64,000 nt of DNA from Bordetella sp. FB-8. GTDB lineage: Bacteria; Pseudomonadota; Gammaproteobacteria; Burkholderiales; Burkholderiaceae_B. The stretch covers positions 2,992,633-3,056,632 of the forward strand of contig NZ_KB907784.1 in the NCBI RefSeq assembly GCF_000382185.1, given 5' to 3'. Positions within the stretch are counted from its first letter, which is position 1, and every line of letters begins with the position of its first letter. Below are positions 1 through 64,000 of this stretch, one piece after another. The notes below the pieces were generated by a model. It worked only from the letters and a program-made list of their open reading frames with translations. It had not been told where the DNA came from and ran no database searches. A program made the translations under genes and the position numbers.

Positions 1-435
1 GGCGCCAAGCTGGCTACCGGCGGTGAGCGCGCGCATTTGGGGGGCGATTTCGACAAGGGCTTCTTCCTCAAGCCGACCGTGTTTACCGGCGACAACAAGA
101 TGCGCGTTTTTCAAGAAGAGATTTTCGGGCCGGTCCTCTCGGTCACGACCTTCAAGGACCTGGATGATGCGATCGATATCGGCAACGACACGCTGTACGG
201 CCTGGGGGCCGGCGTGTGGTCGCGCAACGCGAACAATCTTTACCGCGTCGGCCGGGGTATCGAGGCAGGGCGGGTGTGGACGAACTGCTATCACGCCTAT
301 CCGGCCCATGCGGCGTTTGGCGGCTATAAGCATTCCGGCTTCGGCCGCGAGACGCACAAGATGATTCTCGAACACTACCAGCAGACCAAGAACATGCTGG
401 TCAGCTACAGCACCAAGGCTCAAGGCCTGTTTTGA
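1..435 (+). CDS. Aldehyde dehydrogenase, C-terminal part (cut by window edge)
   Basis: The reading frame is open from base 1 and ends at the TGA at 433-435; the N-terminal two thirds, including the catalytic Cys region, lie outside the window. The visible 144 residues are the end of an NAD(P)-dependent aldehyde dehydrogenase: the [10 protein letters not shown] motif, then GRVWTN, and the [12 protein letters not shown] segment near the C-terminus. The tail (YSTKAQGLF) resembles the AcoD/ExaC acetaldehyde dehydrogenase group, which is commonly followed by a DUF779 gene, as here. With the downstream alcohol dehydrogenase it suggests alcohol-to-acid oxidation; the substrate is not shown by the sequence. 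Confidence 0.93.
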
Positions 436-917
436 TGAACGAGGACCGGACAGGCGCGGACCAGGGCACCGGTCCGGTGGTTCCCGGGCGCGCGCTCATG
501 CCCGAACGCGTCATCGCCACGGCCAAGGTAAAGGCGCTCGTTCGCCGGATCAGGGAAGAGTTCGGCCCGCTGATCTTCCATCAATCCGGGGGATGCTGCG
601 AAGGCACGGCGCCGATGTGCTTCAGGCAAAGTGATTTCCGCGTCGGCGCCAATGACGTGTTTCTGGGCGTGCTCGAAGACTGCCCGTTCTATATCGGCGC
701 CGCGACATTTCGATATTTCTCCAATACGCAGCTTGTCATCGATCTGACTGAAGGCGGCGGCGACAGCTTTTCGCTTGAAGCGTCCGAAGGCGTGCGTTTC
801 ATCACGCGCTCGCGGCTATTCACCGACCAAGAGGCGCGAGTTCTCGATGCCCAGGGGCCGCCACCCAAAGGGGTCGACGCCGCTTGCAATATGCGATCAA
901 CATCAAGGAGTTCGACC
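435..917 (+). CDS. DUF779 family protein, frame continues into the next gene
   Basis: ATG 435 overlaps the aldehyde dehydrogenase stop (TGATG). About 125 residues match the small DUF779 family usually found beside AcoD-type aldehyde dehydrogenases: a HQSGGCCEG segment and a conserved core ending near FITRSRLF. The family's function is unknown to me. DUF779 proteins are normally short and end soon after this point, but here no stop occurs: the frame runs through 917 directly into the alcohol dehydrogenase at 918, so the full open frame is 435-1955. The neighbouring frame has a TGA at 919-921, overlapping ATG 918, which is where a normal gene would be expected to end if one indel had occurred. 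An alternative start is the Met before PERVIATAK. Confidence 0.75.
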
Positions 918-1955
918 ATGAAAGCATTCGTTTATCAGGGTCCGGGAAAATCGGCCCTTATGGATCGCCCGAAACCTGGGATCACGGCGCCGACCGACGC
1001 CATTGTCAAGGTTGTCAAAACCACGATCTGCGGCACTGATCTGCACATTCTCAAGGGCGATGTGCCCACGTGCACGCCGGGCCGCATCCTCGGTCATGAG
1101 GGCGTGGGCATCGTGGAGGAGGTCGGCGCAGCCGTCACCGCCTTCAAGCCTGGTGACCGGGTCATCGTGTCTTGCATCTCGGCCTGCGGAAAGTGTGACT
1201 ATTGTCGCAAGGGCATGTATTCGCACTGCACGACCGGCGGTTGGATACTCGGCAACAAAATTGACGGTACTCAGGCCGAATACGTGCGCACCCCCCATGC
1301 CGATACCAGCCTGTACCATATTCCCGCCGGTTTGGACGAAGAGGCGCTGGTGATGTTGAGCGATATCCTGCCCACGGGTTTCGAGTGCGGCGTGCTCAAC
1401 GGCAAGGTCCAGCCCGGCTCGACCGTCGCCATCGTGGGTTCCGGGCCGATCGGCCTGGCCGCGCTGCTGACGGCGCAGTTCTATTCGCCCGCGCAGATCA
1501 TCATGATCGATTTCGACGACAACCGTCTCGAATTTGCCAGGAAATTCGGAGCGACCGCGGTCGTCAATGCCAGTGACGGCAAGGCGGTCGAGACGGTCAT
1601 GCGGATGACCGGAGGTCGCGGCGTCGATACGGCCATCGAAGCGGTGGGGGTGCCAGCGAGCTTCATCACTTGCGAAGACATCGTCGCGCCTGGCGGAATC
1701 ATTGCCAATATCGGCGTCCATGGGGTGAAAGTCGATCTTCACCTGGAGAAACTGTGGGATCGCAATATTGCAATCACCACGCGGCTCGTGGACACTGCCG
1801 CGACGCCGATGCTGCTCAAGACGGTAGCGTCGCACAAGGTGGACCCGGCCAGGCTGATCACCCATCACTTCAAGCTCGACAAGATCATGGACGCCTATGA
1901 CACCTTCAGCCAGGCGGCCAAGACCAATGCGCTGAAAGTGATCATCGAAACCTGA
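918..1955 (+). CDS. Zinc-dependent alcohol dehydrogenase (MDR family)
   Basis: 345 residues if started at ATG 918, which has an AAGGAG ribosome site nine bases upstream and begins with the usual MKAFVYQGPG. It carries the catalytic zinc ligands in TTICGTDLH and GHEGVG, the four structural-zinc cysteines in the CISACGKCDYC region, and the Rossmann motif VGSGPIGLAALL. It is a medium-chain NAD(P)-dependent alcohol dehydrogenase; the substrate is not determinable. It follows DUF779 and aldehyde dehydrogenase genes, suggesting a two-step alcohol oxidation unit. The upstream frame is fused to it without a stop, so some product may carry a DUF779 extension. Confidence 0.93.
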   Translation: MKAFVYQGPGKSALMDRPKPGITAPTDAIVKVVKTTICGTDLHILKGDVPTCTPGRILGHEGVGIVEEVGAAVTAFKPGDRVIVSCISACGKCDYCRKGMYSHCTTGGWILGNKIDGTQAEYVRTPHADTSLYHIPAGLDEEALVMLSDILPTGFECGVLNGKVQPGSTVAIVGSGPIGLAALLTAQFYSPAQIIMIDFDDNRLEFARKFGATAVVNASDGKAVETVMRMTGGRGVDTAIEAVGVPASFITCEDIVAPGGIIANIGVHGVKVDLHLEKLWDRNIAITTRLVDTAATPMLLKTVASHKVDPARLITHHFKLDKIMDAYDTFSQAAKTNALKVIIET

Positions 1956-2089
1956 GGTTTTTGAAATGTTGCTTTGAAGCAGCGAGGCAAGATCAAAGTG
2001 GGTTTGATTCCCGTCCAAGTCCGCGATGTGGTATTTGCCACGCCTTGCGCTAACAAGGCGCTTACACGACACCGCGCGATCCGGCATCG

Positions 2090-2119
2090 TTGACTGGTCG
2101 GGAGAAAGGCATTTATCCT
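2090..2119 (+). promoter_or_regulatory. Candidate promoter for the histidine kinase operon
   Basis: The 290-base gap 1956-2246 holds no gene. It contains TTGACT (2090-2095) and TATCCT (2114-2119) with an 18-base spacer, a weak sigma-70 fit. Two short hairpins also lie in the gap: arms 2041-2047/2054-2060 and 2103-2109/2117-2123. The second hairpin overlaps the -10 candidate. Confidence 0.3.
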
Positions 2120-2246
2120 TTCTGCATCTTTTAGGCATAACGCTGTAAAAGACGATGTCTATCGACGAGTTCCTGTGCTGCAGTGCTTGCGCGCAACACA
2201 GCGAGTCGCAAACAGGCAGGTGCAAGAAGGCACAAGGAATATACCG

Positions 2247-4784
2247 ATGCCGGACGGACCGGGGCGTGATGAGCTTGAACAGGCGGCCCGCAGACTGGCG
2301 GCGCTCGTCGAGTCGTCGGAAGATGCCATTGTCAGCACGAACCTGGAGGGCATCGTAGCCAGCTGGAATGCCGGTGCGGAAAAGATCTTCGGCTTTCGCG
2401 CCGACGAGATGATCGGCCGATCGATCAAGCGGCTCATTGCGGCGGAGGGGCAGTCGCAAGACGATTGCAATCTTGCAAAAATCCTGCGCGACGAGTCCGT
2501 CTATCAATTTGAAACAGTCAGGCTGACCAAGGACGGGCGGCTGATCGATGTCTCAATCACGATCTCCCCGATTCGAGGCTCGAACGCACAAATCGTCGGT
2601 ATATCGAAGGTCGTGCGCGATATTACGGCGCTCAAGGCGCGCGAGCGCGAAATGCTCAGAATGAGCCGGCTGTACAACGCACTGAGCCAGATCAACCACA
2701 TCATCGTCAGGACGCATACCCGGGACGAGCTTTTCCAGAACGCATGCCGCATCCTGGTCGAACTGGGCGCGATCGGCATTGCTTGGATCGGATGGCGTGA
2801 CCCGGACACCGAGCAAATTGTACCGGCCGCGGTGTGGGGCGACGCCGCGGACTACGTAAAGAACACCCGGATATACGCGGACAATCGGCCAGAAGGCTGC
2901 GGGCCGATAGGGCTGGCTTATCGCAGCGGACAGCCTTATATCTGCAATCGCCTGTTCACGGATCCAGCCACCTTGCCGTGGCGCGCGCAGATGCAGGCAT
3001 GTGGACATCGCGCGCTGGCCGTGTTTCCCCTCCGTGAAAATGCCCTGACCGCCGGTACATTGAGCGTGTACGCGGAGCGCGAGGATTTTTTCCAGGCCAA
3101 GGAAGTGGCGCTGCTGGCCGAAGCAGCCGGCAATATCTCGTTTGCGCTGGACAACCTTTTGCGGGAGGAGGCTCGGCGTCGCGCCCAGGCCATTGCCGAA
3201 AGCGAACAGCAGTTTTCGAAGACCATGATCGACAGCATGCCGGGCATCCTGTATTTCTACGACGACCATGGGCGATTCCTGCGTTGGAATCGTAATTTTG
3301 AATCGGTGTCGGGATACTCGGCTGGCGAAATCGCGCTGATGCATCCCCGCGATTTCTTCCCGCCGCAGGATTGGTCGCGGCTGGAATCACGGGTGGCCGA
3401 CGTGTTCGAGCTGGGCGAGTCCATGCTCGAAGCGCCTTTTTTGAGCAAGGATGGCTCGAAGCATCCTTATTTCTTTACTGGCCGGCGTGTCGACTACCTT
3501 GATATGCCGTGCCTGGTGGGCATCGGGATCGATATCAACGAAAGACTGAAGGCCGAGCAGGAGCTTTTGGCAAGCCAGGGGCGCCTCAATGTAGTGGTCG
3601 AGAGTCTGAGGGAAGGCCTGGTGATCGCCGATCCCGACCTGAGCTACCTGCACTGGAACCCCGAGTCGCTGCGCATGCTCGGGTTTTCCGATCCGCAGGA
3701 GGGCATACGCCGGCAGCGCGAGTTCGGCCAGATTTTCGAGGTCTACGAATTGGATGGCACGCGGCTTGCCGATGAGCGCTGGCCTTTGGCCCGGGTCCGG
3801 GCGGGTGAGACGCTGATCGACTATCAGGCCCGCGTGCGACGCGTCGGCGCAGACTGGGAGCGGATATTCTGCTACCAGGGTTCGCAGGTGACCTATGCGG
3901 GCAGCAGGCGGCTCGCGTTCATGACAATGCAAGATATCACCGACCGTACCCATGCGGAGGAGGCGCTGCGCGGCGCGCGCGACGATCTGGAACGCCAGGT
4001 AAAGGCCCGGACCATCGATCTGCAGGCGGCGCTGGACCGAGCCGAGGCGGCCGACGATATGAAGTCGGCATTTCTCGCGACAATGTCGCATGAGCTGCGC
4101 ACGCCGCTGAACTCCATCATCGGGTTTACCGGCATTTTGTTGCAGAACCTGGCGGGTCCCTTGAACCCGGAACAGGTCAAGCAGCTCGGCATGGTGCAGA
4201 GCAGCGCGCGCCATTTGCTGGAACTCATCAACGATGTGCTCGACATCTCCAAGATCGAGGCCGGGCGGGTCGTCCTCAGCCGGGAGACCTTCAGCGTGCC
4301 GGCGTGCCTGGACCGGGTTCTGGCGTCGGTGCGGCCCATGGCTGTAAAGAAAGGCATCGCGCTGGATCTTGTGGTCACGCCCGCGCTCGAGCAGATGTAT
4401 AGCGACCGCCGAAAGTTCGAGCAGATCGTCCTGAACCTGGCCAACAATGCCATCAAATTCACCGATCGAGGCGGCATTTCGGTTACCGCCGAGAAACTCG
4501 AAAATCGCGACCCGGACAGGCCGGTCGGAACCGAAGCGGCCATGCGCATCACAGTCGCCGACACCGGCATCGGCATCAGGTCCGAGGACATGGGCAAGCT
4601 GTTCGAACCCTTTCGGCAGCTCGACTCGAGCATGACGCGCAAATACGAGGGGACCGGTCTGGGACTGGCAATTTGCCGCCGCCTGGCCGATATGCTGGGA
4701 GGCGGGATTGTCGCGCACAGCGAATACGGTGTCGGTAGCCGATTCATTGTCACGCTTCCATTGGAGACTGGGCCCAGGCAATGA
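2247..4784 (+). CDS. Multi-sensor histidine kinase (PAS-GAF-PAS-PAS-HisKA-HATPase)
   Basis: 845 residues from ATG 2247, chosen because AAGGA lies just upstream and the PAS domain begins soon after; an in-frame start 24 codons earlier has no such site. Order: PAS (about 15-125), GAF (150-300), PAS (315-430), PAS (440-570), a short coiled coil, HisKA with the phospho-acceptor in MSHELRTPLN (His615), then HATPase_c with the N box (NLANNAIKF), G1 (DTGIGI) and G2 (GTGLGLAI) boxes. No transmembrane segment is evident, so it is probably cytoplasmic. Its stop overlaps the next receiver gene by four bases (ATGA), arguing for a phosphotransfer pair. The signal is unknown. Confidence 0.92.
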   Translation: MPDGPGRDELEQAARRLAALVESSEDAIVSTNLEGIVASWNAGAEKIFGFRADEMIGRSIKRLIAAEGQSQDDCNLAKILRDESVYQFETVRLTKDGRLIDVSITISPIRGSNAQIVGISKVVRDITALKAREREMLRMSRLYNALSQINHIIVRTHTRDELFQNACRILVELGAIGIAWIGWRDPDTEQIVPAAVWGDAADYVKNTRIYADNRPEGCGPIGLAYRSGQPYICNRLFTDPATLPWRAQMQACGHRALAVFPLRENALTAGTLSVYAEREDFFQAKEVALLAEAAGNISFALDNLLREEARRRAQAIAESEQQFSKTMIDSMPGILYFYDDHGRFLRWNRNFESVSGYSAGEIALMHPRDFFPPQDWSRLESRVADVFELGESMLEAPFLSKDGSKHPYFFTGRRVDYLDMPCLVGIGIDINERLKAEQELLASQGRLNVVVESLREGLVIADPDLSYLHWNPESLRMLGFSDPQEGIRRQREFGQIFEVYELDGTRLADERWPLARVRAGETLIDYQARVRRVGADWERIFCYQGSQVTYAGSRRLAFMTMQDITDRTHAEEALRGARDDLERQVKARTIDLQAALDRAEAADDMKSAFLATMSHELRTPLNSIIGFTGILLQNLAGPLNPEQVKQLGMVQSSARHLLELINDVLDISKIEAGRVVLSRETFSVPACLDRVLASVRPMAVKKGIALDLVVTPALEQMYSDRRKFEQIVLNLANNAIKFTDRGGISVTAEKLENRDPDRPVGTEAAMRITVADTGIGIRSEDMGKLFEPFRQLDSSMTRKYEGTGLGLAICRRLADMLGGGIVAHSEYGVGSRFIVTLPLETGPRQ

Positions 4785-5146
4785 ACCGGAACATACTCCT
4801 GATCGAAGACAACGAGCAGAATCGCTATCTGGCAACTTTTCTGCTCGAGAAGCGCGGATTTCGCATCGCTGCGGCTCCCGACGGCCCGACGGGAATTGCC
4901 GCGGCCCGATCCAGGACGCCGGACTTGATTCTGCTGGACATCCAGCTGCCGCTCATGGACGGCTACGATGTTGCGCGCGAGTTGCGCACCTTGCCATCGC
5001 TGCGCGCAATACCCATCATTGCGGTGACGTCCTACGCCATGCCCGGCGACCGCGAGCGCTGTCTTGCCGCCGGCTGTAACGGTTATATCGAAAAGCCGAT
5101 CAATCCCGAAACGTTTGTCAACGAAATAGAACGGTTCCTGAGCTGA
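4781..5146 (+). CDS. Single-domain response regulator (CheY-like receiver)
   Basis: 121 residues forming one receiver domain with no output domain. The acidic pair lies in LLIEDNEQN, the phospho-acceptor is Asp53 in ILLDIQLP, followed by the conserved Thr (VTSYAMPGD) and Lys (IEKPIN). It starts inside the end of the histidine kinase gene and ends 28 bases before a receiver-EAL protein gene, so it is likely an intermediate in a kinase-receiver-effector set. This resembles DivK-type stand-alone receivers; the partner is inferred only from position. Confidence 0.92.
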   Translation: MNRNILLIEDNEQNRYLATFLLEKRGFRIAAAPDGPTGIAAARSRTPDLILLDIQLPLMDGYDVARELRTLPSLRAIPIIAVTSYAMPGDRERCLAAGCNGYIEKPINPETFVNEIERFLS

Positions 5147-5174
5147 TTGTCATTCATTACAAGGCCTACCCGTC

Positions 5175-8100
5175 ATGCGCGTGCTCATCGTCGAGGACAA
5201 GGAGGAGAATTCCTACTACCTGCGTGCGCTCCTGCAAGGGAATGGTTACCAGGTGGAGTTGGCGCAACATGGCGCGCAGGCGCTGGTGATGGCGCGGCAG
5301 GCGCCGCCCGATATGGTCATTTCCGACCTGCTGATGCCAGTCATGGACGGGTATACGCTGTTGCGCTACTGGAGGGCGGACGAGCGTCTCAGGCAGATTC
5401 CGTTCGTTGTCTATACGGCGACGTATACCGAAGCCGAGGACGAGCGCCTGGCCTACGACCTCGGCGCCGATGAGTTCATTCTCAAGCCCTGCGAACCGGA
5501 TGTTTTCATGGAGAAGCTGCGCGCAGTCCAGTTGCGCGACACAGTCGCCAGACCGGTCCAGGCAGTGGGACCCGACGCGGGAGAAACCGCCACGCTGGAA
5601 CATTACAGCCAGACGTTGATCAGAAAGCTCGAAGAAAAAACCCTGCAGCTGGAAGAGACGAACCGCGCGCTGCAAAAGGAATTGACCGAGCGGCGCGAGA
5701 TTGAAAAGGAAGTCCGGCTGAAAAACACGATCCTGCAGACCGAGCAGGAAACGGCGCTCGATGCCATCCTGGTTGTCGGGGAAAACGGTGAGATTCTCAC
5801 GCGCAACCGGAAATTCCACGATCTCTGGAAAATTCCGGAGTCGATCATGGAAGATCGGCGGGAAGGGCAGGTTCTGGAGCTTGCCGCCGATCAGGTTGCG
5901 GATACCGCTGCATTCCTGGCCCAGGTCCGGTATCTGTATGGACACCGCTGGGCAATCAGCACCGACGAATTCAAGTTGAACGACGGCCGGGTCATCGAGC
6001 GCTATTCGGCGCCGGTCGCCGGGGACGACGGTACCTACTACGGACGTATCTGGTATTTTCGCGACGTCTCCGAGGCCAGGCGTATCCAGCAGTCGCTGCG
6101 CAACAACGAACAGGAGCAGCGGCAACTGGTAAAAATGCTCGAACTCGAACGGTCGCGGCTCACTTCAGCCCAGGAGGTGGCAAAAATAGGCAGTTGGGAA
6201 ACCGACCTGTCTACCTTGAGCGTGATCTGGTCGGCGCAGACCTATCGGATCTTCGATGTCGATCCCGAGCACTTTCAGCCATCGCATGCCGAGTTCCTGG
6301 AGCGCGTGCATCCCGAGGACCGCGCAGGCGTGGAGCAAGCGTTTTTCGCATCGCTGGGCGTCAGGACCCTGTGTGCCGTCGAGCACCGGATCTTGTTCCC
6401 CGACGGGCGGATCAAATACGTGGAAGAGCGCTGGCAGCTTGTGTTCGACGATGCCGGCAAGCCAGTCAAGGCCCTGGGAACCTGCCAGGACATATCCGAG
6501 CGCAGGCGTTCCGAGGCAGCGCTGAAAGCCAGCGAGATTCGCTATCACTCGCTGATCGAAACGATGCTGGAGGGATACGCCTATTGCCGGGCTGTTCTGA
6601 ACGCGGGGCGGCTTGTCGATTTTGTCTACGTCGAGGTCAACAGGGCCTTCCAGGCTCTGACCGGTTTGAACGAGGTCGTCGGCAAGAAGGTTTCCGAGGT
6701 CATTCCCGATCTGATCGAGACGAACCCCGAGGTTTTCGAGGCTTATGGCCGCGTGGTTCGCACCAGGATGCCGGAAAAGTTCGAGTCCTATGTTCCGCAA
6801 CTGGCCATCTGGTTCGACGCCACGATATACAGCACGAATGGCGAGCATTTCACGGTGGTGTTCGAGAACATCACGCAGCGCAAGGAAAGCGAAGCGAGGA
6901 TCCGATATCTGAACCGCGTTTACGCTATGTTGAGCGACATCAACGCGCTTATCGTGCATGCCCGCGAGCAGCACGAATTGTTCCGGGAGACTTGCCGCAT
7001 CGCCAGCGAAATCGGTGGGTTTCGCATGGCCATGATCGCGGTATGGGACAAGGCTGCCGGCCGGCTGCGCCCGGCGGCTTCCATAGGCAAGGCTGACGCG
7101 CTGGTCGCCAAGATCGAAAACATTCTCTGCATGCCGCAGCGGGCGCGTACCTCCATGTTCATGCGAGCAATTACCGAAAGGCATGCGATCGTCGCGAACC
7201 ACGCGGCCAGCGACCCGAACGTGATTTTCGGTTCCGACTATGCCCAAGCCGGCATAGGGTCTGTCGCGGTGCTGCCCTTGATCGTCGAAAACGTCGCGGT
7301 CGGCCTGATTGCCCTATATGCTGGAGAGGTCGAGTTCTTCCATCAGGAGGAAATGCGGCTGCTGGCCGATCTGGCCGGAGACATTTCCTTTGCGATCGAT
7401 CACATCGAAAAACAGGAACGCCTGACCTACCTGGCCTACTACGACGAGCTGACCGGTCTTGCCAATCGCAATCTGTTTTTCGACCGTGTTGAGCACTTCA
7501 TCCCGGCCGCCCGGAGCAGGCAGGGGCGCCTGGCGGTGCTGCTGATCGACCTGGATCGTTTCAAGAACGTCAACGACAGCCTGGGCCGTTCCGCCGGCGA
7601 CATTCTGCTCAGGCAGATCGCGCAATGGCTCGTCGAGCGCGCCAGGGACCAGAGCCTGCTGGCGCGCGTGGCAGGCGACCGCTTTGCCGTCGTGATACCG
7701 CAGGTCATGGAGGAAGGCCATCTTCCCAAGCTGCTGGGCATGATGACCGATGCCCTGTTGGCGCGGAAATTCAAGCTGGGCAACATCAGCCTGCGGGTTT
7801 CCTGCAAGGCGGGCGTGGCGATTTTTCCGGACGACGGCGACGATGCCGAGACGCTATTTCGCAATGCCGAGGCGGCGCTCAAGCGGGCCAAGGAGTCTGG
7901 CGCCCGCTATCTTTTCCACACCAAGGCAATGACGGAACTGGTGGCGCACAAGCTGGAAATGGAGAACCGCCTGCGTCATGCCATCGATCATGAAGAATTC
8001 GTGCTGCATTACCAGCCGAAAGTCGATATGCAGAGCGGCAAGGTGGTCGGCGCGGAAGCGCTGATACGCTGGAGCGATCCGCGATCCGGCCTGGTGGCTC

Positions 8101-8714
8101 CCGGGCAGTTCATCCCCATGCTGGAGCAGACCGGTCTGATCTATGAGGTCGGGAGCTGGGCGCTGGGTCAGGCCATCGCCGATTACCTGCGCTGGCGTGC
8201 CCAAGGATATGACGCCGTTCGCATCGCCGTGAACGTTTCGCCGCTGCAGCTCAGGGATCAGGCTTTCGTGGACGGTGTCCGGCAGAAATTGTCCGTGGAT
8301 CCGGGGGCGGCGCATGGCCTCGAACTCGAGCTTACCGAGAGCATGATCATGCAGGATCTCAATCAAAGCATCGCCAGCCTTGAGACCATCCGTGGTCTTG
8401 GAGTCAAGGTGGCGATCGACGATTTCGGCACCGGGTTCTCGTCGCTCGGATATCTTGCGAAGCTGCCGGTCGACACGCTCAAGATCGACCGTTCCTTCAT
8501 CACCGATATGACCGACAGCTCTCAAGGGCTGGTGCTGGTCTCGACGATCATCAATCTCGCGCGCGGCTTGAATTTGCGGGTGGTTGCCGAGGGCGTTGAA
8601 ACAGACGAGCAGTATCGCTTGCTCAAGCTGCTCAAGTGCGACGAAATGCAGGGCTTTCTTTTCAGCAAACCATTGCCCGTGGATGCTTTCGAAGTGAAGT
8701 ATTTGCGCAAATGA
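5175..8714 (+). CDS. Receiver-PAS-GAF-GGDEF-EAL protein, probable c-di-GMP phosphodiesterase
   Basis: 1179 residues. Order: receiver with Asp51 (VISDLLMP), a coiled coil (about 145-190), three PAS-like domains (about 190-580), GAF (590-750), GGDEF-like domain (755-915) and EAL domain (930-1175). The GGDEF signature is degenerate: AGDRF at 833-837, so cyclase activity is unlikely. The EAL domain keeps EALIRW (Glu961), the ELTES glutamate, DDFGTG, KIDRSF and AEGVET, consistent with an active c-di-GMP phosphodiesterase. Position behind a kinase and a receiver suggests phosphorylation-controlled output. The degenerate GGDEF may act as a regulatory nucleotide-binding domain, as known for some hybrids. 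Confidence 0.93.
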   Translation: MRVLIVEDKEENSYYLRALLQGNGYQVELAQHGAQALVMARQAPPDMVISDLLMPVMDGYTLLRYWRADERLRQIPFVVYTATYTEAEDERLAYDLGADEFILKPCEPDVFMEKLRAVQLRDTVARPVQAVGPDAGETATLEHYSQTLIRKLEEKTLQLEETNRALQKELTERREIEKEVRLKNTILQTEQETALDAILVVGENGEILTRNRKFHDLWKIPESIMEDRREGQVLELAADQVADTAAFLAQVRYLYGHRWAISTDEFKLNDGRVIERYSAPVAGDDGTYYGRIWYFRDVSEARRIQQSLRNNEQEQRQLVKMLELERSRLTSAQEVAKIGSWETDLSTLSVIWSAQTYRIFDVDPEHFQPSHAEFLERVHPEDRAGVEQAFFASLGVRTLCAVEHRILFPDGRIKYVEERWQLVFDDAGKPVKALGTCQDISERRRSEAALKASEIRYHSLIETMLEGYAYCRAVLNAGRLVDFVYVEVNRAFQALTGLNEVVGKKVSEVIPDLIETNPEVFEAYGRVVRTRMPEKFESYVPQLAIWFDATIYSTNGEHFTVVFENITQRKESEARIRYLNRVYAMLSDINALIVHAREQHELFRETCRIASEIGGFRMAMIAVWDKAAGRLRPAASIGKADALVAKIENILCMPQRARTSMFMRAITERHAIVANHAASDPNVIFGSDYAQAGIGSVAVLPLIVENVAVGLIALYAGEVEFFHQEEMRLLADLAGDISFAIDHIEKQERLTYLAYYDELTGLANRNLFFDRVEHFIPAARSRQGRLAVLLIDLDRFKNVNDSLGRSAGDILLRQIAQWLVERARDQSLLARVAGDRFAVVIPQVMEEGHLPKLLGMMTDALLARKFKLGNISLRVSCKAGVAIFPDDGDDAETLFRNAEAALKRAKESGARYLFHTKAMTELVAHKLEMENRLRHAIDHEEFVLHYQPKVDMQSGKVVGAEALIRWSDPRSGLVAPGQFIPMLEQTGLIYEVGSWALGQAIADYLRWRAQGYDAVRIAVNVSPLQLRDQAFVDGVRQKLSVDPGAAHGLELELTESMIMQDLNQSIASLETIRGLGVKVAIDDFGTGFSSLGYLAKLPVDTLKIDRSFITDMTDSSQGLVLVSTIINLARGLNLRVVAEGVETDEQYRLLKLLKCDEMQGFLFSKPLPVDAFEVKYLRK

Positions 8715-8729
8715 CGCCCCGGCGCCCGA

Positions 8730-9620
8730 TCATTCCCGGCGCAGGATTAGGCGCGCGACGATGTTGATGGCCAGCACCAGGCCTACAACGATCACCGCCG
8801 CCGCGTAGGCCAGGGCGTGCGCGGACGCGAACGGCTGGTTGATGAAGCTCCAGATGACGTAGGTCAGGTAGCCGATGGGTTCCTGGGTCATCTTGCCGTT
8901 CCAGAGGTAGTTGGACCAGCCCGCCGTAAAGAGCAGGGGGGCGGTTTCCCCTACCGATATCGCCAGCGACAGGAGTATGCCCGTCGTCACGCCCGAACGA
9001 GCGGCCGGCAGCAAGATGCGCAGGATGGCCTGGCTGTCCGTGCAGCCCAGCGCATAGGCGCTTTCGCGCAGCGTGGACGGATTCTGTCTCAAGGAAAGCT
9101 CGGTGAAGCGCGCGATGTAGGGCATCACCAGCACGCCGAGCGTGATGATGCCGGACAGTACTGAAAAGCCCCAGCCCAGCCAGACCACCATGGTTACATA
9201 GCTGAAGTAGCCCAGCACAACCGAGGGTACGCCTACCAGCACATCGGCCAGGAAACGCGCTATCGACGCCAGGCGGCCATTGCCGAATTCCGCCAGGTAG
9301 ATGCCCGCCGCCACGCCGGCCGGCGCGGCCCACAGCAAGGCGCCTGCGCTCAGGACGAGGGTACCTTCGATGGCATTGAGCAGGCCGCCGCTGATTCCGT
9401 TGGTCACTTCGGTGAAGACCGTCAGGTTCAGCGCGCCGGCCCCGCGCGCGAACACCGCCCACAATATGCTGGCCAGCGGCGTGACCACCAACATGAAGGA
9501 CACCAGGCAGAGCAAGGTGAAAACAGCGTCTCCTCTGCGGCGCGAGGCCGTCAGCGAGGAAAAGCGTTCAGGCTCGAACACCAGAGGGCGATTGTCGGGT
9601 AAGTAGGCGGGCGACGACAT
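8730..9620 (-). CDS. pstA: Phosphate ABC transporter permease PstA
   Basis: 296 residues with six predicted membrane segments and the inner-membrane permease EAA-like loop (YALGCTDSQAILRILLP). It is the last gene of a leftward pstS-pstC-pstA set and overlaps the pstC end by 53 bases; no better Met start exists. It converges with the EAL gene 15 bases away. PstA pairs with PstC to form the membrane channel for inorganic phosphate. The ATPase gene pstB, normally next, is absent here. Confidence 0.93.
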   Translation of the reverse strand: MSSPAYLPDNRPLVFEPERFSSLTASRRRGDAVFTLLCLVSFMLVVTPLASILWAVFARGAGALNLTVFTEVTNGISGGLLNAIEGTLVLSAGALLWAAPAGVAAGIYLAEFGNGRLASIARFLADVLVGVPSVVLGYFSYVTMVVWLGWGFSVLSGIITLGVLVMPYIARFTELSLRQNPSTLRESAYALGCTDSQAILRILLPAARSGVTTGILLSLAISVGETAPLLFTAGWSNYLWNGKMTQEPIGYLTYVIWSFINQPFASAHALAYAAAVIVVGLVLAINIVARLILRRE

Positions 9621-10527
9621 TGACGATGACGGCGATGATGAAAAGGACGACCGCGATTTCGGCCAGGGAGCGTACCGCCATCCCGCTGGGATCCTGCAGC
9701 GCGCTGTCCAGCTGAGAGGCGATGAAGGCGGCCATGCTGGTGATGGGGCTGTAAAGGGTATGCGGCAGGTAGTTCAGCGCGCCGCCGCTGACCATGAGCA
9801 CGGCCATGGTTTCGCCCAGGGCACGACCCATGGCGAGCATGGCCGATCCGATCAGCGGTATGCGTACGGACGGCAGCAGAATCTTGCGCACCATTTCGGT
9901 ACGGGTCGCGCCCAGCGCCATCGTCGATTCACGCAGTTCGCGGGGCACTCTTTGCAGCGCCTCGAGCAGCGTGCTCGATATCACGGGCAGCACCATGAGC
10001 ACCAGCACGAGTCCTGCGGTCAAGAGGCCGTAGCCGGATTCGGCGCCGGTGCCGATGAACGGAACGAAAAAGAACACCTTGGCCAGGGCGGGCGCGATGT
10101 AGCGATACACCAGGGGAGACAGCACCTCCAGTCCCCAAAGGCCATACACCACGCTGGGGACCATGGCCAGCACTTCGACGATCTGCGCGAAGACATGGCG
10201 CGCCGCCGGCGGGGTGTATTCGCCCACGAACAACCCTACGCCTATGCCTAGAGGCACGGCGATCAGCAGCGCGATGGCCGAACTGGCCAGCGTGCCGACG
10301 ATGAAAACCAGAATGCCGTAATGAGCGCCCGACGGCACGGAAAACCCGTCGTGCGAAATGGGATCGGCATACAGATTGCCCAGGCTCCAGCTCTTGGAAA
10401 CCAGGAAATGCAGGCCGTTGAAACGAATGGCGGGCCAGGAATAGACGGTCAGGAAAACGACGATCGCCAACAGCGCCAGGGGGATGAGCGCCGCGAAACA
10501 GGCCAGACTGATACGAAATGGTCGCAT
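9568..10527 (-). CDS. pstC: Phosphate ABC transporter permease PstC
   Basis: 319 residues from the ATG at 10527 (MRPFRISLAC), chosen because the first membrane segment follows at once; the longer open frame adds 21 unlikely residues. It has six membrane segments and the permease loop MALGATRTEMVRKILLP. It lies 72 bases after pstS and overlaps pstA. It forms the inner-membrane phosphate channel with PstA. Confidence 0.93.
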   Translation of the reverse strand: MRPFRISLACFAALIPLALLAIVVFLTVYSWPAIRFNGLHFLVSKSWSLGNLYADPISHDGFSVPSGAHYGILVFIVGTLASSAIALLIAVPLGIGVGLFVGEYTPPAARHVFAQIVEVLAMVPSVVYGLWGLEVLSPLVYRYIAPALAKVFFFVPFIGTGAESGYGLLTAGLVLVLMVLPVISSTLLEALQRVPRELRESTMALGATRTEMVRKILLPSVRIPLIGSAMLAMGRALGETMAVLMVSGGALNYLPHTLYSPITSMAAFIASQLDSALQDPSGMAVRSLAEIAVVLFIIAVIVNVVARLLTRQSPSGVRA

Positions 10528-10599
10528 TGAAGGCGCCGGGGCACCACCATCGCGCCCCGGCACGCAGGCCGGGAGGCGATGGCGGCACACGCGGGATCG

Positions 10600-11661
10600 T
10601 TATTGGATTTTCGAGATTTGCGCGCGGCTCAGGGTGACAATCTTAGCGGGCAGCGGCACGAACCGCACGGCGCTCAGATATTTGTCGGAATTGCCTTCGG
10701 ACGAGCCGACGGTCCAGGTGAGGAAATCCTTCAGCACGTGGCCGGTATTGGCGTCGGCCTGGTGCGTATTGACGATCGCGTATTCATAGTTGACGATCGG
10801 ATACGACTTCTCGCCGGGCGCGAAAATCAGGCTCAGACGCTCGTCGGCGGGCGTCTTGGCGACCATGGCGGCGGCCGCGGCATTGACGGTGGCGGTCGTG
10901 GGCAGCAGGAACTTGCCGGCGCGGTTCTTGAGCATCGCGGTACCCAGGCCGGCTTCGTCGATCTGCTTGTGAAAGCTCACGCCGATGTAGGCGATGGAAT
11001 ACGGGGTCTGGTGCGCGGCCTGGACCATGCCGGGGTTGCCGTTGGCGCCGACGCCGCCCTGGACCGCGGGCCAGCTCACCGAGGTGCCGTAGCCCGGGCC
11101 GCTGCTCCACGACGGCGTGGAGAACGACAGGTACTGCGTGAAGATGAAGGTGTCGCCGCTGCCGTCGGTGCGATGGACTGTCACGATGCCGTGGTCGGGC
11201 AGCTTTACGCCGGGGTTGAGCGCCTTGATCTTGGCGTCGTCCCACTTCTTGATCGAGCCGTCATAGATGCCGGCCAGCACGGGACCGTCCAGCTTCAGGT
11301 GCGTCTTGTTCAGGCCGGGCAGGTTGTAGTTAACCGTCTGCGCCGAAATGGCCAGCGGAATGTTGACGATGTTGGGCGATTGCTTCATCTGCCCATCGCT
11401 CATGTAGGCGTCGGATGCGCCGATCTGTGCCACGCCGGAAATCGCCTGCGCGATCCCGGTGCCGCTACCCGTGCCCTGCGTGGTGATCTTCACGCCGGGA
11501 TGGTTGGCGGTGTAGTCGGGGACCCACAGGTTGAACAGGGGGTACAGCAGCGTGGAACCGGTCTCGACCAGGTTTGCCGGCGCGGCGTGCGCACCCAGGC
11601 TTGCTGCCATGGCAGCGGTGGCGATCAGGTATTTGAAAGGCGGCCGTGAGGGTTTGGTCAT
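10600..11661 (-). CDS. pstS: Phosphate ABC transporter substrate-binding protein PstS
   Basis: 353 residues from ATG 11661, preferred over ATG 11676 because the latter has no ribosome site while AAGAG lies upstream of 11661. A signal peptide (cleavage near AHAA) precedes the periplasmic domain. Phosphate-binding loop signatures are TGSTLLYPL, GTGSGTGIAQ and HRTDGSGDTF. It is first in the pstS-pstC-pstA set. The 150 bases upstream carry phased direct repeats that could be PhoB sites. Confidence 0.93.
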   Translation of the reverse strand: MTKPSRPPFKYLIATAAMAASLGAHAAPANLVETGSTLLYPLFNLWVPDYTANHPGVKITTQGTGSGTGIAQAISGVAQIGASDAYMSDGQMKQSPNIVNIPLAISAQTVNYNLPGLNKTHLKLDGPVLAGIYDGSIKKWDDAKIKALNPGVKLPDHGIVTVHRTDGSGDTFIFTQYLSFSTPSWSSGPGYGTSVSWPAVQGGVGANGNPGMVQAAHQTPYSIAYIGVSFHKQIDEAGLGTAMLKNRAGKFLLPTTATVNAAAAAMVAKTPADERLSLIFAPGEKSYPIVNYEYAIVNTHQADANTGHVLKDFLTWTVGSSEGNSDKYLSAVRFVPLPAKIVTLSRAQISKIQ

Positions 11662-11744
11662 CTTGGATCTCTTCATGGTGATGGGGAAGCCGGCGCACGA
11701 CGTCGGCGGCGGGCAGGTGAGACTTCATCACACGCCTGTGACCC

Positions 11745-11810
11745 CGCTATGAAGATTTCTCGTCAAATATCTGAAATTTTCTTGTTCAATACCTGAAATA
11801 GGGTTGTTCA
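11745..11810 (-). promoter_or_regulatory. Phased 22-bp direct repeats upstream of pstS (candidate Pho box)
   Basis: Units at 11767-11788 and 11789-11810 match at 17 of 22 positions (shared CTGAAAT and TTGTTCA); a third, weaker unit at 11745-11766 matches at 13 of 22. The array is AT-rich compared with its surroundings and lies about 85-150 bases before the pstS start. PhoB binds tandem 11-bp half-sites in phosphate-starvation promoters; the 22-bp phase fits, but the sequence is not a close match to the enterobacterial consensus. Confidence 0.45.
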
Positions 11811-11817
11811 GGCGCCG

Positions 11818-14016
11818 TCAGGCGCAGCGCTGTCTGAGCCATGATGCGTCCAGGCCGAAGACCTGGCCGAACTCCCAGGCCGGCATGGGCTTGCCGAACA
11901 GATAACCTTGTCCGTCGCTGCAGCCGAGACGGCGCAGGCTTTCGCGCTGTTGCGCCGTCTCGACGCCTTCGGCAATGGTGCGCAAATCGAAGCTGCGCGC
12001 CATATCGATGATCGCTCGCACGACCGAGGCGTCCTGGTTGGACTGAACCATGCCCATGACGAAGGAACGGTCGATCTTGATGCGGCTCAGGGGGTAGCGC
12101 TTCAGAAGGCTTAGCGATGCATACCCGGTGCCGAAGTCATCGAAGGCAATGCCGATGCCCAGTTCGCGCATGCGCTTTATCGTGGCCAGAACCACATCAT
12201 CGTCCAGGACGATGTTCTCGGTCACTTCGAGTTCCAAAGCCTGCGGCGGCAGGCCATGCCGATCGAGCGCGGCCAGGATGGTTTCTTCGATGTGGCCGAC
12301 GCGAAACTGCGCGCCGAAGAGATTGACGCCCATCTGGAAAGCGGGCGCTGCGCTGCGGCGCCAGAGCGCAGCCTGGGCGCAGGCTTCCTCGAGTATCCAT
12401 ACGCCGACGGTCGGCGCGAGCGGGCCGCACTCGAGCGCAGGCAAAAACGTAGCCGGCGACATTAGCCCGCGCCGCGGATGCCGCCAGCGGATCAGCGCTT
12501 CCGCGCCCACGAGCGCGTTCGTGGACAAGTCGACTTGCGGTTGATAGAACAGGACGAACTCGCCATCGTCGACGGCCCGCTGCAATTCCATGCCGTACAG
12601 CCTGCGCCTCACCACCTCCATGCGCAAAGCCATGGTGAAGAGGAAGGTCTGGCCGCGCCCTGCGCGCTTTGCCTTGATGAGCGCCAGATCCGCGTCGCCG
12701 ATCAGTTCCAGGGCCTCCTGCGCGTGCCGTGGCGCGAGGGCGACGCCGCAGCACGCCGAAACATGCATTGCATCCATGCCCCTGGCTAAGACGGGCTGGG
12801 CGATTGTCTGCGTGGCGGCCTGGGCGACACGCCGCGCCTCTTCGATGTCCGCCATGCCGGGCAGCAGGAGCGCGAACTCGTCCGCGCCCATGCGCGCCAC
12901 CGCGTCCTCGGATCGGACGAGATTGCGCAGGCGCAGTGCCACCTCGCGCAGGACGTGGTCGCCGACAGCGTGTCCCAAGGTATCGTTGATGTCCTTGAAT
13001 CCGTCCAGGTCGATCATGATCACGGCGGCAGGGCGCGCGTGGGCCAGCGCGCCTTCCACGAGGCGGTAGAAGTGGGTGCGGTTGGCGGCTCCGGTGAGCA
13101 CGTCCAAGTTGGCCCGGCCGCGCAGCAGGTCCTTCTCGTGGCGCAAGTCGGAAAGATCCTGCAGATGCGCGTTAAAGACCAGCGCACCCTCTTCGCGCCA
13201 GCAGAACAGCGAGAAACCCAGCAGAAACTCGGTACCTTCGCGCCGCAGTCCGTCTATTTCCGATGGAACGCGTATTCCATCGAGCGAGTCTGCCGCCGCG
13301 GCCCGCGCGATCAGTTCACGCATGCTGGCGCGGCTGCGTTCGGGCACGAGCATTTCGAGCGCGCGTCCCGGACCCTCGGCGGAATCGTAGCCATACAGCG
13401 CCGCCGCGCTTTCGTTCCAGTTGAGAATGGTGCCGCGCGAATCGAAGCGGATCATGGCGGTGGGGGACTGCCACTCGGCGTGATCCGCCGGCGGGGCGGC
13501 ACGTTCGGCGAGCAGCTCGATGCGGCGCAATTCCAGCCTGTCCGAGGCCATCTTCGCCAGTTCGCGCAGGCGCTCGGCATCGTCCGCGGAAAAGTCGGCA
13601 TTCGGCTTTCTATCCATCACGCACAAGGCGCCGAGCGGATAGCCCTGCGCGGACAGTATCGGCACTCCAGCATAAAACCTGAGGTGGGTCGACCCGGTGA
13701 CGAGCGGATTGTCGTGAAAGCGCGAATCCAGCGTCGCGTCGGGGACGATCATCACCTTGTCCTGCAGGATGGCGTGCGCGCAGAAAGAGACATTGCGATC
13801 CATGTTCACGTCGACGCCATCGAAACCCGTGACTGCCGCGAAGAAGACATGGTCGTTGCCGATCATATTGACCGCGGCGACGGGCATGTCGAACATGCGC
13901 GCGGCGATTCGCACGACAGGATCCAGACTGGCTAGTTGACGATCGCCGCCCAGCTCGTATTCGGACAACGCAACAAGTCGTTCCGCTTCCACCGGTGACG
14001 CTTGAGGGCACTTCAT
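11818..14016 (-). CDS. GAF-PAS-GGDEF-EAL c-di-GMP signalling protein
   Basis: 732 residues; start supported by AAAGGAG just upstream. Order: GAF (about 25-165), PAS (180-290), GGDEF (300-460), EAL (475-725). The cyclase signature reads GADEF (377-381) rather than GGDEF, with an RSED inhibitory-site motif (368-371), so cyclase activity is doubtful. The EAL domain keeps EALIRW (Glu506), EVTEN, DDFGTG, KIDRSF and AEGVET and is probably an active phosphodiesterase. No membrane segment is seen. It lies directly upstream of pstS in the same orientation but is separated by the repeat-bearing promoter region. Confidence 0.92.
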   Translation of the reverse strand: MKCPQASPVEAERLVALSEYELGGDRQLASLDPVVRIAARMFDMPVAAVNMIGNDHVFFAAVTGFDGVDVNMDRNVSFCAHAILQDKVMIVPDATLDSRFHDNPLVTGSTHLRFYAGVPILSAQGYPLGALCVMDRKPNADFSADDAERLRELAKMASDRLELRRIELLAERAAPPADHAEWQSPTAMIRFDSRGTILNWNESAAALYGYDSAEGPGRALEMLVPERSRASMRELIARAAAADSLDGIRVPSEIDGLRREGTEFLLGFSLFCWREEGALVFNAHLQDLSDLRHEKDLLRGRANLDVLTGAANRTHFYRLVEGALAHARPAAVIMIDLDGFKDINDTLGHAVGDHVLREVALRLRNLVRSEDAVARMGADEFALLLPGMADIEEARRVAQAATQTIAQPVLARGMDAMHVSACCGVALAPRHAQEALELIGDADLALIKAKRAGRGQTFLFTMALRMEVVRRRLYGMELQRAVDDGEFVLFYQPQVDLSTNALVGAEALIRWRHPRRGLMSPATFLPALECGPLAPTVGVWILEEACAQAALWRRSAAPAFQMGVNLFGAQFRVGHIEETILAALDRHGLPPQALELEVTENIVLDDDVVLATIKRMRELGIGIAFDDFGTGYASLSLLKRYPLSRIKIDRSFVMGMVQSNQDASVVRAIIDMARSFDLRTIAEGVETAQQRESLRRLGCSDGQGYLFGKPMPAWEFGQVFGLDASWLRQRCA

Positions 14017-14122
14017 GGACGGTCTCCTTTCCTGGTCAGGGGTCCGTCAGGCGGCCCCGGACGCGGATGGCGTGCCGATCAATTTTCAGGCGCAGGATCG
14101 ATTTCCGGCGCTATTAATACGA

Positions 14123-14140
14123 TATTACAGCCTTGTAATA
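14123..14140. promoter_or_regulatory. Inverted repeat, operator-like
   Basis: TATTACA and TGTAATA form perfect 7-bp arms around GCCT in an AT-rich stretch about 110 bases before the GGDEF-EAL gene start. It lies in the 178-base gap after the reductase gene. It looks like a dimeric regulator site; the binding protein is unknown. Confidence 0.4.
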
Positions 14141-14194
14141 ATACAAAAAAGACCGTGCCTCGTCCGCCAGCCAACGCAAGCCGGACTCTCTCGT

Positions 14195-15106
14195 TCATAA
14201 CGCGCCGCTCGCTTTGTCCTCGATCAGCCTGACCAGCGTGTGCAGCAGCCGGTTTGCCGGGGTCGCCACGCCGAGCGCCTCGCCGCGCCTGACGACCAGG
14301 CCGTTCAGATGGTCGATCTCGCTGCGCTTGCCGCGCGCGAGGTCCTGCGCCGTCGAAGAATATTGAGTCGGCATGGTCTGAGCGATTCGGCTCACGGCCA
14401 GTTCTACGTCCGGCGGCAGGCTTACCCCGTCGGCTTGGGCGACGGCCATGCATTCGGCCACCACGTCGCGCATCGAGGCGCATACGCCGGTGCCCGCCGC
14501 GAGCCGGCCATAGGGCAGCTGCGAGATCGCCGAAAGCGCGTTGTAGGCGCAGTTCAGGATCAGCTTGGCCCACAGCGCTGCGCGCACATTGGCTGATACC
14601 TCGGTGGATATGCCCGCAGCGGCGAACATCTGCGCGATGGCTGCGCTTTGGGAAGAAGGTTCGATGACGAGCTCGCCGCGGCCATGATGGCGCACGTGGC
14701 CGGCGCCGGCCATTTCGGTGGCGACGTACACCACGGCCGCTGCCACTTCCTGCGCGATCGCGCCGCGCAGGCGCTCGGCGTTGTCTACACCGTTCTGCAG
14801 CGTAAGCACCAGCGAGTCGGCGGCCAGGTGCGGCCCGATGGAGGCGCCAGCGCTTTCGGTGTCGGGCGATTTCACGCAAAACAGGACAAGTCGCGCGCCG
14901 CTCACGGCGGCCGGATCAATGCTGGCTCGTAGATGCGGCGGGCCGATATGCTCGTCCAATTGCTGCGTCTGCAGGCGCAGACCGTCGCGCTCGACCGCTT
15001 GGACATGCGAGGCGCGGCCGATCAGCACGACCTCGTGTCCCGCGCGCGCAAGCATTGCGCCGTAATAGCAGCCCACCGCGCCCGCACCCATGACAGCGAT
15101 CTTCAT
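14195..15106 (-). CDS. panE: Ketopantoate reductase family protein (2-dehydropantoate 2-reductase)
   Basis: 303 residues from ATG 15106, which has AGGAGA eight bases upstream and begins directly with the nucleotide-binding fold MKIAVMGAGAVGCYYG. Other signatures are TLQNGVDN and the C-terminal helical domain with KLILNCAYNALSA. The family reduces ketopantoate with NADPH in pantothenate synthesis. Several paralogues of uncertain substrate occur in Burkholderiales, so the role is not certain. The next gene is a divergent AraC regulator. Confidence 0.85.
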   Translation of the reverse strand: MKIAVMGAGAVGCYYGAMLARAGHEVVLIGRASHVQAVERDGLRLQTQQLDEHIGPPHLRASIDPAAVSGARLVLFCVKSPDTESAGASIGPHLAADSLVLTLQNGVDNAERLRGAIAQEVAAAVVYVATEMAGAGHVRHHGRGELVIEPSSQSAAIAQMFAAAGISTEVSANVRAALWAKLILNCAYNALSAISQLPYGRLAAGTGVCASMRDVVAECMAVAQADGVSLPPDVELAVSRIAQTMPTQYSSTAQDLARGKRSEIDHLNGLVVRRGEALGVATPANRLLHTLVRLIEDKASGAL

Positions 15107-15252
15107 AGCGTATTTCTCCTGTTGGCCGCCGCGGCGGCGCATCGACTTGTGAAGTGCATCATAAATGACGCGCGGCCAACTTCATCCAGGGCGCTACGTG
15201 GACAACGCTCATGAGCAGGTACTCCAGTCCGGCATCAATCCGGGACGGGTAA

Positions 15253-16077
15253 ATGAACGACGCTCGTATCGACATAAGGCGCTATCGCGGCGAGATCGAG
15301 CGGCATCGGCATGCGTATCATCAAGTCGTCATCTCATGCGAAGGTACGATCGAGATCGAGGTGGGGCGCGAGACGGGGCGGGTCGCCGGCAGCCTAGGCG
15401 CCTTTATTCCCGCCGGATGCCAGCATGCGTTTCTCGCCCGCCAGCCCAATGCCTTTGTCGTCCTGGACGTGCAGACGGGAGGGTGCGCACACGCCCTGGA
15501 TAATGGCCAAGTGCCGCCGTTCTTCGCTATCGATCGGCGAGGTCATGGCTTGCTCGAGTACATGCGTGCCCTCGATTGGCGGGCGAGGCTCACGCCGGCG
15601 TGCCAGCAGGCATGGTCGACCTTGCTGCTGGACAGCCCCGCTGTGAATGGCCGCCGCTCGGACCGGGCCGAACTCGTGGTGCAGCGCGCCACCTCGTTCA
15701 TGCTGCACAGATTGGCCGATCCGATCTGCATCGCCGATCTCGCGCAGGCCGCGGGTGTGAGTCCGCGCCGGCTTCATGAAGCCTTTCGCGCACGGCGCGA
15801 AACCACGCCCCATACGCGACTCACGGTGTTGCGTCTTGACGCGGCCGAGCGGCTGCTGGCCGATCCCGCGCTGTCCATTGCCGAAATCGCGCTCCGAAGC
15901 GGCCATGCCGACCAGAGCGCGCTGACCCGCGCCATGCGGCGCGAGCGCGATGCGACGCCGGCCGAGGTCCGGTGCCGCCTTACGGACAAGGAGGAAAAAT
16001 GGCCGGCAATGGAACGGGCAGGGCGACGGCCTTCGGGTTGGTCGCAATCGGACTCTGGTCCGCGCTTGCGCTTTTGA
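15253..16077 (+). CDS. AraC family transcriptional regulator
   Basis: 274 residues: an N-terminal cupin-like sensor (HRHAYHQVV, FIPAGCQHAF) and a C-terminal double helix-turn-helix (IADLAQAAGVSPRRLHEAF; IAEIALRSGHADQSALTRAM). It overlaps the start of the adjacent exporter remnant by 79 bases, so its last 25 or so residues may be an extension. Neighbour position suggests it once controlled the exporter or the divergent reductase gene. Confidence 0.87.
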   Translation: MNDARIDIRRYRGEIERHRHAYHQVVISCEGTIEIEVGRETGRVAGSLGAFIPAGCQHAFLARQPNAFVVLDVQTGGCAHALDNGQVPPFFAIDRRGHGLLEYMRALDWRARLTPACQQAWSTLLLDSPAVNGRRSDRAELVVQRATSFMLHRLADPICIADLAQAAGVSPRRLHEAFRARRETTPHTRLTVLRLDAAERLLADPALSIAEIALRSGHADQSALTRAMRRERDATPAEVRCRLTDKEEKWPAMERAGRRPSGWSQSDSGPRLRF

Positions 16078-16758
16078 GCGTGGCGGCGTCGGGCATCCCG
16101 CCGTTCGAATTGCTGGCGCTCAGTTTCGGCGTGGCATTTGTCAGCGGCATGCTGGTGCTGGCTTCGCGGGGGCGCAGCGCGCTCGCAAAACACAGGCAGC
16201 CGCCAGGCGCCTGGATTCTGGCGTTCGTCGCGATTTATTTCTATCACGCGCTCTATTTTTTCGCGCTTGCCGCGCTCATTTTCATGGCACGTCGCGGCGA
16301 GCCGGTGCAGCCATGCCCACATGGCGGGCTATTTTGCCGCGCTGGGCTGTGCGGTGATCTGGGCCGGGTACTCGGTAGCGAACCGCCGCGATGCGCATGT
16401 GCCCAGCGAAATGCTTATCGGCGTATGCGGGGCGGTGGCAATGGCCGGCGGGGCGGCGCACTGGCTGTTCGAGCGCGGCGCATGGCCTGGTCCCTCTCAG
16501 TGGTTGGCGATACTCTTGCTGGGAATTGGTCCCGCCGGACTCGCTTTCCTGGCATGGGACCACGCCACCAAGCACGGCAATATGCCGCTGCTGGCCGCGC
16601 TATCGTATTTCGCACCGTTGATTTCCATCTTGCTGCTCGTGGCAGCCGGGCGGGCTCAGGCCAGTATCCCGCTCAGTGTTTCCGTCGCACTGATCGTCGC
16701 GGAAGCGATGCTGGCCGGCATCGCTCCAGGAAAGACAGACGCGCCAAGGGTTAAATAA
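15999..16758 (+). pseudogene. DMT/EamA-type exporter, internally deleted and frameshifted
   Basis: It starts at ATG 15999 behind AAGGAGG. The first frame gives three membrane segments (to about FFALAALIFMARRGEPVQ); the second half (HMAGYFAALGCAVIWAGY onward, four to five membrane segments) is read in the next frame, ending at 16758. The switch lies near 16311-16316. The combined protein is about 250 residues against about 290-300 in the family, and the join at FALAALIFMARR suggests loss of about 50 codons spanning helices 3-4. This is a decayed amino-acid/metabolite exporter of the YddG-like type, unless a sequencing error explains the shift. Confidence 0.75.
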
Positions 16759-16891
16759 AGAGAAAATCCTCCAATGGCGATCCGTTCGGCTGCGTGGGCT
16801 TGTCTTTTCGGTGTCTACATGAAAGGCTTGAATCTGCCGACCGGGTGTGGCTTGAAGGTCAAATCAATGAAAAAGCAGGGTATTGCACCTA

Positions 16892-17718
16892 GGGTCTGTC
16901 ATCAATTGAGCCAAATGACGGCAGCGGCGAGATGAATGGCGCCAAGGAACGCGGTGCGGGTTTTATCGTAGCGCGTGGCGATGGCGCGGTACTGCTTGAG
17001 GCGGGCGAAGAAGTTCTCGATCAGGTGACGCGCCTTGTACAAGTGCCGGTCATAGTCTCGCTGCTGCTTGCGTGTGCGTAGAGAGGGGATGACGACGGAC
17101 TTTCCAGCGCGTAACAGGGGTTCGATCACGCGCTGCTGCGCGTCATAGGCTTTGTCGGCCATCACTGTTTCCCCTTGCGTATGCGGCAACAGGGCATCGG
17201 CCCCTTCCAAATCCGAGGCCTGCCCCGGCGTCAGGTGAAAACGCGTTGGGTTGCCCAGCGCATCGACCGTGGCATGAATCTTTGTGCTCAGCCCCCCCCG
17301 GCTGCGTCCGATGGCTTGCGCCTGAGCCCCCCTTTTCCGCCTGTGCCATGCTGGTGGGCTCGCACAATCGTGGCATCTATCATCGCGTACTCGTTGTCCG
17401 CATCCTGTGCCAGCGCCTCAAACACGCGCCGCCACACGCCGCTACGGCTCCAACGCATGTGCCTCAGATGCACGACGCGGAAATCCCCGAAGCGCTCCGG
17501 CAAATCCCGCCAGGGTATACCTGCGCGATAGCGATACAGCACCGCCTCTACGAATAGGCGATTGTCTCGCGCGGTCACGCCAGCATGGCCCGCTCGCCCA
17601 GGCAGAAAACCTTCAATCCGCTCCCACTGATCATCTCGCAATGCATATCGTCTCGACATACGGCCGAAGTTTGGAACGCCTGGCCTAAAATCTCAAGCCA
17701 TCAATTGATGACAGACCC
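16892..17718 (-). mobile_element. IS5-family (IS427-group-like) insertion sequence
   Basis: 827 bp with terminal inverted repeats beginning GGGTCTGTCATCAATTGA at both ends (18 bp perfect) and flanked by TA on each side (16890-16891; 17719-17720), fitting the TA duplication of the group. It carries one transposase split over two frames. It lies between the broken exporter and the thioesterase gene. Confidence 0.92.
16902..17659 (-). CDS. IS5-family transposase in two frames (orfA 17288-17659, orfB to 16902)
   Basis: OrfA (123 residues) has the N-terminal DUF4096-like domain (LRDDQWERIEGFLPG) and the first catalytic Asp in MIDATIVRAH, and stops at TGA 17288-17290. OrfB supplies the second Asp (ADKAYDAQ) and the Glu region (ENFFARLKQYRAIATRYDK), ending at 16902. 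A run of eight G on the coding strand (17292-17299) sits just before the orfA stop; a -1 shift there joins the frames into one DDE transposase. Programmed frameshifting is known in this IS group, so the element may be functional. Confidence 0.88.
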
Positions 17719-17739
17719 TAGTCACGGATTGGAGAAGCT

Positions 17740-18171
17740 ATGGAAGAAGTCGAGCAGCGCGTTGCGCGCAGCTTTGAAGCACAAGGGTTGATGCAGACGC
17801 TGGGCGCGCAGCTTGTCCTGGTGGGAGACGGCGAGGTGCATATTGCCCTGCCTTTCTCCAGGCGTCTGTCGCAGCAGCATGGCTTTATCCATGCCGGCGC
17901 CATCACCAGCATCGTCGACAACGCCTGCGGCTATGCCGCGCTGACCAAGGCGCCGCAGGGATGCGAGATCGTCTCCGTGGAATTCAAGATCAATTTTCTG
18001 CGGCCTGCGCTGGGCGATCGCTTCCTGGCCGTGGGCAAGGTGCATAACGCCGGCAAGTCCCTCACTATCTGCACGGGAGAGGTCAGGGCGTTCTACGGCG
18101 AGGGGCCTTCCTGCAAGGTGGTCGCGGTCATGCAGGCCACGATGATGACTGTGCAGCACCCCATTATCTGA
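17740..18171 (+). CDS. PaaI-family thioesterase (hotdog fold)
   Basis: 143 residues of the acyl-CoA thioesterase hotdog fold, with the family signature QQHGFIHAGAITSIVDNACG and the SVEFKINFLRPA strand. The start has GGAGA upstream at about 17728. The IS element ends only 21 bases before the start, so the native promoter is probably displaced and expression may depend on the IS end. Substrate unknown. Confidence 0.88.
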   Translation: MEEVEQRVARSFEAQGLMQTLGAQLVLVGDGEVHIALPFSRRLSQQHGFIHAGAITSIVDNACGYAALTKAPQGCEIVSVEFKINFLRPALGDRFLAVGKVHNAGKSLTICTGEVRAFYGEGPSCKVVAVMQATMMTVQHPII

Positions 18172-18227
18172 TCCACGCCCCTGGCCTGCCGGCGGCATGC
18201 TCGCGGCGGTTTTCCGGTTGACTTGGC

Positions 18228-19070
18228 TTAGCGAAGCGCTGGTGCTGCGCGCCGGGCGAGTTCTCTGATCCGCCGGGCGATTTCGTCGTCCAGCGGGGCA
18301 TAGACAATCATGCCCAGGTCCGGCCTGCCGTCGACGGAAAAGGCCGAATATTCCAGTTCGATCGATCCTAGCTCGGGATGCCGCAGACGTTTGGTGCCGC
18401 TCGCTTCCGTATGGCTCAGCACGTCGTTGTCGCGCCATAGTGCGTCGAACTCGGCGCTTGCGCCGCGCAGTTCCTGGACCAGATCGCCGACCTCGGAGGT
18501 CAGGCCGGCGCGGACCACGTCTGCCCTGAACGCGCCTACGACGAAGCGGGCGATGTTTTCCCAATCGTGCTGTTTGGCCCGGATGTCCGGATCTCGGAAC
18601 AGGAAGCGCAGGATGTTGCGCTGATTGGCCGGCAACGCCCCATAGTCGGTCAGCACCACGGCCGCTGCGCGATTCCATGCGACCACATCCCATGTGGCCG
18701 TCTTGATGATGGCCGGGCTGGCATCGAGCGAATCGAGCAGGCGCTGCAACCGCGGGTTGACGCCTTGGGCGACCCTGTAGCGGACTTCGGGAGGTCGTCC
18801 CAGTCCCAGCATGAAAAGGTGCTCGCGCTCGGTATCGGTCAGCATCAGGGCATGGGCGATGCGCTCCAGCACCACGGCCGAAGGCGCGCCGCCGCGGCCT
18901 TGCTCGAGCCAGGTGTACCAGGTGGGACTGATGCGGGCGCGCTGGGCGACCTCTTCCCGGCGCAATCCGGGTGTGCGCCTGCGCCCGGAAAAGCCGAAGC
19001 TGGCCGGGTCCAGACGTTCCCGGCGGCTTCTGAGGAAATCCCCCAGCGAGCTGGCCATCGCGACGGGCAT
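18228..19070 (-). CDS. XRE-type regulator with MmyB-like ligand-binding domain
   Basis: 280 residues (276 if the Met at 19058 is used). N-terminal helix-turn-helix (RREEVAQRARISPTWYTWLEQGRG) and a C-terminal PAS-like MmyB domain (about 110-270; NRAAAVVLTDYGALP, LRHPELGSIELEYSAF). This family typically represses a divergent oxidoreductase gene, and an SDR gene lies divergently here with only 99 bases between. Confidence 0.88.
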   Translation of the reverse strand: MPVAMASSLGDFLRSRRERLDPASFGFSGRRRTPGLRREEVAQRARISPTWYTWLEQGRGGAPSAVVLERIAHALMLTDTEREHLFMLGLGRPPEVRYRVAQGVNPRLQRLLDSLDASPAIIKTATWDVVAWNRAAAVVLTDYGALPANQRNILRFLFRDPDIRAKQHDWENIARFVVGAFRADVVRAGLTSEVGDLVQELRGASAEFDALWRDNDVLSHTEASGTKRLRHPELGSIELEYSAFSVDGRPDLGMIVYAPLDDEIARRIRELARRAAPALR

Positions 19071-19096
19071 GGACGAACCTGTTAGTTTTTTTACTA

Positions 19097-19107
19097 TGAT
19101 CAGATCA
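19097..19107. promoter_or_regulatory. Palindrome TGATC-A-GATCA between XRE regulator and SDR gene
   Basis: This is an 11-bp palindrome in the AT-rich 99-base divergent promoter region. It is a plausible operator for the XRE regulator, but short palindromes also occur by chance. Confidence 0.3.
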
Positions 19108-19169
19108 CTACTTTAACGGGATAAAAAAAGCGTGAATAGTGTTGGGCTGACGATCACGGAGTCTTCACC

Positions 19170-20060
19170 ATGCGTATCTTTCTCACCGGCGCGACCGGTT
19201 TCATCGGTTCGGCACTTGTTCCCGAACTCATCGAGTCCGGGCATCAGGTCGTCGGGATGACCCGCTCGCAGGCCGGCGCCCAGGCGCTTGCCGCCGCGGG
19301 CGCCCAGACACATTGCGGCACGCTGGAGGACCCCGACAGCCTGCGTCGCGGCGCCGCGCAGGCCGACGCGGTCATCCATGCGGCCTTCGACCACGATTTC
19401 TCCCGATTCATCGAAAACTGCGAGAAGGACCGCCGCGCCATCGCCGCGCTCGGGTCGGTGCTCGCGGGTTCGGATCGGCCGCTGGTCATCACCTCAGGAA
19501 CCGGAATGGGTGGCGGCGGACACGGTACGCTGGCGACCGAACAGGTTTTCGATGCCAGCCATCCCAATCCGCGCATCGCCTCCGAGCAGGCCGGCAATGC
19601 CCTGCTCGAAGCGGGCGTCAACGTCTCTGTGGTGCGTCTGCCGCAGGTCCACAATACCTTGCGGCAGGGCCTCATTTCGCCGCTCGTGGAGATCGCCCGC
19701 ACGACGGGCGTCGTCGCCTATGTGGGCGAGGGCGCCAACCTCTGGCCAGCGGGTCATCTCTCCGATGTCGTACGCCTGTACCGGCTGGCAATCGAAGCGG
19801 GCGAACCGGGCGCGCGCTTTCACGCGGTGGGAGAAGAGGGGATCAGCAGCCGCGAGATTGCGCAGGCGCTGGGCCGGGGCCTGAATCTGCCGGTCGTCTC
19901 AATCGCCCCGGAGCAGGCCGCGGCGCATTTCGGCTGGATGGCGATGTTCGCGAGCCTGGACATGCCGGCCTCCAGCGCTTGGACCCAGGCCCGCCTGGGC
20001 TGGCGTCCGTCGGGACCGGCGCTTATCGCCGACCTCGACCAGGCCCGCTACACCGCATAG
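19170..20060 (+). CDS. SDR family NAD(P)-dependent oxidoreductase (extended/atypical)
   Basis: 296 residues beginning with the Rossmann motif MRIFLTGATGFIGSALVPEL, typical of nucleoside-sugar-epimerase-like SDRs. GGAG precedes the start. It reads divergently from the XRE regulator and ends at a GC-rich hairpin. The usual YxxxK motif is not obvious, placing it with atypical SDRs. Substrate unknown. Confidence 0.86.
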   Translation: MRIFLTGATGFIGSALVPELIESGHQVVGMTRSQAGAQALAAAGAQTHCGTLEDPDSLRRGAAQADAVIHAAFDHDFSRFIENCEKDRRAIAALGSVLAGSDRPLVITSGTGMGGGGHGTLATEQVFDASHPNPRIASEQAGNALLEAGVNVSVVRLPQVHNTLRQGLISPLVEIARTTGVVAYVGEGANLWPAGHLSDVVRLYRLAIEAGEPGARFHAVGEEGISSREIAQALGRGLNLPVVSIAPEQAAAHFGWMAMFASLDMPASSAWTQARLGWRPSGPALIADLDQARYTA

Positions 20061-20061
20061 A

Positions 20062-20095
20062 CGTCTTCGCGGGGGGCACGCCTCCCGCGAAGACG
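20062..20095. terminator. GC-rich hairpin between convergent genes
   Basis: Perfect 12-bp arms (20062-20073 CGTCTTCGCGGG; 20084-20095) that can extend inward to a four-base loop. It lies between the SDR stop and the glnQ-like stop. No U tract follows, so it is either a weak or bidirectional terminator or a 3' end-stabilising structure. Confidence 0.6.
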
Positions 20096-20107
20096 CACCC
20101 GCCTGAT

Positions 20108-20816
<709 letters not shown>

Positions 20817-20830
<14 letters not shown>

Positions 20831-21485
20831 CTTGCAGCCTCCTCTCCAGATAAGACGCGCACTTGGACACGGAGAAAATGATGATGAAGTACAGGACGGC
20901 GATCAGGCCCCAGATCTTGAACGACTCGAAGGTGGCCGCGATCACGATCTCGCCCTTGTAGACCAGCTCGATGATACCCACCGGGGCGAGCAGCGAGGTG
21001 TCCTTGACGGTTTGCGCGGCCTGGTTGACCAGCGGCGGGATCATCCGCTTGAACGCCTGCGGCAGCACGATATAGAGCATGGTCTGGATGCCGTTCATGC
21101 CGATGCTCGCGGCCGCTTCTTTCTGGCCGCGGTCCACTCCCAGAATGCCGGCGCGCACGATTTCGGTCACGTATGCCCCTTCGTTCAGGCTGAGCGTAAA
21201 CGCCGCGGCCAGGATCGGGTACATCAGCTGGCCGAACCAGGCGTTGACCGGCAGGATGGCCGGCAAGCCCAGCACGATGAAGAAAAGCTGCACCAGCAGC
21301 GGAGTGGAGCGGAAGATCTCCACGTAGGCCGAGGAGAGCCACCTCAGCAGGCTGAAACGCGACAGGCGCATCAGCGCCGCGATCAGGCCGATGATCACCA
21401 TGAGGACGATGGCCACGATCGCGTACTGGATCGTCAGGCGCAGGCCGTCCAGGATGACCGGCAGGTTTTGCCAGATTACATGCAT
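20817..21485 (-). CDS. glnP: Polar amino-acid ABC transporter permease (GlnP/HisM type)
   Basis: 222 residues, about five membrane segments, with the [14 protein letters not shown] segment and the permease loop [18 protein letters not shown] typical of HisM/GlnP permeases. It is the only permease here, so it probably forms a homodimer. It is 141 bases after the binding-protein gene, with a hairpin in the gap. Confidence 0.93.
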
Positions 21486-21557
21486 GAGCTTTGCCCTATG
21501 GTCTTTCTGTAATTATCTTGATTGACGCCATCGGTCGCGAAGGCCGCCGGGCAAAGA

Positions 21558-21593
21558 GAAAACGCGCAATGCTGGTCCGCACCGCGCGTTTTC
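21558..21593 (-). terminator. Intra-operon hairpin between binding-protein and permease genes
   Basis: Arms GAAAACGCGC (21558-21567) and its complement (21584-21593) are perfect over 10 bp with a 16-base loop. The hairpin lies 34 bases after the binding-protein stop on the transcribed strand. Such structures often attenuate transcription or protect the upstream message so that more binding protein than permease is made. Confidence 0.5.
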
Positions 21594-21626
21594 CACTTTA
21601 CCCAGACTGCGTGGACGAATGAAAGC

Positions 21627-22436
21627 TCAGTCTTTCACCGCCACGTCCGCCGGTTTTTCCACGCCATTGACCGCGCCGCTGCTGTCGCCGCCGAAGTACT
21701 TGACGAACAGTTGCTGGTATTGGCCGTTCTTCTTGATCTTGGCCAGGCCGTCGTTGATCTTGGCGGCCAGGCCGGGATCCTTCTTGCTCACGGCGATACC
21801 GTAGTATTCGCCGGTCAGCAGAGCGCCGACGGTCTTGACATTCGGATGCTGCGTCTTGAAATTGACGTTGACCGGGTTGTCGAAGACCACAGCGTCGGCG
21901 CCGTCGGTCTCCAGAGCCTGGTAGGCGCTGTCGATGTCTTGGAACTGTTTGATGTACTGGGGATCGATACCGTGGGAGGTCATGTAGTCGACCGACGACG
22001 TGGCTTTCTTGGTGGCAACCACGTGGCCCTTCAGGTCGCCGAAGCCGGTGATCTTGGAGTCTTTCATGACCAGGACCGACAGGCCCGACTTGTAGTACGC
22101 GTCGCTGAAGTCGACGCTGTGCATGCGGCTGGTCTTGATCGTGATGCCGGCCACCGCGGCGTCGATCGATCCGGCCTGCAGGCTCGGGATCAGGCCGCTG
22201 AAGGGCAGCGTCTTGATCGTCAGCGTCAGGCCCTCGGCCTTGGCGATGGCGCGGATCATGTCGATGTCAAAGCCGGTGACCTTGCCGTCGACTTCGGTCT
22301 CGAACGGCGGGAAGGTGGTGTCGGCGCCGACGACGATGGACGTCTTGCCGGCGGCCGAGGCGGCCGTGACATTCATGGAAAGCGCCAGGCCGGCGACCAG
22401 GGGGGCGGCGATGGCGAAAAGTGATTTGTTCTTCAA
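21627..22436 (-). CDS. glnH: Polar amino-acid ABC transporter periplasmic binding protein
   Basis: 269 residues from a TTG start at 22436, chosen because GGGAGA lies seven bases upstream and a good signal peptide (KNKSLFAIAAPLVAGLALS, cleavage near ASAA) follows at once; the ATG 17 codons upstream would bury the signal peptide. SBP_bac_3 signatures: GADTTFPPFE, GFDIDMIRAIA and SYAL-like DSAYQALETDGADAVV. First gene of the leftward transporter operon. Confidence 0.9.
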   Translation of the reverse strand: MKNKSLFAIAAPLVAGLALSMNVTAASAAGKTSIVVGADTTFPPFETEVDGKVTGFDIDMIRAIAKAEGLTLTIKTLPFSGLIPSLQAGSIDAAVAGITIKTSRMHSVDFSDAYYKSGLSVLVMKDSKITGFGDLKGHVVATKKATSSVDYMTSHGIDPQYIKQFQDIDSAYQALETDGADAVVFDNPVNVNFKTQHPNVKTVGALLTGEYYGIAVSKKDPGLAAKINDGLAKIKKNGQYQQLFVKYFGGDSSGAVNGVEKPADVAVKD

Positions 22437-22574
22437 GAGTAGTCTCCCATTCGGTAAAAATCCTTTGCCATGACGATAAGTCCCCATTATTTTACTGGGG
22501 TGTCATCAAGGGGGCAGATCAGAAAGTAAACCAAGGTAGATTACATTTTGTTGAATTCATTGTCCCGCAGCGCG

Positions 22575-23975
22575 TCAGGCATGGACCAGGACGGCGCCCG
22601 CGGTTTTGTGGCTGGCCGTATCGACGAGGATGAGCGAACCGAGCACCCGGGAGCGTTCGAACGGCGCGGCCGGCAGGGGTTCCTGCAGCACCAGCTCTAC
22701 GCGGCCGATGGCATTGGGTGCCAGCTCGGCGGCGTCCTCTTCTTCAGCCAGCGTGTGGATATTCAGGTGATGCACCACGCGGCGCACCTTGGCCTTGATC
22801 CAGCGGTGGCCGTGCAAGGCCCAATACACGCGGCCGGGTACCAGGGGTTCGTCGTCCATCCAGGCCACGGTGGCGCGCAGCTCGCGCCGTCCGGGCCAGG
22901 CCGGCTCTGCCGCGGGCGCGTCGAAATCGTCTTTGCCTGCCGTGGCCGCCAAGGGGGCCGCCACCAGCCAGTCTCCACGCGAGACGTCCACTTCGCGATC
23001 CAGGACGATGCCCGCGCTCTGGCCTGTGGTGACGTCCGCTGGGCGGCGCGCATGGTCCAGCACCTGGGCCACGGTGGCGGGCTGTCCGCTGGGAAACACC
23101 TGCACCGCGGTGCCGGGTGCGAAGCTGCCCGCGGCGACCCGGCCCCAGAAGATGCGCCGCCCCTGGCGGGTGTCGGCCGAGGCCGACGACTTTTCCACCC
23201 ATTGCACGGGCAGGGCTGGCGGCAGGTCGGCGTCGGGCGGCGTGTTGGGCAGACGCTCCAGGATCTGCAGCAGGCTCATTCCCTCGTAGCCGCACCAGCC
23301 TGGGCGGGCGTCCACCACGTTCCAGCCTTTCAAGGCCGAGACGGGGACGATGGCCTGCGCGCGGATGCCTGCCTCCTGCGCAAAAACTTCGATCCGCTCG
23401 CGGATGTGGCTGAAGGCAATGGCCGGGTCCTGCACCGCGTCCAGTTTATTGACGGCGAACACCAGCGTATGCACGCGCAGCAGATGCGCCAGCAGGCTGT
23501 GGCGGCGCGTTTGCGGCAGCAGGGTCAGATCGGGGTTGCGCCAGTCCAGCTTGGTCGCGTCCACTAGCACCACGGCGGCGTCGGCCTGCGAGGCGGCGGT
23601 GACCATATTGCGTGTGTATTGTTCGTGGCCGGGGGCGTCGCCGATGATGAACTTGCGTGTCTCGGTCGCGAAGTAGCGATAGGCCACGTCGATGGTGATG
23701 CCCTGCTCGCGCTCGGCCGAAAGGCCGTCGGTCAGCAGTGCAAGGTCGGTTTCGCCCGAGCGCTGCACGCCGGCCAGGTGGTCCTGCAGGACGGCGCGGC
23801 TGTCCACGAGCAGGCGCCCGATGAGCGTGCTTTTGCCGTCGTCCACGCTGCCGCAAGTGATGAAACTCAGGGCCGATTCATGATCGGAACTGTCCGCATA
23901 CGGCCGGGCCGCGAACGGCGTAGGTGCGACCGGTGCGGCCTTCGAGCGGGCTGGAGTCGAATTCGTTGTGTTCAT
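22575..23975 (-). CDS. cysN: Sulfate adenylyltransferase large subunit (GTPase)
   Basis: 466 residues. GTPase motifs GSVDDGKSTLIGRL, the switch region (ITIDVAYRYFATE), DAPGHEQYTRN and NKLD mark CysN. With CysD it makes adenylylsulfate (APS) from sulfate and ATP, driven by GTP hydrolysis. No APS kinase (CysC) domain is attached: the protein ends after the beta-barrel domains. The start overlaps the cysD stop (TGATG). Confidence 0.95.
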   Translation of the reverse strand: MNTTNSTPARSKAAPVAPTPFAARPYADSSDHESALSFITCGSVDDGKSTLIGRLLVDSRAVLQDHLAGVQRSGETDLALLTDGLSAEREQGITIDVAYRYFATETRKFIIGDAPGHEQYTRNMVTAASQADAAVVLVDATKLDWRNPDLTLLPQTRRHSLLAHLLRVHTLVFAVNKLDAVQDPAIAFSHIRERIEVFAQEAGIRAQAIVPVSALKGWNVVDARPGWCGYEGMSLLQILERLPNTPPDADLPPALPVQWVEKSSASADTRQGRRIFWGRVAAGSFAPGTAVQVFPSGQPATVAQVLDHARRPADVTTGQSAGIVLDREVDVSRGDWLVAAPLAATAGKDDFDAPAAEPAWPGRRELRATVAWMDDEPLVPGRVYWALHGHRWIKAKVRRVVHHLNIHTLAEEEDAAELAPNAIGRVELVLQEPLPAAPFERSRVLGSLILVDTASHKTAGAVLVHA

Positions 23976-24907
23976 CAGAAGTAACCGTCTTTCTTGCGTT
24001 TTTCCATCGACGCGTCGCTGGTTTTGTCGTCCATGCGCGTGGCGCCGCGCTCGCTGACTTCGGCGGCCAGTGTTTCGATCACGATGTCGCCTGCCGTGGC
24101 GGCCAGACTGGGCACGGGGCAGGTGCAGGTGATGTCGCCCACCGTGCGAAAGCGCACGTCACGCGTGACGACGGACTCGCCTTCACGCGGCGGCGTCAGT
24201 TCGGTCACAGGTACCAGCAAGCCTTTGCGTTCGACGACCTGTCGCGCATGGGTGTAGTAGAGCGAGGGCAAGACGATGTTCTCGCGCTCTATGTATTGCC
24301 ACACGTCCAGCTCCGTCCAGTTGCTGATGGGGAAGACGCGAAAATGCTCGCCGGGCGCGATGCGGGTATTGAACAGTGTCCAGAGTTCGGGCCGCTGCGC
24401 CTTGGGCTGCCATTGGCCGAAATTGTCGCGGTGGCTGAAGATGCGCTCCTTGGCGCGCGCCTTTTCCTCGTCGCGGCGCGCGCCGCCGATCAAGGCATCG
24501 AAGCGGAATTCCTCGATGGCCTCAAGCAAGGTCACCGACTGGTGCGCATTGCGCGGCTCGCCGGGGTGAGCCAGGCGCACGGTGCCGCGCGCCATCGAAT
24601 CTTCCACGCTGCGCACGATGAGCTGCGCGCCCAGTTCCCTGGCGCGCAGATCGCGAAACGCGGTGACTTCGGCAAAGTTGTGCCCCGTGTCGATCATGAG
24701 CAGCGGATAGGGGATGCGGTCCGCGCCAAAGGCTTTCTCGGCGCACTTGAGCATGACCAGGGAATCCTTGCCGCCGGAGAACAGCAGGGCGGGGCGCTCG
24801 AAGGCGGCGGCCACTTCACGCAAGATGAAGATGGTTTCTTCCTCCAGGGCGTCCAGGTGGCGGTTGCTGAGGCGACTCAGCACGGGCAGACTTACTCGGG
24901 CGTTCAT
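23975..24907 (-). CDS. cysD: Sulfate adenylyltransferase small subunit
   Basis: 310 residues with the PP-loop SGGKDSLVMLKCAEKAF and the PLLMIDTGHNFAEV and DALIGGARRDEEKARAKER segments typical of CysD. AGGA precedes the start. It catalyses adenylation of sulfate together with CysN. It lies 13 bases after cysH. Confidence 0.95.
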   Translation of the reverse strand: MNARVSLPVLSRLSNRHLDALEEETIFILREVAAAFERPALLFSGGKDSLVMLKCAEKAFGADRIPYPLLMIDTGHNFAEVTAFRDLRARELGAQLIVRSVEDSMARGTVRLAHPGEPRNAHQSVTLLEAIEEFRFDALIGGARRDEEKARAKERIFSHRDNFGQWQPKAQRPELWTLFNTRIAPGEHFRVFPISNWTELDVWQYIERENIVLPSLYYTHARQVVERKGLLVPVTELTPPREGESVVTRDVRFRTVGDITCTCPVPSLAATAGDIVIETLAAEVSERGATRMDDKTSDASMEKRKKDGYF

Positions 24908-24920
24908 GTTTCGATTCCTG

Positions 24921-25694
24921 TTAATTTCTGACGTGCAGGCCGCATTCCTTGGCGGCTTCGCTTTCCCACCACCAGCGTCCCGAGCGGAAATCCTCGCCTA
25001 CACTGATGGCGCGCGTGCAGGGCGCGCAGCCTATGCTGGGAAAGAACCGGTCGTGCAGTGGGTTGTAGTCCACGTTCTGGGCAGCGATGTAGTGCCACAC
25101 GTCGCCCCAGGTCCAGTCGGCCAGCGGATTGAACTTGGTCAAACCCTTGGTCTGAACTTCGCTGGCATCGACGGCGGGCACGTCGGCGCGGGCGTTGGAC
25201 TGCTCGCGGCGCAATCCGGTGATCCAGCCGCTTTTGCCCGTCAGCGCACGTGCCAGCGGCTCCATCTTGCGGATGTTGCAGCAAGCCTTGCGCAGGTCGA
25301 TGTCGCGGTACATGGCGTTCTGCCCGTGATCGCGGATGAAATGCACTACCGATTCGGCGGCTGGGCGGTACACGTGGACAGGGGTGCGCGCAGTGGCCCG
25401 CGCCTGCGTGCGCTCGAGCAGCGCCAGCGTCTCGTGATGTAGCGCCCCGGTTTCCAGCACGAAGACGGAAATGTCGAGCGTGAGCGCATTGATGAGATGA
25501 GTAATGACCACGTCTTCGGCGCCCAGGCTGGAAGCCTGCACGACCTGGCCCGGCGCTTGGCCGTGCTCGGCCGCCTGGTGCAGCAGCGCCTTGGTCGCCG
25601 CCAGCTTATCGGCGTAGTGCGCGCTGGCGCGCGCGTACAAGTCCGGCGCCCTGGTGGGCGCATGGGGCCGTGCAATCAGACTTTGCGTTTCCAT
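24921..25694 (-). CDS. cysH: Phosphoadenylyl/adenylyl-sulfate reductase, APS-reductase type
   Basis: 257 residues. It carries the two cysteine pairs that bind a [4Fe-4S] cluster in APS reductases (Cys138-Cys139 in KACCNIRK; Cys223 and Cys226 in GCAPCTRA) and the catalytic C-terminal Cys251 (ECGLH). PAPS-specific reductases lack the cluster cysteines, so adenylylsulfate is the likely substrate, giving sulfite. This fits the lack of an APS kinase gene in the operon. Confidence 0.93.
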   Translation of the reverse strand: METQSLIARPHAPTRAPDLYARASAHYADKLAATKALLHQAAEHGQAPGQVVQASSLGAEDVVITHLINALTLDISVFVLETGALHHETLALLERTQARATARTPVHVYRPAAESVVHFIRDHGQNAMYRDIDLRKACCNIRKMEPLARALTGKSGWITGLRREQSNARADVPAVDASEVQTKGLTKFNPLADWTWGDVWHYIAAQNVDYNPLHDRFFPSIGCAPCTRAISVGEDFRSGRWWWESEAAKECGLHVRN

Positions 25695-25702
25695 GGAGGT
25701 GC

Positions 25703-26509
25703 CTAAATTGAAATCAGTTTGGCGCCGGCCAGCACGAGCAGTACCGACAGTCCGGCGCGGATCAAGCGTTCGTGGGCGCGCGCGACCAGGCGCGAACCCA
25801 GCCAGATGCCCGGTAGCGAGCCCACAAGGAGCAGAGCCAGCACGGGCCAGTTCACGGTGCCCAGGGTTGCGTGCCCCAGTCCCGCCACGAATGTGAGTGG
25901 CACGGCGTAGGCGATATCCGCGGCAATGATGCGCGGCAGCGGCAGCAGCGGAAATATCAACAGCAGCACCGTCACCCCGATCGCGCCCGCGCCAACGGAG
26001 GTGAAGGTGACCAGCGTGCCGATCGCGGCGCCCAGCAGCACGGGCAGACTCCCGTGGCGCGCGCGCATCGCGGATACGGTCTCCTGGGGCGTCGCGGGTT
26101 CGGGCCGGCGCGGCTTTGCATGCCTGGAAAACGCAATCGCCTTATAGAAGGTGGCAATCGCCGTCAGCAGCAACGCGCCACCCAGCGCGGTCGTCATGAT
26201 GTGTTGCGCGGCGACGCTATTGGGTCCCATGCGATGCAGCACCCAAAGGGAGACAAGCGCCGCCGGGACGCTGCCCGCGCATAACCGCGCCACCACAGGC
26301 CATGGCACCAGGCCCTGGCGTGCGAGGCTCACCGTGCCGCCCAGCTTGGTGCAAGCGGCAAAAAGCAGGTCCGTGCCTACGGCAAGGTATGGCTTCATGC
26401 CGAAGACGACGACGAGCACCGGCGTCATCAGTGAGCCGCCGCCCACGCCCGTCAGGCCCACGATCAGTCCCACGCCAAAGCCGGCAATAACGAACGCGAT
26501 GTTGTGCAT
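25703..26509 (-). CDS. TauE/SafE family sulfur-compound permease
   Basis: 268 residues with about eight membrane segments and the family repeats (GLTGVGGGSLMTPVL; LVTFTSVGAGAIGVTVLL). First gene of the leftward cys operon, eight bases before cysH. Members transport sulfite, sulfonates or similar anions; here it may import sulfate or export excess sulfite. The 210-base divergent region upstream should hold a CysB-controlled promoter, but no site could be assigned firmly. Confidence 0.87.
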   Translation of the reverse strand: MHNIAFVIAGFGVGLIVGLTGVGGGSLMTPVLVVVFGMKPYLAVGTDLLFAACTKLGGTVSLARQGLVPWPVVARLCAGSVPAALVSLWVLHRMGPNSVAAQHIMTTALGGALLLTAIATFYKAIAFSRHAKPRRPEPATPQETVSAMRARHGSLPVLLGAAIGTLVTFTSVGAGAIGVTVLLLIFPLLPLPRIIAADIAYAVPLTFVAGLGHATLGTVNWPVLALLLVGSLPGIWLGSRLVARAHERLIRAGLSVLLVLAGAKLISI

Positions 26510-26719
26510 AGGCTCGAACTGTAGGTGAGCCGATAGTCAAAGCAAACGATTGTTTCGTGATTCCTTCATGCGCGCCGGAATATATGCCTTTGCAATGATG
26601 TCCCCACATATGATGGGCGGTCATATCGTTTCAAGAAATTGCAATATGGGAGGCTGACCGCGAATGCGGTATTAGGATAGAGGCTGCGACGCATGATCGC
26701 GTCCAAAGGAGAGTTCCGC

Positions 26720-27460
26720 ATGAAGCAGAGTGACGTCCGGGCCAAGGCATTTGCCATGCCGCTTACCAGTCCCGCATTTCCGATGGGGCCATACCGCTTC
26801 ATCGATCGCGAATTCATGATCATCACGTACCGGACGGATCCGGATCGATTGCGCGAGGTCGTACCCGAGCCGCTGAAGATTGTCGAACCCCTGGTCCACT
26901 ATGAGTTCATCCGCATGGCCGATTCCACCGGCTTTGGCGACTATACCGAGACCGGTCAGGTGATTCCGGTCGAGTTCGAAGGTCAGGCGGGAGGCTATAC
27001 GCTGGCCATGTACCTGGACGATCATCCGCCGATCGCGGGCGGCCGGGAGTTATGGGGCTTTCCCAAGAAGCTCGCTTCGCCGACGCTGCATGTCGACACC
27101 GATCACCTGCTTGGTACCCTCGACTATGGCAAGGTGCGCGTCGCGACCGGAACGATGGGCTACAAGCATCGGGAACTCGATATCGCCGAGCAGCAGAAGC
27201 GGCTTTCGGGGCCGAATTTCCTGCTCAAGATCATCCCGCACGTCGACGGTTCGCCCCGCATCTGTGAGCTGGTTCGCTACTACCTGAAGGACATCGTGAT
27301 GAAAGGTGCGTGGGCCGGCCCCGCCTCGTTGCAGCTCGAACCGCATGCGCTGGCGCCCGTGGCCGATCTGCCGGTGCTGGAAATCGTCGAGGCGCGCCAT
27401 CTGGTCGCCGATCTGACGCTCGGGCTAGGCGAGGTCGTTCACGACTATCTGGCCAGTTAG
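26720..27460 (+). CDS. adc: Acetoacetate decarboxylase
   Basis: 246 residues from ATG 26720, behind AAAGGAG. The Schiff-base lysine pair is in [10 protein letters not shown] (Lys116/Lys117), matching the known active-site Lys pair of the enzyme, and YHYEFIRM-like and [11 protein letters not shown] segments fit the fold. It converts acetoacetate to acetone and CO2. A strong terminator follows, so it is a single-gene unit. Its substrate links it to the 3-hydroxybutyrate dehydrogenase at 33345. Confidence 0.9.
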
Positions 27461-27530
27461 GTGTTGGTTTATTGGATGCCCGGATGATCGAGGGCGCTTT
27501 TTTCGAACGCTTTCGCGCAATCCGGCAAAT

Positions 27531-27566
27531 GGATCAAGGCGAGCAGTGCCTTGATCCTTTTTTTTT
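27531..27566 (+). terminator. Rho-independent terminator after acetoacetate decarboxylase
   Basis: Perfect 10-bp stem (GGATCAAGGC at 27531-27540; complement 27548-27557), seven-base loop, followed by nine T. Confidence 0.93.
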
Positions 27567-27590
27567 CACTTCAATTAGCTTGTCCGAGTT

Positions 27591-29225
27591 TCAGTAGGCA
27601 GCCTCGATAAGAGCCGGAGCGGAAATCCAGCTTGCGGCGCGCGCGCTATCGTGATGGCGCGGCTGAAAATCCAATTTGAATATTTTCACGGCTTCATCCA
27701 ATTTGTCGGTCTGCTCGCGCAACGACGCGGCTGCCGCCGCCGCTTCTTCGACCAGCGCAGCGTTTTGCTGAGTCGATTGATCCAATTGGGTGATTGCCAC
27801 GTTGACCTGCTGGATACCCGAGGTTTGCTGTTCGCCCGCTTGGCTTATGTCCTTCATCAGAACCGAGACTCGGTGAATGCTTTCCACCACTTGTCCCATG
27901 GTCACGCCAGCATCGTCGACAAGACGCGTGCCGGCGTCCACTTTGGAAACCGAATCTTCGATAAGCTGCTTGATTTCCTTCGCTGCGGACGCAGAACGCT
28001 GCGCCAGTTGCCGCACTTCGGTCGCCACGACGGCAAATCCGCGTCCTTGCTCGCCAGCCCTGGCGGCTTCGACAGCAGCATTCAAGGCAAGTATATTGGT
28101 TTGAAAAGCAATGCCATCTATCACACTGATAATGTCGAAAATCCGCCGTGACGATGTGTTGATTTCACTCATGGTCTGAACGACTTTGGACACGACGACG
28201 CCACCGTTTCTTGCCACGACCGATGCTTCGTCGGCCAAATGATTGGCTTGCCGCGCATTTTCAGAATTTTGCGCAACGGTGCTGGTAAGTTGTTCCATCG
28301 ATGCCGCAGTCTGTTCCAATGCGCTTGCTTGTTGCTCGGTGCGCGAGGACAGATTCATATTCCCGGCGGCCAGCTGCTCCGATGCCGCAGCAATCGATTC
28401 AGTGCTGCCACGCACCCTGCCAATAATGCCGGACAGGCTATCGTTCATTTCCTGCAACGCCCAGAGCAACTGGGCGGTCTCGTCGCTGCCATCTGCGTCA
28501 AAATTACTGGTTAAATCGCCAGAGGCGACGGTACGGGCGATGTCCAGGGCGCGTTTGAGAGGTATTGTCACCGATCGCCTTATCAGCACGCCCAACCATA
28601 GCAATATGATAGCCAGCGCCAATGACGCGGTCCCAATTGCGGCCGCGCGCTGTTCAACCAAGGTATCGACCGTATCCAAATACACCCCGGTGCAGATCAC
28701 CCATCCCCACGGCGCAAAGCGTTTGGCATAGCTTTCCTTCCCAACCGGATTCTCTTTCCCCGGCTTGGGCCATAGATAGGCCACGTATCCTTCGCCCTGG
28801 GTGCGGCCCACATGAGCTAGTGCGCTGAAAGGATGCACGCCGTTTTTATCTGCAATACCCGACAGATCTTTTCCATCGAGTTTCGGCTCGATCGGGTGCA
28901 TGATGGCATGCGCCGAGTCGTCGATAATGAAGATGTAGCCGGCGCCGTTGTCGTATCGCAATGCCCGTATTGCGTCGATCGCGCGATTGCGTGCCTCGGC
29001 GTCGGTAAGCGTGCCATCTTCGGCCATTTTTCTGTAGTGCTGTGCAAGGCTGTAGGCAACATCGGTAATCTGGCTAATTGCGTGTTCGCGTTCGCGCTTG
29101 AGCATGGTGTGTTCGGATACCAAACCCATGAAAGCCATCAACGCGATGCCGATCAACGCACTCACAGTCAAGCTAGCCAATTTGTTGGAAATCGAATGGT
29201 TTTTGAAGGAAAATATTTTTTTCAT
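27591..29225 (-). CDS. Methyl-accepting chemotaxis protein (Cache sensor)
   Basis: 544 residues: membrane segment (about 15-35), periplasmic single Cache domain (about 40-190; [25 protein letters not shown]), second membrane segment (about 195-215), HAMP, then the cytoplasmic methyl-accepting domain with the signalling hairpin tip ([20 protein letters not shown]). No C-terminal CheR-docking pentapeptide is seen. The message has no clear ribosome site before ATG 29225. The gene is visibly less GC-rich than its neighbours. Confidence 0.93.
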
Positions 29226-29593
29226 ATTGCTTATATTTGTACTTTTGTTTTTTCGATTCCCGCCAATGAATTAGTAATTAAAAGCAGCCTGGCTAATGCG
29301 TCAGCTGTTTGAATTCATGTCTATTCTGCTCTTTGGCAATGGGAATGAAACGAAGAGAGTCTCAGAGAATCATCGCGTAAATTAACTCTCGCCGTTCGAG
29401 CAAGGAAGCTTGTCCGAAAGCCGTTAAATTGACTTTTGGTCTTCAAGCCCGGTGCCACCGAACGGTGAGGGACCTCACTTTACTTTTATTGATGGGCTGG
29501 GCTTGACAAGGATTGCCACGTTTGGCACTCCGTGCCATTATTTGGAGCCGTAGTGCTCATTGTTGGGTACAAAGTTCTGAAAAACTGAGCCCA
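29226..29593. other. 368-base intergenic region, AT-richer, with a palindrome
   Basis: No gene was found between the divergent chemotaxis and AraC genes. It holds TTGACA at 29503-29508 without a convincing -10, and a TGGCAC-TCC-GTGCCA palindrome at 29523-29537, about 57 bases before the AraC start, which could be an operator. Confidence 0.4.
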
Positions 29594-30538
29594 ATGCCGC
29601 ATAAGGCTATTCCAACGTTGTTTGATGCCCGTTCTGTGGACGAACTGGGCATTGCGGTTCGCGATCATCTTCGCGCCCAGCTGCTTGACGTCCACACCGG
29701 TGCCGGAGGGATCGCCTCTTGCGCCAGAATGACAAAAGCGGCGGCATCCGAGCTCTGGTTCTGTGACTACGGCACTCTGGTTGAACTCTCCTTTCCCGAG
29801 TCTGACTACCTTCGCATTCAAGTCCCGCTGAAAGGTGCCGCGGTGACCACGGTCGGTCAGACCCAGAGCATCGTGACGGGCGACGCAGCCTGCATTTCGA
29901 GCGCAGCCGCCAGCATTCGCTTCCAGCCGGATTTTTGCCAGTTCGTCTGGCGGGTGCCCCAGAGCGCGATATGGGGAAAGCTAGCCGCACTGACCGGAAA
30001 CCCGTTGACTGCGAAGCTGAAATTCAGTCCCGAATTCGACCTGTCGACATTGCAAGGGCGTTTGTTGCGAAACCTGATAGGAAGTTTCGCCGATGCGACG
30101 AACCTACCCTCATCCTCTGTGCTATGCAGCGAAATCGAGCAGGCGATGATCACCCTTCTTTTGGATGGTCCGCTGCGCGGCAGCACCCGATTGTTTGAGA
30201 CGAAACCGCCGACGTTGGCACCGCGCCAAGTCAGGGCTGTTGAGGAATATATCGAAGCCCATTGGGACGAGGCTTTGGATTACGAGATCCTCGCCGCAGT
30301 TTCCGGCGCAAGCGTTCGTTCTTTGTTTCGGACCTTCAGAGCGTTTCGTGGGTACACGCCGATGGATTTCGCCAGAAAAATCCGTTTGATGCGCGCCAAG
30401 GAACTCTTGGATGAGGCGGACCGTTCGGTATCGATTTCGGCCGTCGCCGCTCGGTGTGGCTACTCAAGTCTGAGCGCTTTTTCGCGAGACTTTGCCAAAG
30501 CGTATTGCATATCACCCAGCGTGGCGCGCGGCCGATAA
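29594..30538 (+). CDS. AraC family regulator with AraC-binding-like N-terminal domain
   Basis: 314 residues from ATG 29594; the frame is open 27 codons further upstream but those residues look non-coding. The N-terminal domain (about 20-200) resembles the AraC_binding_2 type (FSFPESDYLRIQVPLKG-like). The C-terminal double helix-turn-helix is clear (LAAVSGASVRSLFRTFRAF; ISAVAARCGYSSLSAFSRDF). No strong ribosome site. Target genes unknown. Confidence 0.85.
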   Translation: MPHKAIPTLFDARSVDELGIAVRDHLRAQLLDVHTGAGGIASCARMTKAAASELWFCDYGTLVELSFPESDYLRIQVPLKGAAVTTVGQTQSIVTGDAACISSAAASIRFQPDFCQFVWRVPQSAIWGKLAALTGNPLTAKLKFSPEFDLSTLQGRLLRNLIGSFADATNLPSSSVLCSEIEQAMITLLLDGPLRGSTRLFETKPPTLAPRQVRAVEEYIEAHWDEALDYEILAAVSGASVRSLFRTFRAFRGYTPMDFARKIRLMRAKELLDEADRSVSISAVAARCGYSSLSAFSRDFAKAYCISPSVARGR

Positions 30539-30597
30539 TTTTGGATCGGTCAACGATACGTCGTTAAGGCAGCCCATTGCGCCTTACATTACTTGGT

Positions 30598-31098
30598 TCA
30601 GCGACGAGATGGCTTTTCTCGACCATCGGGCGATGCGCCCGAGGTCTGGCTCAGGGTCTGGAAGATCCGGCTGAAATTGGCATACGCGTTTGCCCAATAG
30701 GCATCCATGCCGGTTCCCGGCAGAGGGTTGGGAGTGGATTGATGCAGGTCGTGGGCCCAATCCGTACAGGCCTTGGCCGCGTAAGTGCCCAGTGCTTGTT
30801 GATTGCTGGCGATCGCTTCGAGCCAGTGTGTCCAGAGTTGGGCGGTGATGCGAAATTGCGCGCTCGAAAATGAGTTGAGCAGCGTGGCCATGTCGGACTG
30901 GCCGGTCGCCTGTCGTATGCCTTGCGCCGTTTCGCGCATCAGGCGGCCCACCTCTTCCAGTGCATGCTCGTCCAACTGCTGCAGGCGCAGGCGATTTTCA
31001 TATGAGAGTCCGGCGATGTCGAGCGCCAACGCGGCGTTGTGGCGCACAAGGGCGAACGTCAGGTCGCGGGCGCCGCCGTCGGTGTATTCGTCTGCCAT
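30598..31098 (-). CDS. Phasin-like PHA granule protein
   Basis: 166 residues from ATG 31098, behind GAGGAG. It is mostly helical, with an amphipathic composition and no signal peptide, similar to phasins that coat polyhydroxyalkanoate granules. It lies 151 bases downstream of phaC on the same strand, which supports the call; motif evidence alone is modest. Confidence 0.7.
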   Translation of the reverse strand: MADEYTDGGARDLTFALVRHNAALALDIAGLSYENRLRLQQLDEHALEEVGRLMRETAQGIRQATGQSDMATLLNSFSSAQFRITAQLWTHWLEAIASNQQALGTYAAKACTDWAHDLHQSTPNPLPGTGMDAYWANAYANFSRIFQTLSQTSGASPDGREKPSRR

Positions 31099-31249
31099 GA
31101 TGGTGACTCCTCGGGACGTTTCTGGGTGGGTTGTTGCGTCGACGTATTCATTCAGTATGGGCGCCGATTGCCCCGACTGTCTGATGCAGATCAATGTTTA
31201 TCGCCCTTGCGAGTCGCGCCGACGTTGTCGCTGTGGCCAGACGTGCGTA

Positions 31250-33037
31250 TCAGCGACGTACATAGTGGCCTGGCGCTTCGTCGAACGTGGCTGGGTCGGA
31301 GCCGGGCGGCCCGAGACGCGGTGGGGCGACCCGCTTCGGGCTGCCGTGGGCCTTGAGCCAGCGGATCCATTCGGGCCACCACGAGCCGTCGCACATTTTG
31401 GCCGCGGCGGCCCACTCGTCGGGACCGATGCGCAGATCTTCGGAGCCCGTACGCTTGATCCTGAAATGGCGGCCGGGATGGCCGGGCTCGCTGACGATGC
31501 CGGCGTTGTGTCCGCCGCTGGTCAGAACGAAGGTGACGTCGGTGTCGCACAGCTGGTGAATCTTGTAGACCGATTTCCAGGGCGCAATGTGATCACTCTC
31601 GGTTCCGACCACGAACAGCGGGACACCGATATTGCGCAGCGAGAGGGGCCGGCCTTCGACATTGAAGCGGCCGTTGGACAGATCGTTGTTCAGGAACAGC
31701 TGGCGCAGGTATTCGGAATGCATGCGGTACGGCATGCGGGTCGAATCGGCATTCCAGGCCATGAGGTCTGACGGCTGTACGCGCTCGCCCAGCATGTAGC
31801 TGCGGATTGCCTGGGACCAGATGAGATCCTTGGACTGCAGCATCTGGAATGCCCCCGACATCTGTTTGGCCATCAGATAGCCTTGCGCCCACATCAGGCT
31901 TTCCAGGAAATACACTTCGCTGTCGTCGATAAAAAGCTGCAGTTCGCCCGGTTCGCTGAAATCGGTTTGTGCGGCAAAAAGCGTGATCGACGCCAAGCGG
32001 TCTTGGCCTGCGCCTTCCAGCGCGGCGGCGGCGATCGAGAGCAATGTGCCGCCCAAGCAATATCCGCTTGCATGCACGCGGCGCCCGGGCGTAATGGCGG
32101 CGATCGCGTCGAGCGCGGCCACCACGCCGAGGCGGCGATAATCGTCCAGTCCCAGGTCGCGGTCCTCGGCCGTGACGTTGCGCCACGAAATGCAGAACAC
32201 GGTGTAGCCTTGCCCGACCAGATAGCGCACCAGCGAATTGTGGGGCGACAGATCCAGGATGTAGTACTTCATAATCCAGGCCGGGACGATCAGAACAGGC
32301 TCGGCGGCGACCTCGGCAGTGGAAGGCCCATACTGGATCAGCTCGATCAGATGGTTGCGGAAAACCACTTTTCCTGGCGTGACGGCCACGTCGATGCCGA
32401 CTTTGAATTTCTCCACGCCCGCGGCAGGCGCCGCGACGCTTTGCCGGTGCATGTCATCGAGCGCGTTCATCGTGCCCTGCACCAGATTCATACCCAGCGT
32501 TTCCACGGTACGCCGCACGACCTGAGGATTGGTGGGAAGAAAGTTGGCCGGTGCGCACATGTCGAGCCATTGGCGCGCGCAGAAGGCCACTACGTCTTCA
32601 TGGTGCGGTGTGGTGCCCGGCACGCCGCTGGTGGCCGCTTCCCACCACTGCTGGGCATGCATGAACGCCTGCTGGTAGAAGCGGTAGGGTTCTTCCTGCC
32701 ATCCCGCGTCGCGAAAGCGGCTGTCGCCGGGCCAGGGCGCCGACAGAGGAGTCGAGCCGGGGTTCTGCAATGCATCCTGAAGATCGCGGCTCATTTCCCA
32801 GGTGCTCTGCAGCGCAAGCGTGCCCAGTTCGAGCTGTTTGCCGGGCGCCATGGATAGATGGATCAGCCAGTCGGCCAACGCCAGGCCCATCGATGCCGGC
32901 GATAGCCCGTTCGTCAGCTGGGCGATCCAGGCTTCCTTGGCATGGTCGAGCGCGCGGAACAGGTTGGGTGCGCCGGTCGTGGCGCAGGTGCAGGCAGGCG
33001 CCGCCGCGAGTTTTTTCTTCTTGGAAGGGGTTGTCAT
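31250..33037 (-). CDS. phaC: Class I polyhydroxyalkanoate synthase
   Basis: 595 residues from ATG 33037 (MTTPSKKKK). The frame is open much further upstream but that part is antisense to bdhA. The lipase-box nucleophile is Cys327 in SGYCLGG; Asp and His of the triad lie in TESDHIAPW and TSGGHNAGI. It polymerises 3-hydroxyacyl-CoA into storage polyester. The N-terminal domain (about 80-220) and alpha/beta hydrolase core have normal length. It is divergent from bdhA and followed by a phasin-like gene. Confidence 0.94.
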   Translation of the reverse strand: MTTPSKKKKLAAAPACTCATTGAPNLFRALDHAKEAWIAQLTNGLSPASMGLALADWLIHLSMAPGKQLELGTLALQSTWEMSRDLQDALQNPGSTPLSAPWPGDSRFRDAGWQEEPYRFYQQAFMHAQQWWEAATSGVPGTTPHHEDVVAFCARQWLDMCAPANFLPTNPQVVRRTVETLGMNLVQGTMNALDDMHRQSVAAPAAGVEKFKVGIDVAVTPGKVVFRNHLIELIQYGPSTAEVAAEPVLIVPAWIMKYYILDLSPHNSLVRYLVGQGYTVFCISWRNVTAEDRDLGLDDYRRLGVVAALDAIAAITPGRRVHASGYCLGGTLLSIAAAALEGAGQDRLASITLFAAQTDFSEPGELQLFIDDSEVYFLESLMWAQGYLMAKQMSGAFQMLQSKDLIWSQAIRSYMLGERVQPSDLMAWNADSTRMPYRMHSEYLRQLFLNNDLSNGRFNVEGRPLSLRNIGVPLFVVGTESDHIAPWKSVYKIHQLCDTDVTFVLTSGGHNAGIVSEPGHPGRHFRIKRTGSEDLRIGPDEWAAAAKMCDGSWWPEWIRWLKAHGSPKRVAPPRLGPPGSDPATFDEAPGHYVRR

Positions 33038-33201
33038 GTCGGTGGTTCCGCTTCGCGACGCAGCGCGCAAAGAGCCGGGGCGCCACGGTTGCCGTGCAGC
33101 GCAGGGTAAGCATGTGAACATGCTATGCGCTTGCGGCTTGAGCGAATTTGATCTGGAGCAAGTCGGTCCGATCTCGTGTCCAGAGTCATCATCCTGAAAA
33201 C

Positions 33202-33214
33202 TTGCGTTGCGCAA
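33202..33214. promoter_or_regulatory. TTGCG-TTG-CGCAA palindrome in the phaC/bdhA divergent region
   Basis: The 307-base gap 33038-33344 holds no gene. This 13-bp palindrome sits among several TGC motifs and resembles the TGC-rich sites bound by PhaR-type PHA regulators in other bacteria; the assignment is inference. Confidence 0.4.
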
Positions 33215-33288
33215 CATTTCAGAAAATTGCATTGTGCCTGCATGGGTTTTGAATCTGGCATAGGATGTAGGCGTACCTCTAGACCCAC

Positions 33289-33322
33289 GGCACTTGGCGG
33301 CCCAAGCGGGCCGCCAAGTGCC
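33289..33322 (+). promoter_or_regulatory. 15-bp perfect hairpin in the bdhA leader
   Basis: Arms 33289-33303 and 33308-33322 are perfectly complementary with the four-base loop AAGC. The hairpin ends 11 bases before the AAGGAG ribosome site of bdhA. It lacks a U tract. It could act as a 5' stabilising structure or an upstream terminator remnant. Confidence 0.65.
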
Positions 33323-33344
33323 TTCACGCATGAAGGAGATCCGA

Positions 33345-34130
33345 ATGAGCAATCTGTCCGGTAAAACTGCAATCGTTACAGGCGCCGCAAGTGGCATTGG
33401 CAAGGAAATCGCCCTTGAATTCGCCAAGGCCGGCGCAGCGGTCGCAATCGCGGACCTGAACCTTGACGGGGCCAACGCCGTCGCGGACCAGATCAAGCAG
33501 GCGGGCGGCAAGGCGATGGGCGTCGCGATGGACGTGACCAACGAAGACGCGGTCAACGCCGGCATCGATTCGGTCGCCGCGGCGTTCGGCTCGGTCGACA
33601 TCCTGGTGTCGAACGCGGGCATCCAGATCATCAACCCGATCGAGAACTTCGCTTTCGCCGACTGGAAGAAAATGCAGGCCATCCACGTCGATGGCGCATT
33701 CCTGACGACCAAGGCCGCGCTCAAGCACATGTACAAGGGCGATCGCGGCGGCGTGGTGATCTACATGGGCTCGGTGCACTCGCACGAGGCGTCGCCGCTC
33801 AAGTCAGCCTATGTGGCCGCCAAGCACGCATTGCTCGGCCTGGCGCGCGTGCTGGCCAAAGAAGGTGCCAAGCACAATGTGCGTTCGCATGTCATTTGTC
33901 CGGGTTTCGTGCGAACGCCGCTGGTCGACAAGCAGATTCCGGAGCAGGCCAAGGAGCTCGGCATCAGCGAGGAAGATGTAATCAAGAAAGTGATGCTGGG
34001 CGAGACGGTCGACGGCGTTTTCACGACCGTGCAGGACATCGCGCAGACCGCGGTGTTTCTCGCCACGTTCCCCAGCGCCGCGCTGACCGGACAGTCTTTC
34101 GTCGTCAGCCACGGCTGGTACATGCAATGA
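33345..34130 (+). CDS. bdhA: 3-hydroxybutyrate dehydrogenase
   Basis: 261 residues from ATG 33345, behind AAGGAG. Classical SDR with cofactor motif [11 protein letters not shown] at 90-92, catalytic Ser143, Tyr156 and Lys160 (SAYVAAKH), and the C-terminal SHGWYMQ ending characteristic of 3-hydroxybutyrate dehydrogenases. It oxidises 3-hydroxybutyrate to acetoacetate with NAD, which fits PHA turnover. Its stop overlaps the patatin start (ATGA). Confidence 0.94.
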
Positions 34131-35311
34131 CGACGGCACGCCGCAAGAGCGCCGCAGTCGTCGATCCCGCCGCGCCGCCCTACGAAACCATCGCGCTCGT
34201 GTTGCAGGGCGGCGGAGCGCTCGGTTCGTACCAGGCCGGCGTGTTCGAGGGACTGCACGAGGCGGGCATTCCCCTGAACTGGGTTGCGGGCATATCCATC
34301 GGCGCGTTCAATACCGCGTTGATCGCCGGCAATGCGCCGGAGCATCGCGTCGAACGGCTGCGTGCGTTCTGGGAACGGATCTGCCAGCCGGCGGCCATTC
34401 CGGGTTTGCCGGCGCTGTTCGAGATGGCGCTGTTCGACAACAGCATCGACCAGTTCCGCACGCTGTTCACCGCGACGCAGGCCGCCAGCGCAATGCTGCA
34501 GGGGCAGAACGGCTTCTTCGTGCCGCGCTTTCCGCCGCCCCTGCCGGGCGTTGCGAATCATCCGGATAAAGTCAGCTGGTATGACACGACGCCGCTGCGC
34601 GACACGCTGCTCGAGTTCTGCGATTTCGATCGCATCAATTCGGGCCAGATGCGCGTCTCGGTCGATGCGGTCAACGTCGGCACCGGCAACCTGGTGTGTT
34701 TCGACAATGCGGACACCCGGCTGCGGCCCGAGCATTTCATGGCCTCCGGTGCGTTGCCGCCCGCGTTTGCGCCCATCGAGATCGACGGCGAGTACTACTG
34801 GGATGGCGGCCTGGTGTCGAACACGCCGCTGCAGGAAGTGCTGACTGCCCAGCCGCGCCGCGACACGCTGGCCTTCCAGGTGGATCTGTGGAGCGCGCGC
34901 GGGCCGCTGCCGCATTCCATGGCCGAAGTCGCCGAGCGCCAGAAAGATGTCCAGTATTCGAGCCGCACGCGCCAGATCACCGATACGATGCAGCGCGAGC
35001 AGAAATACCGCACAGTGCTGCACCGACTGCTCGAACAGATTCCGCAGGCACGGCGCAAGTCCGACCCGTGGTGCCACCAGGCCCAGGAGATGGCGTGCAG
35101 CAAGAAATACAATGTGCAGCATCTGATCTACCAGCAAAAGGCCTACGAACAGAACTACAAGGATTACCAGTTCGGCCTGTCGACGATGCGCGACCACTGG
35201 GCTGCAGGCCTGGCGGACATCCGCAAGACGCTGGCGGTCAAGAATGGCCTGGCGCTGCCCGAGAACGACTCGGGGTTCGTCACGCACGACATCCATCGAA
35301 AACCGAAATGA
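34127..35311 (+). CDS. Patatin-like phospholipase with DUF3734 tail
   Basis: 394 residues. Patatin features: oxyanion loop GGGALG (28-33), nucleophile Ser57 in GISIG, and the catalytic Asp226 in WDGG. The C-terminal 120 residues form a DUF3734-type helical tail ([31 protein letters not shown]). It is translationally coupled to bdhA. No signal peptide, so it acts inside the cell, perhaps on granule lipid or on polymer; that role is inferred only from context. Confidence 0.92.
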
Positions 35312-35410
35312 ACATGTTGGCGGGAATACACGTAAACCCGCATCGAGAAGCGTCTCATTTTTTCTGTACGCTGTCGCCGTGAGGCGGCGCAATCAAAGAA
35401 AGGGACGCAT

Positions 35411-37330
35411 ATGAAATCCCACGCAGGTCGGCAAGCCCGCAGCGCGAGCGATCGGCCCGCCTGCCACGGATCGATGCGCAAGCTCGCGCTGGCCGCCATC
35501 GGCATCGTTTTCGGCGACATCGGCACCAGCCCGCTTTACACAATGAGCACGGTGTTCGACCCGAGCCACGGCCTGTCGGCCGACCGCGCCAATGTATTGG
35601 GCATCGTGTCGCTGATCGTCTGGGCGCTCGTGGTCGTCGTATCGCTCAAATACGTCACGCTGATCATGCGCGCTCATAACCACGGCGAGGGCGGCATCAT
35701 GGCCTTGCTGGCGCTGGCCGCCAGTTCGGTGGCGCGGCGGCCGCGGCTGCGCAACGGCCTGCTGCTGATCGGTGTGTTCGGCGCGGCGCTTTTCTATGGC
35801 GACGGTGTCATCACCCCGGCCATTTCGGTGCTCGGCGCGGTAGAGGGCCTGGAGGTGGCGGCCCCGGGACTCAAGGCCTTCGTGGTGCCGATTGCGCTCG
35901 CGGTGCTGATTGCGCTGTTTCTCGTGCAGCGCCGCGGCACGGCGGGCATCGGCGCGGTATTCGGGCCTGTGATGGTGCTTTGGTTCGTGGTGATCGCAGT
36001 GGCGGGTCTGATGAATATTGGCCGCTCGCCCGACATCCTGCTTGCCTTCAATCCGCTCGTAGGCCTGGAATTTCTGCAGCGCAACGGCTGGCTCGCGTTT
36101 GTCTCGCTCGGTTCGGTGGTGCTGGCTTTGACCGGCGCCGAGGCGCTGTACGCCGATATGGGGCACTTCGGCGCGCAGCCCATCCGCCTGTCCTGGTTCC
36201 TGCTGGCGTTGCCGGCGCTGGCGCTCAATTATCTTGGGCAGGGCGCGCTGCTGCTGGTCGACCCGGAGACGGTGAGCAATCCGTTCTTCCATCTTTTCCC
36301 CGGCGTGGCGCTGTTTCCCATGGTGGCGCTGGCTACGGTGGCGACCGTGATCGCTTCGCAGGCGGTCATCAGCGGCGCGTTCTCGATGACCAAACAGGCG
36401 ATGCAGCTGGGTTTCATGCCGCGCATGGGTATCGTCTATACGTCCGAGCGCGAGATCGGCCAGATCTACATTCCCGCGGTCAACTGGCTGCTGTTGATCG
36501 CGGTGATCGGCGCGGTGCTGGGCTTCGGATCGTCGACGGCGCTGGGGTCGGCCTACGGCATCGCCGTGACCGGCACGATGATGATCACTACCGTACTGAC
36601 TTTCTATGTGGTGCGCTACGCGTGGCACTACAACTGGCTGCTGTCCGTACTGCCCACCTGTTTCTTCCTCGTGATCGATGCGGCGTTCTTTTCGGCCAAC
36701 CTGCTCAAATTCTTGGAAGGCGGCTGGTTTCCGCTGCTGCTTGGCGCGATTATGTTCACCGTGATGTGCACATGGCACCGTGGCCGCGAGCTGATGGTGC
36801 AAGAGGCCCGCAGCCATGCGGGCACGGTACCGCTGGAGCAGTATCTGGACGATCTGTTCGCCAGGAAAACGATCCGCGTCCCCGGCACCGCGGTATTCCT
36901 GAACATCGACCCCGACGGGGTGCCGCACGCGCTGGTCAATAATCTGGAACACAATCATGTACTGCACGAGCGTGCCTTGTTCGTGCACGTGACCAGCCTG
37001 GATGTGCCCTACGTGCCGGAAGAAGATCGCGTGGCGATCACGGTGCTCGGGCACAACTGCTATCGCGTCATCGTGGCCTATGGTTTCAAGGACGTCACCA
37101 GCCTGCCTCAGGCCTTGCTCGATTGTGCAGAGATGGGGCTGATGATCGAGCCGGCCGAGGTGTCCTATTTCCTCAGCCATGCGACTGTAGTGGCGACGGG
37201 ATGCAAGGGTATGGCGGTTTGGCGCGAGCGCCTGTATGCCGTCATGGCGCACAATATCGGCAATGTCTCGGCTTATTTCAAGTTGAACTCGAATCGCGTT
37301 ATCGAGCTGGGCGCGCGCGTCGAGATATGA
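35411..37330 (+). CDS. kup: Low-affinity potassium transporter Kup
   Basis: 639 residues with about twelve membrane segments. Family signatures: GIVFGDIGTSPLYT, the RAHNHGEGGIMAL loop, FYGDGVITPAISVL and GHFGAQPIRLSW, and a cytoplasmic C-terminal domain (about 470-639). It takes up K+ with H+. Start at ATG 35411 behind AAAGGGA; the Met 21 codons on is possible. It lies 99 bases after the patatin gene. Confidence 0.94.
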   Translation: MKSHAGRQARSASDRPACHGSMRKLALAAIGIVFGDIGTSPLYTMSTVFDPSHGLSADRANVLGIVSLIVWALVVVVSLKYVTLIMRAHNHGEGGIMALLALAASSVARRPRLRNGLLLIGVFGAALFYGDGVITPAISVLGAVEGLEVAAPGLKAFVVPIALAVLIALFLVQRRGTAGIGAVFGPVMVLWFVVIAVAGLMNIGRSPDILLAFNPLVGLEFLQRNGWLAFVSLGSVVLALTGAEALYADMGHFGAQPIRLSWFLLALPALALNYLGQGALLLVDPETVSNPFFHLFPGVALFPMVALATVATVIASQAVISGAFSMTKQAMQLGFMPRMGIVYTSEREIGQIYIPAVNWLLLIAVIGAVLGFGSSTALGSAYGIAVTGTMMITTVLTFYVVRYAWHYNWLLSVLPTCFFLVIDAAFFSANLLKFLEGGWFPLLLGAIMFTVMCTWHRGRELMVQEARSHAGTVPLEQYLDDLFARKTIRVPGTAVFLNIDPDGVPHALVNNLEHNHVLHERALFVHVTSLDVPYVPEEDRVAITVLGHNCYRVIVAYGFKDVTSLPQALLDCAEMGLMIEPAEVSYFLSHATVVATGCKGMAVWRERLYAVMAHNIGNVSAYFKLNSNRVIELGARVEI

Positions 37331-37382
37331 ACGGGCGCCAGCGTTCAGAAATGAAGTCCGCCGGCGCCTATCTAGGCTGCTT

Positions 37383-38198
37383 CTACTTGCCCAGCCACTT
37401 GCTGCTAATCTGCGCGTATTCGCCGCTGGCCTTTGCCAGATGCAGCCATTGATCGACGAAGCGCTTGAATACCTCGTCGCCGCTGGGCAGCATATAGCCC
37501 ATTTCGCCGTATTGCAGCGGCTTGGTCGGATTGACTGCGCACAGGCCGGGATGCAGCTTGCTCTGCACGATGGCCTCGGCGCCTTCGGTCACGAACACAT
37601 CGGCATGGCCTTTGAGGATTTCGTCGAATATAGTGAGATTGTCCTTGTTCTGGATGAGCTTGGCGTTGGGCAGCTTGGTCTTGGCAAAGGTCTCGTTGCT
37701 GCCGCCCGGGTTGTAGATGACGCGCACCATGGGCTTGTTGATTTGTGCGATGGTCTGGTATTTCTTGACGTTCTTGCACAGCGTGATGGGCGTCTTGCCG
37801 TTGACCATGTAGCCCTTGCTGAAATACACGTGCTCCTGGCGCGGCAGCGAGATCGAAATGCCACCCGCCGCGACGTCGCACTTGCCTGCGGCGAAGTCGG
37901 ACAGCAGATTGGCCCAGGTGGTCTTGACGAACTGCGGCTTGGCGCCCAGAGCGGCGGCCAGGGACCCCATCAGATCGATGTCCAGGCCTTCGAACTGTCC
38001 GGGGGAGGTCATGAAACTGAAAGGCTTGTAGTCGCCCGGTGTGCACACGCGCAGCACGTGGCTTTGCATGACCTTGTCCAGCGTGGATGTGGGTGCGGCG
38101 ACAGGCGCGGCGGCCGGGGCAGGCGCGGGCTGCGCCATGGCCGGCGACTGGGATAGCGCCAGGACGCTGGCGCAGGCAGCAAGGGCAAGGCGTTTCAT
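37383..38198 (-). CDS. Orphan periplasmic binding protein, cyclohexadienyl-dehydratase (PheC)-like
   Basis: 271 residues with a signal peptide (cleavage near AMAQ) and a proline/alanine-rich linker. SBP_bac_3 fold with segments RVCTPGDYKPFSF, QFEGLDIDLM and ICYNPGG-like RVIYNPGGSNETFA that closely recall periplasmic PheC (arogenate/prephenate dehydratase) of pseudomonads. It could be such an enzyme or a plain amino-acid binder; no permease or ATPase is adjacent. Confidence 0.8.
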   Translation of the reverse strand: MKRLALAACASVLALSQSPAMAQPAPAPAAAPVAAPTSTLDKVMQSHVLRVCTPGDYKPFSFMTSPGQFEGLDIDLMGSLAAALGAKPQFVKTTWANLLSDFAAGKCDVAAGGISISLPRQEHVYFSKGYMVNGKTPITLCKNVKKYQTIAQINKPMVRVIYNPGGSNETFAKTKLPNAKLIQNKDNLTIFDEILKGHADVFVTEGAEAIVQSKLHPGLCAVNPTKPLQYGEMGYMLPSGDEVFKRFVDQWLHLAKASGEYAQISSKWLGK

Positions 38199-38325
38199 GG
38201 CTTGAATTCCGTAGGGTGTAGGGGACTCGATGTTACGGTCTTGCCGCCTTCAAAAGTATCAGGGTCCTTACGGATAGGGGGCGTTGGCATCGGCGGGTTC
38301 GATCATGCCGTCTTTGCCGCGCGCC

Positions 38326-38352
38326 GTAGCCGGCGTAGCCGGCGTAGCCGGT
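38326..38352. repeat. Three tandem 9-bp repeats (GTAGCCGGC)
   Basis: Units at 38326-38334, 38335-38343 and 38344-38352; the last ends in T instead of C. They lie in the 538-base region 38199-38736, which holds no intact gene. Confidence 0.7.
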
Positions 38353-38405
38353 GAGCCTACGCAATCCGCAGCGTATGCGTCAGACCACAGCGGGTTTTTC
38401 AGGAT

Positions 38406-38685
38406 TCACCAAGCCAGGTTGAAGGCCTGCGGTTCGCAGCCGGCGGCCCGGCGACAGTTGTCCGTACCGCCATCGTTGCCGAAAAAGAACAGCCGCCACC
38501 GCGCCATTTCGTCCAGGTACAGGTCCGGCGAGATCCACATCTTGGCAAAGCCTCGATACCCCGTATGCGTTTTCCTGGGCGCTCAGCCGGGAAACGGCAG
38601 GCTGTATCGGCTGTGCGGGGAAAATTGCCTGCGCGCTGACGAGTACGGCAGGGTGAACGGGAGGAAGCCGCCTTGCCGACGCCAT
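38406..38685 (-). pseudogene. Decayed small secreted-type protein gene (frameshifted)
   Basis: On the minus strand the 3' part reads YRGFAKMWISPDLYLDEM, then RWRLFFFGNDGGTDNC, and ends at TGA 38408-38406. This aromatic-rich, well-behaved peptide looks like real coding sequence. The upstream part (to SRLSAQENAYG, from a possible ATG at 38685 with a signal-peptide-like stretch) is in another frame; one surplus G near 38565 would join them. I do not recognise the family. It may be a short secreted protein of about 90 residues, now broken. Confidence 0.42.
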
Positions 38686-38714
38686 CCAGAGCGATGGTGC
38701 AATAATGATGAAAA

Positions 38715-38733
38715 TATATCATGTTATGATATA
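38715..38733. promoter_or_regulatory. Operator-like palindrome overlapping the marR promoter/start
   Basis: TATATCAT and ATGATATA are perfect 8-bp arms around GTT, ending three bases before the ATG of the MarR gene. This size and symmetry are typical of MarR autoregulatory sites. A TATGAT hexamer (38725-38730) within it could be the -10 element. Confidence 0.65.
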
Positions 38734-38736
38734 AAA

Positions 38737-39174
38737 ATGAAATCGCCAGACCACTCGGCCCAAAACGAGTCGCCCGCTCCCATGCTGGACAAGCAGGACT
38801 TCGAGACCTTGTCCGATTTCCGCTATCACCTGCGCCGCTTCCTGCGCGTTTCCGAAGACCTGGTCCATGCCCAGGGCATCACGCCGCTGCAATATCTGCT
38901 GATGCTGCACATCAAGGGCTATCCCGGCCGTGACTGGGCCACCGTAGGCGAATTGGCGGTACGGCTGCAGGCCGCCCCGCACGGTACAGTGGCCCTGGTT
39001 TCGCGCTGCGAAGCGGCCGGCCTGGTGGTGCGGCGCCCGAGCGGCGCCGACGCGCGCCAGGTGCAAGTCCATCTGACTGGGCAGGGCGATCAACTCGTGG
39101 CGCGTCTTGCTGCGCAGCACCAGAGCGAGCTGTCCGCCTTCGGCCGCGCCTTCAAAACTCCCCGCGCCAAGTGA
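38737..39174 (+). CDS. MarR family transcriptional regulator
   Basis: 145 residues from ATG 38737. Winged helix-turn-helix with the recognition region VGELAVRLQAAPHGTVALVSRCEAAGL split over helices and the wing RRPSGADARQVQVHLT. No ribosome site precedes the ATG. The stop overlaps the chloride channel start (GTGA), so the regulator probably controls this two-gene unit through the palindrome just upstream. Confidence 0.9.
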   Translation: MKSPDHSAQNESPAPMLDKQDFETLSDFRYHLRRFLRVSEDLVHAQGITPLQYLLMLHIKGYPGRDWATVGELAVRLQAAPHGTVALVSRCEAAGLVVRRPSGADARQVQVHLTGQGDQLVARLAAQHQSELSAFGRAFKTPRAK

Positions 39175-40937
39175 AACCCATGAGTACCCTAGACGGTCGG
39201 CGCGACTTCGCGACCGACACCACCTTGTTCCGGATCATCGCAATAGCCTGCGTCATCGCCGTGTTGGCCACGGTGGCGGCAGCGTTGCTGCTGGACCTGA
39301 TCTACTTTTTCACCAACCTGTTCTTCTTTCAAACTTTCTCACTGGCCAATCACTCGCCGGCGCAGAACACGCTGGGGTGGAAGGTGATCATCGTCCCTGC
39401 CGTCGGCGGGCTGATCGTCGGTCTGATGGCGCGTTTCGGCTCGGACAAGATCCGCGGTCATGGTATTCCGGAAGCCATCGAGGCCATTCTGTTCTCCAGG
39501 AGCCGGGTGTCGTCCAGGGTGGCGGTGCTCAAGCCCCTGTCCTCGGGCATCGTCATCGGCAGCGGCGGGCCGTTCGGCGCCGAAGGCCCCATCATCATGA
39601 CGGGCGGAGCCATCGGCTCGTTGCTGGCCCAGTTCGTGAAGCTGACGTCAGCCGAACGCAAGACGCTGCTGGTGGCGGGGGCCGCGGCCGGCATGACGGC
39701 GGTTTTCGGTACACCGGTGGCGGCCTTGCTCCTGGCGGTCGAATTGCTGCTTTTCGAATGGCGGCCGCGCAGCATGCTGCCCGTGGCAGTGGCCTGCGCC
39801 GTGGCTGCCTTTCTGCGCGGCACGTTCATGGGCACCGGCCCGTTGTTTCCCGTGGATACAGCCCCTGTGACTTTGCCCGCGCTGATCTCCTGCATTTTGG
39901 CGGGCCTGCTGTGTGGCGTGATGGCGCGCTCGCTGTCTATGGCGCTTTACAAAGTCGAGGAAATGTTCGAGCACCTGCATGTGCACTGGATGTGGTGGCC
40001 GGCCATCGGCGGCCTGGCGGTGGGCCTGGGCGGCTACCTCCAGCCGCGCGCGCTGGGAGTGGGCTACGATGTTATCGGCGATTTGCTGCACAATCATCTG
40101 GCCATAGGCGTGGTGCTGGCGATCTTGATCGTCAAGGCCATCATCTGGGTGGTGGCGTTGGGTTCGGGCACGTCGGGTGGGGTGCTGGCTCCCCTTCTGA
40201 TGCTGGGCGCGGGCCTGGGCGTGGTGCTCGGCCCGGTTCTGCCGGGCGCAGACTCGGGCCTGTGGCCGCTGGTCTGCATGGCTGCCACGCTGTCCGGCGT
40301 GCTGGGCGCGCCGCTCACCGCTATCGTTTTCGCCTTCGGCCTGACGCACAGCGCCAATGCTTTCCTGCCGGTCATGCTGGCCTCGATCGTGTCGTATGGC
40401 TTTGTCGTTCTGACCATGCCGCGTTCGATCCTGACCGAGAAAATTGCGCGTCGAGGCTTTCATATCTATCGCGAATACACGGTCGATCCGCTCGAGCGTC
40501 ATTGCGTGCGGGAGGTCATGACGCGGCAGGTACGGACCATCCAAGCGACGGATTCGGTGGCCCAGGTGCTGCAGGACCATTTCGGCCCCTTGCAGAATCA
40601 TCGCGCTTTTCCCGTGGTGCGCGACGGCATTCTGGTTGGCATGCTCGACCGCGAGGCGCTCCTGGCTGGGCAGGCCAACAATGTGGCCACGATCGCCGAA
40701 CTGTTCGGAGCCCATGTCCCGCTGGTGGCCTTGCCGGACGAAACTTGTCGCATCGTCGCTACGCGTCTGGCTGTACACGCAGTGGAGCGCCTGCCGGTGG
40801 TGCAGGACGCGCAATCGCGCCGGCTGATAGGCCTGGTTGCGCGCAGTGATCTGATCAAGCCGTCGTTGCAGCTATTTGACGAAGAGTTCCATCGCGAACG
40901 CCTGCGCAAGGGAATGTTTTCCACATCGTCGAGGTAA
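39171..40937 (+). CDS. CLC-type chloride channel/antiporter with CBS domains
   Basis: 588 residues from GTG 39171 (overlapping the marR stop) or 585 from ATG 39180. CLC motifs: GHGIPE (96-101), GPFGAEGP with the gating Glu138, and the FEWRPR segment with Glu196 at the position of the internal proton glutamate of exchangers, so Cl-/H+ antiport is plausible. The GSGTSGG loop follows. Two CBS domains (about 445-570) form the cytoplasmic tail, possibly nucleotide-regulated. Confidence 0.92.
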   Translation: MKPMSTLDGRRDFATDTTLFRIIAIACVIAVLATVAAALLLDLIYFFTNLFFFQTFSLANHSPAQNTLGWKVIIVPAVGGLIVGLMARFGSDKIRGHGIPEAIEAILFSRSRVSSRVAVLKPLSSGIVIGSGGPFGAEGPIIMTGGAIGSLLAQFVKLTSAERKTLLVAGAAAGMTAVFGTPVAALLLAVELLLFEWRPRSMLPVAVACAVAAFLRGTFMGTGPLFPVDTAPVTLPALISCILAGLLCGVMARSLSMALYKVEEMFEHLHVHWMWWPAIGGLAVGLGGYLQPRALGVGYDVIGDLLHNHLAIGVVLAILIVKAIIWVVALGSGTSGGVLAPLLMLGAGLGVVLGPVLPGADSGLWPLVCMAATLSGVLGAPLTAIVFAFGLTHSANAFLPVMLASIVSYGFVVLTMPRSILTEKIARRGFHIYREYTVDPLERHCVREVMTRQVRTIQATDSVAQVLQDHFGPLQNHRAFPVVRDGILVGMLDREALLAGQANNVATIAELFGAHVPLVALPDETCRIVATRLAVHAVERLPVVQDAQSRRLIGLVARSDLIKPSLQLFDEEFHRERLRKGMFSTSSR

Positions 40938-40952
40938 CCGGCCAGACCAATG

Positions 40953-40984
40953 AAAAAGCGATGCCCGCAGGCATCGCTTTTTTT
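40953..40984. terminator. Bidirectional rho-independent terminator
   Basis: 13-bp perfect stem (40953-40965; 40970-40982) with loop CGCA, T tract on the right and A tract on the left, serving both the chloride channel gene and the converging small gene. Confidence 0.93.
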
Positions 40985-41005
40985 GTATTGGCAGGCTGGG
41001 GGAAA

Positions 41006-41203
41006 TCAGGCGTAGGTGTTGACCTGCGTACCCAGAGTGCCCGAAGTCGCCACCTGTGGCGCAACGGATTGCATAAGTTGGTTGATCTCGTCGGTCGCCG
41101 TATTCAGGCTCTTGCGCAGCATGAGCGTACCCACTGCCTCGCTCGTGCTGGACGACTGCATGTTCAAGGCCGTATTGACCATGGCGCTGGCGGAAATATC
41201 CAT
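41006..41203 (-). CDS. Small YjfB-like putative motility protein
   Basis: 65 residues with a perfect AAGGAGG site before ATG 41203. The composition (MDISASAMVN start, NMQSSSTSEAVGTLMLRKSL, a C-terminal short helix) fits the small YjfB family labelled putative motility proteins. No signal peptide. It stands alone, ends at the shared terminator, and has no flagellar genes beside it. Function uncertain. Confidence 0.75.
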   Translation of the reverse strand: MDISASAMVNTALNMQSSSTSEAVGTLMLRKSLNTATDEINQLMQSVAPQVATSGTLGTQVNTYA

Positions 41204-41285
41204 GCGGGTTCCTCCTTCGATGCGTATTGACTGAAACTATCATAGCCGCGCCGGCGGCCGAGGTATGTAACAGCTGGTCGATTGG

Positions 41286-41306
41286 GCGCATTCTTTGCGC
41301 TTTTTT
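41286..41306 (+). terminator. Small hairpin plus six T, rightward
   Basis: GCGCA (41286-41290) and TGCGC (41296-41300) with a five-base loop, then T6. It is oriented rightward although both flanking genes are leftward, so it could only stop antisense transcription. Confidence 0.3.
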
Positions 41307-41310
41307 GCAG

Positions 41311-42219
41311 TTATTGCGTCCCCGACTTCGCTTCCGAAAACAGGAAGCGCATGGCCGGGTTCATGGGCAAGTGCAAATCGACGCCCAGGCCGGGTAGCGG
41401 AGTATCGAACCAGCGGTCGTAGATGGCCTGCATGTCCGGGCCGGCGTAGATCCGGCGCATGGCCGCGTCGACGGCATGGGCGAACGTCGGATCACCGCGG
41501 CGGATCATGAATCCATAGCGCAGGGGCGGCGCCAGTGTGTCGCGGGAAATTGCATAGCGTTCCGGCTGCCCCGAGGCGTCGATCATCATGCGCAGTAGCA
41601 CGTCGTCCATGGGAAAGGCGCTGACCCTGCCCTGTGTGAGCAGATCGAATGCCGCCTGATTGGTCGAGACGATGAAGATGGACAGGTTGAGCCGGTTCTG
41701 GCGATTGAGCCGGGCGATGTCGCTCACGTTGCTTGTGCCTCTTACGGCGGCCACGCTCTTGCCATGCAGGTCCTCGATCGTTCGCAGCGAATCGGCCGCC
41801 AGCGATGCATAGCGCGACTGGGTAATGAAATGGCTGGGGGCGAAGGCCACAGTGGCGAGCCGTTGCGCAGTGATCGTGCTGGTGCCGCACTCGATGTCGA
41901 CTGCGCCATTTTTGACCTCGTCGATGCGGTCGCCGTAGGAAAGTTGGTCGTATTGAACCGTGAGCTTGGGCAGGGCGAGTTGGGCGCGCAAGACATCGGC
42001 CAGCCGATTGCACAATTCGATCGAATAGCCCGTCACCTTGCCGTTTGCGTCGATATAGTCGAACGGCGGTTCGTGGCCGTCGTAGCCGATGCGCAGCACC
42101 TGCGTGCGGCGTATGCGATCCAGGGTGGAGAGGGCGGGCTGGGCCAGGGCCGTGCCGCAGGCCAACAGCGCGGCCATCAGGCCCAGGTAATGGCATTTTC
42201 TAAACGCAGGCGGGCGCAT
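41311..42219 (-). CDS. Amino-acid-type periplasmic binding protein (GltI-like), first of pair
   Basis: 302 residues from ATG 42219, behind GGAAG; a long upstream extension of the frame is rejected because the signal peptide (cleavage near ALAQ) begins here. SBP_bac_3 signatures: GYDGHEPPFDYID, GYSIELCNRLAD and GTSTITAQRL. Last gene of a leftward set after a diguanylate cyclase and another binding protein, with 14 bases between. No permease or ATPase is present. Confidence 0.9.
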   Translation of the reverse strand: MRPPAFRKCHYLGLMAALLACGTALAQPALSTLDRIRRTQVLRIGYDGHEPPFDYIDANGKVTGYSIELCNRLADVLRAQLALPKLTVQYDQLSYGDRIDEVKNGAVDIECGTSTITAQRLATVAFAPSHFITQSRYASLAADSLRTIEDLHGKSVAAVRGTSNVSDIARLNRQNRLNLSIFIVSTNQAAFDLLTQGRVSAFPMDDVLLRMMIDASGQPERYAISRDTLAPPLRYGFMIRRGDPTFAHAVDAAMRRIYAGPDMQAIYDRWFDTPLPGLGVDLHLPMNPAMRFLFSEAKSGTQ

Positions 42220-42233
42220 GGTGTGGCTTCCAG

Positions 42234-43187
42234 TCAGTTCAGGTACTCGTGCGGCGCGGCGATCCAGTCGCGCAGTGTGGAAGACATGGGAAGATTCAGG
42301 CTGCGGCCATAGGGCGGAATCGGCTGTATGAACCACTTCTTGTAAAGGCGGTCGATTTCATGGCCGGCGAACAGCCTGCTCAATGCCTGATCGACTGCGC
42401 TCTTGAAGGCGATGTCGCCGGCCGGCATGACTATGCCGTAAGGTTCGGGCGCGCTGAACGTCTCCTGCGAGATGACGTAGTCGTCGGGATCGCTGGAACT
42501 GGCGACCAGGCCGGCCAGGATGCTGTGGTCCATGACGAAGGCCGAGGCCTGGCCGGTTTCGACCATGCGGAAAGCCGCGCCGTGTGTGCGGCGCAGCGCC
42601 ACGAGAATATGCAAATCGCGCGCTTTGTTGACGCTGTTGAGCTGATCCAGGTCGCTCGTGCCCGAGGTGGCCGCGACCGTGTGTCCGGCCAGATCGGCAA
42701 TGGTGTTGATCGCGGCGTTCTTTTTGGTGACGAAATTCGTCGTCGTGAAGAAGTAAGGGTAGGAAAACTCGGCCTGCTTGCGGCGCGCGGGGGTATTGGT
42801 GGTCGTGGCGCATTCCATGTCGATGCTGCCGTTGTTGACCAGGATGAAACGGGTCGCCGTGTCGACCGCTTTGTAATCGATCTCGACATGACCTAGATCG
42901 CGTCGCTTGGCCATGTCCTTGACTATTTCCTTGCAGATGTCGATGGTATAGCCCATGACCTGGCCGTTGACCGAGAAAGAAAACGGTGGCCCGCTGTGGC
43001 GGTAGCCGATGACGATGCGGTGCGTGCGGGCGATCTTGGCCAGGGTGTCCGCCGCCCACGCCGGCAAAGTCGGCGCGGCCCACAGCGCGGCAGCGCATGC
43101 TAGGACCAGCCAGCGCCGCAAGCAAGACAGGCCGGCGCGAGGCCTCAGGGGCAGGGTGCGTACGATGTGCATGATCGCGCTGGACAT
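42234..43187 (-). CDS. Amino-acid-type periplasmic binding protein (GltI-like), second of pair
   Basis: 317 residues from ATG 43187; a Met five codons on is possible. Signal peptide with cleavage near AWAA. SBP_bac_3 signatures GYRHSGPPFSFSV, GYTIDICKEIVKDM and ECATTTNTPARR, homologous to its neighbour. It begins seven bases after the diguanylate cyclase stop. It looks like a glutamate/aspartate-class binder, but the ligand cannot be read from sequence. Confidence 0.9.
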   Translation of the reverse strand: MSSAIMHIVRTLPLRPRAGLSCLRRWLVLACAAALWAAPTLPAWAADTLAKIARTHRIVIGYRHSGPPFSFSVNGQVMGYTIDICKEIVKDMAKRRDLGHVEIDYKAVDTATRFILVNNGSIDMECATTTNTPARRKQAEFSYPYFFTTTNFVTKKNAAINTIADLAGHTVAATSGTSDLDQLNSVNKARDLHILVALRRTHGAAFRMVETGQASAFVMDHSILAGLVASSSDPDDYVISQETFSAPEPYGIVMPAGDIAFKSAVDQALSRLFAGHEIDRLYKKWFIQPIPPYGRSLNLPMSSTLRDWIAAPHEYLN

Positions 43188-43194
43188 GATGGAC

Positions 43195-44670
43195 TCAATG
43201 CGTGGAGGTGCCGATCCACCCTTCGCCGGGTGCGCGAGGCTCATGGAAGAGATAGCGGCCGCGTCCGGCGTTCTTGGCTGCGTACAGCGCCGCATCGGCG
43301 TGCTTGAGCAGATCGTGGGCAGTGTCGCCGTCGTCGGGGGCCAGCGCGACGCCTATGCTCGTGCCGATAGTCAGCGCCACGCCGTTGATCAGGAAGGGGC
43401 GCTGTAGCGCTTCGAGGATGCGCTCGGCCAGCTTGCTGGCTTCCTGCTTCGCGTCGCGCATGACGGTCTGCACCACGACGAACTCATCGCCGCCCAGCCT
43501 TACAGCAAGATCTTCGGAGCCGAGCAGCAGATTCAGGCGATCGCCGACGGCTACGAGCAGCGCGTCGCCCGCGGCGTGGCCATGGCTGTCGTTGACCGGC
43601 TTGAAACGATCCAGGTCGAACAGCATCAGGTTGAAGCGGTCGCCCGAGGGCAGCGCTGCGATCATGCGCGTCAGCACGCGGTTGAGAAAGGCGCGGTTGG
43701 GCAGGCCCGTCAGCGCGTCGTGATGCGCCATGTGTTCCAGTCGTACGGCGGTTTCCCTGATGGACAGCAACTGCTCGCGTTCGACTGCAGCTTTGCGCAG
43801 CGTCTCGATGGCGTCGGCGAGCTGGCCGATTTCATCCGGCCTGCCCTGGTGCGGCGTGACGGTCTGGATATCGCCCTGCGCCATGCCGATGAGCGAGCGG
43901 ATCAGCGTCGGTACGGGGCCGAACAGGCGACGCAGGAGCCAGATAATAGCCAATGTGGCAGCCAGCAGCACGATCAGCAGCACCAGCAAGGCATTGTGGA
44001 TGAGGGTGTTGCGCGTGCGGTAGAGCTGCTCTCGCGTGCCGATACTCGAAATCAGGGCGCCAGTCTGCTTGCCCAGCCGCGTTGCGATGGGAATGGCGTT
44101 GACGAAGTATTCATGGCCGTTGATGCGGGCAAATCCAGTGTAGGGTTCTCTGAGGTTCTGTAGTTTGGACGAAACCTGCTTCCTGTCGAATTCCGACGAA
44201 CCTGCGTCGGCGCTGACCAGGGTATAGCCCGGGGTCTTGTCCGGCTGGTAGTGGAGCAGCCATACATTGTTCAGGGTTTGCGCCGACGCCAGCGCCAGGA
44301 CGTCGACAGGGCTGAATCCCGTTTGCAGGATGGAGTCTTCGTCGCCCAGTGGCGTATCCGAAACGATGCGGGTGACCCGCCCGCTCGGATCGTTCTGCAC
44401 CGTGACGAAGGTGTAGATGCCACGTATGGCGGTGGTGGAGATCTGGGTGTCGATGGTGGCCTGGTTCCACCATTGGTCGCGCGAAATGCGCTCGACCACG
44501 ATGAAACCGATGCTCGCGCCTATACCGTAGGCCAGCATTACGGCGCCCAGCAGGAACAGCACTGTCTTGCCCAGAAGCGACTGGCGCCAGCGCGGTGCGG
44601 CGCCGTTTGCTGGCAAGCTGGGCTGCGCAGGCGGCGGCGATGCTTGCGGGTTGGGCCGGAATTGCTCCAT
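43195..44670 (-). CDS. Membrane diguanylate cyclase with periplasmic sensor domain
   Basis: 491 residues from ATG 44670. Proline-rich cytoplasmic N-terminus, membrane segment (33-58), periplasmic domain (about 60-223), membrane segment (226-249), HAMP (about 250-300), GGDEF domain (315-475). The active-site motif is intact (RLGGDEF, 391-397). The inhibitory RxxD site is replaced by GSED (384-387), suggesting loss of product inhibition. It leads directly into two periplasmic binding-protein genes, implying ligand-loaded binding proteins could dock on its periplasmic domain. It lies 37 bases after maf. Confidence 0.93.
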   Translation of the reverse strand: MEQFRPNPQASPPPAQPSLPANGAAPRWRQSLLGKTVLFLLGAVMLAYGIGASIGFIVVERISRDQWWNQATIDTQISTTAIRGIYTFVTVQNDPSGRVTRIVSDTPLGDEDSILQTGFSPVDVLALASAQTLNNVWLLHYQPDKTPGYTLVSADAGSSEFDRKQVSSKLQNLREPYTGFARINGHEYFVNAIPIATRLGKQTGALISSIGTREQLYRTRNTLIHNALLVLLIVLLAATLAIIWLLRRLFGPVPTLIRSLIGMAQGDIQTVTPHQGRPDEIGQLADAIETLRKAAVEREQLLSIRETAVRLEHMAHHDALTGLPNRAFLNRVLTRMIAALPSGDRFNLMLFDLDRFKPVNDSHGHAAGDALLVAVGDRLNLLLGSEDLAVRLGGDEFVVVQTVMRDAKQEASKLAERILEALQRPFLINGVALTIGTSIGVALAPDDGDTAHDLLKHADAALYAAKNAGRGRYLFHEPRAPGEGWIGTSTH

Positions 44671-44707
44671 AGCGTTGAGGTTATTACAAATCGACCGACC
44701 CGGCACC

Positions 44708-45316
44708 TTATGGCAGATCGATGCCGCCCCGGGCAAGCAATTGGGCTGTCTCGTACAAAGGCAGGCCCATCACCCCGCTGTAGCTGCCCGTGATGCGCTC
44801 GATGAAAATACCGGCCACGCCCTGGATACCGTAGGCGCCAGCCTTGCCATAGGGTTCTCCGCTGTCGCAGTAGCGTTCCCGCTCCAAGGCGGTCGTGGCA
44901 CGCAGGGCGACCTGGGTGACGCAGACCGCTTCGAACAGGTGTCCGGGCGTGGCCAGGGCGACGGCGGTGCGGACTTCGTGCGTGGTGCCCGACAGGGACC
45001 GCAGTATGCGCAGGGCGTCGGCTCGGTCGACCGGTTTGCCCAGTACGGCGCCATCGAGAATGACGGTGGTGTCGGCCGCGAGCACCGGCAGGACGTCAAG
45101 CGACTGGCGCATCATCCATGCTTGGCCGCGTTGGGCTTTTTCGCGGGCGGTGCGCAGCACGTAGTCGGCGGGACTTTCGCCGGGCAGTTGCGGTTCGTCT
45201 TCGCCCGCAGGAGCCGGTGTATGCAGGACTTGATGCATCAGGCCGATCTGCAGCAGCAGCTCCCGACGGCGTGGGCTGGCCGAGGCTAGATAGAGGCGGG
45301 GGGCGGGGGGATTCAT
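44708..45316 (-). CDS. maf: Maf-like nucleoside triphosphate pyrophosphatase
   Basis: 202 residues from ATG 45316. Signatures: [12 protein letters not shown] at the N-terminus, the ADTTVILDG motif and the C-terminal [24 protein letters not shown] region, all typical of Maf/YhdE enzymes that hydrolyse dTTP, UTP or modified nucleotides. The start overlaps the rlmH stop by four bases. Confidence 0.94.
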
Positions 45317-45783
45317 GCTCGATGATAGGGGTGATGGGTCATGATGGCCCAGGCGCGGTAGAGCTGTTCGGCCAGGAGCACGCGCACCATGGGATGCGGC
45401 AGCGTCAGCGAGGACAGGCGCAGCATGCCGTCGCACGAGGTTTTCAGCGCAGCGTCAAGGCCGTCGGGGCCGCCTACGAGAAAGGCCACGTCGCGGCCGT
45501 CCGAGCGCCATTGTTCCAGTTGTTTGGACAGCGCCATGGTGGTGAGATCCCGGCCCCGTTCGTCCAGCGCGAGCCGCAGGGCGTTGGCGGGCAGGGCGGC
45601 TTCGATCCGCCGGGCTTCGGCGGTCATCATCTGGGCGGGGGTTTTCCCCGAGGTGCGAGGTTCGGGTTTGATTTCGCGCAATTCCAGGGCGCAGTCGGCC
45701 GGAAGGCGTTTGGCGTAGTCGTCCCAGGCGGTCTGCACCCATTCGGGCATGCGGTTGCCCACGGCGAGGATGATGAGCTTCAT
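45313..45783 (-). CDS. rlmH: 23S rRNA pseudouridine-1915 N3-methyltransferase
   Basis: 156 residues, the standard RlmH length, with SPOUT motifs [22 protein letters not shown] and the [24 protein letters not shown]-terminus (in parts). It methylates the pseudouridine of helix 69 in 23S rRNA using S-adenosylmethionine. It is separated from rsfS by 206 bases that hold a large palindrome. Confidence 0.96.
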
Positions 45784-45820
45784 GGGCTTTCTGTGCAGGT
45801 GATCGCAGGGTTCTTAAAAC

Positions 45821-45951
45821 GTCGGTCGCGTGGCGCAGTGCGGCGGGCACGCGGCCTGGTCGGCTGAATTGGCCCCTGGGCGAGGTCTGGGCCATCGCAC
45901 GAGTAAAAATGGCGGGCCGCGTGCCCGCCGCACCTGCGCCATGCGACCGAC
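45821..45951. repeat. 131-bp nested imperfect palindrome between rsfS and rlmH
   Basis: Left arm 45821-45856 and right arm 45915-45951 are complementary over 36-37 bases with one mismatch and one single-base indel, starting GTCGGTCGC and ending GCGACCGAC. The 58-base interior contains a smaller hairpin (TGGCCC ... GGGCCA). No target duplication or coding capacity is seen. It may be a MITE-like repeat, or a structured RNA within the operon transcript. Confidence 0.85.
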
Positions 45952-45989
45952 TTCCTATTGACGAGGTGGCATGAGTTTGCTTGAACGGA

Positions 45990-46394
45990 TTAAGAGCTCG
46001 GATCGCTATCGCTCTGAACCAACCCCCCCATCCCAGGACGGGTCGATTCCGGCAGCAGCTTCACGCGCACTGGCTTGTCACCCCAGATCTCTTCCAGGTT
46101 GTAGTACTGGCGGATGGCGGGCTGCATGACGTGGACAACGATGTCCCCCAGGTCGACGACGACCCATTCACCGGTGGCCTCGCCTTCGATCGTGATGCCG
46201 GTGAGCTTGAGCTCGCGGCCACAGTTGGCGACGCTGGACGCGAGCGCCCGCGTCTGGCGGTTGGAGGTGGCGCTGGCCAGGACGACGCGGTCGAACAGGC
46301 TGGTGAGATGGGTGGTGTTGAAGACTTTGATGTCCTGCGCCTTGACGTCCTCAAGGGCGTCGATGACGGCGCGTTGTAGTTTTTGTATGTCCAT
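45990..46394 (-). CDS. rsfS: Ribosome silencing factor
   Basis: 134 residues from ATG 46394 (MDIQKLQ). Signatures of the Iojap/RsfS family: VIDALEDVKAQDIKVFN, SNRQTRALA and GEWVVVDLGDIVVHVM. It binds ribosomal protein L14 to block subunit joining. A family-unusual Ser/Asp-rich tail ends the protein. It lies 13 bases after nadD. Confidence 0.95.
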   Translation of the reverse strand: MDIQKLQRAVIDALEDVKAQDIKVFNTTHLTSLFDRVVLASATSNRQTRALASSVANCGRELKLTGITIEGEATGEWVVVDLGDIVVHVMQPAIRQYYNLEEIWGDKPVRVKLLPESTRPGMGGLVQSDSDPSS

Positions 46395-46407
46395 GGTTCG
46401 GTCCGGT

Positions 46408-46998
46408 CTAGGTGTAGAGTTGGTGCGTGGCGATATAAGCGGCCACGTCGGGATCAAGCAGGCCTAGCGTCGAGGCGCCGGTTGCCAGCCGGACGCGGAT
46501 GTCGGAGGCGGAGACATCCAGGGGCTGGAAGGGTAGCTGTTCCAAGAGGCGGTGGCGCTCGGCGAGCCAGGCCGCCAGCTCGTCGGGCGCGCGCAGGGGC
46601 GTGCCGGGGCGCACTGCGACGGCCAGGATGACGCGGTCGGCGATTTCCCGCCATTCGCGCCAGGTGCAGAAATTGGTCAGTTGGTCGGCGCCCAGCAGCC
46701 AGATGTAATGCGGCCCGGCGGGCATGGCGCGCAGCGTTTCCACCGTGTAGGTGGCGCCGCCGCGTTCGATCTCGATGGGGTTGGTTGTCAGACCGGGGTG
46801 TTTGGCCGCGACAATCTCCAGCATGCGCAGACGATGCTCGGGCGCAGCCTTCAGATTGTCGCGCTGCCAAGGGACGGCGGCCGGAATCAGCTGGACTTCG
46901 TCGAGTCCGAGGGTCTGCAGGGCTGTCAGGGCCAGGGCGGTGTGTGCTTGGTGAACGGGGTCGAAGCTGCCGCCCAGCAGGCCGATGCGTTTAGCCAT
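46408..46998 (-). CDS. nadD: Nicotinate-nucleotide adenylyltransferase
   Basis: 196 residues. Nucleotidyltransferase motif [11 protein letters not shown] at the N-terminus and the [12 protein letters not shown] motif (ISSTxIR equivalent) near the C-terminus. It forms nicotinate adenine dinucleotide in NAD synthesis. It sits between hemF and rsfS in the usual order. Confidence 0.96.
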
Positions 46999-47006
46999 GC
47001 TTGCGC

Positions 47007-47930
47007 TTATACCCAGTCCCGCGGCGCGAGAAAACCGTGCAGGCGGGCTTCGGGCGTATCCGGCTCAGGCTGCCAGTCGTAGCGCCAGTTGGCCACCGGC
47101 GGCATGGACAACAGGATGGACTCGGTGCGGCCGCCCGACTGCAGGCCGAAGAGCGTTCCCCGGTCGTAGACCAGGTTGAATTCGACATAGCGGCCGCGCC
47201 GGTAGCCCTGAAAGTCGCGCTCGCGCTGGCCATAGGGCGTTTTACATCGCCGTTCGACGATGGGCAGGTAGGCGTCCAGGAAGCAGTCGCCCACCGCGCG
47301 GGTCAAGGCGAATGAGGTGTCGAAGCCGGGTTCGCAGAGGTCGTCGTAGAAGACCCCGCCTATGCCGCGCGCCTCGTTGCGGTGCTTGAGGAAGAAGTAC
47401 TCGTCGCACCAGCGCTTGTAACGCGGGTAGTAGTCGGCGCCGAAGGGCGAGAGTGCGTCGCGGCAAACGCCGTGGAAATGGCGGGCGTCGTCCTCGTACG
47501 CGTAGTAGGGTGTGAGATCCAACCCTCCGCCGAACCAGAACGCGTCGCTCTCGTCGTGCTCCGGCCGCGCGAGCGCGTGAAACATGCGCACGTTCATGTG
47601 TGTGGTGGGCACGTAGGGGTTACGCGGATGCAGCACCATGGACACGCCCATCGCCTCCCAGGCGCGGCCAGCCAGCTCGGGCCGATGGGCGCTAGCCGAG
47701 GGAGGCAGGCGCGTGCCGCTGACGTGAGAGAACAGTACCGCGCCGCGCTCGAAGAGCTGGCCGCCTTCGATCAGGCGCGACCTGCCTGCGCCGCCTTCGG
47801 GGCGTTGCCAGTCGTCGGCGCGGAAGGCATCGCCGTCGGCTTTTTCCAGTGCGGCGACGATGCGGGACTGCAAGTCCACCAGGTAGCTGCGCACGGGCGC
47901 TGTGTCCAAGGAGCTGGGTTTGGCGCTCAT
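47007..47930 (-). CDS. hemF: Oxygen-dependent coproporphyrinogen III oxidase
   Basis: 307 residues from ATG 47930, which overlaps the purD stop (ATGA). Family signatures: [27 protein letters not shown] and the [18 protein letters not shown] region (in parts). It converts coproporphyrinogen III to protoporphyrinogen IX with O2. The frame remains open far upstream antisense to nothing functional, so the start is set by the family. Confidence 0.96.
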
Positions 47931-49222
47931 TTGCGTTGCTGCGAAGGCTTGAGCGCGCGCCAGCCGATGTCGCGGCGGTACTGGGCGCCGTCGAACATGA
48001 TGGCCGACACGGTCTTGTACACGCGGTCCTGTGCCATGCGCACCGAGTCTCCCAGGGCGGTGACGCATAGCACGCGGCCGCCGCACGTTCTGACCACACC
48101 GTTCTCCAGTTTGGTGCCGGCGTGAAAGACCATGCAGTCCTCGGCCGCGGCGGGCAGACCGGTGATGGCGTCGCCCGAACGCGGAGTGCCCGGATAGTTG
48201 TGCGCGGCCATGACCACGCCCAGCGCCGTGCGGCGGTCCCACACGATGTCGGCCTTGTCGAGCGTGCCGCTGAGGGCGTGCTCGATGGCATCGAGCAGGT
48301 CGCTCTTGACGCGCATCATGATAGGCTGGGTTTCCGGGTCTCCCATGCGGCAGTTGAATTCCAGCGTCTTGAGCGCACGGGTGGCATCCTCGCCCGGGCC
48401 TATCATCAGGCCGGCGTACAGGAAGCCGGTGTAGACGATGCCGTCGGCCGCCATGCCGTTGACGGTGGGCAGGATGACTTCCTTGAGGATGCGGTGGTGC
48501 AGCTCGGGGGTGACGATGGGCGCGGGCGAATAGGCACCCATGCCACCCGTATTGGGACCGGCGTCGCCGTCCCGCAAGCGCTTGTGGTCTTGGCTGGTGG
48601 CCAGGGCCAGCACGTTGCGGCCGTCGCTCATGACGATAAAACTGGCTTCTTCGCCGGTGAGGAATTCCTCGATGACCACGCGCGCGCCCGCCGCGCCCAA
48701 TGACCCGTCGCCCAGCATGGCGTCGACCGCGGCGTGGGCATCGTCCAGCGTCATGGCCACGACCACGCCCTTGCCGGCCGCCAGGCCGTCGGCCTTGATG
48801 ACGATCGGGGCGCCTTCCTGGTCGATATAGGCGTGAGCCTGGATCGGGTCGGTGAAGGTCTGGTAGCGCGCCGTCGGAATTTTGTGGCGCATCATGAAGG
48901 CCTTGGCGTAGTCCTTCGAGCTTTCCAGCTGTGCGGCCGCCTTGGTGGGACCGAAGATTTTCAGGCCGCGTGAGCGGAAAAGATCGACCACGCCGGCCGC
49001 CAGGGGCGCCTCGGGGCCGACCACGGTGATACCGATATCCTCGCGCTGGGCGAAATCGGCCAGCTCCTCGAGCGAGCCGTAGGGAACGGTATCCAGCAGC
49101 GAGTCGAGCGCAGTGCCGCCGTTGCCGGGGGCAACGTAGACCCGCTGCACGCGGGAGGATTGGGAAAGGCGCCAAGCCAGGGCATGTTCACGGCCGCCCG
49201 AGCCGATAACCAGAACTTTCAT
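47927..49222 (-). CDS. purD: Phosphoribosylamine-glycine ligase
   Basis: 431 residues, ATP-grasp enzyme: [17 protein letters not shown] at the N-terminus, the [17 protein letters not shown] loop, and [11 protein letters not shown]. It makes glycinamide ribonucleotide in purine synthesis. Overlaps yebC stop and hemF start by four bases each, indicating tight co-translation. Confidence 0.97.
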
Positions 49223-49950
49223 TGAGCCTCGTCGAATACGACGTTGGTATAGACGTCTTGCACGTCGTCCAGGTCTTCCAGGACGTCGAGCAGCTTTTGC
49301 ATTTTGAGGGCGTCGTCGCCGGTGAGCTCGGTTTCATTGAGCGCCTTCATGACGACGCCGTCGACTTCGGCCTTCAGGCCCGCGGCGGCCAGGGCCTGCC
49401 TGACGGCAGGGTAGCTGCCGGGCGCGCAGATGACCTCGATGCCGCCCTCGTCGTCGGAAACGACGTCTTCAGCGCCGGCATCGAGCGCAGCCTCCATGAT
49501 TTTTTCCTCGGAATTGCCGGGAGCGAACAGGAACTGGCCGCAATGCTTGAACATGAACTCGACCGAGCCGGGCGTGCCCAGGTTGCCGCCGTTCTTGGTA
49601 AAGGCGTGACGCACTTCGGCGGCGGTGCGGGTGCGGTTGTCGGTGGTGCAATCGACGATCACGGCCGCGCCACCCACGCCGTAGCCTTCGTAGCGGGCTT
49701 CCTCGTAGTTGTCGCCATCGGCGCCCCCGGCCCCGCGGGCGATGGCGCGCTGGATGTTGTCCTTGGGCATGTTGGCGTCGGTCGCCTTGTCCCAGGCCAT
49801 GCGCAGGCGGGGGTTGCTGTCCGGGTCGGCGCCGCCGGCGCGGGCGGCCACGGTGATTTCACGGATGATCTTGGTCCAGAGCTTGCCCCGCTTGGCGTCC
49901 TGGCGGCCCTTGCGGTGCTGGATGTTGGCCCATTTACTGTGTCCGGCCAT
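49219..49950 (-). CDS. yebC: YebC/PmpR family protein
   Basis: 243 residues starting [18 protein letters not shown], the hallmark of the family. YebC-type proteins act as transcription regulators or, as shown for some members, assist ribosomes at difficult proline stretches. First gene of the long leftward housekeeping run; its promoter must lie in the 148-base gap shared with the divergent reductase gene. Confidence 0.96.
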
Positions 49951-50098
49951 ATTTTTCTCGTAGGTGATTCTGATTCGGCAAAGTAACCATTTTAGCCTGC
50001 CGGGAACCGGTCCAGGCGGGTAGACTGGACTTGTTTCGGCACGGGTATATCATCGGCCACTTATCCGCCGATTCCGCCGGATCAGGGAGGGTGCCAGT

Positions 50099-51031
50099 TT
50101 GAAGATCATTTGCGCGTCCACTTCAGCGGTCGAACAAGCGACTTGGTGCGAGCTGCTGGCCGCGGCGCTTCCGCACGCGGATGTATTCCCATGGCAGGAC
50201 GACGGCCCGGCCTGTGATGCCGACGTCGCCGTGGTGTGGCGGCCGCCGGCCGACCTGTTCAAGCGCGAACGCGAACTGCGCGTCGTATTCAACCTGGGGG
50301 CGGGGGTGGATGCCCTGCTCAAGCTGCCCAGCCTGCCGGACGATGTAGTCATCGTGCGTCTGGAAGACGCGGGCATGGCCGCTCAGATGGCCGAATACGT
50401 GGCGCATTACGTCGTGCGCGCCAGCCGGCAATTCGAACAATACGAAGTCTTGCAGAAGGCTGGGCGCTGGCAGCCTCTGCCCGAGATCGACCGCAGGCAA
50501 TGGCCGATAGGCATTATGGGGCTTGGCGTGCTGGGCACCAGCGTGGCGCGCGCGATGGTGGGGCTGGACTATCCGGTGGCCGGCTGGTCGCGAAGCGGCC
50601 GCAGGCTTGAAGGAGTGCGCACCTTTGCCGGGCGCGACGCGCTGCCGGCCTTCCTGGCCCGCACGCGCGTGCTGGTCAATCTGCTGCCCCTGACGCAGGA
50701 TACCGAGGGCATACTCTGCCGCGAGACGCTGTCGCAGCTGCTGCCGGATTCACACCTTATCAATCTTGGGAGAGGCACCCACCTGGTGGAGGAGGATCTG
50801 GTGCCGCTGCTCGACAGCGGACGCATGGCCGGCGCCATGCTGGACGTGTTCCGCGTCGAACCCCTGCCGGACGGGCACCCTTTCTGGACCCACCCGCGCA
50901 TCAGAATCACGCCGCACGTGGCTGCCATCACCTTGCGGCGCGAGACGATCGAGCAGATCGGCACCAAGATCCTGGCCTTCATGCGCGGCGAGACCATCAC
51001 GGGCGTCGTGACGCGCGAACGCGGCTACTGA
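50099..51031 (+). CDS. ghrA: Glyoxylate/hydroxypyruvate reductase A type D-2-hydroxyacid dehydrogenase
   Basis: 310 residues from a TTG start at 50099 with GGGAGG eight bases upstream; no ATG fits. NAD(P) motif GLGVLGTSVAR, then LPLTQDTEGI, the GAMLDVFRVEPLP segment and catalytic His in TPHVAAIT. It reduces glyoxylate or hydroxypyruvate. Ends three bases before the converging efflux permease gene. Confidence 0.9.
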   Translation: MKIICASTSAVEQATWCELLAAALPHADVFPWQDDGPACDADVAVVWRPPADLFKRERELRVVFNLGAGVDALLKLPSLPDDVVIVRLEDAGMAAQMAEYVAHYVVRASRQFEQYEVLQKAGRWQPLPEIDRRQWPIGIMGLGVLGTSVARAMVGLDYPVAGWSRSGRRLEGVRTFAGRDALPAFLARTRVLVNLLPLTQDTEGILCRETLSQLLPDSHLINLGRGTHLVEEDLVPLLDSGRMAGAMLDVFRVEPLPDGHPFWTHPRIRITPHVAAITLRRETIEQIGTKILAFMRGETITGVVTRERGY

Positions 51032-51034
51032 ACT

Positions 51035-52651
51035 TCAGTGCGCGCCGGCCGCCGCTTCGGCCGCGCCGCCGCCCTGGCTTTGCTTGCGGTTCTTGGAAAA
51101 CCACACCATACCCGTCAATAGCAGGAAAATTATCGCCGAACCGAAGAAAAGATCGACCGCCGACATGGTGAAGGCCTGAACGTTGATGATGTTGTTGAGT
51201 ATCCCCAGCGACTGCCCCTGGCTGAATCCGTCATGCTTGAGCACGCCCATGGTGTGATCGAAGGCCGGCTGTCCGGGTTTGGCGATTTCTGTAAGTCGGG
51301 CGTGATGCAGCGTTGCCCGGTTGTCCCAGAGCGTGGTGATGATCGAGGTGCCGAAGCCTCCCGCCAGCAGGCGCGCGAAGTTCGACAGACCTGCGGCGGC
51401 GGGGATGCGCCAGGGTTCGATCTGTGACAGGGTGATTGAGGTCAGCGGCACGAAAAAGCCCGCCATGGCCGCGCCCTGGATGATGGTGGGAATCATCAGC
51501 GTGCCCACGTCGGTTTCGGTATTGAAACCCGCCCGCATCCACGACACCGTCGCGAAGATGAGAAAGGACACCGTGACGATGGCGCGCGGATCGAAGCGGG
51601 TCAGCAGTTTGCCGACCACGGGCGTGAGAATAATGGCCAGGATGCCCACGGGCGCGGTCACCACGCCAGCGTAGGTGGCGGTATAACCCATGTAGGTCTG
51701 CAGCCACAGCGGCAGCAGCACGACCGTGCCGAAAAATACGCCATAGGCTACGGCCAGCGTAGCCGCACCAACGGTGAAGTTGCGGACCTTGAATAGCCGC
51801 AGATCCACCACTGGATGGTTATCGGTGAGTTCCCAGATAATGAAGAACACGAAGGCGATGACGACCAGGATGGCCAGGACGACGATGGTCGAACTCCCGA
51901 ACCAGCCCAGTTCCTTGCCCTTGTCCAGCATGATTTGCAGGGAACCCACCCAGACTACCAGCAAGGCCAGGCCTATCTTGTCGATGGGCAGCTTGTGTGT
52001 GACCGATTCCCGGTCTTTGTAAATGCTCCAGCTGATCCAGGCGGCGATCAGGCCCACCGGCACATTGATGTAGAAGATCCAGGGCCAAGTGTAATTGTCG
52101 GAGATCCATCCCCCTAGTAGCGGTCCTGCCACGGGCGCGACCAGGGTGGTCATGGCCCAGATAGCCAGTGCCATGCCGGATTTTTCCTTGGGGAAGCTGC
52201 CCAGCATAAGGGTCTGCGACAGGGGAATCATGGGGCCGGCCACGGCGCCCTGCAGCACGCGGAAGGCCACCAGCGCTCCGAACGTGGGCGAGAAGCCGCA
52301 CAGCCACGAGGCCAACACGAAGAGCAGCGTCGAGAGCAGGAATAGCCGCACCTGGCCGAAACGCTGGGTAAGCCAGCCTGTCAGCGGGACGGTGATGGCA
52401 TTGGCTACCGCGAAAGAGGTGATGACCCAGGTGCCCTGGCTGGTGCTCACGCCCAAGTTGCCCGAAATCGTCGGAATCGATACGTTGGCGATCGAGGTGT
52501 CGAGCACGTTCATGAACACGGCCGTCGACAGTGCGATCGCGCCCAGGATGCGCTTGCCGCCTTCCAGCGGCGGATACACCTTCGGCGCCGGGGGCCTGCC
52601 GACCGGCGGTTCGGCTGGCATGTCCGGGGTGTGATCTAGAGTGTCGCTCAT
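51035..52651 (-). CDS. emrB: DHA2 family multidrug efflux permease (EmrB type)
   Basis: 538 residues, fourteen predicted membrane segments, with motif C-like and DHA2 signatures (MNVLDTSIANVSIPTI; WVITSFAVANAITVPLTGWL). Proton-driven inner-membrane pump; last gene of the marR-OMF-adaptor-pump operon, 13 bases after the adaptor gene. Confidence 0.93.
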   Translation of the reverse strand: MSDTLDHTPDMPAEPPVGRPPAPKVYPPLEGGKRILGAIALSTAVFMNVLDTSIANVSIPTISGNLGVSTSQGTWVITSFAVANAITVPLTGWLTQRFGQVRLFLLSTLLFVLASWLCGFSPTFGALVAFRVLQGAVAGPMIPLSQTLMLGSFPKEKSGMALAIWAMTTLVAPVAGPLLGGWISDNYTWPWIFYINVPVGLIAAWISWSIYKDRESVTHKLPIDKIGLALLVVWVGSLQIMLDKGKELGWFGSSTIVVLAILVVIAFVFFIIWELTDNHPVVDLRLFKVRNFTVGAATLAVAYGVFFGTVVLLPLWLQTYMGYTATYAGVVTAPVGILAIILTPVVGKLLTRFDPRAIVTVSFLIFATVSWMRAGFNTETDVGTLMIPTIIQGAAMAGFFVPLTSITLSQIEPWRIPAAAGLSNFARLLAGGFGTSIITTLWDNRATLHHARLTEIAKPGQPAFDHTMGVLKHDGFSQGQSLGILNNIINVQAFTMSAVDLFFGSAIIFLLLTGMVWFSKNRKQSQGGGAAEAAAGAH

Positions 52652-52664
52652 GGCTTTACAGACC

Positions 52665-53852
52665 TTATTGCAGGTTGGCCTTGATGATGCTGCTGATCAG
52701 CGCGTCGGCCTTGGTGTTCGATTCATCGAAGACCGGCGTGCTCAGGGCGGCCTGACTCTTTTCGGCCTTGGCGGCGTTGCCGGGTGCGGCTGTGTCGACC
52801 TCGACGTCCAAGGATAGGCCCACGCGCAGCGGATGCTGCTTCAGTTCGTCCGGGTCGATGGCCACGCGCACGGGCACCCGCTGCACCACCTTGATCCAGT
52901 TGCCGGTGGCGTTCTGCGCCGGAAGCAGAGCAAAGGCGCTGCCGGTACCTGCGTCCATGCCGACTACGATGCCGTGATAGGTGACCGAGCTGCCATACAG
53001 GTCGGATTTGATTGTCGCGGGTTGGCCGACCTTCATTTTGCGCAGCTGGCCTTCTTTGAAGTTGGCTTCGACCCAGACCTGGTTGAGCGGCACGACGTTC
53101 ATCAGCACCGAGCCGGGGGCCACGCGCTGGCCCACCTGCACGCTGCGGCGCGCAACCACGCCGTCGACGGGCGCGGGCAGTACGGTACGCGATTTGGCCA
53201 GCCAGGCGGCACGCACGGCCGCCGCGGCCACGCGCACATCGGGATGCTGCTCGATGGTGGTGCCGTGGGTCAGGGCCAGGTTGGTCGCCAACTGAGCCTG
53301 CGCGGCGGTCAGGGTAGCCTTGGCCTGCGCCAGGTTGGATGTCGCAGTCTTGACAGCCACGTCGGCGTGCAACAGTTCCTCACCGCTCACGCCGCCCGAG
53401 CCGGACAAGGCCTGGCGGCGCTTGAAATCGCTTTGAGCGCGGGCCAGATCGGCCTGGGCGCGGCCGATCTCGGCTTGGCGCACTTCGACCTGGGCGGCCA
53501 GGGCGTCGTTCTGCACATAGCGGGTGCGCACTTGGCGCACAGTTTGCGCCAGTTGGGCTTCGGCCTTGGCCAAGGCCACATCGGCGTCGGCCGGATCGAT
53601 GCGGACCAGGGGTTGGCCGACCTTGACCGTGCGGGTGTCGTCGGTATCGATGGCGATCACGGTGCCGGCAATCTGCGGCGTGATCTGCACCAGATTGCCG
53701 TGGACGTAGGCGTCGTCGGTGTCTTCAAAGTGCGAACCGTATACGAACCACCACGCGGCATAGGCGATGCCGAGCAGGACGAAGACGGTCGCCGCCGTGA
53801 CCAGCAGGCGGGTACGTTTGGGATTGGGCAGGGGGGTTGGCGTTGCACTCAT
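52665..53852 (-). CDS. emrA: HlyD/EmrA-type periplasmic adaptor
   Basis: 395 residues: one N-terminal membrane anchor (about 15-37), lipoyl/barrel-sandwich halves flanking a long coiled-coil hairpin (about 80-210), and a beta-barrel domain (PAPVDGVVARRSVQVGQ; KVGQPATIKSDLYG). It links the inner-membrane pump to the outer-membrane factor. It lies 26 bases after the outer-membrane gene. Confidence 0.93.
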   Translation of the reverse strand: MSATPTPLPNPKRTRLLVTAATVFVLLGIAYAAWWFVYGSHFEDTDDAYVHGNLVQITPQIAGTVIAIDTDDTRTVKVGQPLVRIDPADADVALAKAEAQLAQTVRQVRTRYVQNDALAAQVEVRQAEIGRAQADLARAQSDFKRRQALSGSGGVSGEELLHADVAVKTATSNLAQAKATLTAAQAQLATNLALTHGTTIEQHPDVRVAAAAVRAAWLAKSRTVLPAPVDGVVARRSVQVGQRVAPGSVLMNVVPLNQVWVEANFKEGQLRKMKVGQPATIKSDLYGSSVTYHGIVVGMDAGTGSAFALLPAQNATGNWIKVVQRVPVRVAIDPDELKQHPLRVGLSLDVEVDTAAPGNAAKAEKSQAALSTPVFDESNTKADALISSIIKANLQ

Positions 53853-53878
53853 GATGGCGTCTGGTAGGGGAGTGGTAT

Positions 53879-55342
53879 TCAGTCGGAAGTTTTGTCGGCG
53901 GACTGGGCTGCCGCAGTGTTCGTCTGGGTGTCAGTCTGTGCCGGCTTGGCCTGGCTCGGACCCCGGTAACCGCCGCCCAACGCATAGGCCAGGTCGGCAT
54001 CGAGTTGGTAGGCGCGCATGCGCAGGTCGGTGTCGCGCCGGTCTTCGGCCAGCACGCCGTTCTGCGCGACGAGCACGGACAGGTAGTTGCCCAGTCCGGA
54101 CTTGTAGCGCTGCACCGCGAGCTGGTAGGCGTCGTCGATGGCGGAGCGTGCCTGGTGCTCTTCCTGCTTTTCGCGCTGGATCAGGCGCAGCGCGTCGATG
54201 GCGTCGGCCGTCTGGCGCACTGCATCGAGCACGGTGCGGTTGTAGTCGGCCACTGCCGAGTCCGCTTCGGCGCGGCGGCCGGCCAGTTGCGCGTTCAGTT
54301 CGCCGCCATGAAATAGGGGCAGTGTGATGGCCGGCCCGAAGCCGAAAGTCTTGCCTTGGCTGAACATGGTGCTCAGCGGCCCCAGGGCCTCATAGCCGGC
54401 GAAGGCCACCAGGTTCACGTCCGGATAGAACGCGGTCTTGGCGACGTCGACCTGGCTGCGCGCGGCCTCGGCGCGCCAGCGCGCGGCAATCACGTCAGGG
54501 CGGCGGCCCAGCAGCGCCAGTGGCACGGAAGCGGGCAGCACGCCGCTGGGTGCGGTGAACTTGGCTTGCATAATGGCCTTGCCGCGCTGCGGACCCGCGC
54601 CCACCAGCGCGGCGATCTGGTTGCGCAACTGGGCGATGGTGGTGTCCTCCTGGGTCAGATCCACCTTTACCGAGGCGAGCGCGGATTCGGACTGCTTGAC
54701 TTCGACCTGCGTGTCCAGTCCGGCCTTTTGGCGGCCCTGCGTCAGGTCGTAGAGCGCCTCGCGCTGTTTGGCGATCGCCTGCAGCACATCGTGCTGAGCC
54801 AGCGCATTCTGCAGGTTCAGGTAGCTTTGGACCACGGAGTGCGCGAGCAGGTTGCGGGCGGCCTGAGCATCGGCCGCGGCGGCGTCGCGTTCAGAGACTG
54901 CGGCTTTGAGCAGATCGCGGTTCTTGCCCCAGAAATCGAGCTCGTAGCTGAAATTGAGCGTCAGGCGGTTGTCGCTGAAATTGTTCCCACCGTAGGGGGG
55001 CGGGTAGATGTAGCCGTTGGGAAAGCGCGTGCGGTCGAGTGAGTAGCCCGCATCCAGTCTGGGCATGAGAGGCGCGCGGGCACGGCCGACCGAGGCGTTG
55101 GCTTGGGCCAGGCGGGCTTGGGCGGCGATCATCGTGGGACTGCCGGCCAGGGCTTCCCGGACCAGTTGGTCCAATTGAGGGTCACCATAGCGGCGCCACC
55201 ATTGCGCGTCGGGCCAGGTCACCGATTGTTTGGCTAGACCCAGCTTGGCGCCGTCGAGCTGGGCTGCCGGCGGAGCGGAGGGTTCCATCAGGGCGCAGCC
55301 GCTTAGCGACAGCGCGAGGGTGGTAAGGAGTAGGCGTTTCAT
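53879..55342 (-). CDS. NodT-type outer-membrane efflux lipoprotein
   Basis: 487 residues with a lipoprotein signal (LSLSGCALM; acylated Cys16). TolC/NodT fold with the tandem outer-membrane-efflux repeats (ERDAAAADAQAARNLLAHSVVQ; RRAEADSAVADYNRTVLDAV). It forms the trimeric outer-membrane exit duct of the efflux system. It is 110 bases after the MarR gene. Confidence 0.93.
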   Translation of the reverse strand: MKRLLLTTLALSLSGCALMEPSAPPAAQLDGAKLGLAKQSVTWPDAQWWRRYGDPQLDQLVREALAGSPTMIAAQARLAQANASVGRARAPLMPRLDAGYSLDRTRFPNGYIYPPPYGGNNFSDNRLTLNFSYELDFWGKNRDLLKAAVSERDAAAADAQAARNLLAHSVVQSYLNLQNALAQHDVLQAIAKQREALYDLTQGRQKAGLDTQVEVKQSESALASVKVDLTQEDTTIAQLRNQIAALVGAGPQRGKAIMQAKFTAPSGVLPASVPLALLGRRPDVIAARWRAEAARSQVDVAKTAFYPDVNLVAFAGYEALGPLSTMFSQGKTFGFGPAITLPLFHGGELNAQLAGRRAEADSAVADYNRTVLDAVRQTADAIDALRLIQREKQEEHQARSAIDDAYQLAVQRYKSGLGNYLSVLVAQNGVLAEDRRDTDLRMRAYQLDADLAYALGGGYRGPSQAKPAQTDTQTNTAAAQSADKTSD

Positions 55343-55452
55343 GCTGATTCTGCTTCGAGGGCGATTTATATGGCTATCTATATTTGACTATGCAGTTATT
55401 TTTTCGACAAACGATGTTGCGATCCGCTGCTGGCGGGCACGAAAGGCCCGCG

Positions 55453-55947
55453 TTATTCGGGCAGATCGAAAGAACCGTTTGCAAGCATGCGGCGCAGCAT
55501 GTGGCGCAGTTGGGCGACTTCCTCGACGGAGAATCCACGCAGGTGTTGGTTGAGCACCCTGTCCACGCAGGGCGGAATCTGCTGGCCTTTTTCCTTGCCG
55601 GTCTCGGTCAGCTCGATCTTGATGGTGCGACGATCTTCATGACTGCGGGTCCGGCGCAGCAGGCCCTTGGCCTCCAGGCGGTCCAGCGTTCGGGTCATGG
55701 CACTGGTGTCGACGCCGGCCAGGCGGGCCAGTTCGGCGGGCGTGTCGGCCCTGCCGTTGTAGATGCCGATCATCGGCCGCCACTGCATGGCGGTCAGATC
55801 GAGTGCGACCATTTCCTGGTCGAGCGCCCGGTTCATCGACAGGTTCACCAGTTTGACCAGGAACCCGACATTATCCTTGCCGACGCAACTTTTTCCGCCG
55901 CGGTAATGAAGGTGGGTATCGTTGCTGGATGGACTGGTGGCGCTCAT
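55453..55947 (-). CDS. MarR family regulator of the efflux operon
   Basis: 164 residues from ATG 55947 (four longer if the Met at 55959 is used). Winged helix-turn-helix: TPAELARLAGVDTSAMTRTLDRL split over helices 3-4, and the wing with SHEDRRTIKIELT. First gene of the efflux operon and probably its repressor; a 12-bp palindrome lies 18 bases before the start. Confidence 0.92.
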   Translation of the reverse strand: MSATSPSSNDTHLHYRGGKSCVGKDNVGFLVKLVNLSMNRALDQEMVALDLTAMQWRPMIGIYNGRADTPAELARLAGVDTSAMTRTLDRLEAKGLLRRTRSHEDRRTIKIELTETGKEKGQQIPPCVDRVLNQHLRGFSVEEVAQLRHMLRRMLANGSFDLPE

Positions 55948-55964
55948 GATGGGCGCCAATTTAA

Positions 55965-55976
55965 TTGCCTAGGCAA
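55965..55976. promoter_or_regulatory. TTGCCTAGGCAA palindrome before the efflux marR gene
   Basis: Perfect 12-bp palindrome within the 43 bases between the DMT exporter stop and the MarR start. It fits the TTGCC/GGCAA half-site symmetry known for EmrR/MarR-like operators, so autoregulation is likely. Confidence 0.65.
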
Positions 55977-55990
55977 ATACTGTCAAGTCA

Positions 55991-56917
55991 CTATTTGCTA
56001 TGGCTTACTATTTCCCGCGGTCGGGGTTGCGCCGTGGAGCGCCGCACCCCCGACCAGACGATGGCGGCGATCACGATCCCGCCGCCGGCCAGCATGCGCA
56101 GCGTAGGCTGCTGACCGAACAGTGCCCAGGCGAAAGCGATACCGTAGACCGGCTCGAGCGCGATCACCGTGCCGGCCGTGCTGGCCTTGAGTCCGACCAG
56201 GCTGGAAATGAAGAGGTAATGCGCCAGGCCGGTACAGAACACGCCCAGCATGGCCAGCCAGAACCAGTCCCATGCGGTGGCGCCGGCCAGCTGAGAGGCT
56301 GCGGGCAGCATGACCAGGCTGACCACCACGTTCTGCCAGCAGGCGACCTGGATCGGGTCCATGCGCACGGTGCTGCGGCGGTTGCACAAGGCCAGCAGGG
56401 CAAAGCACAGGCCCGACAGCACGCCCCAGCCCAGGCCCTCGGTGCCCTGGTTGGCGAAGTCGAAGGCGGGTGTCACCAGGATCAGGCCCAGGGTAACCAG
56501 CGCCACTGTCAGCCATTCGGCCTTGCGGGTGTGCTCTCGCAGCAGCACAGCCTCGAGCAGAATGGTGAAGGCCGGAAAGCTGGCAAAGCCCAGCGTGGCC
56601 ACGGCAATGCCGCCCGTCTTGACACCCTGGAAGAAGGTCACCCAGTGGGCGGCCAGCAGGCAGCCGGTAATGATCAATACGAAGAGCTGCGCGGGCGTGA
56701 GCACACCCAGCAATGGGCGGCGCTGCAGCCTACCGACGCAGATCAGGGTCAGCACTGCGCACAGCGCGCGTCCCAGCGTGATGGCCGATGCATCGGCCGT
56801 GATCAGGTGGCCGATTACGCCGACGATGCCAAAGCACAGGGCGACGACATGCACATACAAAAGGGCGCGGCCATGCGAGATGGGGGAGGAAGCAATAGGG
56901 GGATTCGAGCGTGCCAT
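55991..56917 (-). CDS. DMT superfamily transporter (EamA domains)
   Basis: 308 residues with about ten membrane segments forming two EamA repeats (LGFASFPAFTILLEAVLLRE; GTVIALEPVYGIAFAWALFGQ). Export of small metabolites is likely; substrate unknown. It lies upstream of, and on the same strand as, the MarR efflux operon. Confidence 0.9.
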   Translation of the reverse strand: MARSNPPIASSPISHGRALLYVHVVALCFGIVGVIGHLITADASAITLGRALCAVLTLICVGRLQRRPLLGVLTPAQLFVLIITGCLLAAHWVTFFQGVKTGGIAVATLGFASFPAFTILLEAVLLREHTRKAEWLTVALVTLGLILVTPAFDFANQGTEGLGWGVLSGLCFALLALCNRRSTVRMDPIQVACWQNVVVSLVMLPAASQLAGATAWDWFWLAMLGVFCTGLAHYLFISSLVGLKASTAGTVIALEPVYGIAFAWALFGQQPTLRMLAGGGIVIAAIVWSGVRRSTAQPRPREIVSHSK

Positions 56918-57014
56918 GCCGATCGGAGGAAAATGTGCCGGCGCGCCATCATCGGCGAGCCAAAGCTAAAATCATCTCACGAATTGCAGCGCCGATATGG
57001 CAAAGGAGACCCGC

Positions 57015-58001
57015 ATGGCCCGCACAGTCAAGGCAATCCAGATCGAACAGCATGGCGGCCCCGAAGTACTCAAGCTCGTGGACGTCGAACTGGCGCCGCC
57101 CGCGCCCGACGAGGTCACCGTCCGGCAGCATGCCGTGGGCCTGAACTTCATCGACATCTATTACCGCACCGGCCTGTATCCGCATCCCTTGCCGCACGGC
57201 CTGGGCAACGAGGGCGCCGGCGTGGTTCAAGCCGTCGGCTCCGCGGTCAGGCACCTGAAGGTGGGCGACCGCGTGGCCTATGCGCAGAGTCCGCTGGGCG
57301 CCTACGCCGAGGCGCGCAACGTGCCGGCATCGGTGCTGGTCAAGCTGCCCAAGGGCATCGGTTTCGACGATGCCGCGGCCATGATGCTCAAGGGTTTGAC
57401 GGTGCAGTACCTGTTTCGCCAGACCTATCGTCTGCAGGGCGGCGAGACCATCCTGTTCCATGCGGCCGCCGGCGGCGTGGGCCTGATCGCCTGCCAATGG
57501 GCCAAGGCCCTGGGCGTCAAGCTCATCGGCACGGTATCCAGCCCCGAGAAGGCCGAGCTGGCCATGAAGAACGGTGCCTGGAAGACCATCGACTATTCGC
57601 GCGAGAACATCGTCGAGCGCGTGATGGAGCTGACCAAGGGCAAGAAAGTGCCGGTGGTCTACGACGGGGTGGGCAAGGACACCTGGGAATCCTCGCTCGA
57701 CTGCATCGAGCCGCGCGGGCTGATGGTGAGCTTTGGCAACGCCTCCGGACCGGTCACGGGCGTGAACGTGGGCATACTCAGCCAGAAAGGCAGCCTGTAC
57801 CTGACGCGCCCGACCCTGGGCACGCACGTCAACACGCCCGAAAAACTCAAGTCCGCGTCGGACGAGCTGTTCGATCTGGTCCTGAAGAAAAAGATCAAGA
57901 TCGCCATTTCGCAGCGCTATCCGCTGGCGCAGGCCGGCCAGGCCCAGGCGGAACTGGCGGCGCGCAAGACCACGGGCGCCACGGTGCTCACGCTGGACTG
58001 A
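57015..58001 (+). CDS. qorA: NADPH:quinone oxidoreductase (zeta-crystallin type)
   Basis: 328 residues from ATG 57015, chosen because AAAGGAG lies just upstream; a Met six codons earlier lacks this. MDR family without zinc ligands; cofactor motif AAAGGVGLIACQWAKALG (in part) and the GLNFIDIYYRTGLYP segment typical of Qor. It reduces quinones one electron at a time. Confidence 0.93.
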   Translation: MARTVKAIQIEQHGGPEVLKLVDVELAPPAPDEVTVRQHAVGLNFIDIYYRTGLYPHPLPHGLGNEGAGVVQAVGSAVRHLKVGDRVAYAQSPLGAYAEARNVPASVLVKLPKGIGFDDAAAMMLKGLTVQYLFRQTYRLQGGETILFHAAAGGVGLIACQWAKALGVKLIGTVSSPEKAELAMKNGAWKTIDYSRENIVERVMELTKGKKVPVVYDGVGKDTWESSLDCIEPRGLMVSFGNASGPVTGVNVGILSQKGSLYLTRPTLGTHVNTPEKLKSASDELFDLVLKKKIKIAISQRYPLAQAGQAQAELAARKTTGATVLTLD

Positions 58002-58014
58002 CCGGAGCGAGGCG

Positions 58015-59097
58015 ATGGCGGTCTCCGTGGATCTTGCGCTGCTCGTCATCGCCAGGAACGAGGCGCAGGGCATCGCCCGTTGCCTGGAAAGCGCCAGGCC
58101 CCATGTCGGCAGGATGGTGGTGCTCGACACCGGTTCCACCGACGGCACCGTCGAGATCGCGCGAGCCTGCGGCGCCCAGGTGCATCAGGAGCCATGGCGC
58201 GACGATTTTTCCTGGGCGCGCAACCGGGCGCTCGAATTGGCCGACGCCGACTGGAGCCTCTTTCTCGACGCCGACGAGTGGATAGAAAGCGGCGGCGAGT
58301 CGCTGTCCCAGGCGGTGCTGGCGTCCGGGTCCAGGCTGGGCGCCGTCCTGGTCAGGAGCGACTTCACCCAGGGCGGCCTCGTGCAGCAGGCCGGTTCCTG
58401 GCTGACCCGGCTGCTTCCGCGCGGCGCCCGCTTCCAGGGGCGCGTGCATGAGCAGGTCGTCGCCGACCTGCCCAGGCAGCGCCTGTCGTTGGTGGTTGGC
58501 CATTCAGGCTATCAGCCCCAGGCCATGCTGGCCAAGCGCGGACGCAATCGGGCCTTGCTGCTGCAGGAACTCGCGTCGCAACCCGAACATCCCTACGTCC
58601 TCTACCAATTGGGCAAGGACTGCGAGGTTTCCGGAGAGCTGGCGCCAGCCTGCGACCATTATCTCAAGGCCGGCGCGGCCTGTCCCGAGAGCGCGCCGTA
58701 CGCCCACGACCTGCATGTGCGCCTGCTCTATTGCCTGGGCAAGTCCGGCCGCCTGGACGATGCGCTCGTCCTGGCCGCGGACATGATGGAGCGCTGGCGC
58801 GGTTCGCCCGATTTCTTTTTTATCGTGGGCAATTTGTTCCTGGACCGGGCCATCGCGCATCCGCAAACCGCGTCGTCCGAATCCCTGCCCATGGTCGAGC
58901 AGGCCTGGCTGCGTTGCCTGTCCCTCGGCGAGTGTCCCGATCTGGAGGGTAGTGTCGCGGGGCGGGGCAGTTTTCTCGCCGCGCATAATCTGGCGGTGCT
59001 CTACGAAGGGCTGGGCCGCAAGGACGAGGCCGGTCGCTATGCGCAGTTGGCCGCGCAGATGCGGGCCGCACAACAGGGCGGATCCGGGTCGCGGTAG
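58015..59097 (+). CDS. Family 2 glycosyltransferase with TPR-like C-terminal region
   Basis: 360 residues. GT-A signatures: LLVIARNEAQGIARCLES, LDTGSTDGT and the metal-binding LDADEW. The C-terminal half (about 190-350) is helical with TPR-like repeats. No membrane segment. It starts 13 bases after qorA with GGAG upstream. Acceptor unknown; similar proteins decorate lipopolysaccharide or peptides. Confidence 0.88.
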   Translation: MAVSVDLALLVIARNEAQGIARCLESARPHVGRMVVLDTGSTDGTVEIARACGAQVHQEPWRDDFSWARNRALELADADWSLFLDADEWIESGGESLSQAVLASGSRLGAVLVRSDFTQGGLVQQAGSWLTRLLPRGARFQGRVHEQVVADLPRQRLSLVVGHSGYQPQAMLAKRGRNRALLLQELASQPEHPYVLYQLGKDCEVSGELAPACDHYLKAGAACPESAPYAHDLHVRLLYCLGKSGRLDDALVLAADMMERWRGSPDFFFIVGNLFLDRAIAHPQTASSESLPMVEQAWLRCLSLGECPDLEGSVAGRGSFLAAHNLAVLYEGLGRKDEAGRYAQLAAQMRAAQQGGSGSR

Positions 59098-59127
59098 CCA
59101 GCACTTGAACACGCGCGGGAGAAACCA

Positions 59128-59766
59128 ATGAGCGCACTGATCGCAGTCTTGAGCATCGCCGGCGCCCTGTGCCTGGGGGCCATGAGTCCGGGCCCCAGTT
59201 TCGTGCTGGTCGCCCGTACGGCTGTCGGGACGTCCCGGCGCGACGGCATGGCCACGGCGCTGGGCATGGGCGTGGGCGGCGTGGTGTTCAGCGTCCTGGC
59301 TCTTGCGGGGCTCTACACCGTTCTTTCCATGGTTGCTTGGCTGTATGCGGCCCTGAAGATCGGGGGCGGCCTCTACCTGCTCTTCCTGGCCGTGAAGATA
59401 TGGCGCGGCGCCCGCCAGCCTTTTGCCTTCGACCAGGGCATCCCTGCGCAAAGGTCGGGTGCCAAGCCTGCCTTCTGGGTCGGCCTTGCCACGCAGCTGA
59501 GCAACCCCAAGACGGCCATCGTCTACGGCAGCGTCTTCGTTTCGCTGCTGCCGCAGCATCCGCCGGCCTGGTGCTATGCCGCCCTGCCTGCCATCGTGTT
59601 CACGATCGAAGCCGGGTGGTATACAGTGGTCGCCCTGTGCTTTTCCAGTCAGCGTCCGCGCAGCCTTTATCTTCGGGCCAAGGCCTGGATCGATCGCCTC
59701 TCGGCCGGCGTCATCGCGGCGCTGGGCCTGCGCCTGATCCTGACAGCCGGCAAGTCCGGCATCTGA
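59128..59766 (+). CDS. LysE/RhtB family amino-acid exporter
   Basis: 212 residues, six predicted membrane segments, with the family motif MSPGPSFVLVARTA near the N-terminus and the LSNPKTAIVYGSVF loop. GGGAGA precedes the start. Exports an amino acid such as lysine, threonine or homoserine; which one is unknown. Ends one base before the converging yfaP stop. Confidence 0.92.
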   Translation: MSALIAVLSIAGALCLGAMSPGPSFVLVARTAVGTSRRDGMATALGMGVGGVVFSVLALAGLYTVLSMVAWLYAALKIGGGLYLLFLAVKIWRGARQPFAFDQGIPAQRSGAKPAFWVGLATQLSNPKTAIVYGSVFVSLLPQHPPAWCYAALPAIVFTIEAGWYTVVALCFSSQRPRSLYLRAKAWIDRLSAGVIAALGLRLILTAGKSGI

Positions 59767-59767
59767 C

Positions 59768-60550
59768 TCAATTGCCCATCACGAAACGCTTGACCAGCAC
59801 GGTTTCGCCCGGCCTGCGCATGGGCACCGTGAAGGTCTCGATCTTTTCGTCCGGCGTGCCCTCGTCGGTGATGACATTGACCTGCGCCATGGTCAGGAAT
59901 TGGTCGCTATTGCCGTTGTTGGCGAAGTAATTCACGTAGATGAGGTAAGTGCCGGCCTCAGGCGAGGGGTTCGAGTAGATCTCGGGGCCGAAACCCGTGG
60001 TCACGTCCACATCGAGCGCACCGCCGTTGGGCGACACGCGCTCGCCGTAGTAGGTGTGCGTGCCGTCGGGAGAAATGATGTGCAGATCCAGGTCGGTGTT
60101 GTCGGTATCCCAGCCCAGCACCACGCGCAGGCGCGGCTTGATCTTGCCCGCGTAGGCGTCGTAGAACTGGACGCGCTTGTGAGTGCCGTCCGGCGTGATC
60201 AGCTCGACGCCGTTGCTGCCCGAATCGAAGGCGTAGGGGCGTGAGAATCGGCCGTCTTCCTCGATGCGCTGCGGCATGGCGATGCCGTTGACCACCAGCG
60301 TGCCGACCGAGACGGCCGGTTTGCTTTTGGGATTGGCCTTGATGCTGCCTGCGATCATGGCCAGGCGGGATTGGTCTTCGGGCGTATTGACCACCGACGC
60401 GGGGTAGTGGACCTCCTGCGTATAGCGTTCCTTGTCGCCGGCGCTGTTGCGCCAGCCGTTCAGCGGCGCCTCGAAGGTGACGGTTTCGGCACGGGCCCAG
60501 CTCGCGGCGCAGGCGGCCGCCAGGCACAGGATCATGGCGAGTGTTTTCAT
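59768..60550 (-). CDS. yfaP: YfaP family secreted protein (DUF2135)
   Basis: 260 residues with a signal peptide (cleavage near ARAE). The central-C-terminal DUF2135 domain is clear: RVVLGWDTDNTDLDLHI, SPDGTHTYYGERVSPNGG (in part) and PEAGTYLIYVNYF. GAGGAG precedes the start. It is the last gene of a yfaS-yfaQ-yfaP operon, 33 bases after yfaQ. Function unknown; periplasmic. Confidence 0.9.
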   Translation of the reverse strand: MKTLAMILCLAAACAASWARAETVTFEAPLNGWRNSAGDKERYTQEVHYPASVVNTPEDQSRLAMIAGSIKANPKSKPAVSVGTLVVNGIAMPQRIEEDGRFSRPYAFDSGSNGVELITPDGTHKRVQFYDAYAGKIKPRLRVVLGWDTDNTDLDLHIISPDGTHTYYGERVSPNGGALDVDVTTGFGPEIYSNPSPEAGTYLIYVNYFANNGNSDQFLTMAQVNVITDEGTPDEKIETFTVPMRRPGETVLVKRFVMGN

Positions 60551-60583
60551 GCGTGGCTCCTCTTGGCGTTGGCAGGCGCCGGT

Positions 60584-62272
60584 TCAGTTCTCGGTGCGCA
60601 TCAACCAGCGCGCCGTGCGTTCGATGAAGGCCTCGTCCACGCCGCGCGGATGATGCTCGAACGCCAGGTGCAGGTATTCGTGCGTGAGCGCGATGCGGTC
60701 TTCTTCCGTGTCCAGGCGATAGATGTAGACGCGGTTGCGGCCCGCGTCCGCATAGGGGCGCCCGGTGGTCGCTTCGCAGACGGCTGGCAGGGGCGGGGTT
60801 TCGTAGCCGGCCTGGCCGGCCAATTGCCGCGCCCAGACAGGCGCTTCGCGGCGCAACCAGTCGTCGGCGCCGACCACGGACAGGCAATCGCCCGCCAGCG
60901 GGCTCATGAACGAGGTCAGCGTCGCCTTGGGCCAGATGGCCGCGAGGATGGTGTCGAACGTGGCGCCGCGCTGCGCCGCTCTTTTTGCGGCCAGCCAGCT
61001 CATCTGGTTGGGCGCGGCCTGGTCCAGGCGAAACTGCACCGGCGCGCCCGCCAGGACCAGGCCGTCCGTAAAGTCGGCGGCGGCGCGCGCAGCCGCGCTG
61101 GGCGGTCGCGGCAGGACACGCTGCGTGCGGCTGCTGTCGTCGATGAGATAGCAGCCGCGCTTGCGGCCCGCCTGCTGCACCAGGTAGCTGCGGGCCACGA
61201 CGGCCAGCGCGCGGGCCGCTTCGGGCTGACGGGTATCGCCTTCGCGCTGCACGACCCGCGCCACATAGTCGTTCAGGCCGAAGCGCCCGGTGATCCGCGG
61301 CCGGCTCTCTTCGCCGGGATCCAGCCACAGCTCGCCGCGGCTGACTATCGGCAGTCGGTGGCCGTTCTCGAACACGACGGTGTAGTCGCCTCGCAGCGGC
61401 ATGGGGGGGGTGGCCTTGCCGCCGCTTATCCCCGGCCCCAGCACCTTGCGTATGGGGTAGCGGGCGAAGAAATCCACCGACACGCAGGCTCCGTCATCGG
61501 GAACCGGCGTATGCGCGATCCTCGGCGCCAGGCGCGGCGCGGCGTCGATGAGCACGTTGCGGCTGCCGCCCGGGCCGCCCAGCCATACCGGCGTGCCGTC
61601 GGCCAGCCAGCCGGCCGCGCCGCCCCGGTAGCCGCCCGAGGCGGTCGGCATGGTCCAGGTCTTCACGCGTAGCAGGCTGCCGTAATACGCCACGGCGCCT
61701 TCGCCGTGGCCGCTGGTGACGACCGACACCAGCGTGTTTGCGGTCGCGTCGCGCGTGCGCGCAGGGATGCTGGCCAGGGCCTGCAGCAGGCTGGCGACCG
61801 GCACCCGGCGGTCGGGTGTCAGTCCATGCAGGTCGGCCAGCCACGCCGGCGCCTTGCGCGCCTGCCAGTACTTGCGCCAACCCGCAGGGTCCAGACGCAG
61901 GCGCGCCGGATCGAAGAACAGGCCGCAGGACTGGATCAGCGCGTGATCGCGATCGATGCTGCCGCCCGCGGTGCAGCAGTACACCTCCTGCGTGTCGTTG
62001 CCGCCGCAGTGGTAGTCGGGGGCCTCGATATTGCGGTCGACCAGGTAAGCGTAGACGAAAAGCTTCCAGACGCTGCCCAGCGGCGTTTGCAGGGTGCCGG
62101 GCAGGGCCGCCTGCGCGCCGGCGCGGCTCCCGGGCGCGTCCAGCGTCCACAGGTGCGCAGCGCCGCCGCTCAGCCATGCGTAGCGCGTGGGCGTCGCCGC
62201 GCGCGCCGCCGGTGCGGCGAGCGCGATCGCCAGGGCGATCGGCACTGCGCACGAGGTCCACGGTTTGCGCAT
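60584..62272 (-). CDS. yfaQ: YfaQ family protein (DUF2300), apparent composite cell-wall-type protein
   Basis: 562 residues with a signal peptide (cleavage near ARAA). N-terminal third: SVWK at 67-70 (SxxK-like), SCG at 115-117 and KTWT at 204-207 occur in the order of penicillin-binding protein motifs. Middle (about 295-455): NDYVARVVQ, ARALAVVARSYL and CYLIDDSSRTQRV resemble SpoIID-type proteins. C-terminal: HEYLH (531-535), a zinc HExxH motif. Placement between yfaS and yfaP supports the name. Enzymatic activity is inference. Confidence 0.85.
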   Translation of the reverse strand: MRKPWTSCAVPIALAIALAAPAARAATPTRYAWLSGGAAHLWTLDAPGSRAGAQAALPGTLQTPLGSVWKLFVYAYLVDRNIEAPDYHCGGNDTQEVYCCTAGGSIDRDHALIQSCGLFFDPARLRLDPAGWRKYWQARKAPAWLADLHGLTPDRRVPVASLLQALASIPARTRDATANTLVSVVTSGHGEGAVAYYGSLLRVKTWTMPTASGGYRGGAAGWLADGTPVWLGGPGGSRNVLIDAAPRLAPRIAHTPVPDDGACVSVDFFARYPIRKVLGPGISGGKATPPMPLRGDYTVVFENGHRLPIVSRGELWLDPGEESRPRITGRFGLNDYVARVVQREGDTRQPEAARALAVVARSYLVQQAGRKRGCYLIDDSSRTQRVLPRPPSAAARAAADFTDGLVLAGAPVQFRLDQAAPNQMSWLAAKRAAQRGATFDTILAAIWPKATLTSFMSPLAGDCLSVVGADDWLRREAPVWARQLAGQAGYETPPLPAVCEATTGRPYADAGRNRVYIYRLDTEEDRIALTHEYLHLAFEHHPRGVDEAFIERTARWLMRTEN

Positions 62273-62285
62273 TGTCCGCCCCGCG

Positions 62286-64000
62286 CTATCGGACCGTCAG
62301 CGTCGAAAGATGGTCGCTGCGGCCGCCCTCGTAGGCCTGATCCTGCGGCTGGTACATGCGGAAGTAGCGCGCGGGTGGCAGCCGGAAGGTACCGGGCAGG
62401 GAGAAGCGCACGAGCTGGCGCAGCACCATGGGTTTGGCGAGCAGCGGCACGGGCTGGTGATAGCTCAGGTCGCCCATCTCATACGTCGCCGCGCGTTCGA
62501 AGGGTTGCGGATCGGGCTTGTCCGAACCGGGCAATCCGGCAATGCCGACGCCCCAGCTGGTTGCCTCGACCGAGCCGCCCGGAGGCAGCGGCACTTCCAG
62601 CAGGCCGTAGTGCAGCGCGGTCCGGTCCTGCGGCGTCAGCGTCACCTGATCGACATAGAGCGCGTTGCTGTCCAGCGCTTCTCCCGGCGCCACCAGATGG
62701 GCGGCGAAGGTGCCGCGCGTGGCCTCCTTGTCCTGATCGGCCTTGGGAGCGATAGGGTCCAGGCGGAAGAGCGCGCGCTCGATCCTGACCGGCAGCTCGC
62801 TGGCCGAGGGCGCCGCGCTGCGATAGGAAACCCAGGCCGTGAATCCCGACTGCGGGTTGCCGACGTCGACGGCCTGCGGCAGGGTTTTGCCTTGCCAGCG
62901 CCAGTCGGCCGCGCCTGTCGGCGACAGCGCCATGGTCCATGTGCCGCCGCTGGACGTGGGCACCGGCGACAGCGCCGCCGTCTGCGGTTTCATGGCCGCA
63001 CGCAGCCACAGCAGCGTGAGGGAGCGATCGATGGTGGCCTGCGCAGCGCCGCTGCGGGCGAGGATGTCGCCGGCATCGAGTCCGGACGCGGCGGGGCTGC
63101 CGACCATCAGCAACAGGCTTTGCGCCAGCGGCAGTTTGCTGGCCGCCAGTCCGGCGCCGGCGCGCGCGGCCAGCTCATTGAAGCCGGCAGGCAGGACCGC
63201 GCTGGTCGAACGGGCCGTCCAGGCCGCCAGCACGATGGCGGCATCGCGCCCCAGCGCGGAATCCGGCGCGGAAAAGATCAGGCTGTCGCCGCTCGAGGCC
63301 ACATTGTCCGCCGGGACATGCACCGCATCGCCGGCCTTGGCGGCCGGCTGCCCCGCGCGCGCGAGCTGCTCGGCCACGCCGGTCAGCGGCGTGGCCACGG
63401 GCAGGCCCATCTGCTGTAGCAGCCACAGCGTCAACACCCGTTGCAGCAGGGGATCGTCCGCGCTGGCATCGCGGTAGATGTCCAGCGCGCGCTGCCAGTT
63501 CGACGTCGGCAGCGTCACGCCCAGGCTGTCGGCCGCCAGTTTGTCTGCGTAGTAGGCATAGGCCGTGAGGAAGGCGTCGCCCTTGGCGCCGCCGTCGCCC
63601 CACCAGCCGAAGGTCCCGTTAAAGCCCGCCAGCAGGGCGAGCCGCTGCCGCTGGTCGCGCAGGCGCGTCTCGATGCTTTGGACCACCTTCGAACTCGACG
63701 CCGAGGGGTCGGTCCTGAGCAGGGTTTCGTGTGCCAGCGCGAGCGGGATCAGCCGGCTGGAGGTCTGTTCGGTACAACCGTAAGGGTAGGCGATCAGATC
63801 GTCGGCCACGCGCGCGAACTGGCTGGCATCGCTGGCGACAAAACGCAGATGCACGTCATACGCGTCGGCCTGCGGGAAGCTCAGGGCGTCCGAGGCCGCA
63901 GCCAGCGGCACCAGCAATTGATGATCCTGCGGCCAGCCCATGGGCTCGAGCCGTATCGGCGTCTGCAGGCGATCCACCTGCCTGCCGCCGACGGCCAGTG
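62286..64000 (-). CDS. yfaS: Bacterial alpha-2-macroglobulin (YfaS context), C-terminal part
   Basis: The frame is open to the window edge (571+ residues visible); the N-terminal MG domains and bait region lie outside. The visible part holds the thioester motif YPYGCTEQ (Cys codon 63774-63776), the alpha-toroid thioester domain (GTFGWWGDGG, FLTAYAYYA) and the C-terminal domain. Bacterial alpha-2-macroglobulins trap attacking proteases in the periplasm. It lies 13 bases before yfaQ. Confidence 0.92.
   Translation of the reverse strand, partial: LAVGGRQVDRLQTPIRLEPMGWPQDHQLLVPLAAASDALSFPQADAYDVHLRFVASDASQFARVADDLIAYPYGCTEQTSSRLIPLALAHETLLRTDPSASSSKVVQSIETRLRDQRQRLALLAGFNGTFGWWGDGGAKGDAFLTAYAYYADKLAADSLGVTLPTSNWQRALDIYRDASADDPLLQRVLTLWLLQQMGLPVATPLTGVAEQLARAGQPAAKAGDAVHVPADNVASSGDSLIFSAPDSALGRDAAIVLAAWTARSTSAVLPAGFNELAARAGAGLAASKLPLAQSLLLMVGSPAASGLDAGDILARSGAAQATIDRSLTLLWLRAAMKPQTAALSPVPTSSGGTWTMALSPTGAADWRWQGKTLPQAVDVGNPQSGFTAWVSYRSAAPSASELPVRIERALFRLDPIAPKADQDKEATRGTFAAHLVAPGEALDSNALYVDQVTLTPQDRTALHYGLLEVPLPPGGSVEATSWGVGIAGLPGSDKPDPQPFERAATYEMGDLSYHQPVPLLAKPMVLRQLVRFSLPGTFRLPPARYFRMYQPQDQAYEGGRSDHLSTLTVR

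Follow-up and report, generated by a model that had tools for sequence, protein, structure and literature searches.

The inputs of most diguanylate cyclases are, to our knowledge, unknown, and in the closest described systems binding proteins (SBPs) take part in setting c-di-GMP. In NspS-MbaA of Vibrio cholerae and Sinorhizobium meliloti, it is the ligand state of the SBP that sets the c-di-GMP level (PMC8967002, PMC9993111). The arginine response of c-di-GMP in Salmonella needs both an amino-acid SBP, ArtI, and the periplasmic Cache domain of STM1987 (PMC8846402), and CdgH of V. cholerae carries two SBP domains on one diguanylate cyclase, for Arg/Lys/Orn and Gln/His (PMC5431781). Within a 64,000-nt stretch of Bordetella sp. 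FB-8 DNA (the window), we analyzed a locus in which a predicted diguanylate cyclase, with a complete GGDEF domain and an intact signature, is followed by two SBP genes. An initial annotation had described this layout, with gaps of 7 nt between the cyclase and SBP1 and 14 nt between SBP1 and SBP2, and it was recovered when we re-read positions 44670-41311 on the minus strand. The features are the following:

44670 (ATG) to 43195 (stop), minus strand: diguanylate cyclase gene, 491 aa, from its open frame and Pfam
43933-44592, minus strand: modelled sensor stretch (TM1, Cache domain, TM2), residues 27-246 of the cyclase, the conserved part that defines the cassette
Cyclase residues ~34-58: TM1, by eye and from the helices of the structure model
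Cyclase residues ~60-216: periplasmic single-Cache domain, from the predicted structure
Cyclase residues ~222-245: TM2, by eye and from the helices of the structure model
Cyclase residues 244-293: HAMP, from Pfam
Cyclase residues 315-471: GGDEF domain, RLGGDEF intact, no RxxD
43187-42234, minus strand: SBP1 gene, 317 aa, SBP_bac_3, GltI-like, Sec-type signal sequence by eye
42219-41311, minus strand: SBP2 gene, 302 aa, SBP_bac_3, Sec-type signal sequence by eye
44708-45316, minus strand: gene that we take from its sequence to be maf, 37 nt upstream of the cyclase and outside the sensor system

Alternative starts lie further upstream in both SBP frames. A sequence scan gave 0 promoter-like sites versus 1.0 in shuffles and 5 terminator-like sites versus 2.8 (sd 1.8), and the base composition of the cassette is not unusual. 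Directly downstream of the cassette is a small open frame (41009-41206, minus strand), presumably YjfB-like. The window also holds a further SBP_bac_3 gene (37383-38198, minus strand), whose best NCBIfam model, a cystine-binding protein, scores below cut-off.

The domain structure initially assigned to the cyclase stood, namely a periplasmic domain between two transmembrane segments, HAMP (under its Pfam cut-off, 21.4 vs 25 bits) and an intact GGDEF domain (Pfam E 1.2e-44). The protein stops after GGDEF and has no EAL domain. In the structure model, the periplasmic part takes the form of one Cache of the sCache_3 type: it consists of a long N-terminal helix and one PAS-like sheet module, and matches solved single-Cache domains structurally. 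At the level of profiles, the window sensor scores 13.3 bits against Pfam sCache_3_3, below the cut-off of 28.8, and 18 of 41 members of the sensor family match sCache_3 at E <= 1, the best at 0.00014.

We used a sensor-only alignment (A1) as the query for relatives and assembled 50 loci with the sensor, comprising 10 from Rhizobiaceae, 13 from a Vreelandella-like genus (so called because its proteins resemble one named Vreelandella boliviensis), 3 Bordetella-like loci (labelled after the names that close homologues carry) and 24 from the gammaproteobacterial genus g102 (copies A and B). The rhizobial loci come from the best 80 loci of one scan plus two of 141 plasmid records, and their number is not a frequency estimate. 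Two SBP genes lie directly downstream of the sensor gene, on the same strand and in the same order, in 46 of the 50 loci (Rhizobiaceae, 10/10; Vreelandella-like, 12/13; Bordetella-like, 3/3; g102 copy A, 12/12; g102 copy B, 9/12), and at least one SBP follows in 48. The open frames of the pair are no more than 58 nt apart; among the 46, SBP2 is split over two frames in L141 and L156 and is short in L163. A single SBP is found in L147 (Vreelandella-like) and L161, and none in L165 and L166, where the receptors are shortened. No SBP1/2-like gene (E <= 1e-10) was present in flanks of up to 8 kb at any of 72 sensor-less GGDEF loci, which are what remains of the best 80 loci in one scan. The cyclase and the two SBPs are thus a conserved cassette, and a lack of conserved order, which the initial annotation had named as grounds for abandoning the idea, is the opposite of what we found.

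The cassette is nonetheless rare and patchy in the order of the window. The initial annotation had looked to Burkholderiales for a survey, yet the arrangement is not order-wide: the sensor was found in 1/399 genomes of the order, which is the FB-8 genome itself, and in 3/15 genomes of the genus, two of those three being incomplete assemblies. Searching with the whole cyclase at 1e-60 gave 1/151 genomes of the family. Across the phylum, 5/398 genomes, FB-8 included, carry full-length sensor relatives, in addition to two partial matches. Beyond Burkholderiales the cassette occurs in the Vreelandella-like genus (sensor in 13/201 genomes of one family, all in this genus), in Rhizobiaceae and in g102 (12/12 genomes, two copies each). 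In G412 (L089, L103) and G447 (L090, L104), other proteins match the sensor and HAMP region in part, and no SBPs lie beside them. In the genus of the window rlmH-maf is kept. Both the window and G554 have the cassette after maf; in 12 further genomes maf is present with no cyclase match inside 1.5 kb, and in G555 no maf was found. The cassette was therefore gained or lost at one fixed place, rlmH-maf.

Both SBPs match Pfam SBP_bac_3 (E 7.8e-28 for SBP1, 1.4e-24 for SBP2). Their initial description as GltI-like holds, in that PRK10797 (GltI) is the best NCBIfam model for both, at 187.7 and 142.1 bits versus a cut-off of 375; judged by sequence, they are GltI-like proteins and not GltI. The SBP linked to a GltIJKL-like set elsewhere in the genome also scores under this cut-off (300.3 bits). 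The closest solved relative of both by sequence is GltI/DEBP (2vha, 2ia4; E 4.9e-48 and 1.1e-38). We compared positions in DEBP/GltI chain numbering that, apart from S72 and S27, we presume to have roles in the ligand pocket. SBP1 keeps R24, R75, R97, H164 and D182 and has T for S72, while SBP2 keeps R75, R97 and D182 and has D for R24, Y for S72 and N for H164; at the S27 position, read by eye from printed alignments, SBP1 has G and SBP2 has E. S72 and S27 of DEBP are reported to contact the side-chain carboxylate of the ligand, and replacement of S72 by A, P or T to favour aspartate (PMC10942590). We infer a Glu/Asp-type pocket with aspartate-leaning binding for SBP1, and for SBP2 a different amino acid, perhaps a cationic one, as ligand.

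Further evidence for two distinct proteins comes from a tree of 90 sequences (44 first-position SBPs, 43 second-position, 2 single and DEBP), from which L141 and L156 were left out entirely, along with the short SBP2 of L163. A single branch separates the first-position (44/44) from the second-position (43/43) proteins; it has support of 98/94 and is present in 200/200 bootstrap trees. The tree has no root, DEBP joins the first-position side by a long branch, and long branches drew a warning from the program. Both single-SBP loci carry an SBP2-type protein. Since first and second SBPs separate into two groups, the ordered pair is old, and the earlier proposal of two different SBPs for one cyclase is borne out by these groups and by the 46 loci. 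R97 is kept in 89/89 cassette SBPs of the tree set, while both g102 copies have lost D182 in their first SBP, and copy B in SBP2 as well, so ligands probably diverged between lineages.

On the output side, the GGDEF signature is intact in 48/50 cassette cyclases, L095 being frameshifted there and L096 reading DGDEF. The initial annotation was right that the inhibitory site is absent from the window cyclase, which has GSED instead, but not in treating this as distinctive: the Arg of RxxD is found in 0/50 cassette cyclases and is also lacking in MbaA. We therefore rejected the missing I-site as a distinguishing mark. Receptors in Rhizobiaceae and g102 are mostly GGDEF-EAL proteins; in the nine rhizobial loci read they are 733-780 aa long and continue into EAL, after which come the two SBPs. 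The EAL motifs look complete in six rhizobial sequences compared, while IKIA replaces IKID, whose Asp matters for EAL catalysis, in nine g102 sequences compared. Too short for EAL are the Vreelandella-like and Bordetella-like receptors and those of copy-B loci L158, L165 and L166. These copy-B receptors are only about 500 aa long, and L158 keeps both SBPs. The window receptor would, by its length, be a synthase-only, EAL-less form of the family. The cassette of g102 copy A is directly followed by LapG and then LapD in 12/12 loci, with this arrangement:

L097:9023-15697 (and 11 equivalent loci), g102 copy A: GGDEF-EAL, SBP, SBP, LapG, LapD

As read in L097, LapG is a Peptidase_C93 protein and LapD has LapD_MoxY_N, HAMP, GGDEF and EAL domains. 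This neighborhood links the family of receptors to an established c-di-GMP adhesin switch; at the equivalent place in g102 copy B neither LapG nor LapD was found. L099 encodes, next to copy B (10790-12856), a protein of 688 aa in which an EAL domain comes after a PTS EIIC domain, and L100 has at the same place an open frame of 688 aa whose start is similar.

Taken together, we read the locus as a three-gene c-di-GMP sensing cassette in which loaded SBPs would dock on the cyclase and provide two inputs, and we give this reading a probability of about 0.68. SBP1 and SBP2 would be exported to the periplasm, where SBP1 is predicted to bind an aspartate/glutamate-type ligand and SBP2 a different, possibly cationic, amino acid. 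The closed, loaded proteins, both acting on the same cyclase, may then dock on the Cache domain of a cyclase dimer and shift the TM2-HAMP segment, which would change GGDEF activity, so that c-di-GMP would report amino-acid availability, with the loaded or the unloaded state as the activating one. We think it probable that the cyclase responds to two nutrient cues rather than belonging to an uptake system, and that the SBPs are a two-protein input module dedicated to it. Several observations argue for this reading: the SBP pair in 46/50 loci of four lineages versus 0/72 control loci, the two SBP groups kept in position together with a GGDEF signature intact in 48/50, the absence of a GltJ/GltK-like permease from 49 other loci, a nearest SBP1 paralogue that has its own transporter, the LapG and LapD genes next to g102 copy A, and the precedents of NspS-MbaA, ArtI-STM1987 and CdgH. 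Against it stand the rarity in Burkholderiales, the partial sensor matches without SBPs and the other ABC sets near some loci. Furthermore, the pair is not strictly required, as 2/50 loci have the cyclase without SBPs and two more have it with one.

Those last two loci, L147 and L161, keep the SBP2 type alone and are what one would expect if a single SBP did the signaling while the other competed for docking or served as a sink, with no integration of two ligands. This is a narrower form of the docking reading and its odds overlap with it, but with both SBPs kept in 46/50 loci, each position having its own pocket pattern, we consider it unlikely.

Alternatively, the Cache domain itself could sense the ligand, either a small carboxylate or an amino acid, with the SBPs serving only to concentrate or deliver this ligand or to tune its periplasmic level. 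Cache domains can bind small molecules themselves, which counts against the docking reading. In formate-binding single Cache domains a conserved Arg is reported, plus a Thr in PacF; the mapping of these residues onto the window domain is tentative. Against the Cache domain as the sensor, identity to 8py1 is 16%, the loop region of the Cache model is variable and of low confidence, and delivery alone leaves two ordered SBP groups unexplained. We regard this alternative as quite improbable.

The SBPs could also be transport proteins that feed a distant polar amino-acid ABC transporter, with their place beside the cyclase reflecting co-regulation only. SBP_bac_3 proteins are typically ABC-type, several SBPs sharing permeases are known, and the window holds a further polar amino-acid ABC set at a distance of ~20 kb. 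Moreover, a GltIJKL-like set is present elsewhere in the FB-8 genome; its names follow gene order and the best NCBIfam models, with scores under cut-off for all but one permease domain. The SBP of this set, at 40% identity, is the nearest SBP1 paralogue in the genome. GltI serves GltJKL. The set has its own SBP in addition to permeases and ATPase, and we therefore rejected the idea that this GltJKL-like transporter lacks a partner which SBP1 and SBP2 would supply. No permease or ATPase adjoins the three window genes, as had been noted at the outset, and with the genome's own GltJ, GltK and GltL alone as queries, a GltJ/GltK-like permease (E 1e-8) was found in 0/49 non-window loci, in stretches of ~5-18 kb. 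Some loci do have other ABC sets nearby. L144 carries a complete one (1458-4545; SBP, permease, ATPase) that we take to be nitrate/sulfonate-like, on the opposite strand and ending ~65 nt from the SBP2 end, with the same ATPase match in L145-L147, and L003 has another, presumably peptide-type, downstream of the cassette; each of these sets comes with an SBP of its own, and neither is common to the lineages in the loci read. Given also the fixed SBP order with one sensor type in four lineages, a role in transport alone is quite unlikely. Chance neighborhood can be dismissed, with ordered SBP pairs at 46/50 sensor loci versus 0/72 sensor-less GGDEF loci.

If loaded SBPs do dock on the cyclase, a more specific form may be entertained, tentatively and at less than even odds: a two-input receptor across alpha- and gammaproteobacteria, on which the two SBPs would dock together (one to each protomer or to each face) and act as a logic gate, c-di-GMP rising only with one particular combination of the two amino acids, and which in g102 would share a gene cluster with the LapG-LapD adhesin switch. 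Through its gene linkage the cassette points to candidate inputs of the cyclase; it also yields a ligand prediction for each SBP from its pocket and provides a clean model for one receptor reading two loaded SBPs, for which the LapG/LapD-linked version in g102 offers a nearby, measurable output.

Among the known systems, the cassette resembles NspS-MbaA in that an SBP gene is linked to a membrane HAMP-GGDEF protein and has no neighboring ABC permease of the matching type, and in the absence of the RxxD site. However, NspS-MbaA has one PotD-like polyamine SBP encoded before MbaA, whereas here two SBP_bac_3 proteins, GltI-like and not of the PotD/PotF polyamine-binding kind, are encoded after the cyclase. 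MbaA, set apart here by its description, also has an SGDEF motif rather than GGDEF and a periplasmic part spanning residues 24-256 in S. meliloti rather than ~160 residues; no MbaA-like SGDEF proteins were found among the 72 control loci. MbaA is a GGDEF-EAL protein while the window receptor has GGDEF alone, although its Rhizobiaceae relatives do have EAL. Unlike GltI/DEBP, SBP1 and SBP2 have no GltJKL-type permease beside them, and the side-chain pocket residues of SBP2 are changed. As in STM1987-ArtI, amino-acid SBPs come together with a Cache-domain cyclase, here on the evidence of genes and a model; STM1987 has a dCACHE_1 domain and a single SBP, in contrast to the single Cache and two linked SBPs of the cassette. 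ArtI is the SBP of the arginine transporter and is not known to be encoded beside STM1987. The likeness to CdgH lies in one cyclase with two SBP units of differing, here predicted, amino-acid preference, but in CdgH the SBP domains are fused to the cyclase, whereas here there are three separate genes and the cyclase has a Cache domain. Among the matches listed by term searches of the open-licence literature there was no report of a cyclase with two separate linked SBPs. By analogy, the cassette would be a variation on the kind of sensing described for NspS-MbaA, ArtI-STM1987 and CdgH, one with two separate linked SBPs.
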